A stretch of DNA of 50,351 bases from Bacteroidota bacterium. Its GTDB lineage: Bacteria > Bacteroidota > Bacteroidia > Bacteroidales > VadinHA17. This document shows, in pieces, positions 1 through 50,351 of this stretch (positions are counted from its first letter, which is position 1; each line of letters starts with the position of its first letter). The stretch is taken from positions 1 through 50,351 of the forward strand of contig DQWH01000099.1 in NCBI GenBank assembly GCA_011042635.1, read 5' to 3'. Both the position numbers and the translations under genes were made by a program. The notes beneath the pieces are model-generated. The model saw only the letters and a program-made list of their open reading frames with translations. It ran no database searches and was not told where the DNA came from.

Positions 1-292
1 GTATCAGGTTATACGACTGAAAAACAAAACCTATATTGTACAGCCGGAAATCGATCAGCTCGCTGGATTTCAGCCGGGTCAGGTCAGTCCCGTTAACCAG
101 GATCTGTCCCCGCGAGGGTTTGTCCAGCCCCCCGATCATATTCAGCAGGGTGGTTTTTCCGGAGCCCGAAGGACCTACAATGGCGGCGAATTCGCCTTCG
201 TCGAAATCGAGGGTTACGCCGTTTACGGCATGAACCTCCACCTGTGTGGTATTGTAAACCTTATGGACGTTTTTTAATTCAAGCACTTTCAT
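1..292 (-). CDS. ABC transporter ATP-binding protein (LolD/MacB-like), C-terminus outside window
   Basis: Reverse-strand translation from ATG at 292 gives MKVLELKNVHKVYNTTQVEVHAVNGVTLDFDEGEFAAIVGPSGSGKTTLLNMIGGLDKPSRGQILVNGTDLTRL...; Walker A GPSGSGKTT. Runs off the left edge, so it is absent from the ORF track. Confidence 0.93.
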   Translation of the reverse strand, partial: MKVLELKNVHKVYNTTQVEVHAVNGVTLDFDEGEFAAIVGPSGSGKTTLLNMIGGLDKPSRGQILVNGTDLTRLKSSELIDFRLYNIGFVFQSYNLI

Positions 293-314
293 GGCATATG
301 GTTTTGTCGTTTCT

Positions 315-1742
315 TTATTCGGTTCTGAGCGCATCGGCCGGATCGAGTTTCAGGGCTTTCAGGGCCGGATAGATGGCGGCCAGGATCCCCGTGAGAATGA
401 TCAGGATCGTGACGAGGATGAAGAAATCATTTCCTATATGCGGATAAATATGGGAGGTAAATCCCATCGCTTCAAACCCTTCCTTGTAACCTGAAAAATT
501 AATGCCCTGCCTGGCGGTAAGAGCGATCACTATTTTGCTGATGATCATGCCAATAACACCGCCCACCAGGGAGAGAAATACCGATTCGGTCAGGATCATT
601 CGGAACACCTTTTTCTTATTCATCCCGATGGCGGCCAGCATTCCCAGTTCTTTGGTTCTTTCCAGCACCACCATCAACATGGTGTTCACTATTCCGAAAG
701 CAAGAGCGGCCAGAATTATCACCATAAAAAATCCATACATCATTCTGGCCATTCCTTCCAGCATTGCCAGTTCGGGCTGGATCTGTTTCCAGTTCATTAC
801 TTCCGTTCCGGGGAAAAGTTCTTTGAGTTTCGATGTTACCGGTTCGGTTTGATCCACATCGTTCAGTCTGACCATGATCAGATGGCCCTGCCCGGGCGGT
901 ATCCCTGTCAGTCTTGCCAGGTCCTCATAATGCACAAAGACATGGGTGCTTTCTAACATATTGTTAGTGAGGTCATATAGCCCGTTTATCCTGAACATGC
1001 CACCCGTGTGGTAGTTGTCACGATCGACGAAGGTCAGGGCCAACCTGGCGTTCTTTCTGAAAGATCGGGATATTTCACTGATAAGCGGTCCGTATTCTTT
1101 TTGCTCCTCCCTGGTAAATACCGATTCCATTTTTTTTCTGAATGTTCTTTCATTTTTGAAGCGGGTACCGGCAAGCGGTTGTAACTTTTCCGCCGTTTCG
1201 GGAGGCACACCTTTTGCCATCAGGGAATCCACAATGGCATCGGTCAGGGTAAACCGGATGATGTTCAGGTACTTTGCCAGGTCTTCTCCGATGTAGGCCC
1301 GGTTACCAGCATCATCTTTCTCCAGGTAAGATCCCGAACCTTCTTTCAGGATTTTGTCCAATCCGAGTACCTGCTTTTCCCTTTCCGTATCAACGCCATT
1401 GATGATGACTCCGGAGCTTTTGGATGCCGTATTGGCCATTCCGGTGACCACCAGACGGTATGAAACGGCTTCCACTTCTTCCAGGCTTCTTATTTTTTCC
1501 GCCATTTTGTCGGCATGCTCCAGCAGGAAGTTCAGGTCGTTGTTTGCCCTGAATTCGGCATGGGTGATCTGGATATGTGCCACTTCGTGGTTCAGGGCAT
1601 CATCAAGGCGCTGGGCAATGGCACCTTCCATGACGGCAACGGAAAAAGTGCCGGCGAAGATCCCCACTGCCACCGAAGCTATCACCACAAAACTTCTGAT
1701 TTTGTTTCTCCAGACGTTTTTCCAGGCTGTTTTTGTGATCAT
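315..1742 (-). CDS. ABC transporter permease (FtsX/MacB-type)
   Basis: Likely start is internal Met (MITKTAWKNVWRNKIRSFVVIASVAVGIFAGTFSV...) rather than the 1874 ORF start; C-terminal FtsX-like TM bundle. Confidence 0.9.
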   Translation of the reverse strand: MITKTAWKNVWRNKIRSFVVIASVAVGIFAGTFSVAVMEGAIAQRLDDALNHEVAHIQITHAEFRANNDLNFLLEHADKMAEKIRSLEEVEAVSYRLVVTGMANTASKSSGVIINGVDTEREKQVLGLDKILKEGSGSYLEKDDAGNRAYIGEDLAKYLNIIRFTLTDAIVDSLMAKGVPPETAEKLQPLAGTRFKNERTFRKKMESVFTREEQKEYGPLISEISRSFRKNARLALTFVDRDNYHTGGMFRINGLYDLTNNMLESTHVFVHYEDLARLTGIPPGQGHLIMVRLNDVDQTEPVTSKLKELFPGTEVMNWKQIQPELAMLEGMARMMYGFFMVIILAALAFGIVNTMLMVVLERTKELGMLAAIGMNKKKVFRMILTESVFLSLVGGVIGMIISKIVIALTARQGINFSGYKEGFEAMGFTSHIYPHIGNDFFILVTILIILTGILAAIYPALKALKLDPADALRTE

Positions 1743-1753
1743 GATTGTATTGT

Positions 1754-3187
1754 TTAGGCTTTCAGGGCTTCGACTTCTTTTAGGCGAAATATTTTGAAAA
1801 CGGGATACATGGCAGCGATCAGTACGATAATGGCCACCACCACCGATTGCCAGATAAAATATTTGTCGATCCACTGGAATACCATCACCGGCTCAAATCC
1901 GTAATCTTCCCACATTTTGGCCAATTTGCTTGAAAATACGATGGGGTGGTGGTGTCCGTAAATAATTATTGGTATGGCTACCGCCACGCCGGCTGAAATG
2001 CCCATGATGCCGATAAACAACATCTCATAAAGCATAATAATGGCCATTTTCGATTTCCGCATGCCGATGGAAATAAGCACTCCCATTTCTCTTTTTCTTT
2101 CGGCGGTCATCATCAGAACGGTTCCGAAAACCCCGAAAGCAATCACCAGATAAAGAATACCGATCATAATCATTCCGCCTTTATTGTCGGCATCCATTTG
2201 ATTTACGATGGTTTCGTTCATTTCTTTCCACCCCATTAACCGGTAAGTGCTGTCGATCCAGCTGCTGAGCCGTTTGATAGTCTGTTCAATGGCCCGGTCG
2301 CTGTTGTCTTTGATATGTAGCACGAGCGCTGTGAGGCGTCCGGGGGCATTGTATAATTCCTGGCAACGGGTCACGGGCAGGTAAACGATCTTATTGTCCA
2401 GATCCGGAGCCGGAACTCTGATAATTCCATCGATAGCAAATTTCCCGGCGGCGGTGGTTCCGTGATAACCCTGCCCGAGCAGAACGATCGTATCGCCCCG
2501 GCTGAGGCCCAGATACTGAGCCAGCCGGTTTCCCACCAGGGCTCCCGGATTATCCTCCGAAAAATATCCGTTGCGGATGCCGGCATGTTTCCTGATCAGG
2601 GGCATGATATCACTGGTATCCTGATCCTTGATGTCCAGCTCTGTTTGTAATTTACCTTCGCTGGAATAGGAAGAACCTGAAAAAAGCTTCAGGTTTCTCA
2701 TGATATTCCGGGGAATGTTTTCCAGGGCCATTGAGTCAATAGCGGCTTCGGTGAGGCGATACTTTACCAGTTTGTTTTTTACATCGGAAAGGAGGTTTTC
2801 CTTTTCCGGGTCAACGCCCATGATCATGACCACTTTGGTTCGAGATCCACTGGAAGCCAAGGCAAAAGATTCAAAACGGGGTATCAGTTCCTGCACATTC
2901 CTGTCTGCATTCAGGGTGCTGATCAAATCCTCGTCGGGGTGCAGGGTATTGTCAACCACCTTATCTTCCCAGAATTCCGGATTTTGTACCTGGATGTATC
3001 CCGAATAGGATTCAATGATATTTTTGAACATGTAATCATAGGTGCCCAGTTGAAGTGACCTCATGATCAGGGCAAAGAATACTGCAAAGAAGATGGATGC
3101 GACGGTAATGAACGTACGTCGCCGGTTTCTCCACAGGTTTCTCCAGGCATAAGTGTGATTTTTCATTTCGTTTTGCATTTGGAACAA
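1754..3187 (-). CDS. ABC transporter permease (FtsX/MacB-type)
   Basis: AWRNLWRNRRRTFITVASIFFAVFFALIMRSLQLG N-terminus and C-terminal FtsX-like region; start could be 3187 or one of the next Met codons. Confidence 0.9.
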   Translation of the reverse strand: MFQMQNEMKNHTYAWRNLWRNRRRTFITVASIFFAVFFALIMRSLQLGTYDYMFKNIIESYSGYIQVQNPEFWEDKVVDNTLHPDEDLISTLNADRNVQELIPRFESFALASSGSRTKVVMIMGVDPEKENLLSDVKNKLVKYRLTEAAIDSMALENIPRNIMRNLKLFSGSSYSSEGKLQTELDIKDQDTSDIMPLIRKHAGIRNGYFSEDNPGALVGNRLAQYLGLSRGDTIVLLGQGYHGTTAAGKFAIDGIIRVPAPDLDNKIVYLPVTRCQELYNAPGRLTALVLHIKDNSDRAIEQTIKRLSSWIDSTYRLMGWKEMNETIVNQMDADNKGGMIMIGILYLVIAFGVFGTVLMMTAERKREMGVLISIGMRKSKMAIIMLYEMLFIGIMGISAGVAVAIPIIIYGHHHPIVFSSKLAKMWEDYGFEPVMVFQWIDKYFIWQSVVVAIIVLIAAMYPVFKIFRLKEVEALKA

Positions 3188-3198
3188 AGCGTTTCCTC

Positions 3199-3969
3199 TT
3201 ACCTGACCCTTTTCATGTTCTGTTGTGAAAAGAACCGGTCATCCAGAGGAATATTGAATTCTATGTGATCAAATGCGGCAATGGTTTTTTGTCCTTCCTC
3301 CCCGGCAGGAATCAGTTCCAGCCTGGTGGGGATCAGTCTCCCCCCCATTTGTTTTATTTCCGATCCAATCTCTGTTCTTACCAGGTACCCTTCCTCGTCG
3401 TATAATTCCACTTTCAGCATCAGATAATCCTTTTTATCGATCCACCGGATCTGGTAACCCCAAACCACGGCAGCATCTTCCCGGGGAATGAGTTTGATTT
3501 TGTAACATGCACGACCTTCTATGGTTTCTTCTCCGATAATTTCATGGGTGTAATCATCCACAATGGATGATTCCCGCAGGATATCATCATTGGTGTAATC
3601 CGAACCCATCCATCCCTGCGACATCATGGAAGGAGGGAGTTTGATCAGCCGGTCGATGGTGGGGTTCCAGTTCCACATTTCGTTCTCACGTTTGAGAAAG
3701 CTTTGTCCTTTCTCACTGGCTGGTCCCGTTATCAGCGTCAGGGCGTAATCTTTCCCTTTGGTCCAGGATTTAAAGGTGACCGTGCGTTCCCAGGTAGGCC
3801 GGACAATGGTCATGGTCATAATGGAATAACTGGATTCTTCTCCTGTAAATTTTTCATAGGCTTTCTGAACGATTTCCCGCGCACTCTGGCCGAAGGCGGT
3901 TGTGAAAATGACCTGTGCCAGAAGTACAACCAGTATCGTTTTTCCTGATCGGTTGGTACGGTTTTTCAT
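3199..3969 (-). CDS. Outer membrane lipoprotein-sorting protein (LolA-like)
   Basis: Signal peptide followed by MTMTIVRPTWERTVTFKSWTKGKDYALTLITGPASEKGQSFLKRENEMWNWNPTIDRLIKLPPSMMSQGWMGSDYTNDD, typical of LolA-like proteins next to FtsX-type permeases. Confidence 0.85.
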   Translation of the reverse strand: MKNRTNRSGKTILVVLLAQVIFTTAFGQSAREIVQKAYEKFTGEESSYSIMTMTIVRPTWERTVTFKSWTKGKDYALTLITGPASEKGQSFLKRENEMWNWNPTIDRLIKLPPSMMSQGWMGSDYTNDDILRESSIVDDYTHEIIGEETIEGRACYKIKLIPREDAAVVWGYQIRWIDKKDYLMLKVELYDEEGYLVRTEIGSEIKQMGGRLIPTRLELIPAGEEGQKTIAAFDHIEFNIPLDDRFFSQQNMKRVR

Positions 3970-3976
3970 ATCCGGA

Positions 3977-4555
3977 TTATTTTATAAAACGTTTATGAAT
4001 AATTTCCCTGATTTCGTTCAGAGGGAAGTGATCGGGATTCATGATGTAATTCAGAGCCAGTCCGTCCATCAGTGCGAGGAAGAAAAGAGCTTCTGATTCG
4101 GGGTTTTCCGCCCCCCGGGCAGCAAAGTAATTTTTCATAATCTGGAGAAAAGGATTGAGGATTTTTTTAAAATCACTGCTGATAATGCGCGAGACCTGTG
4201 GCTGGACCACAATGGAAAAGTATAATTTCCAGTACAGGGTTTTGCTTTTCAGCAGGGAGAAAAGCTGATCCACAAAATACAGCAGCTCCTTGCGGGTAAG
4301 TTCTCCGTCTTTGTTGATGTCGAACGATTCGAGCATTTCCTGGATCCCTTCCAGTACGATGGACCTCAGCAAAACCTCCTTGCTGCCGAAATAGTTGTAC
4401 ATCAGGCCCTTGGATATTCCTGCTTTTTGGGCAATTGAGCTGATGGATGTGTTGTAAAAACCCTCACGGCCAAACAATTCCATCGCCGATTCCATGATCA
4501 GTTTTCTTTTCTGTTCCCGGATTTCCTGGAATTGTTGGGAAGTTCTGGGTGACAT
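3977..4555 (-). CDS. TetR/AcrR family transcriptional regulator
   Basis: N-terminal TetR HTH: KLIMESAMELFGREGFYNTSISSIAQKAGISKGLMYNYFGSKEVLL. Confidence 0.95.
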   Translation of the reverse strand: MSPRTSQQFQEIREQKRKLIMESAMELFGREGFYNTSISSIAQKAGISKGLMYNYFGSKEVLLRSIVLEGIQEMLESFDINKDGELTRKELLYFVDQLFSLLKSKTLYWKLYFSIVVQPQVSRIISSDFKKILNPFLQIMKNYFAARGAENPESEALFFLALMDGLALNYIMNPDHFPLNEIREIIHKRFIK

Positions 4556-4587
4556 AATGTTTTTAAGTTAATTTTCCAACACATTAA

Positions 4588-4605
4588 TGACTAACCGGTC
4601 AGTCA
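4588..4605. promoter_or_regulatory. Candidate TetR operator (18-bp imperfect palindrome TGACTAACCGGTCAGTCA)
   Basis: One mismatched symmetric pair only; central ACCGGT; 33 bp upstream of the TetR start codon. Confidence 0.65.
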
Positions 4606-4659
4606 AAACTAAAAAAGAATTTTATTATTTCCAACAGGGGAATGAAAAATTTTTAATTC

Positions 4660-4684
4660 GTAACTTTTCACCCCTGAAAACGTC
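4660..4684 (+). promoter_or_regulatory. Candidate ECF-sigma-type promoter (GTAAC-N16-CGTC) upstream of the sigma factor gene
   Basis: GTAACTTTTCACCCCTGAAAACGTC; resembles canonical ECF -35 (AAC) / -10 (CGTC) architecture; same motif upstream of the OMP gene at 6391. Confidence 0.6.
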
Positions 4685-4705
4685 ATATAAACGACTAACA
4701 GGATC

Positions 4706-5194
4706 ATGGACGTATCGGAGTACAATCAATGTGTTGAGCAGTATGCAGATCCGGTATACCGGTTTGTGCTGGGCAGCCTGCGTGATGAGGACCGGGCCAG
4801 GGATATTATACAGGATACCTTTGAAAAGCTCTGGGTCAAGGCAGAAAATGTTTCCTTTGAAAAAGCCAGGTCGTATATTTTTTCTACGGCCTATCATACC
4901 ATGATTGATATGATCAGGAAAGAGAAAAAAATGATGGTGGTGGATGACTATCAATCCATGGAAGGTTCGGGGGAGGAAACTTCCTACACCGGGCTGAAGG
5001 AGATCCTTCATGAAGCTTTGCAGCAATTACCCGAAGTACAGAGACACGTAATCTTGCTACGGGATTATGAAGGATATTCCTACGAAGAGATCGGTCAGAT
5101 AACCGGACTGAGTGAATCGCAGGTCAAGGTTTACATCTACCGGGGAAGGCTGTTTTTGAGAAAGTATATCGGGAAGCTGGAAACGGTGATATAG
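4706..5194 (+). CDS. RNA polymerase sigma factor, ECF subfamily
   Basis: Sigma2 region (YADPVYRFVLGSLRDEDRARDIIQDTFEKLWVKAE) and sigma4 region (LPEVQRHVILLRDYEGYSYEEIGQITGLSESQVKVYIYRGRLFLRKYI). Confidence 0.95.
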   Translation: MDVSEYNQCVEQYADPVYRFVLGSLRDEDRARDIIQDTFEKLWVKAENVSFEKARSYIFSTAYHTMIDMIRKEKKMMVVDDYQSMEGSGEETSYTGLKEILHEALQQLPEVQRHVILLRDYEGYSYEEIGQITGLSESQVKVYIYRGRLFLRKYIGKLETVI

Positions 5195-5209
5195 TTTAAA
5201 TAACCAGGA

Positions 5210-6298
5210 ATGATGACCATCAACAGGAACAATTACGAGATGTATTTTCTGGATTACCTGGAAGGTAATCTCGATCCCGTTATGGAAGAAGAACTGAAAA
5301 CATTTCTGGCAAATCATCCGGACTTGTCGGCTGAACTTGAACAGTACCGAAACATAACCCTTTCTGCTCCCGATGTGCACTTTCCCTATAAACATCACCT
5401 CAGAAAAAACCCATCCGAACCACTAACCGATCCAACCAGTCAATTTGCAGAATTTGCCATTGCATTTCATGAACATGACCTGTCAGACAGGGAACGGGAA
5501 GTACTCGAAAGGTATCTGGCGGAAAATCCTGAAAAAAAGAGGGAACTGGATCAATATGCCAGGGTATACTTGCATCCTGATCTTTCCGTTACCTTTCCGT
5601 CAAAGTCGGGCCTGAAACATTTCCGTCTGGTTCCGAAGGCAAGGAATATTCTGCTGGCGGCAGCAGGAATTGCTGCGACTGTTCTTATCGCCGTATTTTT
5701 ATGGGAGAAGTCTTCTCCTGTGCTTAACCAGTCCGGTTTGACGGCACAGATCGATACACTGGCTGTTCGTCAGCAACAGAAAGACCCGGACATATCTTCT
5801 CCAAAAGACAGTATAGTTCCGGAACCCGAAACGGTTCCCCCCCCGGGAAGGCAGAAAGAAGCTTCCCGGGCAACCAGGATTCCGGAACCGGTCATTCGCA
5901 TCGAGATAGCCGAATTGCAGGAAAGCGAAAATCCGGTAACTGCGTCTCCTCTGCCTCTCTTGCACAGGAAAGAAGGTATATATCTGGCAAGTAATGAGCA
6001 GTATATCGGCGAATTGACACCAAAGCCGATGCGCGGGGTGGAATCAGAATATCGTCCACTGTCCCTTTCCGAGTTTGCCCTTTACCAGCTGAAGAAATCG
6101 GTACTGGGCGAAAATGCTGCGAAGGCCACACCGGGACGTTTCAGTATGTGGGATCTGGCGGATGTGGGAGTCAGGGGTGTGAACCGCCTGATGGGCTGGG
6201 AGATGAAACTGGAAAGGGAATATGATGAGAACGGACAAATAGAATATCTTGCTTTCGAATCCAGAGCGTTGCAGTTTACCCGTCATCCCGGCGAATAA
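5210..6298 (+). CDS. Probable anti-sigma factor, single-pass membrane protein with two tandem N-terminal anti-sigma-like repeats
   Basis: Follows the sigma gene by 15 bp; cytoplasmic N-terminus, one TM (ILLAAAGIAATVLIAVFLW), periplasmic C-terminus; duplicated ~58-aa unit YEMYFLDYLEGNLDPVMEEELKTFLANHPDLSAELEQYR / FAEFAIAFHEHDLSDREREVLERYLAENPEKKRELDQYA. Confidence 0.75.
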   Translation: MMTINRNNYEMYFLDYLEGNLDPVMEEELKTFLANHPDLSAELEQYRNITLSAPDVHFPYKHHLRKNPSEPLTDPTSQFAEFAIAFHEHDLSDREREVLERYLAENPEKKRELDQYARVYLHPDLSVTFPSKSGLKHFRLVPKARNILLAAAGIAATVLIAVFLWEKSSPVLNQSGLTAQIDTLAVRQQQKDPDISSPKDSIVPEPETVPPPGRQKEASRATRIPEPVIRIEIAELQESENPVTASPLPLLHRKEGIYLASNEQYIGELTPKPMRGVESEYRPLSLSEFALYQLKKSVLGENAAKATPGRFSMWDLADVGVRGVNRLMGWEMKLEREYDENGQIEYLAFESRALQFTRHPGE

Positions 6299-6306
6299 TC
6301 CCTTCT

Positions 6307-6332
6307 GTAACTTTTCTGCCACCCTTTACGTC
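6307..6332 (+). promoter_or_regulatory. Candidate ECF-sigma-type promoter (GTAAC-N17-CGTC) upstream of the OMP gene
   Basis: GTAACTTTTCTGCCACCCTTTACGTC followed by GTATGA; shares GTAACTTTTC and ACGTCRTATRA with the site at 4660. Confidence 0.6.
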
Positions 6333-6390
6333 GTATGACTGAACCGGCAGGTTCCGGCAGCAAACAAACACATTACAAAAACAAAAAGTC

Positions 6391-7308
6391 ATGAAAAAAT
6401 TAATGGTCATATGCTTGTCGTTTCTTCTGATATTCCCCGTTTCCCTGAAGGCTCAGGAAGAAGAAGTGGAGAAGAAAACAGAAGAGACAAAAAAAGCTTC
6501 CACAGAAGTAAAAGTTGGTCCCCAGGGAGTGGTGGAAATAGTGGAAGCGGGGGATACCGTAAAAATTAAAATAGGAAACAAAGGCTTACAGGTGGTTGAG
6601 AACGAGGAAGGCACCAAAGTTGACATTCTGCAGGATAAGGAAGAGGTGACGGAAGAAAAACCGTTGATCAGAAAACGAAGAAGGAAGTTCGATGCACACT
6701 GGCAGGGTTTTTCTTTGGGTATGAACAATTATCTAAATGCCGACGGCCAGCTTGGGCCCCTGCCCGAGGATGATTTTATGGATCTGAACACAGGTAAATC
6801 CTGGGGTGTGAGTATTCAGTTTGCCCAGTTTGATGTAGGAATTATAGGAAATTCCCTGGGTCTGGCTACGGGTGTGGGAATTGATTTCAATGATTATCGT
6901 TTTGACGGGAACAACAATATCCAGAAAACGGATAATGTGATTGTAGAAAAAGATTATTCTCCCCTGACCCTTGACAAAACGAAACTTACCACCACCTATT
7001 TTTCTATTCCCCTGCTGCTTGAGTTGCAGATTCCGGCAGGAAGCAAAAGGATTCACGCAGCAGGCGGTGTAATCGGGAGTGTCAAAATCGGAAGCCATAC
7101 CAAGGTGGTGTACCGTGATTCCGGGGCAAAACAGAAGGACAAAATACGTGATGACTATAATTTGAGTCCGTTACGCTACGGTTTTACCGGCAGGATTGGT
7201 TACGGGAACTTCACCGTTTTTGCCAATTATTTTATGATTCCTCTATTTGAAAAAAACAAAGGTCCGGAATTATATCCTTTTACTGTAGGGATCACATTTG
7301 GTTATTGA
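6391..7308 (+). CDS. Outer membrane beta-barrel protein (PorT-like superfamily)
   Basis: Signal peptide (MKKLMVICLSFLLIFPVSLKAQ), charged periplasmic segment, alternating beta-strand pattern, terminal aromatic residue (YPFTVGITFGY). Confidence 0.8.
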   Translation: MKKLMVICLSFLLIFPVSLKAQEEEVEKKTEETKKASTEVKVGPQGVVEIVEAGDTVKIKIGNKGLQVVENEEGTKVDILQDKEEVTEEKPLIRKRRRKFDAHWQGFSLGMNNYLNADGQLGPLPEDDFMDLNTGKSWGVSIQFAQFDVGIIGNSLGLATGVGIDFNDYRFDGNNNIQKTDNVIVEKDYSPLTLDKTKLTTTYFSIPLLLELQIPAGSKRIHAAGGVIGSVKIGSHTKVVYRDSGAKQKDKIRDDYNLSPLRYGFTGRIGYGNFTVFANYFMIPLFEKNKGPELYPFTVGITFGY

Positions 7309-7336
7309 TTTTGCCTCATAGTGTAATAAATCGGGG

Positions 7337-7359
7337 AGGCGGTCTGATACAGGCCGCCT
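7337..7359 (+). terminator. Candidate intrinsic terminator after the OMP gene
   Basis: AGGCGGTC-TGATACA-GGCCGCCT stem (8 pairs including one G-U) followed by a weak T-rich stretch (TCTTTGCATTT). Confidence 0.5.
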
Positions 7360-7420
7360 TCTTTGCATTTAGCCAAAAAGCTGTAAATTTTAGTATATTG
7401 AGCTGTTAAAAATCAGCCAT

Positions 7421-8230
7421 ATGGATATGCCTCTGCTGACCCCAAAAGAAGAGCGCAGGTACAACCGGCATTTTTTATTACCTGAAATAGGAAAGGAAGG
7501 CCAGGTACGGCTTAAGAAAACACGGGTACTGATAGTAGGAGCAGGCGGACTGGGTTGTCCTGCGCTGCAGTATCTGGCTGCTGCCGGAGTGGGGACAATT
7601 GGCATTGCCGATAATGACAGGGTAAGCGAAGACAATTTGCAGCGGCAGGTGCTTTACGGCGAAAAAGATCTGGGCAAGATGAAGGCCATTATTGCCAGAG
7701 ATCGCTTGCAGCATCATAATCCCATGGTGGAATACCGGGTTCACAACGTATATCTGCAACCCGGGAATGTGCTCGATCTGTTGCGCGATTATGATGTGAT
7801 TGTGGATGCTACCGATAATTATCCCACACGGTATCTGCTGAATGATGCCTGTGTGATTCTTGGTAAACCATGGGTATTCGGGGCTATCTACAAATATGAG
7901 GGACAGGTTTCCGTATTTAACTTCAGAAACGGTCCGTCCCTTCGGTGTATTTTTTCCGAACCTCCCCTTCCGCAGGAAGCTCCCGACCCGTCCCGTATGG
8001 GCATGATGGGTGTTTTACCGGGCATTATCGGAACCATCATGGCAAATGAAGTTATTAAAATGGTCAGTGGAACGGGCTCCTGCCTGAATGGTAAAATGTT
8101 GTTGCTGAATATTATGAACTATTCAGTACAAACTCTTTCCATCAATAAAAAGGATAGGAATTATTCACTGGATAAAATGAAAGAAGATTATTCCGGAAAA
8201 CAGAAGAGCGGAAAAGGTTCTGGCCGGTAA
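7421..8230 (+). CDS. HesA/MoeB/ThiF family (E1-like adenylyltransferase) protein
   Basis: VLIVGAGGLGCPALQYLAAAGVGTIGIADNDRVSEDNLQRQVLY nucleotide-binding motif; VIVDATDNYPTRYLLND; GVLPGIIGTIMANEVIKM. Confidence 0.92.
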   Translation: MDMPLLTPKEERRYNRHFLLPEIGKEGQVRLKKTRVLIVGAGGLGCPALQYLAAAGVGTIGIADNDRVSEDNLQRQVLYGEKDLGKMKAIIARDRLQHHNPMVEYRVHNVYLQPGNVLDLLRDYDVIVDATDNYPTRYLLNDACVILGKPWVFGAIYKYEGQVSVFNFRNGPSLRCIFSEPPLPQEAPDPSRMGMMGVLPGIIGTIMANEVIKMVSGTGSCLNGKMLLLNIMNYSVQTLSINKKDRNYSLDKMKEDYSGKQKSGKGSGR

Positions 8231-8286
8231 CTAATTTTACTGAAATACGTATTATCAATTCAGATAGCACCAAAAACAAAGAAACC

Positions 8287-9390
8287 ATGAAAAGAGCTGT
8301 CACCTATGCGGTATTTCTTGCCATGATGACAGGAATACCGGTTTCCTGTGAAAAAAGCAAGAAGGACGATAATATTGTACCCGAAGATTTCAAGGTGGGT
8401 ATGTCTGATGCCATCAGCCGGCCCGACCTGGATAAGAAGAAAGGCCTGACACTGGAAGTGGATGGGAATACACTGTATAATTATCTCCGAACCCTGGTGG
8501 GGGTTGGAGAAATGTCGGCCGACATGGTGAACGAGGCAATTACTTCCGTAAGGGAACTGAAAATTGAGGGCCCCATGGAATTTTCCTACACTTCCACATA
8601 CGACGGAAGGATCAAGGATGTTCATGTTATGGCCGGGGCATATTATGGAAAGGACCAGTGGGAATACGGCATGTATATCGACGATGAGGACGGGAGCAGG
8701 GCCTTTCAGTTGTTCTGGAATACCAATCCCGTCAAAGGAGTAGCTCTTATGATTCCCGCTAACTTTAACCGGAACACACAGGTTCACACCCGGTCTGTTC
8801 TGAAAATTGAATACGGTGAAGAAGGTATGAATATAGCAGGACTGGATAATCCATTGGAAAAGTACATGATTGTTTCCGTGGTCAACCTGGATGTAACAGG
8901 TTCCAATTATGCCAGTAAGATCAAACTGTTTGCCGGCAAGAGAGGGGATGTGGTTTACATTCGCGGGAATACCATTCATCCCACAGCCACCCTGATCGAT
9001 GAAACCCGGACCGGTGGAATTTGCTGGACTTTTGTAGCCAAAAATGATGTGGAAAAAGATATTGCCGTTGCCCGCGTTGCCCTTCCTCCGGTGGATCTGG
9101 ATGATCTTACCCATGTCTGGACAGTATATTCCCTTAAAAATGTACTGACAGCCGAAGTGCAGAAAGCTTACAGTGATCTTTCGCCTGAAGACCTGGACCT
9201 GGTCGTATCGGCCGTTACGGCCAATGCAGATGATCCGGCTTATTTTTCCGGATCAACCGGTTTTACGTCATCGGGTACCAGTGTTCCTTCACAGGAAGGC
9301 TTTACTGCTGATTTCATTGATATTACCGGACTGGCTCCTTTCATTCCGGCCGTTGTTAACGAAATGGAAATTAATCTGGCCTACGAATAG
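8287..9390 (+). CDS. Lipoprotein of unknown function, probably surface-exposed
   Basis: Lipobox MKRAVTYAVFLAMMTGIPVSC followed by EKSKKDDN (K/D-rich, resembling Bacteroidota lipoprotein export signals). Confidence 0.75.
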   Translation: MKRAVTYAVFLAMMTGIPVSCEKSKKDDNIVPEDFKVGMSDAISRPDLDKKKGLTLEVDGNTLYNYLRTLVGVGEMSADMVNEAITSVRELKIEGPMEFSYTSTYDGRIKDVHVMAGAYYGKDQWEYGMYIDDEDGSRAFQLFWNTNPVKGVALMIPANFNRNTQVHTRSVLKIEYGEEGMNIAGLDNPLEKYMIVSVVNLDVTGSNYASKIKLFAGKRGDVVYIRGNTIHPTATLIDETRTGGICWTFVAKNDVEKDIAVARVALPPVDLDDLTHVWTVYSLKNVLTAEVQKAYSDLSPEDLDLVVSAVTANADDPAYFSGSTGFTSSGTSVPSQEGFTADFIDITGLAPFIPAVVNEMEINLAYE

Positions 9391-9422
9391 GAGGTAATCA
9401 GGTAAACAATTTTCGATCAGGG

Positions 9423-9455
9423 AAAAATCCGGGAAGTCCTTCCCGGATTTTTTTT
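9423..9455 (+). terminator. Strong intrinsic terminator after the lipoprotein gene
   Basis: AAAAATCCGGGAA-GTCC-TTCCCGGATTTTT perfect stem with a following T run. Confidence 0.85.
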
Positions 9456-9477
9456 AATTTTGAGCATCCGGGAATTG

Positions 9478-11805
9478 ATGATGAAACATAAAACGGCATA
9501 CTGGGGGGTGGTTTTTTTGTTTTGTATTCCATTCTTCTCCATTGCACAGGCAGATGTGGATAGTCTGATCCGTATGATGGAAAGATCGAAGGGAGCGGAA
9601 AAAATCCGGCTGTTGAATGTATTATCCAACGAATATCTCAGAATATCCCCGGAAAAATCCATTGAATTTGCCACACAGGCATTCCAACTGGCAGAAGAGA
9701 ATAAAAGAAGAACCGATGAAGGCCTCGCACTCAACAACCTGGGGAAAGCCTATTATTTTACCGGTGATTACCGCAGAGCAGAGAATTGTTATCTGGAAAG
9801 CATTGCCATTCATAAAGACCTGAACAACAGCATAGAACTGGCCAAAGTTTACAATAACCTGGGAGTGTTGTACCGTAGCCAGGGAAATTATGAAAAGGCA
9901 CTGGAATATTATGGCATATCCCTGGATATCAGAAGGAAACAGGAAGATCTCAGGGGGGTAAGCCGTTCCCTGAATAACATTGGAGAAATACATAAATTTC
10001 AGGCCAATTATGCCGAGGCGAAAATATATTACGAGCAATCCTACGAGCTGAAAAAACAACTCAACGATAGGGCCGGCATGGCCAATACCCTGAATAATCT
10101 GGGAGAAATTTTCAATTACTGGGGGGAATATGAAGAAGCCCTGCAGTATTATCAGCAGTCGTACACCCTCTATACGGAACTGGGTGACCGGTCAGGAATG
10201 GCCACTTCCATTTTTAATATCGGCGGCATTTATATGGAGCTGAATAATCATGAACAAGCCCTGGATAACTTCCGGCAATCACTGGAGCTTTATCAGGAGA
10301 TGGGGGAAAAGCAGGGGATGGCTTATTGCCTGGATAATATCGGAAGGGTTTTTCTGGGGCGGGAAATGTATGATTCGGCATCCCTGTATTTTTCCCGTTC
10401 AATGGATATTGTAGAAGAACTGGGATCAAAGCAGGGGGAAGCCAGTTCACTGAAAAACCTGGGCGATGTGATGCATAAAATGGGTGAGACATCGGGAGCT
10501 ATAGAATATTATCATGAGGCCCTGGAAATTTATGAAGAACTGGGCAGCCAGAAAGGCATCGCGGATCTTTTTATCAGGATGGGAATGAGCTATCTTTCCA
10601 GAGACCAATACCGGGAGGCCGAGAGCTATTTTAATCGGTCCTTGGCCCTGGCTGCGGAACATAACCTGAGGGTGATCATGCAGGAAGGGTATTATGGTCT
10701 TTCGGAACTTCACAGAAAACGGGAGAATTATCAGGACGCGCTGCATTATTATATTCAGGCGACAGAATTACGGGATTCTCTTACCGATGAAACCGTAAAA
10801 AAGAACATCAATGAACTGGAAGCACGGTATCAGTCGGAAAAGAAAGAAAGAGAACTGGAGTTGAAAAATGCCCAGCTGGCCCGGCAGGAGGTGGAGCTCA
10901 GACAAAGGAAACTGATACAGTACGGTCTGATCGGAGGGATATTTCTGCTGCTGGCTCTGGCAGCGGCCATATACCGCAGTTACCGCAATAAACAACATGC
11001 CAATCTGATCCTGAGTGAACAGAAATCGCTGATAGAACAAAAAAACCGGGAAATTACCGATAGCATACGTTATGCACAGCATATTCAGAATGCTGTTCTT
11101 CCCCATGTGGATTATGCGCGGCAGTACTTCTCCGAAATTTTTATCTATTTTAAACCCAAAGATATTGTCAGCGGCGATTTTTACTGGATGGAAAAACAGG
11201 GCCGGTATATCTACATTGCCGCAGTGGATGCGACCGGTCATGGGGTGCCCGGAGCCTTTATCTCCTTGCTGGGTTTCAATATTCTGAATGACACCCTGAA
11301 GGAAAATGAACATGCAACGGCCGCTGATATCCTGGACGGCCTGAATATTGGGTTTTCCGAAAGAATGTCGAAAAACAATCCGAAAGAATCCATTAAAGAC
11401 AGCATGGACATAGCCCTGTGCCGGATCAATACGGCCGAAATGAAAATGGATTATGCCGGTGCCTATAACCCACTTTGGCTGATCCGTGATGAAGAAATAA
11501 TTGAAATAAAAGCGGATAAATTCCCCATAGGCCATTATTTATATCAACCCCAGAAAAAATATACAAACCATGTTATCGACATCCGGTCAGGTGATCTGAT
11601 CTACCTGTTCTCCGACGGCTATGCGGATCAGTTCGGGGGTCCGGAAGGGAAAAAGTTCCGGTATCGTAAACTGAGGGAACTGTTTCTGACCAATACCCGC
11701 CTGACTATGCAGGAACAATATGCCCTGCTTGACAGAACCATAAACGAATGGATGGGCGGGGAAGAGCAGGTGGATGATATGCTGGTAATCGGTATAAAGA
11801 TCTGA
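9478..11805 (+). CDS. TPR-repeat, membrane-anchored SpoIIE-type PP2C serine phosphatase
   Basis: Multiple ~40-aa TPR units (NLGVLYRSQGNYEKALEYYGISLDIRRKQ...), one TM (LIGGIFLLLALAAAIYRSY), intact PP2C motifs GDFYW, DATGHGVPGAF, DGYADQFGG, DDMLVIGI. ORF-track start at 9460 is TTG; ATG at 9478 is more likely. Confidence 0.9.
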   Translation: MMKHKTAYWGVVFLFCIPFFSIAQADVDSLIRMMERSKGAEKIRLLNVLSNEYLRISPEKSIEFATQAFQLAEENKRRTDEGLALNNLGKAYYFTGDYRRAENCYLESIAIHKDLNNSIELAKVYNNLGVLYRSQGNYEKALEYYGISLDIRRKQEDLRGVSRSLNNIGEIHKFQANYAEAKIYYEQSYELKKQLNDRAGMANTLNNLGEIFNYWGEYEEALQYYQQSYTLYTELGDRSGMATSIFNIGGIYMELNNHEQALDNFRQSLELYQEMGEKQGMAYCLDNIGRVFLGREMYDSASLYFSRSMDIVEELGSKQGEASSLKNLGDVMHKMGETSGAIEYYHEALEIYEELGSQKGIADLFIRMGMSYLSRDQYREAESYFNRSLALAAEHNLRVIMQEGYYGLSELHRKRENYQDALHYYIQATELRDSLTDETVKKNINELEARYQSEKKERELELKNAQLARQEVELRQRKLIQYGLIGGIFLLLALAAAIYRSYRNKQHANLILSEQKSLIEQKNREITDSIRYAQHIQNAVLPHVDYARQYFSEIFIYFKPKDIVSGDFYWMEKQGRYIYIAAVDATGHGVPGAFISLLGFNILNDTLKENEHATAADILDGLNIGFSERMSKNNPKESIKDSMDIALCRINTAEMKMDYAGAYNPLWLIRDEEIIEIKADKFPIGHYLYQPQKKYTNHVIDIRSGDLIYLFSDGYADQFGGPEGKKFRYRKLRELFLTNTRLTMQEQYALLDRTINEWMGGEEQVDDMLVIGIKI

Positions 11806-11883
11806 AAATCATGATGCCTGATACAGCTTTTTTGTATTTCAATCCTACAGAAATTATTTTATTCATTACTTAAGATAAACTTT

Positions 11884-12594
11884 ATGAAACTATTACTGAT
11901 CAGTAATTCGACCAATGCAGGAGAACCTTACCTCCACCATCCGAAAAAGAAAATCCGGGAATTTTTGGGCGACAAACCTGTAAAAGCATTATTCATTCCC
12001 TATGCGGCGGTGACTTTTTCATTTGATGCCTATGAGGAAAAGGTCAGGGAAAGATTCAGAGAAATAGGGCACGATATTGAATCCATCCATCGTTACCGCG
12101 ATCCGGTGCAGGCAGTTAAATCAGCCACCGCCATTGTTATCGGAGGAGGCAATACCTGGCAGCTGATCAAAATGATGCAGGACCAGGGCCTGCTCGATCC
12201 AATCCGCAGCAGGGTCCTGGAAGGGATTCCCTATATCGGATGGAGTGCTGGTTCCAATGTAGCCTGTCCTACCATTAAGACTACCAACGATATGCCCATT
12301 ATTCAGCCGACCGGTTTTCAGGCCATGGCTCTGGTTCCTTTCCAGATCAATCCCCATTACCTGGATGCCAATCCCGACGGTCATGCCGGGGAAACAAGGG
12401 AGGCCCGAATCGAAGAATTTATAGAGGTAAACCCCGACATGTATGTGGTGGGCCTCAGGGAAGGAACCATGTTGTGGGTGGAAGATCTGAACCCCCAGCT
12501 AATAGGACCCAGGCCCGCCAGAATATTTAAGAAGGGGATTGCTCCCTGGGAGGTAAAACCCGGCGAAGACATCCGGTTCTTATTCAGTAGATAA
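11884..12594 (+). CDS. pepE: Dipeptidase E (alpha-aspartyl dipeptidase)
   Basis: AIVIGGGNTWQLIKMMQDQGLLDPIR, GIPYIGWSAGSNVACPTIKTTNDMPI (nucleophile Ser motif), QINPHYLDANPDGHAGETREARIEEF. Confidence 0.92.
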   Translation: MKLLLISNSTNAGEPYLHHPKKKIREFLGDKPVKALFIPYAAVTFSFDAYEEKVRERFREIGHDIESIHRYRDPVQAVKSATAIVIGGGNTWQLIKMMQDQGLLDPIRSRVLEGIPYIGWSAGSNVACPTIKTTNDMPIIQPTGFQAMALVPFQINPHYLDANPDGHAGETREARIEEFIEVNPDMYVVGLREGTMLWVEDLNPQLIGPRPARIFKKGIAPWEVKPGEDIRFLFSR

Positions 12595-12694
12595 CCAGGA
12601 TAAAAGGCTCTGTCATTTGCATTAAATTCCGGCCGGTCCTGATTTCCTTTCACCGAATGCGTATGTACAGGAAGTGAAATTGTTGTAATATTGC

Positions 12695-15382
12695 ATGAAA
12701 TTCATGCAGGTAAAGTTGTTATTGAAAAAATTCCGGAAGGTATTTCTGATCCTGTTGTCGGTTTTACTGGTATTTTTTCTTTCCGTCGGCCTGCTGGTGA
12801 GCCTGAAACGGGATGCCATCGAATCCTTTCTGGTGAGCGAACTCAACAAGCAGCTCACCGGGAAGGTAGAGGTGGGGAAGCTGACTTTCTCTGTTTTCAG
12901 AAGTTTCCCTCGAGCCTCTCTCATTCTCGACCGGGTGATGGTTTTTTCCGATAAAACGGGGAAGGAACAGGCGGGTGATACCGTTCTGCAGGCAGACAAG
13001 CTTCAGTTGCAGTTCCATCTGATTCAGCTTCTCAGAAAAGAATATGTTCTCCGGCGGCTGGTGATCGATAATGGAAAACTATGGATACAGACCGATACGG
13101 ATGGACTAACGCATTTCCGTGTATGGAAAAGCCCGGCCGGAGACAGCAACGGAAGACTTAACCTGGATTTGCAGGATGTCAGGCTCAGGAACGTCGGGGT
13201 GGAATATATCCATAAACCCGCGCAGATCAGGGTCGGGGGATATACCCGGAGGACCGTTCTGAAAGGGACATTCAGGGGGAACGATCTGTCACTGCAGGCA
13301 GATGCGGATATTCTGCTGTACCTGTTGCAGGTAAAAAAATTCAGCGCAGCCAGGGAGATCCCTGTGCTGGGTAATCTGGAATTGACCAGAAAGGACAGCC
13401 TGTGGAACCTTACGGCCTCTTCGCTGAGGATAAGCGGCCTGGATTTGCAGCTACAGGGAGAGATCCTGACCGGCGTGACGAAACGAACCGATCTTTTGGT
13501 AAAAGGCACTGGATTAAGCATACGATCTCTTTCTGAAATGGTTCTTCCTGCCCTGGCAGAAAAATGGCAGATCAAAAGAAGCACAGGCGCCGTTGATATT
13601 GAAGGACATTTGAGTCAACTTCCCGGCGGGGAACCGGCTCCTCATGTGGATCTGGATTTTCGGATTAGGGGGGCAGAACTGGCCATGAAAAATTCTTCCG
13701 TTCATATTACAGGGTTTTCTGGTATGGGAACCCTGCACAACGGGGTAAAAAACAGCCTGGAGACCACCGAACTGGAAGTTCAATCGTTTACCGCCGCCGT
13801 GGGAGCTTCCCGGATAAGCGGTTCTTTCCATGTCAGGGATTTCGTCCGCCCCGTCATTTCCGGACAGGGAACGGTGGACGGGTCAGTGGAAGAAATACTG
13901 AAAGTATTTTCTTCCGGGAAAAGGCCGGATATTTCAGGCCGGATCAGGGCGAACCTGGCCTTTCATTTCCAACCTGAAAACCTGAGAGAAATAACCCGGG
14001 AAGATTTGATAAAATCTGAACTCAGGGGCAATTTAACTCTGTCGGGTATGCAGTTCCGCCTGGGGAAATCGGCGCACCAGATTGCCAATTTATCGGGGGA
14101 CCTGATGTTTTCAGGTTCAGGGCCGGTATGGTTCGACAATCTTCAGATGGAATGGAACCAGGTGCCCCTTGTTCTTGACGGGAAAGCGGAAAATCTGCTG
14201 TCATTTGTTCTGGGTGGCCGGGAGATGTTGCATCTGGAAGGACGTGTCAGCAGCCCGGAGATCGATCTGAAAGCCTGGCTGAATGTTCCGGCAGGCAGGC
14301 AAGAGGACAGAATGAAAAGATTCTGGCCCGAGCATATATCCATGGATCTGGAGTTTACCGCCGGCATACTGCATATAAAACCCTTTACAGCCACGCAGGT
14401 GGAGGGAATGTTGATCTATGAGCCCGGACTGATGATTATCCCCCGGGTGAGTTTTCTCAGCATGCAGGGGAAACTGAACGGGAACGGAATGCTGATGAAA
14501 AGTGTGGGAGACAGTATGCTTTTTAATACACAAGTTGCCGTGGATAATGTGAACATGCATGAGCTGTTTGCTTCATTTCGTAATTTCGGGCAGGATTTTA
14601 TTAGTGCAGAACATTTGAATGGAAATCTGAGAGGCAACATATCCATGAAAATGGTTTTCAGTCCGGAATGGGAGATCAACAAGGAAAGTTTGCTGGCGGA
14701 AGCTCAAATAACTATTGATAACGGAGAGCTAATCCATTTTGAGCCGATGGAAAAATTATCCCGGTTTGTTGACCTGAAAGAACTGGAACATGTGAAATTC
14801 AGCCGGCTGGAAAACACGATATATATCAGGGAACAGAGGGTAATTATTCCCCACATGGATATCCATTCCAATGCATTCAACATTTCAGCTACGGGAGAAC
14901 ACGGGCTGGACAAATATTTTCAGTACCGGTTAAGAATTCTTTTGTCGGAAATCCTTGCCCGGAAAGCCCGCCGGCCGGAACCACAGGAAACGGAGTTCGG
15001 CTGGGTGGAGGAAGACGGATTGAATCAAACCAGCCTGTATCTGCAAATTGAGGGTACTCCCGACGATTACAGGGTTTCCTACGACAGGGCGGCTGTGCGG
15101 GATGTGATCAGGCAAAGCATACGAGAACAGGGCAGGGAAGTGCGGGAAATCCTGCGGGATGAATTCGGCTGGTTCAGGGATGATACGTTGACCCCAGGGG
15201 ATACCGTCAGCAAAACATTCCGTATCCGGTGGGAGGAAGAAACCGGTAGCGAAACGGAAACAGAGGCGGATTCCCTGAAGGGAACGGGAGCCTCTTCAAA
15301 ACCCGCTTTCCGGATCATCTGGGAGGAAGAGGAAGATACCCTGGACACGAAACGGAAAACCAATGAACCCCATTCATGGTAA
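12695..15382 (+). CDS. AsmA-family protein
   Basis: N-terminal TM anchor, SELNKQLTGKVEVGKLTFSVFRSFPRASLILDRVMVFSD (AsmA N-terminal region), C-terminal AsmA2-type region. Confidence 0.85.
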   Translation: MKFMQVKLLLKKFRKVFLILLSVLLVFFLSVGLLVSLKRDAIESFLVSELNKQLTGKVEVGKLTFSVFRSFPRASLILDRVMVFSDKTGKEQAGDTVLQADKLQLQFHLIQLLRKEYVLRRLVIDNGKLWIQTDTDGLTHFRVWKSPAGDSNGRLNLDLQDVRLRNVGVEYIHKPAQIRVGGYTRRTVLKGTFRGNDLSLQADADILLYLLQVKKFSAAREIPVLGNLELTRKDSLWNLTASSLRISGLDLQLQGEILTGVTKRTDLLVKGTGLSIRSLSEMVLPALAEKWQIKRSTGAVDIEGHLSQLPGGEPAPHVDLDFRIRGAELAMKNSSVHITGFSGMGTLHNGVKNSLETTELEVQSFTAAVGASRISGSFHVRDFVRPVISGQGTVDGSVEEILKVFSSGKRPDISGRIRANLAFHFQPENLREITREDLIKSELRGNLTLSGMQFRLGKSAHQIANLSGDLMFSGSGPVWFDNLQMEWNQVPLVLDGKAENLLSFVLGGREMLHLEGRVSSPEIDLKAWLNVPAGRQEDRMKRFWPEHISMDLEFTAGILHIKPFTATQVEGMLIYEPGLMIIPRVSFLSMQGKLNGNGMLMKSVGDSMLFNTQVAVDNVNMHELFASFRNFGQDFISAEHLNGNLRGNISMKMVFSPEWEINKESLLAEAQITIDNGELIHFEPMEKLSRFVDLKELEHVKFSRLENTIYIREQRVIIPHMDIHSNAFNISATGEHGLDKYFQYRLRILLSEILARKARRPEPQETEFGWVEEDGLNQTSLYLQIEGTPDDYRVSYDRAAVRDVIRQSIREQGREVREILRDEFGWFRDDTLTPGDTVSKTFRIRWEEETGSETETEADSLKGTGASSKPAFRIIWEEEEDTLDTKRKTNEPHSW

Positions 15383-16542
15383 ATATCTACCATAAAAAGA
15401 CACGCTGGAAACTCCTTCTTTTCCTGGGAGCGGTTGTTATCGGCCTGTCATCCCTGTTTTACACGCAGAAGCTGGTAGAAGAATTGTCGGCTGAGGAAAG
15501 GGAAAAGGTGGAACTCTGGGCCGAGGCTACCCGGAAGCTGATCGAAATGGATGTGGATGATACCGAATTTGACCTGCTTCTCAGGGTGATAGAAACCAAC
15601 AATACCGTGCCCCTTATCCTGACTAACAAGACGGGAGATACCCTGTCCACCAGGAATCTCGACCCGAAACGGCTAAAAAACCGGGCCTACCTTGACCGGC
15701 AGCTCCGGATCATGCGGGAGACCCATGATCCCATTGTCATCACACTGGATGAGAACGAAAACCTGTACCTTCATTACAAAGATTCCATATTACTGACAAA
15801 ATTGTTTTATTTTCCCTATATCCAGCTGGGCGTGATTATGCTGTTTATTCTGGTTTCCTATTTTGCTTTCAGTGCTTCCAGGAAAGCAGAACAGAACCAG
15901 GTTTGGGTGGGATTATCGAGAGAAACGGCCCATCAGCTGGGAACTCCCATCTCCTCCCTTATGGCCTGGCTGGAGCTGATCAAAATGAACCGGAGCAACG
16001 AGGATACCCTGAAGGAACTGGGGAAAGATGTTAAACGGCTGGAAAAAATTGCCGACAGGTTTTCAAAAATCGGTTCCAGACCCGTTCTTACCCTCGTACC
16101 GATCCATGAGGCGGTTCAGCAATCTGTGGCTTATATCCGTACCCGTTCTTCGGCTCAGGTTAATATCAGCATGGAAAACCGGCTTTCGGAGACCTGCCTC
16201 GTGAACCTCAATACAGAACTTTTTGAATGGGTTATTGAAAATTTGTGTAAAAACGCCATCGATGCTATGGGAGGCAACGGCTCCATCCGGATAGTTCTGT
16301 CTGACAATCCGGGCAAGGTTTTTGTCGATATCCGTGATGAGGGGAAGGGCATTCCCAAAAAATTGCATAAAACGGTTTTTAAGCCGGGATATACCTCAAA
16401 ACCGAGAGGGTGGGGTCTGGGGCTTTCCCTGGCCAGGAGAATTGTGGAAAATTATCACCGTGGAAAAATTTTCGTGCTTCAGTCGGAGCCAGAGAAGGGA
16501 ACCACTTTCCGTATCGTACTGAATAAAGAAAAAAACAGATGA
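15376..16542 (+). CDS. Sensor histidine kinase
   Basis: Two TM segments, H-box ETAHQLGTPISSLMAWLELIKMN, N-box NLCKNAIDAM, G-boxes DEGKGIPK / GWGLGLSLARRIVE; start overlaps the AsmA stop. Confidence 0.92.
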   Translation: MVNIYHKKTRWKLLLFLGAVVIGLSSLFYTQKLVEELSAEEREKVELWAEATRKLIEMDVDDTEFDLLLRVIETNNTVPLILTNKTGDTLSTRNLDPKRLKNRAYLDRQLRIMRETHDPIVITLDENENLYLHYKDSILLTKLFYFPYIQLGVIMLFILVSYFAFSASRKAEQNQVWVGLSRETAHQLGTPISSLMAWLELIKMNRSNEDTLKELGKDVKRLEKIADRFSKIGSRPVLTLVPIHEAVQQSVAYIRTRSSAQVNISMENRLSETCLVNLNTELFEWVIENLCKNAIDAMGGNGSIRIVLSDNPGKVFVDIRDEGKGIPKKLHKTVFKPGYTSKPRGWGLGLSLARRIVENYHRGKIFVLQSEPEKGTTFRIVLNKEKNR

Positions 16543-16559
16543 GGGAACCCCTGCGCACC

Positions 16560-17816
16560 ATGAACAGAAAGGATTTTGAACTGCTTGCCCCGGCCGGTTC
16601 GCGCGAATCGCTGAGGGCCGCCATACAGGCAGGGGCGGATGCCGTCTATTTTGGCGTGGAAAAGCTGAATATGCGGGCCAGGTCGTCTCAGCAATTTCGG
16701 TTGGATGAATTGGAGGCCGTGGTTGGTTTGTGCCATGAACACAGGGTGCGGGCCTATCTTACACTGAATGTGATTGTGTATGATCACGAGCTTGATGAAG
16801 TGCGTCGGATCATCGACAGGGCCAGAGATGCCGGTATCGACGCCATCATTGCCACCGATATGGCTGTGATAGCCTATGCCCGCTCAGCCGGCCTGGAAGT
16901 TCACCTTTCCACCCAGGTCAATATCAGCAATATCGAAACGGTCATTTTTTTTTCCGGCCTGGCCGATGTGATGGTTCTGGCCCGTGAACTGAGTCTGGAA
17001 CAGGTTAAGAATCTGCACCGGCTGATGGAAGAACAAAATATCCTGGGCCCTTCCGGGAAGCCTGTCCGGCTGGAAATATTTGTCCACGGGGCTTTGTGTA
17101 TGGCCGTTTCAGGGAAATGTTATCTCAGCCTGCATGAGATGGATTCATCAGCCAACCGGGGAAAATGCCTGCAAACCTGCCGGAAGCCCTATACGGTGAT
17201 CAATCGCGAGACAGGGTATGAACTGGATGTTGATCATGAATACATTATGTCTCCCAAAGACTTGATGACTATACACTTTCTGAACAAGATTCTGGATGCG
17301 GGGGTTCGCGTACTGAAAATCGAGGGACGGGCCAGAGGCCCTGAATATGTCAAAACCGTAACGGCCTGTTATAATGAAGCCCTTGATGCTTATTGCCAGG
17401 GAGATTATTCGGAAGAAAAAATACGGCTCTGGAAAGAACGCTTGGCTACGGTATTCAACCGGGGATTCTGGGATGGGTATTACCTGGGACAGAAGTTGGG
17501 GGAATGGTCGGGGCGTTACGGTTCAAGGGCTACCATGCGGAAGATCCGGGTGGGGAAAGTAAGCAATTATTATACAAAACTGCGGGTGGTGGAGGTCAGA
17601 CTGGAAAGCGGCGCTTTGAGGAACAACGAAAAGGTTCTTTTTATTGGGCACACAACGGGTGTGGTCGAAACCTTCGTGAAAGGGCTACGTGTAGATGATA
17701 TGGCGGTGGAGGAAGCTTCGAAAGGAATGATCTGCACTTTCCGGGTAGATGAACCGCTGCGCCGTTCCGACCAGGTATACCGATGGGTAGAAGCACGGTT
17801 TGTCATGCAGCAGTAA
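16560..17816 (+). CDS. Peptidase U32 family protein, TrhP/YegQ-like tRNA hydroxylation factor
   Basis: FELLAPAGSRESLRAAIQAGADAVYFGVEKLNMRARSSQQF, STQVNISN, VHGALCMAVSGKCYLSLHEMDSSANRGKCLQTCRKPY (U32 signature cysteines). Start 16539 (4-bp overlap with the kinase) is also possible. Confidence 0.88.
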   Translation: MNRKDFELLAPAGSRESLRAAIQAGADAVYFGVEKLNMRARSSQQFRLDELEAVVGLCHEHRVRAYLTLNVIVYDHELDEVRRIIDRARDAGIDAIIATDMAVIAYARSAGLEVHLSTQVNISNIETVIFFSGLADVMVLARELSLEQVKNLHRLMEEQNILGPSGKPVRLEIFVHGALCMAVSGKCYLSLHEMDSSANRGKCLQTCRKPYTVINRETGYELDVDHEYIMSPKDLMTIHFLNKILDAGVRVLKIEGRARGPEYVKTVTACYNEALDAYCQGDYSEEKIRLWKERLATVFNRGFWDGYYLGQKLGEWSGRYGSRATMRKIRVGKVSNYYTKLRVVEVRLESGALRNNEKVLFIGHTTGVVETFVKGLRVDDMAVEEASKGMICTFRVDEPLRRSDQVYRWVEARFVMQQ

Positions 17817-17835
17817 CAGAGAATACGGAAGGTGA

Positions 17836-18555
17836 TCAGATTTCCGCCCGGTGGATAAATTGCAGGTATTTTCCCCTCAGTTGAATGGCTCGTTCTGGGG
17901 TCTGATCACGGGCCCAGATACGGATGAGCTCAACCGGGCCTTCGTATCGGTACATCATTCCCAGTGCCGCATCAAAATTGCTGTTATCCACATTGTTCTT
18001 TACGTCGCGGGTGATGGCCTCAAATGATTTCCAGCGGAGAAGGACAGGAATTTCGAGGTAGAACTGTTCCGCCTCCTGAAGATCCCTGAAAACGCCGGGG
18101 GCCGTTTCTTCAACCAGAAAATAACGGTGAACTTTAATTCTGGCTGAACCCTCCAGCCTTTTGAATTTTATGAAACGGATCCCTGCATCTTTGTACAGGC
18201 CCTGCAATTCGGTGATCATTTCAAAGCTTTCCAGGAATTTGATGCGGATGGCATGGTAGCGTTTGTTCCTGATTTCAATTTCAGCCGGTGTGCCGCTGAA
18301 ACGATAGGGAAAGCTTTTATGTATCTGCCTGGATAATCTGGCAATTTCTTCAAAATCATATCCGTTTTTTACCATCAGGTAGATATTTCTTGGCTTGAGT
18401 GAGGTGGGAACATGTTTCCCGTGGTAGCCGGGAAAAGGCTCCAGGCTTTCCATTACCAGGGTGTTTCCCATTACGTAGTACTGCACCGGAGAAAGGTCCT
18501 CGACCTTGAGAATATAACCGATGCTTTCTATCCGGGTGGCAGGGCTATTCATCAC
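17836..18555 (-). CDS. Conserved-looking hypothetical protein, no domain recognised
   Basis: 239-aa ORF in a non-overlapped slot between convergent trhP-like and mnmH; typical codon use. Confidence 0.75.
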   Translation of the reverse strand: MMNSPATRIESIGYILKVEDLSPVQYYVMGNTLVMESLEPFPGYHGKHVPTSLKPRNIYLMVKNGYDFEEIARLSRQIHKSFPYRFSGTPAEIEIRNKRYHAIRIKFLESFEMITELQGLYKDAGIRFIKFKRLEGSARIKVHRYFLVEETAPGVFRDLQEAEQFYLEIPVLLRWKSFEAITRDVKNNVDNSNFDAALGMMYRYEGPVELIRIWARDQTPERAIQLRGKYLQFIHRAEI

Positions 18556-18617
18556 AGGGTTCTGTTTCGTAATGAAAAATTACAAAAAAAAAGATGAAAT
18601 ATCAATCTTTCGATTTC

Positions 18618-19664
18618 TCACACAGGCAGATGCAGTTTCTCTTTCTGTTTTAGCAGATAGATGACATGAAGAGCGGTTTTCCGGGGATCACCATGGTTGG
18701 AATGTACGGTAAACAGAGTGTCCGGATCGCGTCTGCTCAGACCGTACTGGTAGGCCTTATCGTAATATTGCAGGGCAATATCAGCTACCGTATGGAAATC
18801 TTTTTGCTCCAGGGCCCTCATTGCCCGTTGCCATCGTTCGCCTCCCAGTTTTTTACGGATTCGGGTTAGGCTGTCTTTTAAAAGTTCCGGATCGAATCCG
18901 GCATATTCCTCTACCAGGTGTTCTATTCTGACGGAACGAGGAACATCCAGCACAATGACCGGGGCTTTTTTCATCTGACGGAACCATTCATCGGGAATTT
19001 GCACCGAGCCGATGGATTTGCTTTCGTCTTCCACCAGTATCACACGGGCAGGATCCAATGTTCTGAATACCTGAAATAGGTCATTTTCGAACTGCTCGGT
19101 GGCGGGTTGTGCAGGTTGCCCCAGGGCTCCGAATGCAGATCCCCTGTGGCATGCCAGATTTTCCAGGTCAATAGCCTGGATCCCTTCCTTTTTGAGTTCA
19201 TTCAGCACTCTGGTTTTTCCGGAACCGGTCATTCCGCCAATAACAATAAGGGGAACAGGTGTTTGCAAAGATGCTTTGAGGTAACGGCGATACGACCGGT
19301 ATCCGCCTTCCAGCGTAGCCACCGGTATTCCTGCCGTACGGAACAGCCAGGCCATGGAAGCGCTACGCATGCCTCCTCTCCAGCAATACATCAGTAATCC
19401 CCTGTCACCTGCTACTTCCCAGGCTTTCCTTACATATTCGGCCATATGGGGCCCGGCAATTTCGAAACCCTTCATCATAGCGGCTTTTCTTGATACCTGC
19501 TTGTAGGCAGTGCCCACCGCTGACCGTTCTTCATCGTTGAAAAGGGGAATATTAAACGCTCCGGGGAAATGTCCGCGGGTAAATTCTGCGGGTGAACGGA
19601 CGTCCACCACGGGCAGGTTGCCTGACAGAGCAAGAAAACCTTTGATGTCCAGGATCGGTTTCAT
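18618..19664 (-). CDS. mnmH: tRNA 2-selenouridine synthase (rhodanese + P-loop)
   Basis: VVDVRSPAEFTRGHFPGAFNIPLFNDEERSAVGTAYKQ, LLMYCWRGGMRSASMAWLF, IGGMTGSGKTRVLNELKKEGIQAIDLENLACHRGSAFG. Start 19664 (MKPILDIKGF) or 19724 (overlapping the upstream kinase stop). Confidence 0.93.
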   Translation of the reverse strand: MKPILDIKGFLALSGNLPVVDVRSPAEFTRGHFPGAFNIPLFNDEERSAVGTAYKQVSRKAAMMKGFEIAGPHMAEYVRKAWEVAGDRGLLMYCWRGGMRSASMAWLFRTAGIPVATLEGGYRSYRRYLKASLQTPVPLIVIGGMTGSGKTRVLNELKKEGIQAIDLENLACHRGSAFGALGQPAQPATEQFENDLFQVFRTLDPARVILVEDESKSIGSVQIPDEWFRQMKKAPVIVLDVPRSVRIEHLVEEYAGFDPELLKDSLTRIRKKLGGERWQRAMRALEQKDFHTVADIALQYYDKAYQYGLSRRDPDTLFTVHSNHGDPRKTALHVIYLLKQKEKLHLPV

Positions 19665-19716
19665 TAGTTCCACTCCTTGAAAAGATACCCTGTACTGATC
19701 AGGCAAATTACCATAC

Positions 19717-22611
19717 TCAGTCATTCGGTGCTTCGGAAAAATAACGAATCAGCACCCTTTTGATTTCATCTACCTTGATGGGTTTTGAAATGAAATCATT
19801 CATGCTGGTGTGATTTGACTTTACCCTGCTTTCCTGGTTGGTATCAGCGGTAACAGCAATGATGGGCATCTCCTTTCCGTGTTTTCTCAATTCGTCAGCT
19901 GCTTCAAAACCATCCATTTCGGGCATCATCACATCCATGAAGATAATGTCATAGGTTCTGGCGGCCGTTTTTTCAATGACCTCCTTTCCGTCAGCAGCCG
20001 TATCGATTTCATAGCCCAGGTTCTTGAAAATGGCCTGGGCTACTTTCTGGTTAATAAAATTGTCATCGGCCACCAGGATAGATATGTCCTTTTTAATTTT
20101 CATAAGGGGTGGAGTTTTTCCTTCTTCAGATTCGATATAGGGGAAGTTATCCTGAATGATATCGAATAATTCGGATGATTCAAAAGGTTCAATGATATAA
20201 TAATCCACACCAAGTCTTCGAGCTCGTATCTGATTGTTCCGTTCGTTATGTGAACTGATCAGTATGATTAAAAATTCAGTGGTTAATCCTTCCTCCTTAA
20301 ACCGTTTCAGAACCCTGAATCCGTCAAAGGTCCGGGTATGTTTAATAATGATAGCCTTGTATTTTTCAAGTTTCTGAACCGCATTGTTCTTGATCAGATC
20401 AATGGTGTTATCCTGGTAAAAATTCAGATAGGTTGAAACCCCGAAATTGTGCAGGGTTTTTAAAAGATAATTATCATTCGTGTTTTTCTCAAGAATAATC
20501 AGGGTCTTGATATGGTGGTATTTTTTAACATTTTTACATTCGATGTTTTTTTTCAGTTTTTCATTGGAAAATACCGTTACGGTAAAGACGAATCTTGTGC
20601 CGGGAAGGTTAGAACTGTTTGACGGCGAAGAAGGACTTTCAACTCGGATCCGGCCGTTCATCATTTCCACCAGCTGTTTGGAGATGGTGGTTCCCAGCCC
20701 CATACCTCCGTATTTTCTGGAGGCCGAGTTATCTCCCTGCCTGAACGATCCGAATACCTCTTCCAGTTTTTCCTGAGGAATCCCGATCCCTGTGTCTTCC
20801 ACCACGAAGCGCAAAACAATGACCCTGTCCCTGTCCTCTGTTTTTGTGATATTTACCTGGATAGATCCCGAAGGAGTAAATTTGACGGCATTGTCCAGCA
20901 GGTTTGACAATACCTGTCGTATTCTGAAAGGATCACCTATCAGCTCATCGGGAACTGCGGGATCAATATCGATTTTCAGGTCGATGTTCTTTTCTTCGGC
21001 TCTGCCATGAAAGAGTTGGTAAACAATATCCATTTCTTTTCTCAGGAAGAAGGGGATTTCTTCCAGCATCATTTTGCCGGCTTCAATTTTCGAGAAATCG
21101 AGAATGTCGGCAATGACCGACAAAAGCAATTCGGCCGATTTCTTGATTGAGTGAACTGTCTCAGCCTGTTCTCGGGATAATTTGTTCCGTTTCAGGGCTT
21201 CGGTCATTCCCATGATACCATGCAAGGGGGTGCGTATTTCATGGCTCATCTTGGCCAGAAAATCTGATTTGGCCTGGTTGGCCGCCGCTTCCTGTTTTCT
21301 GGCCCGCTCAATGGGAGTAATATCCATCAGGGCTTCCAGGAATATATCTTCTCCCTTCAGATGCAGGGGGATCTCTTTCCGGTAAAGCACCACTTCTTCC
21401 TCGTCCTTTTTGTAATGCAGTACGTGTTCCTGGGCAAAGGGCGAGTAATTATCCTTTTCCTGGGTTTCCTCGGATGAAAGGAATGTTTCGGGGAATAATG
21501 CGCCGGTCATTTGTTCCGGACTCGTTTTGAAAAGACGGCCTGCTGTTCTGTTCGTGTTTCTGATCCGTTTATCGGGTCCCAGGATCAGAATTCCGATGGG
21601 AAGTGATTCCACCATATTCTTAAGCGCATTTTCCGATTCCCTGAGTTTCTTTTCTTCTCTGTTTTTCTGCTTGATTACGGAAAGAAAAATGAAAATGATC
21701 AGACCAACCAGGAACAACGTGATTCCGGCAATCAACAGGGCGTTGATTATAATGGCCTCCTTGATATAATCGGTTTGAAGGGAGAATACCACACCGTATT
21801 CCTGTTTCATAATGCGCGTGGGCAGATACACCGAAATCACTTCCTCCTGAAAGGCTTTCCCCCGGAATTCTCCTCTTACTTCGTGCTGCAGGTCTCCCAT
21901 AAAACCATCGGAAAGGTCGCCGGTAATTTTAAATAATTCCGGAACCTCAAATGTTTCGTCGGTGAGATTGTTCAGAATAATGTTCCCTTTGCTGTCAATC
22001 AGCCATTGCCACTGAATATCCTCCACATGATATTTGCTGAATATATCATAGATGAACGTTTCTATGTTCAGGGTAACTTCAATGTTCCCCACTACCTGGT
22101 TGTCTTTTATGATGGGTAGATAATAGAGAAAAAAACTTATGTCGGGAACGATTTCATCCCGGTTGCGGAGTTCTTTCTGTGTGTTCGTGGTGAAAAAATC
22201 AATTTTCAGCTCGCGCTGGGAATTGGGTGCATAGAAACGCCTGGCAGCGGATACCCCTGTCTCCATATCTTTGTACAGGTTGGCAACATTCTGCCGGTTG
22301 TCATATACAAGAATGTTGTTAACCAGGGTTGAGTAGTTGGCAAATAAAAGCTCAAGTTTCTGAATACCCGATTCACGAATGGCAGGGTCTGAAAAAAAAC
22401 GGGGAAAATCTTCTGAAAATAAGATATAATTCAGTTCATTTTCAAAATCATCTGCCCGTTTTTCAATTTCATAGCTGCATATCTGTGTTTGATTAATCAG
22501 GAAATTCTTCTGAAAATCAGTTTGTTGTCGGTATATGTCAAAGTAATAGTAGAGATTAACCACCAGAATGGTGATAATTACCAGGGAAATAGATATGTAT
22601 ATTTTACGCAT
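19717..22611 (-). CDS. Hybrid sensor histidine kinase (dCACHE-like sensor, PAS, HisKA, HATPase, pseudo-receiver, receiver)
   Basis: FLAKMSHEIRTPLHGIMGM H-box, NLLDNAVKFTPSG, GTGIGIPQEKL/GMGLGTTISKQLVEMM, C-terminal receiver ILVADDNFINQKVAQ...YDIIFMDVMMPEMDGFEA. Confidence 0.93.
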   Translation of the reverse strand: MRKIYISISLVIITILVVNLYYYFDIYRQQTDFQKNFLINQTQICSYEIEKRADDFENELNYILFSEDFPRFFSDPAIRESGIQKLELLFANYSTLVNNILVYDNRQNVANLYKDMETGVSAARRFYAPNSQRELKIDFFTTNTQKELRNRDEIVPDISFFLYYLPIIKDNQVVGNIEVTLNIETFIYDIFSKYHVEDIQWQWLIDSKGNIILNNLTDETFEVPELFKITGDLSDGFMGDLQHEVRGEFRGKAFQEEVISVYLPTRIMKQEYGVVFSLQTDYIKEAIIINALLIAGITLFLVGLIIFIFLSVIKQKNREEKKLRESENALKNMVESLPIGILILGPDKRIRNTNRTAGRLFKTSPEQMTGALFPETFLSSEETQEKDNYSPFAQEHVLHYKKDEEEVVLYRKEIPLHLKGEDIFLEALMDITPIERARKQEAAANQAKSDFLAKMSHEIRTPLHGIMGMTEALKRNKLSREQAETVHSIKKSAELLLSVIADILDFSKIEAGKMMLEEIPFFLRKEMDIVYQLFHGRAEEKNIDLKIDIDPAVPDELIGDPFRIRQVLSNLLDNAVKFTPSGSIQVNITKTEDRDRVIVLRFVVEDTGIGIPQEKLEEVFGSFRQGDNSASRKYGGMGLGTTISKQLVEMMNGRIRVESPSSPSNSSNLPGTRFVFTVTVFSNEKLKKNIECKNVKKYHHIKTLIILEKNTNDNYLLKTLHNFGVSTYLNFYQDNTIDLIKNNAVQKLEKYKAIIIKHTRTFDGFRVLKRFKEEGLTTEFLIILISSHNERNNQIRARRLGVDYYIIEPFESSELFDIIQDNFPYIESEEGKTPPLMKIKKDISILVADDNFINQKVAQAIFKNLGYEIDTAADGKEVIEKTAARTYDIIFMDVMMPEMDGFEAADELRKHGKEMPIIAVTADTNQESRVKSNHTSMNDFISKPIKVDEIKRVLIRYFSEAPND

Positions 22612-22798
22612 ACCAGCCTGTGGTATTGAGAATGAGCGGTATAAAATATCTTATCTAAAAATATGGTTTATATAACAATGTTAAAAGTCTTGAAAATAAA
22701 TATTATGAATGCTTTAATTATTCTGACATTTTTATACAGACATTAAATATAACATTCATGACGATACATTCTTCTGCGAAGAAGGAAAAATCTTTCAT

Positions 22799-23728
22799 TC
22801 AGGACCTGTACTTTTCCCCTTCGTTTTCTTCCATCATGTTGATATAAGATACGTACCGGGAGTAGGCTATGGTGCCTTTTGTTACCGCTTCCTTTACAGC
22901 ACAGCCCGGTTCATCCATGTGCAGGCAGTTGTGATAACGGCACCTGTCGGAAAAACGGAAAATCTCCCTGAAAAAATGAAAAATTTCTTCCTTGTCCATG
23001 TCTACCATACCAAACCCTTTAATGCCCGGCGTATCGATAACATAACCTCCGTTTTTCATGGCAAACATTTCAGGGAATGTGGTGGTGTGTTTTCCACTCT
23101 GATGGTAATTTGAAATTTCCCCTGTTTTCAGGTTCAGATCGGTGTCAATGAGGTTCAAGAGGGTGGTTTTTCCCACCCCCGAATGACCGGCAATCAGAGT
23201 AAACCGGTTTTGCAGTAATTCCTGAAGCTCATCCAGGCCTTCCTTCCGGGGAGCACTCGAGGTAAAGCAGTGGTAATCCAATGATCGGTAGAGGGTAAGC
23301 CAGTATTCCAGCTCTTTCATTTCCTCCTGATCGTACAGATCGGTCTTGTTGAAAAGCAAATGGACCGGGATTCTGTAGGCTTCGGCAGATGCCAGGAAAC
23401 GGTCGATGAATACGGTTGTGGTCACCGGCAGCTTCAGGGTAATGATCAGGATCGCCTGGTCGATGTTGGCTGCCAGAATCTGAGCCTTGCGCGACAGGTT
23501 GGGTGATTTTCTGATGATGTAATTTTTTCTCTCATAAATGTGGGTGATCAGTCCGGATGGTTCATTTTCAACGGGAATCACTTCCACATGGTCTCCCACC
23601 GCCACAGGATTGGTGATCTCCATGCCCGAGGTGCGGAATTTTCCCCGGATCCTGCAGGGAATAATCCGGTCATCTCCCAGTTTCACCCGGTACCAGCTGC
23701 CGGTCGATTTGATAACCAAGCCTTTCAT
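22799..23728 (-). CDS. rsgA: Ribosome small subunit-dependent GTPase A
   Basis: Circularly permuted GTPase: LFNKTDL, AGHSGVGKTTLLN, DTPGIKGFG; C-terminal zinc site CRYHNCLHMDEPGC. Confidence 0.95.
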   Translation of the reverse strand: MKGLVIKSTGSWYRVKLGDDRIIPCRIRGKFRTSGMEITNPVAVGDHVEVIPVENEPSGLITHIYERKNYIIRKSPNLSRKAQILAANIDQAILIITLKLPVTTTVFIDRFLASAEAYRIPVHLLFNKTDLYDQEEMKELEYWLTLYRSLDYHCFTSSAPRKEGLDELQELLQNRFTLIAGHSGVGKTTLLNLIDTDLNLKTGEISNYHQSGKHTTTFPEMFAMKNGGYVIDTPGIKGFGMVDMDKEEIFHFFREIFRFSDRCRYHNCLHMDEPGCAVKEAVTKGTIAYSRYVSYINMMEENEGEKYRS

Positions 23729-23834
23729 CTAATTACATTTCTGCAAAATTACGACTTATTCCCAATTAATTCGCGAACCGGCCGCTGACGGATCGTGTGA
23801 AATCATTATCTTCAGCACAAAATGTTTTCAAATC

Positions 23835-24608
23835 ATGGATGTGGAGATATATTCATATAACCTGAACGGGATGCGGTCAGCCATCAGGAAAGGTTTTATC
23901 GAATGGCTGAGAGAAACGCAGCCCGATATCCTGTGCGTACAGGAACTTAAGGCTTCGCCCGACCAGATGGACACGAAACCCATGGAGGAGATGGGGTACA
24001 ATCTGTACTGGCATCCGGCTGAGAAAAAGGGGTACAGCGGTGTGGCCGTTTTTTCCAGAATACCGGCTACCCGGGTGGTTACCGGAATGGGAGAACCGGA
24101 ATTCGACAGGGAGGGAAGAGTCCTCCGAATGGATCTGGATTCGCTCACGCTGGTGTCTGTTTATATCCCTTCGGGAACCACGGGTGATATCCGTCAGCAG
24201 ATCAAAATGAAATTTCTGGAATCGTTCCTGCATTTTCTGAAGGACCTGAAGCAGGAACGTCCCCGGTTGATTGTCTCCGGGGATTTCAATATATGTCATA
24301 AACCTATTGATATCAATCATCCGGAGAGACACCAGAAATCTTCGGGGTTTTTACCCGAAGAGCGGGAATGGATGGACAGGCTGGTTGAAAGCGGTTTTAT
24401 TGACAGTTTCAGGATGTTTCATGATGAGCCGGAACAATACACCTGGTGGAGTTTCCGGGCCAATTCAAGGGAAAAGAACCTCGGCTGGAGGATAGATTAT
24501 CATATGATTACCGAACCGCTGCGGAATGCTGTGAAAGAATCTGCCATTCATCCCGAGGTAGTTCATTCCGACCATTGTCCTGTCAGTATCCGGCTGAAGA
24601 CAGACTGA
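23835..24608 (+). CDS. xth: Exodeoxyribonuclease III
   Basis: [71 protein letters not shown]. Confidence 0.94.
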
Positions 24609-24676
24609 TGCAGCCATGCGGAAAATTTTTTTATGAATAGGTTGCTGATGTTAAAAATAATGATGCAGGATGAAGG

Positions 24677-24694
24677 TACTTCTTTACAGAAGTA
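24677..24694. repeat. Short perfect hairpin TACTTCT-TTAC-AGAAGTA in the xth/antiporter intergenic region
   Basis: 7-bp inverted repeat with a 4-nt loop, no strong T tract. Confidence 0.5.
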
Positions 24695-24810
24695 TGTAAT
24701 AATGTAACTCCGTATTATGTTGGGTGCTGATATTTGAAAAAGGTTTTTTTCTTAGTTTTACCTACTGTTACATCATTCTTTAACTAACCGGGGCCGCAAG
24801 CAGCACATTC

Positions 24811-27750
24811 ATGATGACCAGACGGCAAATCCTGCGAATGAGATCCCTTTTCATTTTCCTGACCCTGATGCTGGTTATGGCCGGAGAATGTTTTTCCGCA
24901 ACGCATCAGTTTTACGGTGAGGGTATGGTGATAACTGAAGCTGTCACAGGAGGGGAAGAAGCTACGGTTTCAAACGGATCACCTGTCGGGGGGAACGGCC
25001 ATGGGGCTGACATGTCCCCCCTCTTATTTGTGATTCTGGCCCTGATTATCGGTGCAGCCATCCGCCATTTGTTCAGGAAAAGTCCCCTGCCGTATACGGT
25101 TCTGTTGCTAATTGTCGGATTGGGGCTGGGGGTGGCGACCCGACTGGGGTGGTTTTCCGTATGGCACCTGTTCCGGGAAGAGATACAGGTGGGTTTTCTT
25201 GGGTCAGCTGTCAGCTGGGCAGGACATATCGATCCACATCTGATCCTGTATGTTTTTCTTCCCACCCTGATTTTTGAGGCGGCTTTTGCCATGGATGTGC
25301 ACACTTTCAGGAAATCGTTTCTGAATGCTTCCATACTGGCCATTCCGGGAATCATTATGGCCATGTTCCTTTCCGGCGCCCTGGTGATGTGGATAAATAC
25401 CTCCGGGGCAGGTCTGGCTAACTGGAACTGGGCCATCGCGTTGATGTTCGGGGCGGTGATCAGTGCCACCGATCCGGTAGCCGTGGTTTCCCTGCTGAAG
25501 GAACTGGGGGCCAGCAAAAAGCTGGGAACCTTAATTGAGGGGGAATCGCTGCTCAACGACGGAACCGCTATCGTATTGTTCATGGTATATTTTAGCGGGA
25601 TCACCGGAACAGCCGAACCGGATTCCCCGGTGATTGAATTTTTCCGGGTTGCCCTGGGCGGCATTCTGGTTGGAATGGTGGTGGGGTGGCTGTCGGTCGG
25701 CTGGGTAAGGCGGGTATTCAACGATGCCCTTGTCGAGATCAGTGTGATCATTGCGGCGGCTTATATCACTTTTTATATCTGTGAACATTTCTTTCATGTT
25801 TCGGGAGTGTTGGGTCTGGTGGCTTTTGGTCTGGCTATGGCCAGTGTGGGAAGAACACGGATCAGCCCGGAAGTGGAACATTTCCTGCACGAATTCTGGG
25901 AACTGGCGGCATTCATTGCCAATACTCTTATTTTTCTTATTGTGGGGGTGGTGATTGCCCAGCAGGTGAAAATTACCTGGGATAATCTTCTCATCCTCGC
26001 CCTGATATATGCCGGAGTTCATTTGATCCGTTCCCTGATGATCCTTGTTTTTTATCCCCTGATGAAGCGTCTGGGATATGGTCTTTCCGTCAAGGATGCC
26101 GCGGTATTGTGGTGGGGAGCCCTGCGCGGTGCCATTGCCCTTTCCCTGGCACTGATTGTGGCCGCTGAAACCGGAATAGCCCAGGAAATAAGGGATCAGT
26201 TCCTGTTTCTGACGGCAGGGATAGTAACCCTTACATTGCTGATCAATGCCACTACTATTAAATGGGTGGTTGAAAAACTGGGATTGACCCGGGTTTCGCC
26301 GGCCATTGCCCTGATGCGGAAAAATGCCAGGCAATACAAGTATCAAAGTGTGGTGAATTATATCGAAAAGATTAAGGAAGACAGGTTTCTCCATAAAGCT
26401 AACTGGAAGAAAGTGAGGGAATTCCTTCCCGATAAGGAAGCCGGTATATCGCATGAAGAAGCCCGGATAGAAACCATTGCCGAAATACGGCGGCGGGTGC
26501 TGGAAAAGGAAAAAAGCAGTTACTGGCATCAGTTCAAAGACGGGATGCTCGGCCCGACAGCCGTCAGGAGGCTTTCCGATACCATTGATGAAATCCTGGA
26601 TGCGGGCGGGTTGATACCACTGTCTGCAAGAAAAGACCTGGAAGAATCGTGGAAAACTCCCAGATGGCTGGTGAGGTTGCAATCAGTTCCGCTGATCGGT
26701 ATTCTTTCCAGGAGAAGTTTTTTTGAAAAACTGGCCCGGAGTTATGAAAGTGCCAGGGGGTTTGTCGAGGCCCAGGAAGAAGCCCTGAAACTGGTAGAAA
26801 GTATGGGAAGAGCCCTGGCGGCTGAAGAAAGACCCACCCGGGAAGAAGAAGTCAATCTGGCCGTTATCGAAGAAGAGATAAATGAAAATAAGATTCATGG
26901 GCTGACCTTCCTGAGGAATCTGAGGAAGAATTTTCCGGAAATCTATTCGGCCATTTCCACCCGGCAGGCCATTCGTTCCATGCTGAACTATGAAAGGAGA
27001 GCCGTGGAAAGGCTCCAGAAAAACGGCAGGATTTCTATCGAAGAAGCCGAAAAAATGAGTTCCGGAATTGAAGAACGGATGAAAAAACTGATGTATTCTT
27101 CCCCGCTGGTTGAATTACCCGAAGCTCAGGAGCTGTTGAGGGATGTGCCCTGGTTGCAGGGACTGGAACCTGAGGTGGTGAACCGGCTTCTGGCCATGTT
27201 CCAGACCAGAGTGTTCTCGGTAGGAGAAAAAATCATCCGGGAATCCAGCCAGGGTGACGGGTTGTTTTTCATTGCCAGGGGGACCGTGAAGGTTACGGTT
27301 AAAAAAAGGGTCATTGATGTTCTTGGCTATGGTACGTTTATCGGTGAAATGGCTGGATTGACCGGGTTGCCGCGCACGGCTGAAGTGGTGGCGGAATCTC
27401 CGGTAACTGCCCTGTGGATTTCCTCTGCCCATATGAATCAACTCATGAGCCGGTCGGGCAGGCTACAGAACCGGTTGTGGAGGATAGCAGGGGCCAGGCT
27501 TGCTGAAAACCTTCTCAGGGAAACGCCTCCCTATAACCAGTGGAAACAATCGAATCTCCGTCATCTGATTGCCAGGGGTAGTGTGGAAATTTTAAACTCC
27601 GATGTGCTGAATAATGCCCGTGACAAGATTATTATCCTTCTGCACGGCAGGATAGAATTGAAAGACAGTGGTAAGATCATAGATACTCCTTCCGTGCTGG
27701 AATGGACGGATATGAACTGGAGTCAGGGCACAAGGGTATTTATCTGCTGA
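24811..27750 (+). CDS. CPA1-type Na+/H+ antiporter with C-terminal cyclic-nucleotide-binding domain
   Basis: GAVISATDPVAVVSLLKELGASKKLGTLIEGESLLNDGTAIVLF antiporter core; C-terminal cNBD with phosphate-binding-cassette-like GEMAGLTGLPRTAEV. Confidence 0.92.
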   Translation: MMTRRQILRMRSLFIFLTLMLVMAGECFSATHQFYGEGMVITEAVTGGEEATVSNGSPVGGNGHGADMSPLLFVILALIIGAAIRHLFRKSPLPYTVLLLIVGLGLGVATRLGWFSVWHLFREEIQVGFLGSAVSWAGHIDPHLILYVFLPTLIFEAAFAMDVHTFRKSFLNASILAIPGIIMAMFLSGALVMWINTSGAGLANWNWAIALMFGAVISATDPVAVVSLLKELGASKKLGTLIEGESLLNDGTAIVLFMVYFSGITGTAEPDSPVIEFFRVALGGILVGMVVGWLSVGWVRRVFNDALVEISVIIAAAYITFYICEHFFHVSGVLGLVAFGLAMASVGRTRISPEVEHFLHEFWELAAFIANTLIFLIVGVVIAQQVKITWDNLLILALIYAGVHLIRSLMILVFYPLMKRLGYGLSVKDAAVLWWGALRGAIALSLALIVAAETGIAQEIRDQFLFLTAGIVTLTLLINATTIKWVVEKLGLTRVSPAIALMRKNARQYKYQSVVNYIEKIKEDRFLHKANWKKVREFLPDKEAGISHEEARIETIAEIRRRVLEKEKSSYWHQFKDGMLGPTAVRRLSDTIDEILDAGGLIPLSARKDLEESWKTPRWLVRLQSVPLIGILSRRSFFEKLARSYESARGFVEAQEEALKLVESMGRALAAEERPTREEEVNLAVIEEEINENKIHGLTFLRNLRKNFPEIYSAISTRQAIRSMLNYERRAVERLQKNGRISIEEAEKMSSGIEERMKKLMYSSPLVELPEAQELLRDVPWLQGLEPEVVNRLLAMFQTRVFSVGEKIIRESSQGDGLFFIARGTVKVTVKKRVIDVLGYGTFIGEMAGLTGLPRTAEVVAESPVTALWISSAHMNQLMSRSGRLQNRLWRIAGARLAENLLRETPPYNQWKQSNLRHLIARGSVEILNSDVLNNARDKIIILLHGRIELKDSGKIIDTPSVLEWTDMNWSQGTRVFIC

Positions 27751-27835
27751 CCGAGCTTTTCCATGCTATCCTGCTTCCCGTACCTGTTGGTATGCATACC
27801 GAAAAACAGGATATTTTATTTTCAAATATATTTTC

Positions 27836-27843
27836 TACTTTTG
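27836..27843 (+). promoter_or_regulatory. Candidate Bacteroidota -7 element (TACTTTTG, matches TAnnTTTG)
   Basis: Exact match to the Bacteroidetes sigma-ABfr -7 consensus ~25 bp upstream of the YceD-family ORF; no clear -33 TTTG. Confidence 0.45.
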
Positions 27844-27867
27844 CACGACATAAAAATTTGACCTCCT

Positions 27868-28404
27868 TTGCATTATTTGAATCGATATATTATTTCTTTT
27901 TCCGGGCTGAAGGAAGGACGGCACGAATTTGATTTTTGTGCTGACGACCGGTTTTTCGGGAACTTCGAAGGTTCCGAAATTAAGCGGGCGCATCTGAATG
28001 TTACGGTGACCCTGAACAGGAAACCAAATTTCCTGGAACTCTTTTTTCATTTGAAAGGTACCGTACAAATACCTTGTGACCGGTGCCTGGACGATATAGA
28101 ATGGCCGATGGACCATACCCGTGAAATCCTGGTGAAATTTTCCGATCAGGAGGTTGAGGAAGAAGAATCTATAGTTTTTCTTCTGCGCGGGGAAACGGAA
28201 ATAAATGTGGCACAGCACATTTATGAGTTTGCCCATCTGGCTCTTCCGTTAAAACGTGTTCACCAGAACGACGAAAACGGGAAAAGCTTATGTAATCATG
28301 ACATGCTTCGTAAACTTGCATCTCTTACTCCTTCTTCAGAGAACCATCCCACAGAAAATCAGTGGGCTGGACTGAAGGAGTGGATGAAGAAAAATTATTC
28401 ATAA
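27868..28404 (+). CDS. DUF177 (YceD) family protein
   Basis: IPCDRCLDDIEWPM Cys pair; immediately precedes rpmF as in most bacteria; apparent TTG start. Confidence 0.85.
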   Translation: MHYLNRYIISFSGLKEGRHEFDFCADDRFFGNFEGSEIKRAHLNVTVTLNRKPNFLELFFHLKGTVQIPCDRCLDDIEWPMDHTREILVKFSDQEVEEEESIVFLLRGETEINVAQHIYEFAHLALPLKRVHQNDENGKSLCNHDMLRKLASLTPSSENHPTENQWAGLKEWMKKNYS

Positions 28405-28423
28405 CCGGAAAATATTCAGTATT

Positions 28424-28609
28424 ATGGCACATCCGAAACGTAAAACTTCAAAACAGCGGAAACACAAAAGAAGAACGCACTACAAAGCCAGCGCACCTGC
28501 CATTACTACCTGTCAGAACTGCGGTGCCAGCGTGCAGCATCATCGTGTGTGTCCGGAATGCGGATTCTATAAAGGGAAACCCGCCATTGAAAAAGAAGTG
28601 GCAGTATAA
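28424..28609 (+). CDS. rpmF: 50S ribosomal protein L32
   Basis: MAHPKRKTSKQRKHKRRTHYKASAPAITTCQNCGASVQHHRVCPECGFYKGKPAI. Confidence 0.97.
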   Translation: MAHPKRKTSKQRKHKRRTHYKASAPAITTCQNCGASVQHHRVCPECGFYKGKPAIEKEVAV

Positions 28610-28642
28610 TAGAATTTATTCTCCGGGTCAACCACCCTGCCG

Positions 28643-29590
28643 ATGAAAATTGGAATAGACATTATGGGAGGAGATTATGCTCCCGGAGCCACGCTTTCGG
28701 GCACTATGCTGGTTTTGTCGGAGATGCCCGCGCATATCGATTTTGTATTGATCGGTGATCGCTCCCTTATTGAGGATTATCTGACGGAGAACCGGGTTTC
28801 CCGCGACAGGATACATATCGTACATGCCTCTGAAGTGGTAGAAATGGGCGACCATCCGGCGAAGGCATTGAACCAGAAGCCCGATTCGAGTATGGCCGTG
28901 GGATTACGTATGTTGCGGAAGGGCGAAATAGACGGATTTTGCAGTGCCGGCAATACCGGTGCCGTTCTGGTAGGTGCCAGCCTCGCCATCAAGTCCATCC
29001 CGGGCCTGATCAGACCGGCTATCGGGACCATACTTCCTTCCCTGGACGGACCGGGGAATGTTATCCTTGACATAGGTATCAATCCCGATTGCCGCCCAGA
29101 CGTTTTGTATCAGTACGGAATTATAGGTTCTCTTTATGCAAAATATGTGACCGGCATTGAAAACCCCAGGGTTGGGCTTTTGAATATTGGTTCCGAAGAA
29201 ACCAAAGGGAATCTGGTTTCCCGTTCTGCTTATGAATTGATGAACGGAAGCACGGATTTTCTTTTTGTGGGAAACGTGGAAGGAAACGACTTGTTTTCCA
29301 ATAGAAAAATGGATGTGGTAGTCTGCGAGGGATTTGTCGGGAACATTGTGCTCAAAGAGGCTGAAACCCTGTACACTATTGTCCGTAGGCGAAACATTCA
29401 GGATCCGTTTCTGGAAAAATTCAATTATGAAAATTATGGCGGCACCCCGATCCTGGGGATCAATGCCCCGGTGGTAATCGGTCATGGTATGTCGAATCCT
29501 GTTGCCATTAAAAATATGCTTAAACATACCATGGAAGTGGTGGAAGCCGGTTTGTGTGAAAAGATCAAAGAAGCGTTTAACAATGGGTAA
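28643..29590 (+). CDS. plsX: Phosphate acyltransferase PlsX
   Basis: MKIGIDIMGGDYAPGATLSGTMLVL..., VSAGNTGAV-like CSAGNTGAVLVGAS; follows rpmF. Confidence 0.96.
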   Translation: MKIGIDIMGGDYAPGATLSGTMLVLSEMPAHIDFVLIGDRSLIEDYLTENRVSRDRIHIVHASEVVEMGDHPAKALNQKPDSSMAVGLRMLRKGEIDGFCSAGNTGAVLVGASLAIKSIPGLIRPAIGTILPSLDGPGNVILDIGINPDCRPDVLYQYGIIGSLYAKYVTGIENPRVGLLNIGSEETKGNLVSRSAYELMNGSTDFLFVGNVEGNDLFSNRKMDVVVCEGFVGNIVLKEAETLYTIVRRRNIQDPFLEKFNYENYGGTPILGINAPVVIGHGMSNPVAIKNMLKHTMEVVEAGLCEKIKEAFNNG

Positions 29591-30581
29591 AATCAAAGCT
29601 GCAATCACAGGCGTACAGGGCTGGGTACCCGATTATCGCCTGACCAATGATGAACTCAGCCGAATGGTGGATACTTCCGATGAGTGGATCATGCAACGTG
29701 TCGGGATCAGCGAAAGAAGGATCCTGAAAAAAAAGGGGAAGGCCACATCGGATATGGCTGCTGCTGCCGTGAAAGGTTTGCTGAAAAAAACAGGCACCCC
29801 GGCAGAAGATATTGAGCTATTGATCGTGGCAACCATTAGCCCAGACATGTTTTTCCCCAGTACCTCCAACCTGGTATGCCACAAAGCCGGTTTGAAAAAC
29901 GCTTGGGGTTACGACCTGGCTGCCGCCTGTTCGGGTTTTTTGTTTGCACTGGAAACCGGCCGGAACTTTATTGAAACGGGACGGTATAATAAAGTAATTG
30001 TTGTGGGAGCCGATAAAATGTCATCCATCACCGATTATACAGACCGGACCACCTGTCCCCTTTTCGGGGATGCGGCCGCTGCGGTGTTGCTTGAACCTGT
30101 CGGAGAGGATGTCGGCATAATGGATTCTATGCTCCACGTTGACGGAAGCGGATACAAATATCTGTATCAGGCTGCCGGTGGTTCCCTGAATCCGGCTACC
30201 CATGAAACCGTGGATGCCAAAATGCATTACATTTACCAGGAAGGGCAGCAGGTTTTTAAATTTGCCGTATCGAAGATGGCCGATGTTTCCGTTGAGATGA
30301 TGAAAAAACACGGGATCCAACCCGATGAACTGGCCTGGCTTGTACCCCATCAGGCCAATATGCGGATAATTGAAGCCACGGCCAGAAGAATGGGAATCCG
30401 CCGGGAACAGGTCATGATTAATATCCAGAAATACGGAAACACCACCGCTGCAACCATACCCCTGTGCCTCTGGGAATGGGAGGATCAACTGAAAAAGGGA
30501 GACAAAATCATCCTGGCCGCTTTCGGAGGAGGGTTCACCTGGGGATCGATATACGTGAAATGGGCTTATGATCCGGAATAG
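29583..30581 (+). CDS. fabH: Beta-ketoacyl-ACP synthase III
   Basis: YDLAAACSGFLFALETG (catalytic Cys), VPHQANMRIIEAT (His), GNTTAATIPLCLWE (Asn); start ATG overlaps the plsX stop (ATGGGTAA). Confidence 0.96.
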   Translation: MGKIKAAITGVQGWVPDYRLTNDELSRMVDTSDEWIMQRVGISERRILKKKGKATSDMAAAAVKGLLKKTGTPAEDIELLIVATISPDMFFPSTSNLVCHKAGLKNAWGYDLAAACSGFLFALETGRNFIETGRYNKVIVVGADKMSSITDYTDRTTCPLFGDAAAAVLLEPVGEDVGIMDSMLHVDGSGYKYLYQAAGGSLNPATHETVDAKMHYIYQEGQQVFKFAVSKMADVSVEMMKKHGIQPDELAWLVPHQANMRIIEATARRMGIRREQVMINIQKYGNTTAATIPLCLWEWEDQLKKGDKIILAAFGGGFTWGSIYVKWAYDPE

Positions 30582-30624
30582 GAGAATGCCACGAACCCTT
30601 TTCCCTGAACGGTGAACGGTTCGA

Positions 30625-30658
30625 TCACTTTATTTACTGTTTGAACACAATAAAGTGA
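30625..30658. repeat. Hairpin TCACTTTATT ... AATAAAGTGA between fabH and the bactofilin gene
   Basis: Perfect 10-bp inverted repeat with a 14-nt loop that itself contains TGTT-TG-AACA; no T tract. Confidence 0.6.
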
Positions 30659-30682
30659 AGATAATCCGGTTTCAAAAGCATA

Positions 30683-30714
30683 TTGGGAGGTAATCGGGCA
30701 TTTTTTTATATTTG
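30683..30714 (+). promoter_or_regulatory. Candidate Bacteroidota promoter (TTG-N21-TATATTTG) for the bactofilin/ATP synthase operon
   Basis: -33-like TTG at 30683-30685 and exact TAnnTTTG at 30707-30714. Confidence 0.55.
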
Positions 30715-30769
30715 CTGGCAGATTTTTATGCAAGCTGTTTTAAATAAACCGGACGAAAACTGAAGGGCT

Positions 30770-31195
30770 ATGGCAAAAAACAACAACGAGGTGGAAACCA
30801 AAACCATCAACCTCATCGGAGCAGGAACGGAAATTACCGGCGATATCAGTTCAAGCGGGGATATTCGGATTGACGGAACCCTGGTTGGGAATCTGACCAC
30901 CAAAGGGAAAGTAGTGGTAGGTGAAACAGGCCGAGTAAAGGGCGAGGTGAATTGCAAAAACTCGGATGTTTCCGGTGAAATCGAAGGGAAAATAGTGGTT
31001 TCCGAACTTCTGAGTCTGAAGATCAGTGCCAGGGTGAACGGCGATATCCAGACGAGTAAACTGGCTATTGAACCGGGATCCAAGTTTACAGGAAATTGTA
31101 ATATGATGGATTCCGAATCCACCAAATATGGAACCAAATCAGAGCCGGCCGGAAAATTCGCCGGAAAACCGGCAGAAGCAGAAAAAAGCGCTTGA
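30770..31195 (+). CDS. Bactofilin (polymer-forming cytoskeletal protein)
   Basis: NLIGAGTEITGDISSSGDIRIDGTLVGNLTTKGKVVVGETGRVKGEVNCKNSDVSGEIEGKIVVSELLSLKISARVNGDIQTSKLAIEPGSKFTG beta-helical repeats. Confidence 0.94.
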   Translation: MAKNNNEVETKTINLIGAGTEITGDISSSGDIRIDGTLVGNLTTKGKVVVGETGRVKGEVNCKNSDVSGEIEGKIVVSELLSLKISARVNGDIQTSKLAIEPGSKFTGNCNMMDSESTKYGTKSEPAGKFAGKPAEAEKSA

Positions 31196-31382
31196 TACGT
31201 TTGCCAGGTATTCTTCCCTGGCTTTTCAGATGATATTTATCATTTTACTGGGTGTATTCGGGGGAATGCAACTGGATAAATGGCTACAGTGTGAATTCCC
31301 CGTTTTCACTTTCATATTGACTATCCTGGCCGTAGCTTTTTCCATTTATTATGCCATCCGTGATCTGATCAGGTTCAAATAA
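31128..31382 (+). CDS. AtpZ/AtpI-family protein
   Basis: Two-TM protein ARYSSLAFQMIFIILLGVFGGMQLDKWL...FSIYYAIRDLIRFK; upstream of atpB; N-terminus overlaps the bactofilin CDS by 68 bp. Confidence 0.85.
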   Translation: MEPNQSRPENSPENRQKQKKALDTFARYSSLAFQMIFIILLGVFGGMQLDKWLQCEFPVFTFILTILAVAFSIYYAIRDLIRFK

Positions 31383-31387
31383 CCGCT

Positions 31388-31780
31388 ATGCCTTTTTCGC
31401 TGAAATCCTATCTGATGTATTTGCTGGGCATGACCTTTTTTGTGCTTGCAGCCGGATTACTGCTCACGGAAAAAATATTTCCTGTCATCCATCTTCCGGA
31501 ACTGATCCCGATGGTTTTTTTCTTTGCCCTGGCAACTCTCCTTTTTCATCTGTATCTGTTACGGGTCATACGCCACAACCTGCAGCGGTTTACCCTTCGT
31601 TTTATGGTGGCTACCGGTGTGAAAATGCTGTTTTACATGATCATGGCCGGCCTGTACCTTCTGTTGGAGCCTCATCGGGCCATTCCTTTCCTGATTGCTT
31701 TTTTCCTCCTGTATCTGCTTTTCACCGTTTTTGAAATAAGCATCCTGGTACGTTCTATGCGGAATAATAAAGGGAAATAA
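31388..31780 (+). CDS. Small four-TM membrane protein, possible ATP synthase subunit I equivalent
   Basis: Hydrophobic 130-aa ORF between atpZ-like and atpB. Confidence 0.75.
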   Translation: MPFSLKSYLMYLLGMTFFVLAAGLLLTEKIFPVIHLPELIPMVFFFALATLLFHLYLLRVIRHNLQRFTLRFMVATGVKMLFYMIMAGLYLLLEPHRAIPFLIAFFLLYLLFTVFEISILVRSMRNNKGK

Positions 31781-31813
31781 TTGCTGTTTGCTGTTATATT
31801 GCAAGGGTTTTTT

Positions 31814-31821
31814 TATTTTTG
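31814..31821 (+). promoter_or_regulatory. Candidate -7 element TATTTTTG just upstream of atpB
   Basis: Exact TAnnTTTG match 20 bp upstream of the atpB ATG at 31842. Confidence 0.35.
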
Positions 31822-31841
31822 TTCGTTGCAATATCTTCAGA

Positions 31842-32927
31842 ATGATCAAACGCAGGGTAGTTCCGTGGATAGGGTTTCTGGCAATCTTTCTGCTGTTGCC
31901 GCTGGAAGGGTTGGCTCTTTCTGAAAATGAAACCCACGAATTGCCTGAAGAAGAAGATTTTCAACCCGGAGAATTTATCATGAAACATATAGGAGATGCT
32001 TATGAATGGCATATCCTTACCTATAAAGATTTTCACCTCTCCGTTCCCCTTCCTGTTGTACTTTACAGCAAATATTCGGGCTTCCATGTGTTTATGTCCT
32101 CCCGCTTTAACCACGGCCACGATTCCTATAAAGGCTTCCTGATTTCACATGAAGAACCCCATGAAGGGAAATTAGTGGAAGTACTCAATGACGGAACGGT
32201 TGTAAAACCCCTGGACCTGTCCATCACCAAAAATGTACTGGCTGTTTTTATCAGTGTGATTCTCTTGCTGTGGTTGTTCATTGCCGTGGCCAGGAAATAT
32301 GAAAGAACCCGGGGAAAGGCTCCGGCCGGATTTCAGAATATGATCGAGACGGTGATCCTGTTTATTCGTGACGATGTTGCCCGTCCGTCGATTGGCGAAC
32401 GACATTACGAAAGGTTCATGCCTTATCTGCTGACTCTGTTCTTCTTCATTCTGGCCAATAACCTGATGGGGCTGATTCCCATTTTCCCTTTCGGGGCCAA
32501 TGTGACCGGCAATATTGCCGTGACAGGTATTCTGGCCTTTTTCACCCTGATGTTTACCATCTTCAGCGGGAACCGTTACTACTGGAAGGAAATATTCAAT
32601 GCCCCCGGGGTTCCGTGGTGGCTGAAAATACCCATCCCCATGATGCCGGTGATCGAAATTCTGGGAATGCTGACCAAGCCACTGGTCCTGATGGTCCGTT
32701 TGTTTGCCAACATCACGGCAGGGCACATTATTGCCCTGGGATTCTTCTCTCTCATTTTTATTTTCGGTAATATGAACCCGTCGATGGGATGGGCTGTTTC
32801 ACCGCTTACGGTTGTTTTTACCATTTTTATGGGAGCACTTGAAATACTGGTGGCCTTTATCCAGGCCTATGTGTTTACTCTGCTGTCTGCCCTGTATTTC
32901 GGGATGGCTACGGCAGAACATCATTGA
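31842..32927 (+). CDS. atpB: F0F1 ATP synthase subunit A
   Basis: LMVRLFANITAGHIIALGFFSLIF and FIQAYVFTLLSALYFGMATAEHH; N-terminal signal-like segment plus His-rich region. Confidence 0.96.
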   Translation: MIKRRVVPWIGFLAIFLLLPLEGLALSENETHELPEEEDFQPGEFIMKHIGDAYEWHILTYKDFHLSVPLPVVLYSKYSGFHVFMSSRFNHGHDSYKGFLISHEEPHEGKLVEVLNDGTVVKPLDLSITKNVLAVFISVILLLWLFIAVARKYERTRGKAPAGFQNMIETVILFIRDDVARPSIGERHYERFMPYLLTLFFFILANNLMGLIPIFPFGANVTGNIAVTGILAFFTLMFTIFSGNRYYWKEIFNAPGVPWWLKIPIPMMPVIEILGMLTKPLVLMVRLFANITAGHIIALGFFSLIFIFGNMNPSMGWAVSPLTVVFTIFMGALEILVAFIQAYVFTLLSALYFGMATAEHH

Positions 32928-32964
32928 TCATGCATTGTTAACTAACCTTATAATACAAAACATT

Positions 32965-33219
32965 ATGCTGTCATTTATACTTTTACAAGCCGCCGGAGCC
33001 GCCCTGGCAAAAATGGGTGCTGCTTTCGGTGCCGGTATCAGTGCTTTCGCCGCCGGACTCGGCATCGGCCGGATCGGTGCATCGGCTATGGAAGCGATTG
33101 CCCGCCAGCCGGAAGCGGCCGGAGACATCCGTTCCAGTATGATCGTGGTGGCTGCACTGATTGAAGGAGTGGCCTTTTTTGCCGTGGTAGTTTGCCTGCT
33201 GATCCTTTTCATCAAGTAA
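32965..33219 (+). CDS. atpE: F0F1 ATP synthase subunit C
   Basis: MLSFILLQAAGAALAKMGAAFGAGISAFAAGLGIGRIGASAMEAIARQPEAAGDIRSSMIVVAALIEGVAFFAVVVCLLILFIK. Confidence 0.97.
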   Translation: MLSFILLQAAGAALAKMGAAFGAGISAFAAGLGIGRIGASAMEAIARQPEAAGDIRSSMIVVAALIEGVAFFAVVVCLLILFIK

Positions 33220-33310
33220 GCCGGGCAGTGTATGGATTGACCGTGCCATAAACCAGAAGGGCTGAGGGTGTGGTGCAATTCTTTATTTGAATCAGGAAAA
33301 CAGAAATCAT

Positions 33311-33805
33311 ATGGAACTGATTAATCCGGGTACCGGCTTGGTTTTCTGGATGCTCGTCTCTTTCGGGATACTGCTGTTATTACTGGGCAAATTTGCCTGG
33401 AAGCCCATACTCCGGGCTTTGAAGGAAAGGGAGGATACCATTAATGAAGCCCTGGAAAATGCTGAAAGAACCAGAGAAGAAATGGCCCGCATCCGGGCCG
33501 ATCAGGAAGAGATCATCCGCCATACGAAACTGGAACGGGAAGGCATCCTGAGGGAAGCCAGGGAAATCAAAAACCAGATCCTGATGGAAGCGCGGGACAA
33601 AGCAGGGGAAGAAGCTGAAAAGTTGATGAAAGAAGCCCGGCTTACTATTGAAAATCAAAAAAATAGGGTGCTGCAGGATATTGAGGAACAGATCACACGT
33701 CTTTCGGTTGAAATTGCCGAGAAAGTGTTGCGTCAAAATCTGGAAAACAAAGAAAAACAGAAAGAGCTGATCCGTTCGCTTATCAAAGATGTGAAGATGA
33801 ATTAA
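33311..33805 (+). CDS. atpF: F0F1 ATP synthase subunit B
   Basis: One N-terminal TM and long charged coiled coil; between atpE and atpH. Confidence 0.95.
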   Translation: MELINPGTGLVFWMLVSFGILLLLLGKFAWKPILRALKEREDTINEALENAERTREEMARIRADQEEIIRHTKLEREGILREAREIKNQILMEARDKAGEEAEKLMKEARLTIENQKNRVLQDIEEQITRLSVEIAEKVLRQNLENKEKQKELIRSLIKDVKMN

Positions 33806-33821
33806 CGGATCCCTGCCTGGA

Positions 33822-34373
33822 ATGAATGAAAGCAAAATATCGGTTAGGTATGCACGGGCATTGTTCGAACTGTGTGTGGAAAAAGATGTCCTGGATGAAG
33901 TATATCGGGATGTCAAACTGATCACCCGGGTACTGAGTGAGAACCCCGACCTGGTACAGGCGTTAGAAAGCAGGGTAATTCCCCTTTCCAGAAAGGAGAA
34001 AATCGTGACGGAGATATTCGGTGACAGAACGAATCAGGCGACCATGCAACTGATGCGCCTGATCATCAAAAACAACCGGGAATCTTATATTTCCATGATT
34101 ATGCGGCAGTTTAAGGACCTGGTCAAAAAGGAAAGGGGTATTACCGAGGTCATGCTCACCACAGCACAACCTATCTCTCCTGATCTGATTGAAGAATTGA
34201 AACAGCTTATTGCGGGGAAAATCGCCGGTACATTCGAAATGAAAACACTCATTAAACCTGAGATCATCGGTGGTTTTGTTCTGCGTGTGGATGATCTGCA
34301 GCTCGACGCCAGCGTCCGCAAGGAACTTGACCGGATCAGGAAGTCCCTTATCTGGGGATTTGCCAGAATATAA
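33822..34373 (+). CDS. atpH: F0F1 ATP synthase subunit delta
   Basis: VRYARALFELCVEKDVLDEVYRDV...KPEIIGGFVLRVDDLQLDASVRKELDRIRKSL. Confidence 0.95.
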   Translation: MNESKISVRYARALFELCVEKDVLDEVYRDVKLITRVLSENPDLVQALESRVIPLSRKEKIVTEIFGDRTNQATMQLMRLIIKNNRESYISMIMRQFKDLVKKERGITEVMLTTAQPISPDLIEELKQLIAGKIAGTFEMKTLIKPEIIGGFVLRVDDLQLDASVRKELDRIRKSLIWGFARI

Positions 34374-34406
34374 CGAATTGGGGAAACATATAGCAACTAA
34401 CAATCC

Positions 34407-35987
34407 ATGACTGAAATCAAACCCTCGGAAGTATCCAGAATCCTGAAAAAACAACTGGAAGGGGTCAGAACCCGGCTGGAACTGGAGGAAGTGGGAACCG
34501 TTCTTCAGGTGGGAGACGGGATCGCCCGTATCTATGGTCTGGCCAATGTACAGGCCAATGAGCTGGTCGAATTTGAAAACGGGATATACGGTATTGTTCT
34601 GAACCTGGAAGAAGATAATGTGGGAGCCGTTTTGCTGGGTCCTTCTGAAGAGATCAGGGAAGGAGATACCGTAAGAAGAACGGGCAGGATCGCTTCCATC
34701 CGGGTGGGAGAGGGTCTCCTGGGACGGGTAATCAATACCCTGGGAGAGCCCATCGACGGGAAGGGCTCTGTGAAGGGGGAAACGTTTGAAATGCCCATAG
34801 AAAGAAAGGCGCCCGGTGTTATTTTCAGGCAACCGGTGAAGCAGCCTGTACAAACAGGGATCAAGGCTATTGATGCCATGATCCCCATCGGAAGGGGGCA
34901 GCGGGAACTGATCATTGGCGACAGACAGACCGGGAAGACGGCCATTGCTATCGATACCATCATCAATCAGCGCGAACTTTACCGGAAAGGGACGCCCATC
35001 TACTGCATTTATGTAGCAATAGGCCAGAAAGGTTCTACCGTGGCCAATATTGCCAAAACCCTGGAGGAACACGGGGCACTGGAATATACGGTGATTGTAT
35101 CTGCCAATGCTTCCGATCCCGCAGCTTCCCAGTTCTATGCCCCGTTTGCCGGTTGTGCTATTGGAGAATATTTCCGGGATACCGGACGTGACGCCCTGAT
35201 TATTTATGACGACCTTTCCAAACAGGCGGTAGCCTACCGGGAAGTCTCCCTGCTGCTGCGCCGTCCCCCCGGAAGAGAAGCTTATCCCGGTGATATATTC
35301 TACTTGCATTCCCGCCTGCTCGAAAGGGCTGCCAAAATCATCGAATCGGACAAAATTGCCGCCCAGATGAATGATCTGCCTACATCCATTCAGAAGCTGG
35401 TCAAGGGCGGAGGATCACTTACCGCACTTCCCATTGTTGAAACTCAGGCCGGGGATGTATCGGCTTATATTCCCACCAATGTGATCTCTATTACCGACGG
35501 ACAGATTTTTTTGGAATCGGCGCTGTTCAATGCCGGAGTGAGGCCTGCCATCAATGTGGGAATATCGGTTTCCCGCGTGGGAGGGAATGCCCAGATACCG
35601 GCCATGAAAAAAGTGGCCGGCACCCTGAAAATTGACCAGGCCCAGTACCGCGAACTGGAAGCTTTTGCCAAATTCGGATCCGATCTGGATGCGGCTACAC
35701 TGGCCGTTCTTGATAAAGGAGCTAAAAATGTGGAACTACTGAAACAGCCCCAGTATTCGCCCTTACCGGTGGAACAGCAAATAGCCGTGATTTTCTGCGG
35801 CACCCACGGTCTGTTGAAATCGGTGCCCGTTGAACGGGTGAGAGAATTTGAAAAAACCTATCTGGAACTGTTGACCGCCCGGCACAAGGAATTGCTGCAA
35901 CGCCTCCGGAAAGGGGAAATTGACGATGAGATAATGGAAACACTGGAAAATGTGGCGGAAGGAGTTGCATTCGGATTGAAGGATTAA
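34407..35987 (+). CDS. atpA: F0F1 ATP synthase subunit alpha
   Basis: [19 protein letters not shown]-loop; [40 protein letters not shown]. Confidence 0.98.
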
Positions 35988-36011
35988 TGCCTGCCTGCTA
36001 AGAGAAATGCT

Positions 36012-36887
36012 ATGCTGAGTCTGAAGGAAATACGTAACAGGATCAAGTCGGTCTCCTCTACCCGGCAGATCACCTCTGCCATGAAAATGGTGGCTGCGGC
36101 AAAACTGAGAAAAGCCCAGGATGCCATTCTGGGGTTGCGCCCCTATGCCTCAGGCCTGCAGAATATTCTGTTGAATGTGACAGTTGATGCGGAAAATTCC
36201 GGAAATAAAGTCTTTACGGAAATCAGAGAGCCGGAAAATATTCTTATCGTTCTGATTACTGCTAACCGGGGTCTGTGTGGGGCTTTCAATGCCAATGTCA
36301 TCAAGCATGTCAGGATGCTGACGGAGGAAGAATATGCTGCACAGCTCGGGAATAAACGGGTTCATTTTATCTGCATCGGTAAAAAAGGGTATGATTTTCT
36401 GCGGTCGAGACAATATCCGGTGCTGGTGCATGATCAGGAACTGGGGGAAAAACCACGATTTGAAGAAGTGGCGAAACTGGCTGACGAACTCAAGGTCTGG
36501 TTCGTAGAAAAAAAATATGACCGGATTTATCTGGTATATAACCAGTTCAAAAATGCCGCGGTACAGATGCCGGTAGCTGAAATGTTCCTTCCACTCCGCC
36601 TGGAAAAGAAACCCTCCGGCTGGCAAGGTCCGGTAAATTACATAATGGAACCCTCAAAGGAGGACCTGCTGGAAGAACTGATTCCCCGAAGCCTCCGGAT
36701 GCATCTTTTCAAAGCACTTACCGATTCCTATGCTGCAGAACAGGGAGCGCGGATGACCGCCATGCATCAGGCCACAGATAATGCCACGGAATTGCTCAGA
36801 GAGCTTCAGCTTAACTATAATAAAGCTCGTCAGGCTGCCATTACCAAAGAACTGAGCGAGATTGTCGGGGGAGTCAATGCGCTGTGA
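36012..36887 (+). CDS. atpG: F0F1 ATP synthase subunit gamma
   Basis: MLSLKEIRNRIKSVSSTRQITSAMKMVAAAKLRKAQ; RGLCGAFNANV; C-terminal NKARQAAITKELSEIVGGVNAL. Confidence 0.97.
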   Translation: MLSLKEIRNRIKSVSSTRQITSAMKMVAAAKLRKAQDAILGLRPYASGLQNILLNVTVDAENSGNKVFTEIREPENILIVLITANRGLCGAFNANVIKHVRMLTEEEYAAQLGNKRVHFICIGKKGYDFLRSRQYPVLVHDQELGEKPRFEEVAKLADELKVWFVEKKYDRIYLVYNQFKNAAVQMPVAEMFLPLRLEKKPSGWQGPVNYIMEPSKEDLLEELIPRSLRMHLFKALTDSYAAEQGARMTAMHQATDNATELLRELQLNYNKARQAAITKELSEIVGGVNAL

Positions 36888-36964
36888 TGACCAGAAAAGA
36901 AGTGGGTTCTATTGTTTCCGGAATGAAAAAGATAACAGGACGCATTCATGCTGTCATGAAATAA
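36887..36964 (+). CDS. Candidate 25-aa small ORF overlapping the atpG stop (TGATG)
   Basis: MTRKEVGSIVSGMKKITGRIHAVMK*; start-stop overlap with atpG; below the supplied ORF-track length threshold. Coding status unproven. Confidence 0.3.
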   Translation: MTRKEVGSIVSGMKKITGRIHAVMK

Positions 36965-36980
36965 TCAGATCAACCCGTTG

Positions 36981-37976
36981 ATGACAAGTCATTCATATGT
37001 TCCGTTCAGTCTTGACGAGGCTGCAGACATGGTGGAGAAAGGTCTGGCCGCCATCAAACTGCCGGCCGGCCCGGCTGAACTGTACGACCCTATCCGCTAC
37101 GTTCTTTCGGGTGGAGGGAAAAGATTACGTCCTTCGCTGGTACTGGCAGCCTGCAGTCTTTTTTCCGAAAAGCCCCGGCAGGCCCTGCCGGCGGCCCTGG
37201 CGGTGGAAATGTTCCATAATTTTACCCTGGTGCATGATGATATTATGGACCATGCACCGGTGAGAAGGAATAAGCCCACCGTTCACAGGAAATGGAATCA
37301 GAATGTAGCTATTCTTTCAGGTGATGTAATGTCCGTTCTGGCCTATCATTTGCTGGCCGGGATACCTTCCGGCCTGCTTGGACCGGTATTGCGCATTTTC
37401 AATAAAACCGCAATAGAAGTATGCGAAGGTCAGCAAATGGATATGGATTTTGAAACCGCACAGGAGGTGACGGAAGAAGAATATATCCGGATGATCGGCC
37501 TGAAAACCGGATCTCTTCTGGCAGCCAGCCTGCAAATGGGGGCTATTCTCGGAGGAAGCTCCACCTCAGATGCCAATGCCTTGCACGCTTTCGGACTGAA
37601 TCTGGGAATATCGTTCCAGTTAAGGGATGACTGGCTGGATGTGTTCGGCGATCCGGAAAAATTCGGAAAGAGAACGGGAGGAGATATCCTTTCCGATAAA
37701 AAAACATTTCTGCTGATCAAAGCCATGGAACAGGCCCGGGGCACAGTCAGGGAGGAACTCCTTTCTCTTATAGGGAATAAAAAGGTGCCTGCCAGAGAAA
37801 AAGTCGGTCGCGTAAAAGATATTTATCTGCAACTGAACATCGGGAAAATAACACGGGAAAAAATGGAAGTATATTATAAAAAAGCCACCGGTTCGCTGGA
37901 AGAAGTGAATGTAACGGAACAGAGGAAACGGATCCTGAAAAAATTTGCCGGTGAACTCATGGAAAGGGAACATTGA
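36981..37976 (+). CDS. Polyprenyl (geranyl/farnesyl/geranylgeranyl-type) diphosphate synthase
   Basis: GGGKRLRPSLVLAAC, LVHDDIMDHAPVRRNKPTVH (DDxxD first Asp-rich motif), FQLRDDWLDVFGD (second motif). The track start at 36978 is TTG; ATG follows at 36981. Confidence 0.94.
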   Translation: MTSHSYVPFSLDEAADMVEKGLAAIKLPAGPAELYDPIRYVLSGGGKRLRPSLVLAACSLFSEKPRQALPAALAVEMFHNFTLVHDDIMDHAPVRRNKPTVHRKWNQNVAILSGDVMSVLAYHLLAGIPSGLLGPVLRIFNKTAIEVCEGQQMDMDFETAQEVTEEEYIRMIGLKTGSLLAASLQMGAILGGSSTSDANALHAFGLNLGISFQLRDDWLDVFGDPEKFGKRTGGDILSDKKTFLLIKAMEQARGTVREELLSLIGNKKVPAREKVGRVKDIYLQLNIGKITREKMEVYYKKATGSLEEVNVTEQRKRILKKFAGELMEREH

Positions 37977-38053
37977 GTATCGCAATGATCTGGTATGAAT
38001 AAAGGGGAACCCTTCGAAAAAACGAAACCGGTGGAGGGTTCGCGAAAAAATGA

Positions 38054-38061
38054 TAAATTTG
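38054..38061 (+). promoter_or_regulatory. Candidate -7 element TAAATTTG upstream of atpD
   Basis: Exact TAnnTTTG match 28 bp upstream of the atpD ATG; no clear -33 element. Confidence 0.45.
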
Positions 38062-38080
38062 TGTGTTTTACGTTCGATAA

Positions 38081-39601
<1,521 letters not shown>

Positions 39602-39622
39602 AACCAGAAAAAACAGCACCCT

Positions 39623-39871
39623 ATGAAGGTGGAAATCATATCGCCGGTTGAAAAAATCTATGCCGGGGAAATCAAGCTCCTTCAGGTTCCCGGAAGCAGG
39701 GGATCGTTCCAGGTGCTGAAAAATCATGCGCCTATCGTGTCTACCCTCCGGGAAGGGGTGATTCGTCTCATTGATCAGGCTAACCGGGAATCCAGATTTC
39801 CGGTAACGGGTGGAGTGATTGAAGTGAAAAAGAACCGCATTGTGGTGCTGGTTGAAACAGAGAAGTCATGA
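39623..39871 (+). CDS. atpC: F0F1 ATP synthase subunit epsilon (short form)
   Basis: MKVEIISPVEKIYAGEIKLLQVPGSRGSFQVLKNHAPIVSTLREGVIRL; only the beta-sandwich domain, 82 aa. Confidence 0.93.
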   Translation: MKVEIISPVEKIYAGEIKLLQVPGSRGSFQVLKNHAPIVSTLREGVIRLIDQANRESRFPVTGGVIEVKKNRIVVLVETEKS

Positions 39872-40596
39872 GGATCATCCTTCTTGCCGTGTTTTTTTTC
39901 TGCTGTGGCAGTAGTATTCATTCACAGCAGTTGGTTTACTTTCCGGCTGACGACGGGGTGATCGTATATGCCGACCTGTATTCCGTGAACGATACATTCC
40001 CCTTTATTCTGCTTTTTCACCAGGAAGGAGCCAGCCGCGGGGAATATCTGGAAACAGCTCCAAGGCTGAACAAGCTGGGGTTCAACTGCCTGGCTGTAGA
40101 TATGAGGAACGGCAGGGAAATGAATTATGTAAGGAATGAAACATTCCATCATTTACCGGATACTCTTCCTCCATCGGTAAAAACCCGACCGGAAAACGAT
40201 ATCCGGGCGGCTATTCAGTACATTTCAGAACAGTATACCGGCGATATCATTCTGATGGGTAGCTCCATAGCGGCCACGCTGGCTGTGAAAGTGGCGGTGG
40301 CTGATTCGCTGGTGAGCGCAGCCATTGCCTTCAGTCCCGGCGAATATTTTTTGCCCGCCTATTCCCTGAAGAATGACTTGGCTTCGTTTGAAAAACCCCT
40401 TTTTGTGGCAGGTTCCCGGAGAGAATATGCTTACCTGAATGAAATGGTTTCAAAACTTCCTGCAGAATCATTCGAAGTATTCCAGCCGGAAAACGGGGAA
40501 GGATTGCATGGCTCCCGGTCGCTGTGGAGTGCTAACTCCAGCCGCGATGAATACTGGCTCGCCCTGTTGCTTTTTCTCAGAAACCTGAGAGAATGA
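39868..40596 (+). CDS. Alpha/beta hydrolase family protein with signal peptide
   Basis: Signal peptide; GSSIAATLAVKVAV nucleophile elbow; LLFHQEGASRGEY; start overlaps the atpC stop by 4 bp (ATGA). Confidence 0.8.
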   Translation: MRIILLAVFFFCCGSSIHSQQLVYFPADDGVIVYADLYSVNDTFPFILLFHQEGASRGEYLETAPRLNKLGFNCLAVDMRNGREMNYVRNETFHHLPDTLPPSVKTRPENDIRAAIQYISEQYTGDIILMGSSIAATLAVKVAVADSLVSAAIAFSPGEYFLPAYSLKNDLASFEKPLFVAGSRREYAYLNEMVSKLPAESFEVFQPENGEGLHGSRSLWSANSSRDEYWLALLLFLRNLRE

Positions 40597-40615
40597 CCGC
40601 TGACCTGTTTGGATT

Positions 40616-41641
40616 ATGAATGACCCGGGAGGAAACACCGTACGGTTTCTTGTTATCAGAATGAGCTCCATTGGGGATATTGTGCTGACCACCCCGGTGA
40701 TAAGGGGCCTGAAGCAACAGGTGGAACATGCACAGGTCCATTTTCTGGTGAAAGAAGCCTTTTACCCCGTTGTGCGGGCCAATCCCTACATTGACAGGAT
40801 CCACATATTCAGGGGCAATCTGGGAGATACCATCAGGGAACTCAGAAAGGAACAGTTTGATTATATCATCGATCTGCATCATAATATCCGGTCCTCCCTC
40901 ATCAAGAAATGCCTCCGCCTCATGCATTTTTCCTTCCGGAAACTGAATTTCCGCAAATGGCTTCTGGTCCGTTTCAAGATCAATACCCTGCCCCAGTTGC
41001 ATATTGTTGACCGGTACCTGGAAACGGTCCGCCTGTTCGATGTGAAGAACGACGGGGAAGGGCTGGATTATTTCATTCCACCGGAAGATGAGCTCGACCG
41101 TTCGGCTTTTCCCGAACCCTTCCGGAAGGGCTATGTGCTGATGGTGGCCGGGGCGGCCCATGCAACTAAAAAACTCACGGCCGAACAGATGGCAGAGATC
41201 ATTTGCCGGATGAACCTGCCGGTGGTACTGGCCGGCGGGCCGGCGGAAGAGGAAGAAGCGAAGCTGATACAAAGCCTGTGCCCCGGGATAGATGTCTGGA
41301 ACACCTGCGGTGAGTTCAATATCAACCGCTCGGCTTCCCTGGTTAGACAATCTTCCGTGGTCATTACTCCCGATACCGGTTTGATGCATGTGGCAGCCGC
41401 TTTCCGGAAGCCCGTTATTTCGGTGTGGGGGAATACCGTTCCGGAATTCGGAATGACACCTTATATGCCCCATCCCGCATCAACCATTTTTGAGGTGAAA
41501 GGACTTTCGTGCCGTCCCTGCTCCAAAATTGGGTATGACCGTTGCCCGAAAAAACATTTTCATTGCATACTGAAACAACCGCTGAACGATATTACCGACC
41601 AGGCTGTCAGGCTTTTTCAGAAGTATCGTTATCAGCTATGA
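40616..41641 (+). CDS. Glycosyltransferase family 9 (heptosyltransferase-like)
   Basis: VIRMSSIGDIVLTTPVIRGLKQQ, VITPDTGLMHVAAAFRKPVISVWGNTVPEFGMTPY. Confidence 0.92.
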   Translation: MNDPGGNTVRFLVIRMSSIGDIVLTTPVIRGLKQQVEHAQVHFLVKEAFYPVVRANPYIDRIHIFRGNLGDTIRELRKEQFDYIIDLHHNIRSSLIKKCLRLMHFSFRKLNFRKWLLVRFKINTLPQLHIVDRYLETVRLFDVKNDGEGLDYFIPPEDELDRSAFPEPFRKGYVLMVAGAAHATKKLTAEQMAEIICRMNLPVVLAGGPAEEEEAKLIQSLCPGIDVWNTCGEFNINRSASLVRQSSVVITPDTGLMHVAAAFRKPVISVWGNTVPEFGMTPYMPHPASTIFEVKGLSCRPCSKIGYDRCPKKHFHCILKQPLNDITDQAVRLFQKYRYQL

Positions 41642-41678
41642 CAATGCCGGTTTTGAAACAACATAAAAAAGATATACC

Positions 41679-43106
41679 ATGATCAGGAATACTGATGAGT
41701 TTAAAAAAGCTGCCCACCGTTTTGTTGACTGGATGGCGGAATACCTGGAAAATATTGAGGATTATCCCGTAAAATCACAGGTCTTGCCGGGGGATATATT
41801 TAACAGCCTCCCCGGAATGCCTCCTGAAAAAGAAGAACCGGCCGATACCCTGCTGGCTGATTTCGACAGGCTGATTATGCCGGGGATCACCCACTGGCAA
41901 AGCCCTTCCTTTTTTGCTTATTTCCCGGCCAATTCCAGCTTTCCTTCTGTTCTGGCCGAGATGCTGACTGCCACGCTCGGAACCCAGTGTATGCTCTGGG
42001 AAACATCGCCGGCAGCGTCCGAGCTGGAAGAAAAAATGATGAACTGGCTCAGGGATATGCTGGGTTTGCCGGACAACCTTCACGGGGTGATCCAGGACAG
42101 CGCCTCTTCATCCACTCTGGCAGCCCTGCTGACGGCCCGGGAAAAATTCAGCGCCGGAAAGATCAATAGAGAAGGTTTCAGCGATTATTCCGGTCTCAGG
42201 GTATATGCCTCCACCGAAGCCCATTCGTCGGTCGACAAGGCCGTAAAAATAGCAGGATTAGGCCATGAGAATCTGGTTAAGATCCCCACCGACCATATAT
42301 TCAGAATGGATCCCGGGAAACTTGAAGAGGCTATCCGTTCCGATCTGAAAAACGGGAAACTGCCTCTGGCTGTAGTAGCCACCCTGGGAACCACCGGCCC
42401 CACTTCCATAGATCCCCTGCCCGATATTGCCGAAATTTGTGCCCGGCACAACCTGTGGTTGCATGTGGATGCTGCTATGGCCGGTACGGCCCTGCTCCTG
42501 CCCGAATACCGCTGGATGATCGAAGGTATTGAACAAGTTGACAGCTTTGTGTTTAACCCCCATAAATGGATGTTTACCAACTTCGATTGTTCGGCCTATT
42601 TTGTGAAAGACCGTGATGCCCTGATCAAAACCTTTGAAATAACCCCGGAATATCTGAAAACCGATACCCGCGGAAAGGTGAACGATTACCGCGACTGGGG
42701 GATTCCGCTGGGAAGGAGGTTCCGGGCCCTGAAACTGTGGTTCGTGATCCGGAACTACGGAGTAAAAGGCCTGCGGGAAACGGTTGAATTGCATATACAA
42801 ATGGCCAGGGATATGGAAACCCGGATCCTGAAAGATCCTTCTTTCGAATTGCTTGCCCCCGTTACCCTGAACACACTGTGTTTTCGTTATGTTCCTGAAG
42901 GTGTGGCCGATGAGGAAACCCTGAACCGGCTGAATGAACAGTTGCTGAAATCAATCAACTCCACCGGTGAATGCTATATGACCCATACCCGGCTGAACGG
43001 GAAATATACCCTGAGGATGGTGATCGGCCAGACCCGGGTGCAGAAGAGGCATGTGATGAAAGCATGGGATCTGATCAGGGCAACAGCCTCGGAATTGACC
43101 GGGTGA
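41679..43106 (+). CDS. Pyridoxal-dependent group II decarboxylase (aromatic-L-amino-acid decarboxylase-like)
   Basis: HWQSPSFFAYFPANSSFPSVLAEMLTATLGTQCMLWETSPAASELE, LHVDAAMAGTALLLPEYR, FNPHKWMFTNFDCSAYFVKD (PLP Lys). Confidence 0.92.
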   Translation: MIRNTDEFKKAAHRFVDWMAEYLENIEDYPVKSQVLPGDIFNSLPGMPPEKEEPADTLLADFDRLIMPGITHWQSPSFFAYFPANSSFPSVLAEMLTATLGTQCMLWETSPAASELEEKMMNWLRDMLGLPDNLHGVIQDSASSSTLAALLTAREKFSAGKINREGFSDYSGLRVYASTEAHSSVDKAVKIAGLGHENLVKIPTDHIFRMDPGKLEEAIRSDLKNGKLPLAVVATLGTTGPTSIDPLPDIAEICARHNLWLHVDAAMAGTALLLPEYRWMIEGIEQVDSFVFNPHKWMFTNFDCSAYFVKDRDALIKTFEITPEYLKTDTRGKVNDYRDWGIPLGRRFRALKLWFVIRNYGVKGLRETVELHIQMARDMETRILKDPSFELLAPVTLNTLCFRYVPEGVADEETLNRLNEQLLKSINSTGECYMTHTRLNGKYTLRMVIGQTRVQKRHVMKAWDLIRATASELTG

Positions 43107-43146
43107 TCAGAATATGACATATCCGGATATCCTGTTCCGTAAAAGA

Positions 43147-43836
43147 ATGAGTATAGAAACTTCCCGTATTCCTTCCTTGCTGGAAGAGATATTCACCCTT
43201 CATGCCGATCCCGCAAAAGCGGTGATGATGAAGAAGTACATGAAAAACAGGTTCCCGTTCTTCGGTATCCAGGCTCCTCTTCTCAGGGAACTCATGCGGC
43301 CGATTTTCCGGAATGTGCGGCCCGGCCGCCGGGAACTGATCGGGGTGGTGGATGAACTGTGGTCGCGTGACCACAGGGAATACCAGTATGCGGCCATGGA
43401 ACTGGCCGACCGGTTCCAGCATCTTCTGACTGACGGGGATGTAAGTTTTCTGGAACGCCTCATCACCACCAGATCATGGTGGGATACGGTCGACTTTCTT
43501 GCCTCCCGCCTGACTGGCAAATACCTGCAGCGTTTTCCCGACCTGGTTCAAGTGGTGAACAAAAAATGGATGGAATCGGGTAACCTGTGGTTGCAGCGTA
43601 CCTGCCTGCTGTTTCAACTCAAGTACAAAGAAAAAACAAACACCGGTCTGTTGTTTGCCAATATTACGGCATGTGCCGCCTCCGGTGAATTCTTCCTGCA
43701 AAAGGCCATAGGCTGGGCCCTGAGGGAATATTCAAAAACCGAACCGGAAACGGTGCGGAAATTTGTAGCCACACAAAAACTTTCCCCGCTCAGTGAGCGG
43801 GAAGCCATGAAAATCATCCGGAAAGCGAACCCGTAA
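43147..43836 (+). CDS. DNA alkylation repair (AlkD-like HEAT-repeat) protein
   Basis: YMKNRFPFFGIQAPLLRELMR...WSRDHREYQYAAMELADRF...TRSWWDTVDFLA...EREAMKIIRKA. Start 43114 also possible. Confidence 0.88.
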   Translation: MSIETSRIPSLLEEIFTLHADPAKAVMMKKYMKNRFPFFGIQAPLLRELMRPIFRNVRPGRRELIGVVDELWSRDHREYQYAAMELADRFQHLLTDGDVSFLERLITTRSWWDTVDFLASRLTGKYLQRFPDLVQVVNKKWMESGNLWLQRTCLLFQLKYKEKTNTGLLFANITACAASGEFFLQKAIGWALREYSKTEPETVRKFVATQKLSPLSEREAMKIIRKANP

Positions 43837-43907
43837 TTTTTTGGTGCTCTGTGATGGCAAAATCAGGGGAATATTTTTTTATTTAAAAGGATCTGTAACA
43901 GAATGGG

Positions 43908-46900
43908 ATGAAAAAGATAGCGGAATTGTTATTCTCCATGAAGACCATGGCCGTACTGGTAACGGTCTTTGCGGTTTCCATTGCTGCCGCCACATTCATT
44001 GAGAACGATTTTGGAACGGAAATGGCCCGTCAGAAGGTGTATAATGCCAGCTGGTTTGAACTGCTTTTACTTCTGATAGCCGTTAACCTGGTGGGGAATG
44101 TGGTGACAAGAAAATTATACCGCCAGGCCAAATGGCCCGTGGGACTATTTCACCTGGCTTTTGTAGTGATCATTGCGGGCGCCGCCCTGACACGCTACCT
44201 GGGATACGAGGGCATCATGCATATCAGGGAAGGCGAAAGTAGCCGGATGCTTCTGGGCGACGGAAGGGCTTTCCAGGTGTGGGCCAAAAACAGCGAAACT
44301 CCCGGACTTACGGTGGATCTGTCATACAGAAACCTGCAACGTACAGGTTTTACGGAAAGTCTGTTACTGAACGGAAAAGAAATCCGGTTCCGGAAAACAG
44401 GATTTATTCCCCGGGCAGTGGAAACCGTTACGGACCAGCCTGGCGGTGATACCGTGCTGGCCGTGATTCTGCTGTCAGGTAACTCCCGGGAAACTGTTTT
44501 TATTGAAAATCATACGACTTTTCACCGGGCCGGACTGTCGTTCTCCTTCAACACGGAAGGACTGCCTTCCCTGGTAAATATCAGGCTGCAGAATGGGAAC
44601 CTGTATCTGTATTCCGATCATACGATGCATGTCAGGGATATGACTTCCCCGGCCGACTCTTTCCTGATCCCCGGAGAATGGCATCCTTTCAGGGAACGGA
44701 AGATCTACCGCCTCGGGGAGCAGCGCTTTGTTCTTAAACAACTGCATCCTTCTGCTGCAGTTCACTGGATTACTGCTCCCCATTCCGCTTCAGATGATTT
44801 CCTTGTGGATGTATTACAGGTGGATATCATTTCAGAGAATAGCGTCCGGCATGTGGAGATACCTTTTGTTGAAGAGGGCCCCGGTACAGGAACGGTAGTG
44901 GGCATGGGAGAGAACCAACTGATCCTTACTTTCGGTCCTTCCTTGCACATTCTTCCTTTTTCTGTATACCTGCATGATTTCAACCTCGAAAGGTACCCCG
45001 GTTCCAACAGTCCCGCTTCCTATGCCAGCCAGGTTACCCTGACCGATGAGGAAAGAAATGTCAGGAAAGACTACCGGATTTATATGAATAACATCATGAA
45101 ATACAGGGGATACCGATTTTATCAGTCTTCCTATGATCGGGATGAAAAGGGAACGGTTCTTTCCGTAAACCGTGATATGCCGGGCACGATGGTCACCTAT
45201 GCAGGGTATTTTCTCCTGGTGGCAGGCATGTTGTTTACTTTCATGCATCCCCGTTCCCGCTTCCGTACTCTTTTACGCAAAGACGGGAATCGAAACGGAA
45301 TAATCCTGGCCGGGTTTCTGGTCCTGTCATCGGCACAGGGTTTTGCACAGGAGGGGAACCGGGTTTTGCTCCCTGAAAAACATCAGACAACCAACTTCGG
45401 CCGTGTGCTGGTACAGTCCGGTCAGGGGCGCATCAGGCCCGTGCATTCCCTGGCGGCCGATATGGTACATAAGGTAACACGTCGCGACCGGTTCAACGGA
45501 TGGCATCCCATGCAGATATTTCTCGGTATGCATCTCGACCCCTACGGGTGGCAGTCGGTTAAAATGATCCGGATCCCGGGTACCGAAGTAGCTCAATTTC
45601 TTGGGACCGAAGGACCCTATGCTTCGTTTGCCGACTTTTTCGATCTGGAAAAAGACCCTCCCCGGTACCGGCTTACGGAGCAGGTAAACCGGGCTTATGC
45701 CAAAAGTCCGGGGGAACGGACCCGGTTTGACAAAGACATTTTGCAGGTAGATGAAAGGGTAAATGTGGTGTACATGACGTTTTCCGGTCAGTTCCTGAGA
45801 ATGTTCCCGCAGGAGAACGACCCGGATCATGCCTGGTACGCCTCGCACCAGGCCGAATTCTTCAGCAGCGGGGAGGATTCCCTGTTTGTGGCAAATCTGG
45901 CCGGGGCATATTTCGAAGCCTTCCGTGAAGGGATGCAAACGGGAAATTTTTCCCGGGCAGATGAATTGCTGCAATACCTGAAGGTGTACCAGGAGGAAAA
46001 ATCAACCCTCGATATTCCCGGTCCGTTCAGAATACGCCTGGAGATCCTGTATCACGAATGGAACGTGTTCAAAAAGCTGATTCCTTTCTACGGGATTACC
46101 AGCCTGTTGTTCCTGCTGCTGCTTTTGGTGCAGGTGGTAGTTCCCCGTTTTTCGGTTGCCGGATTCAGCCGGGCGGTGAAATACTTCCTGTTGCCTGGTT
46201 TTGCCATACATACCCTGGGGCTTGCGGCCCGGTGGATTATTGCCGGTCATGCTCCCTGGAGCAACGGGTATGAATCGATGATCTATGTATCATGGGCTAC
46301 CATGCTGGCGGGGTTTCTGTTTTCCCGGCGTACGGCTGTAACCCTGGCGGCTGCTTCCTTGCTGGCGGCCCTTACCCTGTTTGTAGCTCATCTGAGCTGG
46401 ATGAACCCCGAGATCACCCGGCTGGTGCCGGTCCTGCAATCGTACTGGCTTACCCTTCATGTGTCGGTGATTACTGCCAGCTATGGATTTTTCGGGCTCT
46501 CGGCCATTCTGGGGCTGGTGAATATGATTCTTTTTGCCCTGGAAAATGCCGTGAACCGGAAAAGAATAGATACCCGTCTTCTTGAGCTGACAAGGGTTTC
46601 TGAATTAAGCCTTTTGCCCGGCCTGTTCCTGCTCACCACGGGTACCGTGCTGGGAGCTGTGTGGGCCAACGAATCGTGGGGACGCTACTGGGGATGGGAT
46701 CCCAAGGAAACCTGGTCGCTGGTAACCATTCTGGTATACACATTCATAGCACATATGCGCCTGATCCCGGGTATGTGGAACCTTTATCGCTTTAACCTGG
46801 CCGCCATGGCCGGATTCGGTTCGGTATTGATGACCTATTTCGGTGTCAATTACTACCTGTCGGGCTTACATTCCTATGCAGGGGGAGATTCTGCCCCGGT

Positions 46901-47000
46901 TCCGGGATTCCTTTATATTGCCGTTGCGGGAATCATTTTTCTGGCCCTGCTGGCCTTGTGGAATCAGAAACGCTTCGCGGCGGAGCCTACCGGCGATTGA
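43908..47000 (+). CDS. Cytochrome c biogenesis ResB-CcsA (CcsBA) fusion protein
   Basis: N-terminal ResB-like region, C-terminal CcsA with WWD-type motif ESWGRYWGWDPKETWSLV and APWSNGYESMIYVSW. Confidence 0.92.
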   Translation: MKKIAELLFSMKTMAVLVTVFAVSIAAATFIENDFGTEMARQKVYNASWFELLLLLIAVNLVGNVVTRKLYRQAKWPVGLFHLAFVVIIAGAALTRYLGYEGIMHIREGESSRMLLGDGRAFQVWAKNSETPGLTVDLSYRNLQRTGFTESLLLNGKEIRFRKTGFIPRAVETVTDQPGGDTVLAVILLSGNSRETVFIENHTTFHRAGLSFSFNTEGLPSLVNIRLQNGNLYLYSDHTMHVRDMTSPADSFLIPGEWHPFRERKIYRLGEQRFVLKQLHPSAAVHWITAPHSASDDFLVDVLQVDIISENSVRHVEIPFVEEGPGTGTVVGMGENQLILTFGPSLHILPFSVYLHDFNLERYPGSNSPASYASQVTLTDEERNVRKDYRIYMNNIMKYRGYRFYQSSYDRDEKGTVLSVNRDMPGTMVTYAGYFLLVAGMLFTFMHPRSRFRTLLRKDGNRNGIILAGFLVLSSAQGFAQEGNRVLLPEKHQTTNFGRVLVQSGQGRIRPVHSLAADMVHKVTRRDRFNGWHPMQIFLGMHLDPYGWQSVKMIRIPGTEVAQFLGTEGPYASFADFFDLEKDPPRYRLTEQVNRAYAKSPGERTRFDKDILQVDERVNVVYMTFSGQFLRMFPQENDPDHAWYASHQAEFFSSGEDSLFVANLAGAYFEAFREGMQTGNFSRADELLQYLKVYQEEKSTLDIPGPFRIRLEILYHEWNVFKKLIPFYGITSLLFLLLLLVQVVVPRFSVAGFSRAVKYFLLPGFAIHTLGLAARWIIAGHAPWSNGYESMIYVSWATMLAGFLFSRRTAVTLAAASLLAALTLFVAHLSWMNPEITRLVPVLQSYWLTLHVSVITASYGFFGLSAILGLVNMILFALENAVNRKRIDTRLLELTRVSELSLLPGLFLLTTGTVLGAVWANESWGRYWGWDPKETWSLVTILVYTFIAHMRLIPGMWNLYRFNLAAMAGFGSVLMTYFGVNYYLSGLHSYAGGDSAPVPGFLYIAVAGIIFLALLALWNQKRFAAEPTGD

Positions 47001-49932
47001 TAGAGAATCCGTAAATATCCACGGAGAAAATGGATTCGATCACCGGCTTGTTCAGGAGGGGAAGCCAGGCAATACGGGTTCCCGCCTGGATAGCCCAGGG
47101 AATTCTCAACACGTGAAAATCGAATGTCAGCGAGCCGCCGAAAGAGTACAGGGGTTCCTTGAACTCTTCGTATGAGGATATTTCTTCGTTCCATTCCCGG
47201 TAACGGTTACGGGCCGCATCCCCGAAAAGCCCCCCGCTCATACGCTTGATGTACAGCACTCCGGGAATGCTCAGGTCGGGATACCACAGGGGAAAAACAT
47301 AATCGGAACGAAAACTTTCCAGGGTCTCGCTGAAGGCGGGCTCATAACCCCTGGGGAATTCCCTTTCTGCCGTAAAGGCATACCGGTCCAGGTTCTGCGT
47401 CTGATAACTGCCCTCCAACCTCAGTCCGTGATGGCTGAAAAACCCGGGAAGGAACAGGACGGTCTTTAGTTTGAAGGAAGGATTGAATGATTCCGCCTTT
47501 CCGGGAACCGACAGGTGGATGAGATCCACGATTCCCCCCCATTTTGGATACAAATCCCTGGGTGAGGTTTTGTGCAGAAAATAATAATACAAACGGGCGC
47601 GGGACGATATGATGTTCTGTTCAAACAGGCGGCTGCTCAGGTTGAAATATATATCGTTGTAAGCCGTCAGCTGAAGCGAGGGGACCAGGGCGCTGTAAAA
47701 ACGGTTCCGGGTCAGATTCAGGGGAAGGGAGATATTTGCCTTGAATGTGCGGTCCGGGGCGCCCGTATTTCCCCTGTAATTAATATTCTGCGGTTTTAGC
47801 AGGGATACTTTTCCTCCCTGCCGGTACTCGAGCCTGATCACCGGGAACCAGCCACGGTAAGTGAATCCTGTCATGAAGTGATGATCCCCGTTTCGGTAAG
47901 CATAGGCCAGGGTGGTGAGAGCCGTGCTGAGCAGATTCTGTGACAGCAGGGTTGCCCCGGGAGCTATATCGGGGTCTTCCAGGGTGAAATTTTCCAGGTC
48001 GAAATAAAAGGGCATCCAGCTGTGAAAACGGAAAAGGTTCCATCCTTTTCTGTAAGGTCTTGCTTCATATTCTCCCGCAGGAAGATCATCGGGTGCCGGT
48101 TCGGGGGGAATTCCTTCCACATCGGAGGCAAATCCCGTGAAAGTGTTTTCCACTGTTTCCAGCCTTTCCCATTGATCCGGTTCCAGCGGGATTTTCACAA
48201 TACGATGCCCCCGTGAATGGTAATCAGAATAGTACAAAATTCCGGCCTTCGTATCGACGGCCGGATCAAAGGCCCCATAGCGGGACGAGGTAAGCCGGTA
48301 TTGTTGTCTGGTCAGGGTATCCAGGGCGTATATGTTATCGATGCCCGAGTACGAGGAATGGTAAAGAATGTACTGCCGGTAAGAGGTGGTCATCAGAATG
48401 TCATGGTAGGAAGGTTGAATTACCTCGTTCCAGCGGCCTGAAGGGGTATGCACACGCGATATCCCTTTTCCACGGTGATCGAGTGTGATGACCAGCAGGT
48501 CCCGGTTGTTTTCCATCCATTCGGGCAGCATCAGAAAGCGGTTGTCAGGCGAGGGAATACTGTCAAGCCGTTCACCGGTGCGGGCATCCAGAATGATCAG
48601 GGCCGCCCGGTTCTGCGGATTCACTTCCACCGCTGCTATCTTGCCTGCGTCATGGGAAACAGCGGGCGCAAACAACCGGGTGCGGAAACTGAGCCGGCTG
48701 GTTTTTCCGGTCTTCAGATCGAATGTTTTGATCACTGAATACCGCCGGTTTCCCCAGCGTATATCCGGAACGTATTCCGACCAGGCTGCCAGGCGCCCTT
48801 TTCCCGAGAGTTTTACCGACGGTATGTTGCCGGGCGTGTGGATGATCTTTTCCTTTCCGTCGGGATAAATCAGGACGTACTGGGCCACCTGACCGATCCC
48901 CGTCTTTTCAGCCAGAACCATGCTGTCGGATACGGGTTGCGGAAAGCGGTAGCTGGTAAACAATTTGCCCGGGGGCGGTGAAACCGTTTCAAAGGAAGTA
49001 TAGGTTTCCCGGTGGGACTGTTCTTTCCAGTGCTGTTTCAGTTCGGTAAATGTTTGCTCAAAAAGTTTTCGCTTCGATAATCCCTCTTTGCGGAGGGTGA
49101 AATGCACCGGATTGAGAAGAAAGGGGTATTTTCCTGTATTTTCAATGACCTTTTGCCAGAGGCTATCTCCGTAATGTCTCCGGGCGAAAGCTACCATCTG
49201 GTATCCGTATTCATAATAATCGGGGACATAGGTTTTGTAAGAACCCAGCAGGATTTCGTCGAACCGGTAAAACTTGTCTTCCTCCAGTGCCCTGGCCCGC
49301 ATATTCATTTCAAAGGAAGGCAGGCGACCTCTTCCGCTGGGGGAAAGCAGGGTTTCGGCATATACGGCGTCCCCTTCAAGGAACCAGTCTCCGAGCATGC
49401 TGGTCACCGCGCCCGGTACCTGCTCCCCTCCCAGGTATGACAGTACGCGCGTAAAACCCCTGTTCAGCTTGTCTACCTGTACTACATGGCGGTACTCATG
49501 CAGAGCCAGTTGCTGAAGCCAGTTGTGTGGATAAATGTTCTGTGGCGGGGTGGTAAACAGCTCGATCCGTTTGGGAGCCCAGGCTACAAAACCGTTCGAC
49601 TCGGCCGTATGGTTATGCAGTATCACCGGGATTTTTCCGGGATCATGGTTGAGCGGACGGGCTACTTTTTCCCGGTAATATTCCAGAATATCAGCCATCC
49701 GGAAAGCATTTTCACGGAATCCGGCAGGATAGATCAACCGAAAATGGCATGTACTGAACTGTTCCCAGCGCAGGGTTGCCGGATCCTCACCTGTTGTGAA
49801 ATACTGGCCTGGAAGAGGGGCCGGAGGTTTTGCAAGAAGAACCAGGAACAGCAGAAAATACTTCCATCCTGTTCCCCGTTTTATCGGGCGGGAAATCGGG
49901 TATTTAAATAATACCGTAAGGCTGCAGTACAT
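46987..49932 (-). CDS. Large secreted protein with TolB/beta-propeller-like region and peptidase-like HEYRH motif; C-terminal beta-rich domain
   Basis: Internal start with signal-like TM (WKYFLLFLVLLAKPPAPLPGQ); LQQLALHEYRHVVQVDKLNRG; repeated propeller-like strands. The first 137 aa of the ORF-track entry are probably non-coding. Confidence 0.8.
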   Translation of the reverse strand: MYCSLTVLFKYPISRPIKRGTGWKYFLLFLVLLAKPPAPLPGQYFTTGEDPATLRWEQFSTCHFRLIYPAGFRENAFRMADILEYYREKVARPLNHDPGKIPVILHNHTAESNGFVAWAPKRIELFTTPPQNIYPHNWLQQLALHEYRHVVQVDKLNRGFTRVLSYLGGEQVPGAVTSMLGDWFLEGDAVYAETLLSPSGRGRLPSFEMNMRARALEEDKFYRFDEILLGSYKTYVPDYYEYGYQMVAFARRHYGDSLWQKVIENTGKYPFLLNPVHFTLRKEGLSKRKLFEQTFTELKQHWKEQSHRETYTSFETVSPPPGKLFTSYRFPQPVSDSMVLAEKTGIGQVAQYVLIYPDGKEKIIHTPGNIPSVKLSGKGRLAAWSEYVPDIRWGNRRYSVIKTFDLKTGKTSRLSFRTRLFAPAVSHDAGKIAAVEVNPQNRAALIILDARTGERLDSIPSPDNRFLMLPEWMENNRDLLVITLDHRGKGISRVHTPSGRWNEVIQPSYHDILMTTSYRQYILYHSSYSGIDNIYALDTLTRQQYRLTSSRYGAFDPAVDTKAGILYYSDYHSRGHRIVKIPLEPDQWERLETVENTFTGFASDVEGIPPEPAPDDLPAGEYEARPYRKGWNLFRFHSWMPFYFDLENFTLEDPDIAPGATLLSQNLLSTALTTLAYAYRNGDHHFMTGFTYRGWFPVIRLEYRQGGKVSLLKPQNINYRGNTGAPDRTFKANISLPLNLTRNRFYSALVPSLQLTAYNDIYFNLSSRLFEQNIISSRARLYYYFLHKTSPRDLYPKWGGIVDLIHLSVPGKAESFNPSFKLKTVLFLPGFFSHHGLRLEGSYQTQNLDRYAFTAEREFPRGYEPAFSETLESFRSDYVFPLWYPDLSIPGVLYIKRMSGGLFGDAARNRYREWNEEISSYEEFKEPLYSFGGSLTFDFHVLRIPWAIQAGTRIAWLPLLNKPVIESIFSVDIYGFSINRR

Positions 49933-50047
49933 GGGGTTCTTTTTTGTGGCCGCCGGCAGGCCCTTCAAAAAGGCTAAAATAGCCAAAAATTGCTGTTGGG
50001 ATGGATAAAAAGCATTATTTTCGTCCACATATCCGAAAGACAAAATC

Positions 50048-50351
50048 ATGGAAAGTATGTACAGAAAGGTGAACCTGCTGACCGGTTGGGGGGTGTTCCT
50101 TCTGGCGGCGGTGGTATACCTGGTTACCCTGGAACCCACAGTAAGTTTCTGGGATTGCGGCGAGTTTATTGCGGCCGGATACAAACTGGAAGTAGGCCAT
50201 CCCCCGGGAGCACCTGTTTTTATGCTGCTGGCACGGTTTTTCTCTCTGTTTGCCGGAGGGGAGGTTTCGAAGGTTGCCTGGATGGTCAACGCCATGTCAG
50301 GTCTGGCCAGTGCTTTCACCATCCTGTTCCTTTTCTGGACCATTACTCATA
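50048..50351 (+). CDS. DUF2723 / GT117-like integral membrane glycosyltransferase, partial
   Basis: Runs off the right edge: MESMYRKVNLLTGWGVFLLAAVVYLVTLEPTVSFWDCGEFIAAGYKLEVGHPPGAPVFMLLARFFSLFAGG. Confidence 0.92.
   Translation, partial: MESMYRKVNLLTGWGVFLLAAVVYLVTLEPTVSFWDCGEFIAAGYKLEVGHPPGAPVFMLLARFFSLFAGGEVSKVAWMVNAMSGLASAFTILFLFWTITH

Follow-up and report, generated by a model that had tools for sequence, protein, structure and literature searches.

The stretch of DNA analysed here (the window, 50,351 nucleotides, from an uncultured member of the Bacteroidales) encodes an ECF sigma factor and a putative anti-sigma factor, and this gene pair is flanked by two closely matching promoter-like boxes, the second of which precedes a gene for an outer-membrane beta-barrel protein (OMP). 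Do the boxes, the pair and the OMP gene form one circuit? A first, sequence-only reading of the locus had claimed that the sigma factor regulates itself and drives the adjacent OMP gene, and this claim is now supported by the conservation of both boxes among relatives and by the boxes found at OMP genes located away from the pair. We hold with high confidence that the locus would be an autoregulated ECF sigma/anti-sigma module, probably one for envelope stress, with the two boxes (P1 and P2) as its promoters and the OMP as a separate target. The features involved are the following.

4660..4687, + strand: P1, GTAACTTTTC-N11-CGTCATA, ECF-type predicted promoter of the sigma gene (from the sequence; conserved in orthologous loci)
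4693..4694, + strand: conserved GA, 8-9 nt past the CGTC of P1 (G at ~85% of P1 sites)
4706..5194, + strand: ECF sigma factor, 162 aa (Pfam Sigma70_r2 and Sigma70_r4_2 over cut-off; orthologue group in 44/60 genomes of the order)
5210..6298, + strand: putative membrane-anchored anti-sigma factor, 362 aa (position, topology, weak anti-sigma profile matches)
6307..6335, + strand: P2, GTAACTTTTC-N12-CGTCGTA, ECF-type predicted promoter of the OMP gene (from the sequence; tracks an adjacent OMP gene)
6391..7308, + strand: OMP, 305 aa (Pfam OMP_b-brl_2 over cut-off; model and fold matches)

The sigma factor is a short protein that has sigma-70 regions 2 and 4 only, as expected of an ECF; it matches Sigma70_r2 with 45.1 bits and Sigma70_r4_2 with 68.3 bits, and TIGR02937 is also over its cut-off. 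Across its full length, the nearest named NCBIfam model is NF058625, the PG0214/GFO_1088 ECF family, which in Porphyromonas gingivalis corresponds to PG0214-PG0218, with a DUF4252 gene (PMC10101095). Unlike the members of that family, our sigma factor stays below the curated cut-off (111.1 bits vs 130); the true member in the same genome is a different ECF (G000:C6, 214 bits) with different neighbours. The orthologue group, whose count of 44 includes the genome of the window, is sharply set apart, with E-values of 3e-36 or better vs 2e-18 for the next match. SpSt-1193, a MAG, is the sister genome; the named carriers are mostly Bacteroidales/Marinilabiliales MAGs, plus a few cultured species. 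Two of the latter, Alkaliflexus imshenetskii and Maribellus maritimus, have both the sigma factor and an OMP homologue, which opens the function to experiments in culture. With this analysis, an ECF group that has no name in NCBIfam beyond the ECF superfamily gains a predicted promoter motif together with a conserved target.

Conservation of the two boxes

When the sequence was read again, both boxes were exactly where they had been reported, with a gap of 16 nt in P1 (GTAAC at 4660-4664, CGTC at 4681-4684) and of 17 nt in P2 (GTAAC at 6307-6311, CGTC at 6329-6332). The distances given in the sequence-only reading are also correct: the sigma ATG (4706) lies 21 nt past the CGTC of P1, and the OMP ATG (6391) lies 58 nt past that of P2. 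The pattern GTAACTTTTC-N8..16-CGTC has two matches in the window, none in 100 shuffles, and one extra match across the genome (2.64 Mb, 81% complete), where the gap is longer (21 nt). The genome-wide scan that had been proposed as a check was done by pattern matching, and GTAACWTT-N13/14-CGTCNTW gave exactly two matches in the 81% complete genome of the window and exactly two in the sister genome (98% complete), all of them at this locus. We found no published description of this motif in the open-access literature.

Upstream of the sigma gene, GTAAC-16/17-CGT[CT] is present in 43 of the 44 orthologous loci, 42 times with CGTC and once with CGTT. In further, non-identical loci the strict box lies within 150 nt upstream in 66/74, most of the others being one base off, and the background for the strict box in the same DNA is 4 matches per 1.01 Mb strand-bases. 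Beyond the letters fixed by the search, conservation extends to the T that precedes GTAAC, the WTT that follows it, the TA behind CGTC, and the GA 8-9 nt further on, at which transcription from P1 likely starts. The locus presents the traits of an autoregulated ECF, i.e., an AAC-type -35, a CGTC -10, a gap of 16-17 nt, and conservation of this arrangement 5' of the sigma gene.

Could the likeness of P1 and P2 result from chance or from a local duplication, without promoter function? The motif is short and a single genome offers only two sites, which is what makes the idea conceivable; zero matches are expected in the window, the boxes are kept in tens of divergent loci where the spacing is fixed while the spacer sequence is not conserved, and the second box also accompanies OMP genes that were relocated. 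We give this explanation almost no weight. Chance resemblance in particular was rejected on the shuffles, the two-site genome scans, and the conservation relative to background.

Some observations concern the geometry of the boxes. Among 68 genomes, the P1/P2 gaps are 16/17 (n=27), 17/17 (n=26) and 16/16 (n=15), and never 17/16 (n=0); the P2 gap is never smaller than the P1 gap (Fisher p 2e-4, uncorrected for the relatedness of the genomes). The sequences of P1 and P2 gave no signal of covariation within genomes. In one sigma locus (L058, in G051), which is counted among the 42 with CGTC, the box lies 330 nt 5' of the sigma start. The sequence AATAGGTCGAAGACCTTA recurs near this locus and elsewhere in the genome, and this repeat was possibly inserted between promoter and gene.

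The second box and the OMP gene

The sequence-only reading had staked its claim on the conservation of the motifs in relatives that keep the gene pair. This comparison left the claim standing: P1 turned out to be near-universal, with P2 present wherever the OMP gene is adjacent. When an OMP gene directly follows the anti-sigma gene, P2 is found in 74 of 81 loci under a 200-nt rule, and in about 76/81 if two more distant boxes are included; loci without an adjacent OMP gene have it in 2 of 31. Because it is present with an adjacent OMP gene and near-absent without one, P2 is a feature of the OMP gene and not of the anti-sigma gene's 3' end.

The association persists when the genes are unlinked. 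In 25 sigma-bearing genomes the sigma locus lacks an OMP gene, and each of them has an OMP homologue at another place; a box lies upstream of this unlinked gene, or of its operon, in 22 of them. These include 13 genomes where a strict box is 55-128 nt 5' of the OMP gene itself, and nine (L410-L418) where a longer OMP fusion protein of 480-494 aa is encoded behind another gene, the box being 47-76 nt 5' of the first gene of this two-gene unit (strict in eight of them, the ninth having an 18-nt gap). By-eye comparison indicates that this first gene resembles the DUF2807 proteins encoded behind boxes in other genomes. The other three of the 25 are a genome with its OMP gene at a contig start, one with a weak homologue only, and G084, which has no box. 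OMP genes located away from the sigma pair also have the box in G042, G051 and G055, and that of G055 is a DUF2807-barrel fusion according to Pfam. A box that accompanies the OMP gene even when it is unlinked pairs the sigma factor with its target unusually strongly for evidence from sequence alone. In silico, both boxes are real, both are kept among relatives at a fixed spacing, and P2 is tied to the OMP gene. The OMP is very likely the one conserved target of the autoregulated ECF/anti-sigma pair, as judged from these comparisons.

We infer that the boxes are active promoters read by this sigma factor, that the protein encoded next to it acts as the cognate anti-sigma factor, and that a signal triggers a release step. 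At rest, the membrane-anchored protein encoded at 5210-6298 would hold the sigma factor (4706-5194). An envelope signal reaching the periplasmic part of the putative anti-sigma factor would free the sigma factor, which would then transcribe from GTAAC-16/17-CGTC promoters: P1 would yield more sigma factor plus its brake, and P2 would separately yield the OMP barrel (6391-7308).

Specificity of the motif and extent of the regulon

These genomes have many ECF sigma factors, and it is conceivable that the boxes are ECF promoters read, one or both, by another of them, the adjacent sigma factor having other targets. Related boxes do precede other genes and ECFs, such as GCAAC-N16-CGTC 5' of an ECF in G005 and GTAAT-N16-CGTC 5' of a PG0214-type ECF in G001. 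On the other hand, nearly every orthologous locus has the box of our locus 5' of the sigma gene, and GTAAC-16/17-CGTC was not found 5' of the other ECF genes with a gene model in G000 (the genome of the window), G001 and G005, a comparison that covers all but a few ECF loci of these genomes. The sigma-less genomes bear on the same point. One of them, G050, has no sigma orthologue and yet has a strict box at its OMP homologue; it is the only one among the five sigma-less genomes whose OMP homologues were compared (1/5), against 22/25 for unlinked OMP genes in sigma-bearing genomes. The OMP is itself present in 44/44 genomes with the sigma factor vs 8/16 without it (p=5e-6, indicative only, as the genomes compared are related and Fisher values overstate their independence). 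Such cross-regulation is, in our assessment, improbable, and we retain the adjacent sigma factor as the one that would read both boxes.

GTAAC-16/17-CGTC reads as one dialect of a common ECF box form. The motif by itself does not identify the sigma factor, because similar boxes lie near other ECF genes of Bacteroidota and near other targets; for this reason stray matches, e.g., those at FtsX/MacB permeases, are not safely assignable. This qualifies a further claim of the sequence-only reading, which had expected the two boxes to define a motif for the regulon of this sigma factor. The motif does mark the circuit across genomes; within the genome of the window the "regulon" amounts to roughly this locus, because almost no other sites exist.

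A broader regulon would include many unlinked envelope genes, such as those for FtsX/MacB permeases, an ABC exporter, SppA, and DUF2807 proteins. Of the 46 sites outside sigma loci, 29 look like promoters, vs 4 of the 26 matches of a scrambled motif (Fisher p 1.6e-4, indicative only, given the relatedness of the genomes); in number, however, the sites do not exceed the scrambled-motif matches. Many of these extra sites precede permease, ABC and DUF2807 genes, several of them FtsX/MacB permeases, and the 46 include a few OMP genes. One permease site is kept in two genomes: GTAACAAW-N14-CGTCTTA lies 24 nt 5' of an FtsX/MacB-type permease gene at L120:2764 (G000:C37:7263) and L121:2593 (G001:C16:12092). 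The orthologues of this permease in several other genomes have TGCAAC..CGTCATT boxes instead, and because these are of the GCAAC type, a different ECF, with a box of related form, may be the one that reads the permease sites. The pattern scans give little support to a larger regulon in the genome of the window, and we consider the broader regulon unlikely.

The putative anti-sigma factor and known systems

The putative anti-sigma factor has no Pfam family over threshold, and PDB sequence and fold searches gave no useful match. Its AlphaFold model (mean pLDDT 68 over 362 aa) can be divided as follows.

5210..5413, + strand: module A, residues 1-68, three-helix unit (AlphaFold model; homologous to module B)
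5414..5629, + strand: module B, residues 69-140, second copy (AlphaFold model; hhalign)
5633..5710, + strand: predicted TM helix, residues 142-167 (single long hydrophobic helix in model and sequence)
5720..6052, + strand: low-confidence tether, probably disordered, residues 171-281 (pLDDT below 50)
6065..6283, + strand: small C-terminal alpha/beta domain, predicted periplasmic, residues 286-358 (model; conserved G and D positions)

The two modules have pLDDT values of mostly 85-96, and hhalign aligns one with the other at 99.2% probability, when 40 column-shuffled controls reach at most 12.9%. The cytoplasmic part of the putative anti-sigma factor (5210-5629) thus consists of two tandem copies of a single three-helix module, and both modules are spanned by 37/37 aligned orthologues. 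Weak but recurrent matches to anti-sigma profiles occur in 8/37 members, and to zf-HC2 in 5/37. Position and topology suggest that the protein acts as the anti-sigma factor of this sigma factor. This unusual protein is the part of the system most deserving of experiments.

The OMP has a signal peptide, strand-rich repeats and a small OmpA/Ail-like barrel; its model is confident over the barrel, whose fold resembles Ail and OmpA. Its N-terminal part (6499-6633) consists of short strand-rich repeats of ~20 residues (VKVG..GIV.V.E..DT), the number of which seems to vary among orthologues.

The circuit appears to be of an ordinary kind, an autoregulated ECF, backed by unusually clear comparative evidence. 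In RpoE-RseA, the sigma factor and its membrane-bound anti-sigma factor are co-transcribed from an AAC / CGTC type promoter, and the targets include envelope proteins. Our pair likewise lies behind an AAC / CGTC box and has an envelope target; unlike RpoE-RseA, it shows no RseB-type regulator in the operon, its regulon is small as far as it can be recognised, and its anti-sigma module is duplicated. In FecI/FecR/FecA surface signalling, an ECF, an inner-membrane anti-sigma factor and an outer-membrane protein are encoded in one locus, as are their counterparts here, but our OMP is a small OmpA/Ail-like barrel (OMP_b-brl_2) and not a TonB-dependent receptor.

There are close parallels with Das/Dma of Bacteroides thetaiotaomicron, in which the anti-sigma factor is dual membrane-spanning; as with our putative one, it lies beside a Bacteroidota ECF and has an N-terminal cytoplasmic domain and one TM helix. 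A Dma protein begins with its anti-sigma domain, continues through a TM helix and a disordered tether, and ends in a C-terminal barrel; its partners are ECF21 sigma factors (PMC13088901). The model of our protein also has a tether after the TM helix (low-confidence residues 171-281 after helix 142-167), and an outer-membrane barrel is part of both systems. Unlike in Dma, the barrel is here a separate protein with its own predicted promoter, the anti-sigma protein ends in an alpha/beta domain of ~70 residues, and its cytoplasmic part has two tandem modules. One may speculate on a two-part, Dma-like trans-envelope circuit, in which two sigma-binding heads and a long tether would sense the outer membrane via the separate small barrel, this barrel being the only invariant target of the sigma factor. 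We regard this as doubtful; if it were true, the supply of the sensor and the activity of the sigma factor would be joined in a closed loop, even in genomes where the genes are unlinked.

Two minor observations concern the region upstream of P1. The divergently encoded TetR-family protein (3977-4555) contains an EF-hand-like stretch, DINKDGELTRKE, at residues 71-95 (Pfam EF-hand_1, 22.0 bits, just under the cut-off of 25.4). Between its gene and P1, at 4588-4605, lies the near-perfect palindrome TGACTAACCGGTCAGTCA, which is perfect in the sister genome and resembles an operator for the TetR/LolA-like/FtsX-permease operon.
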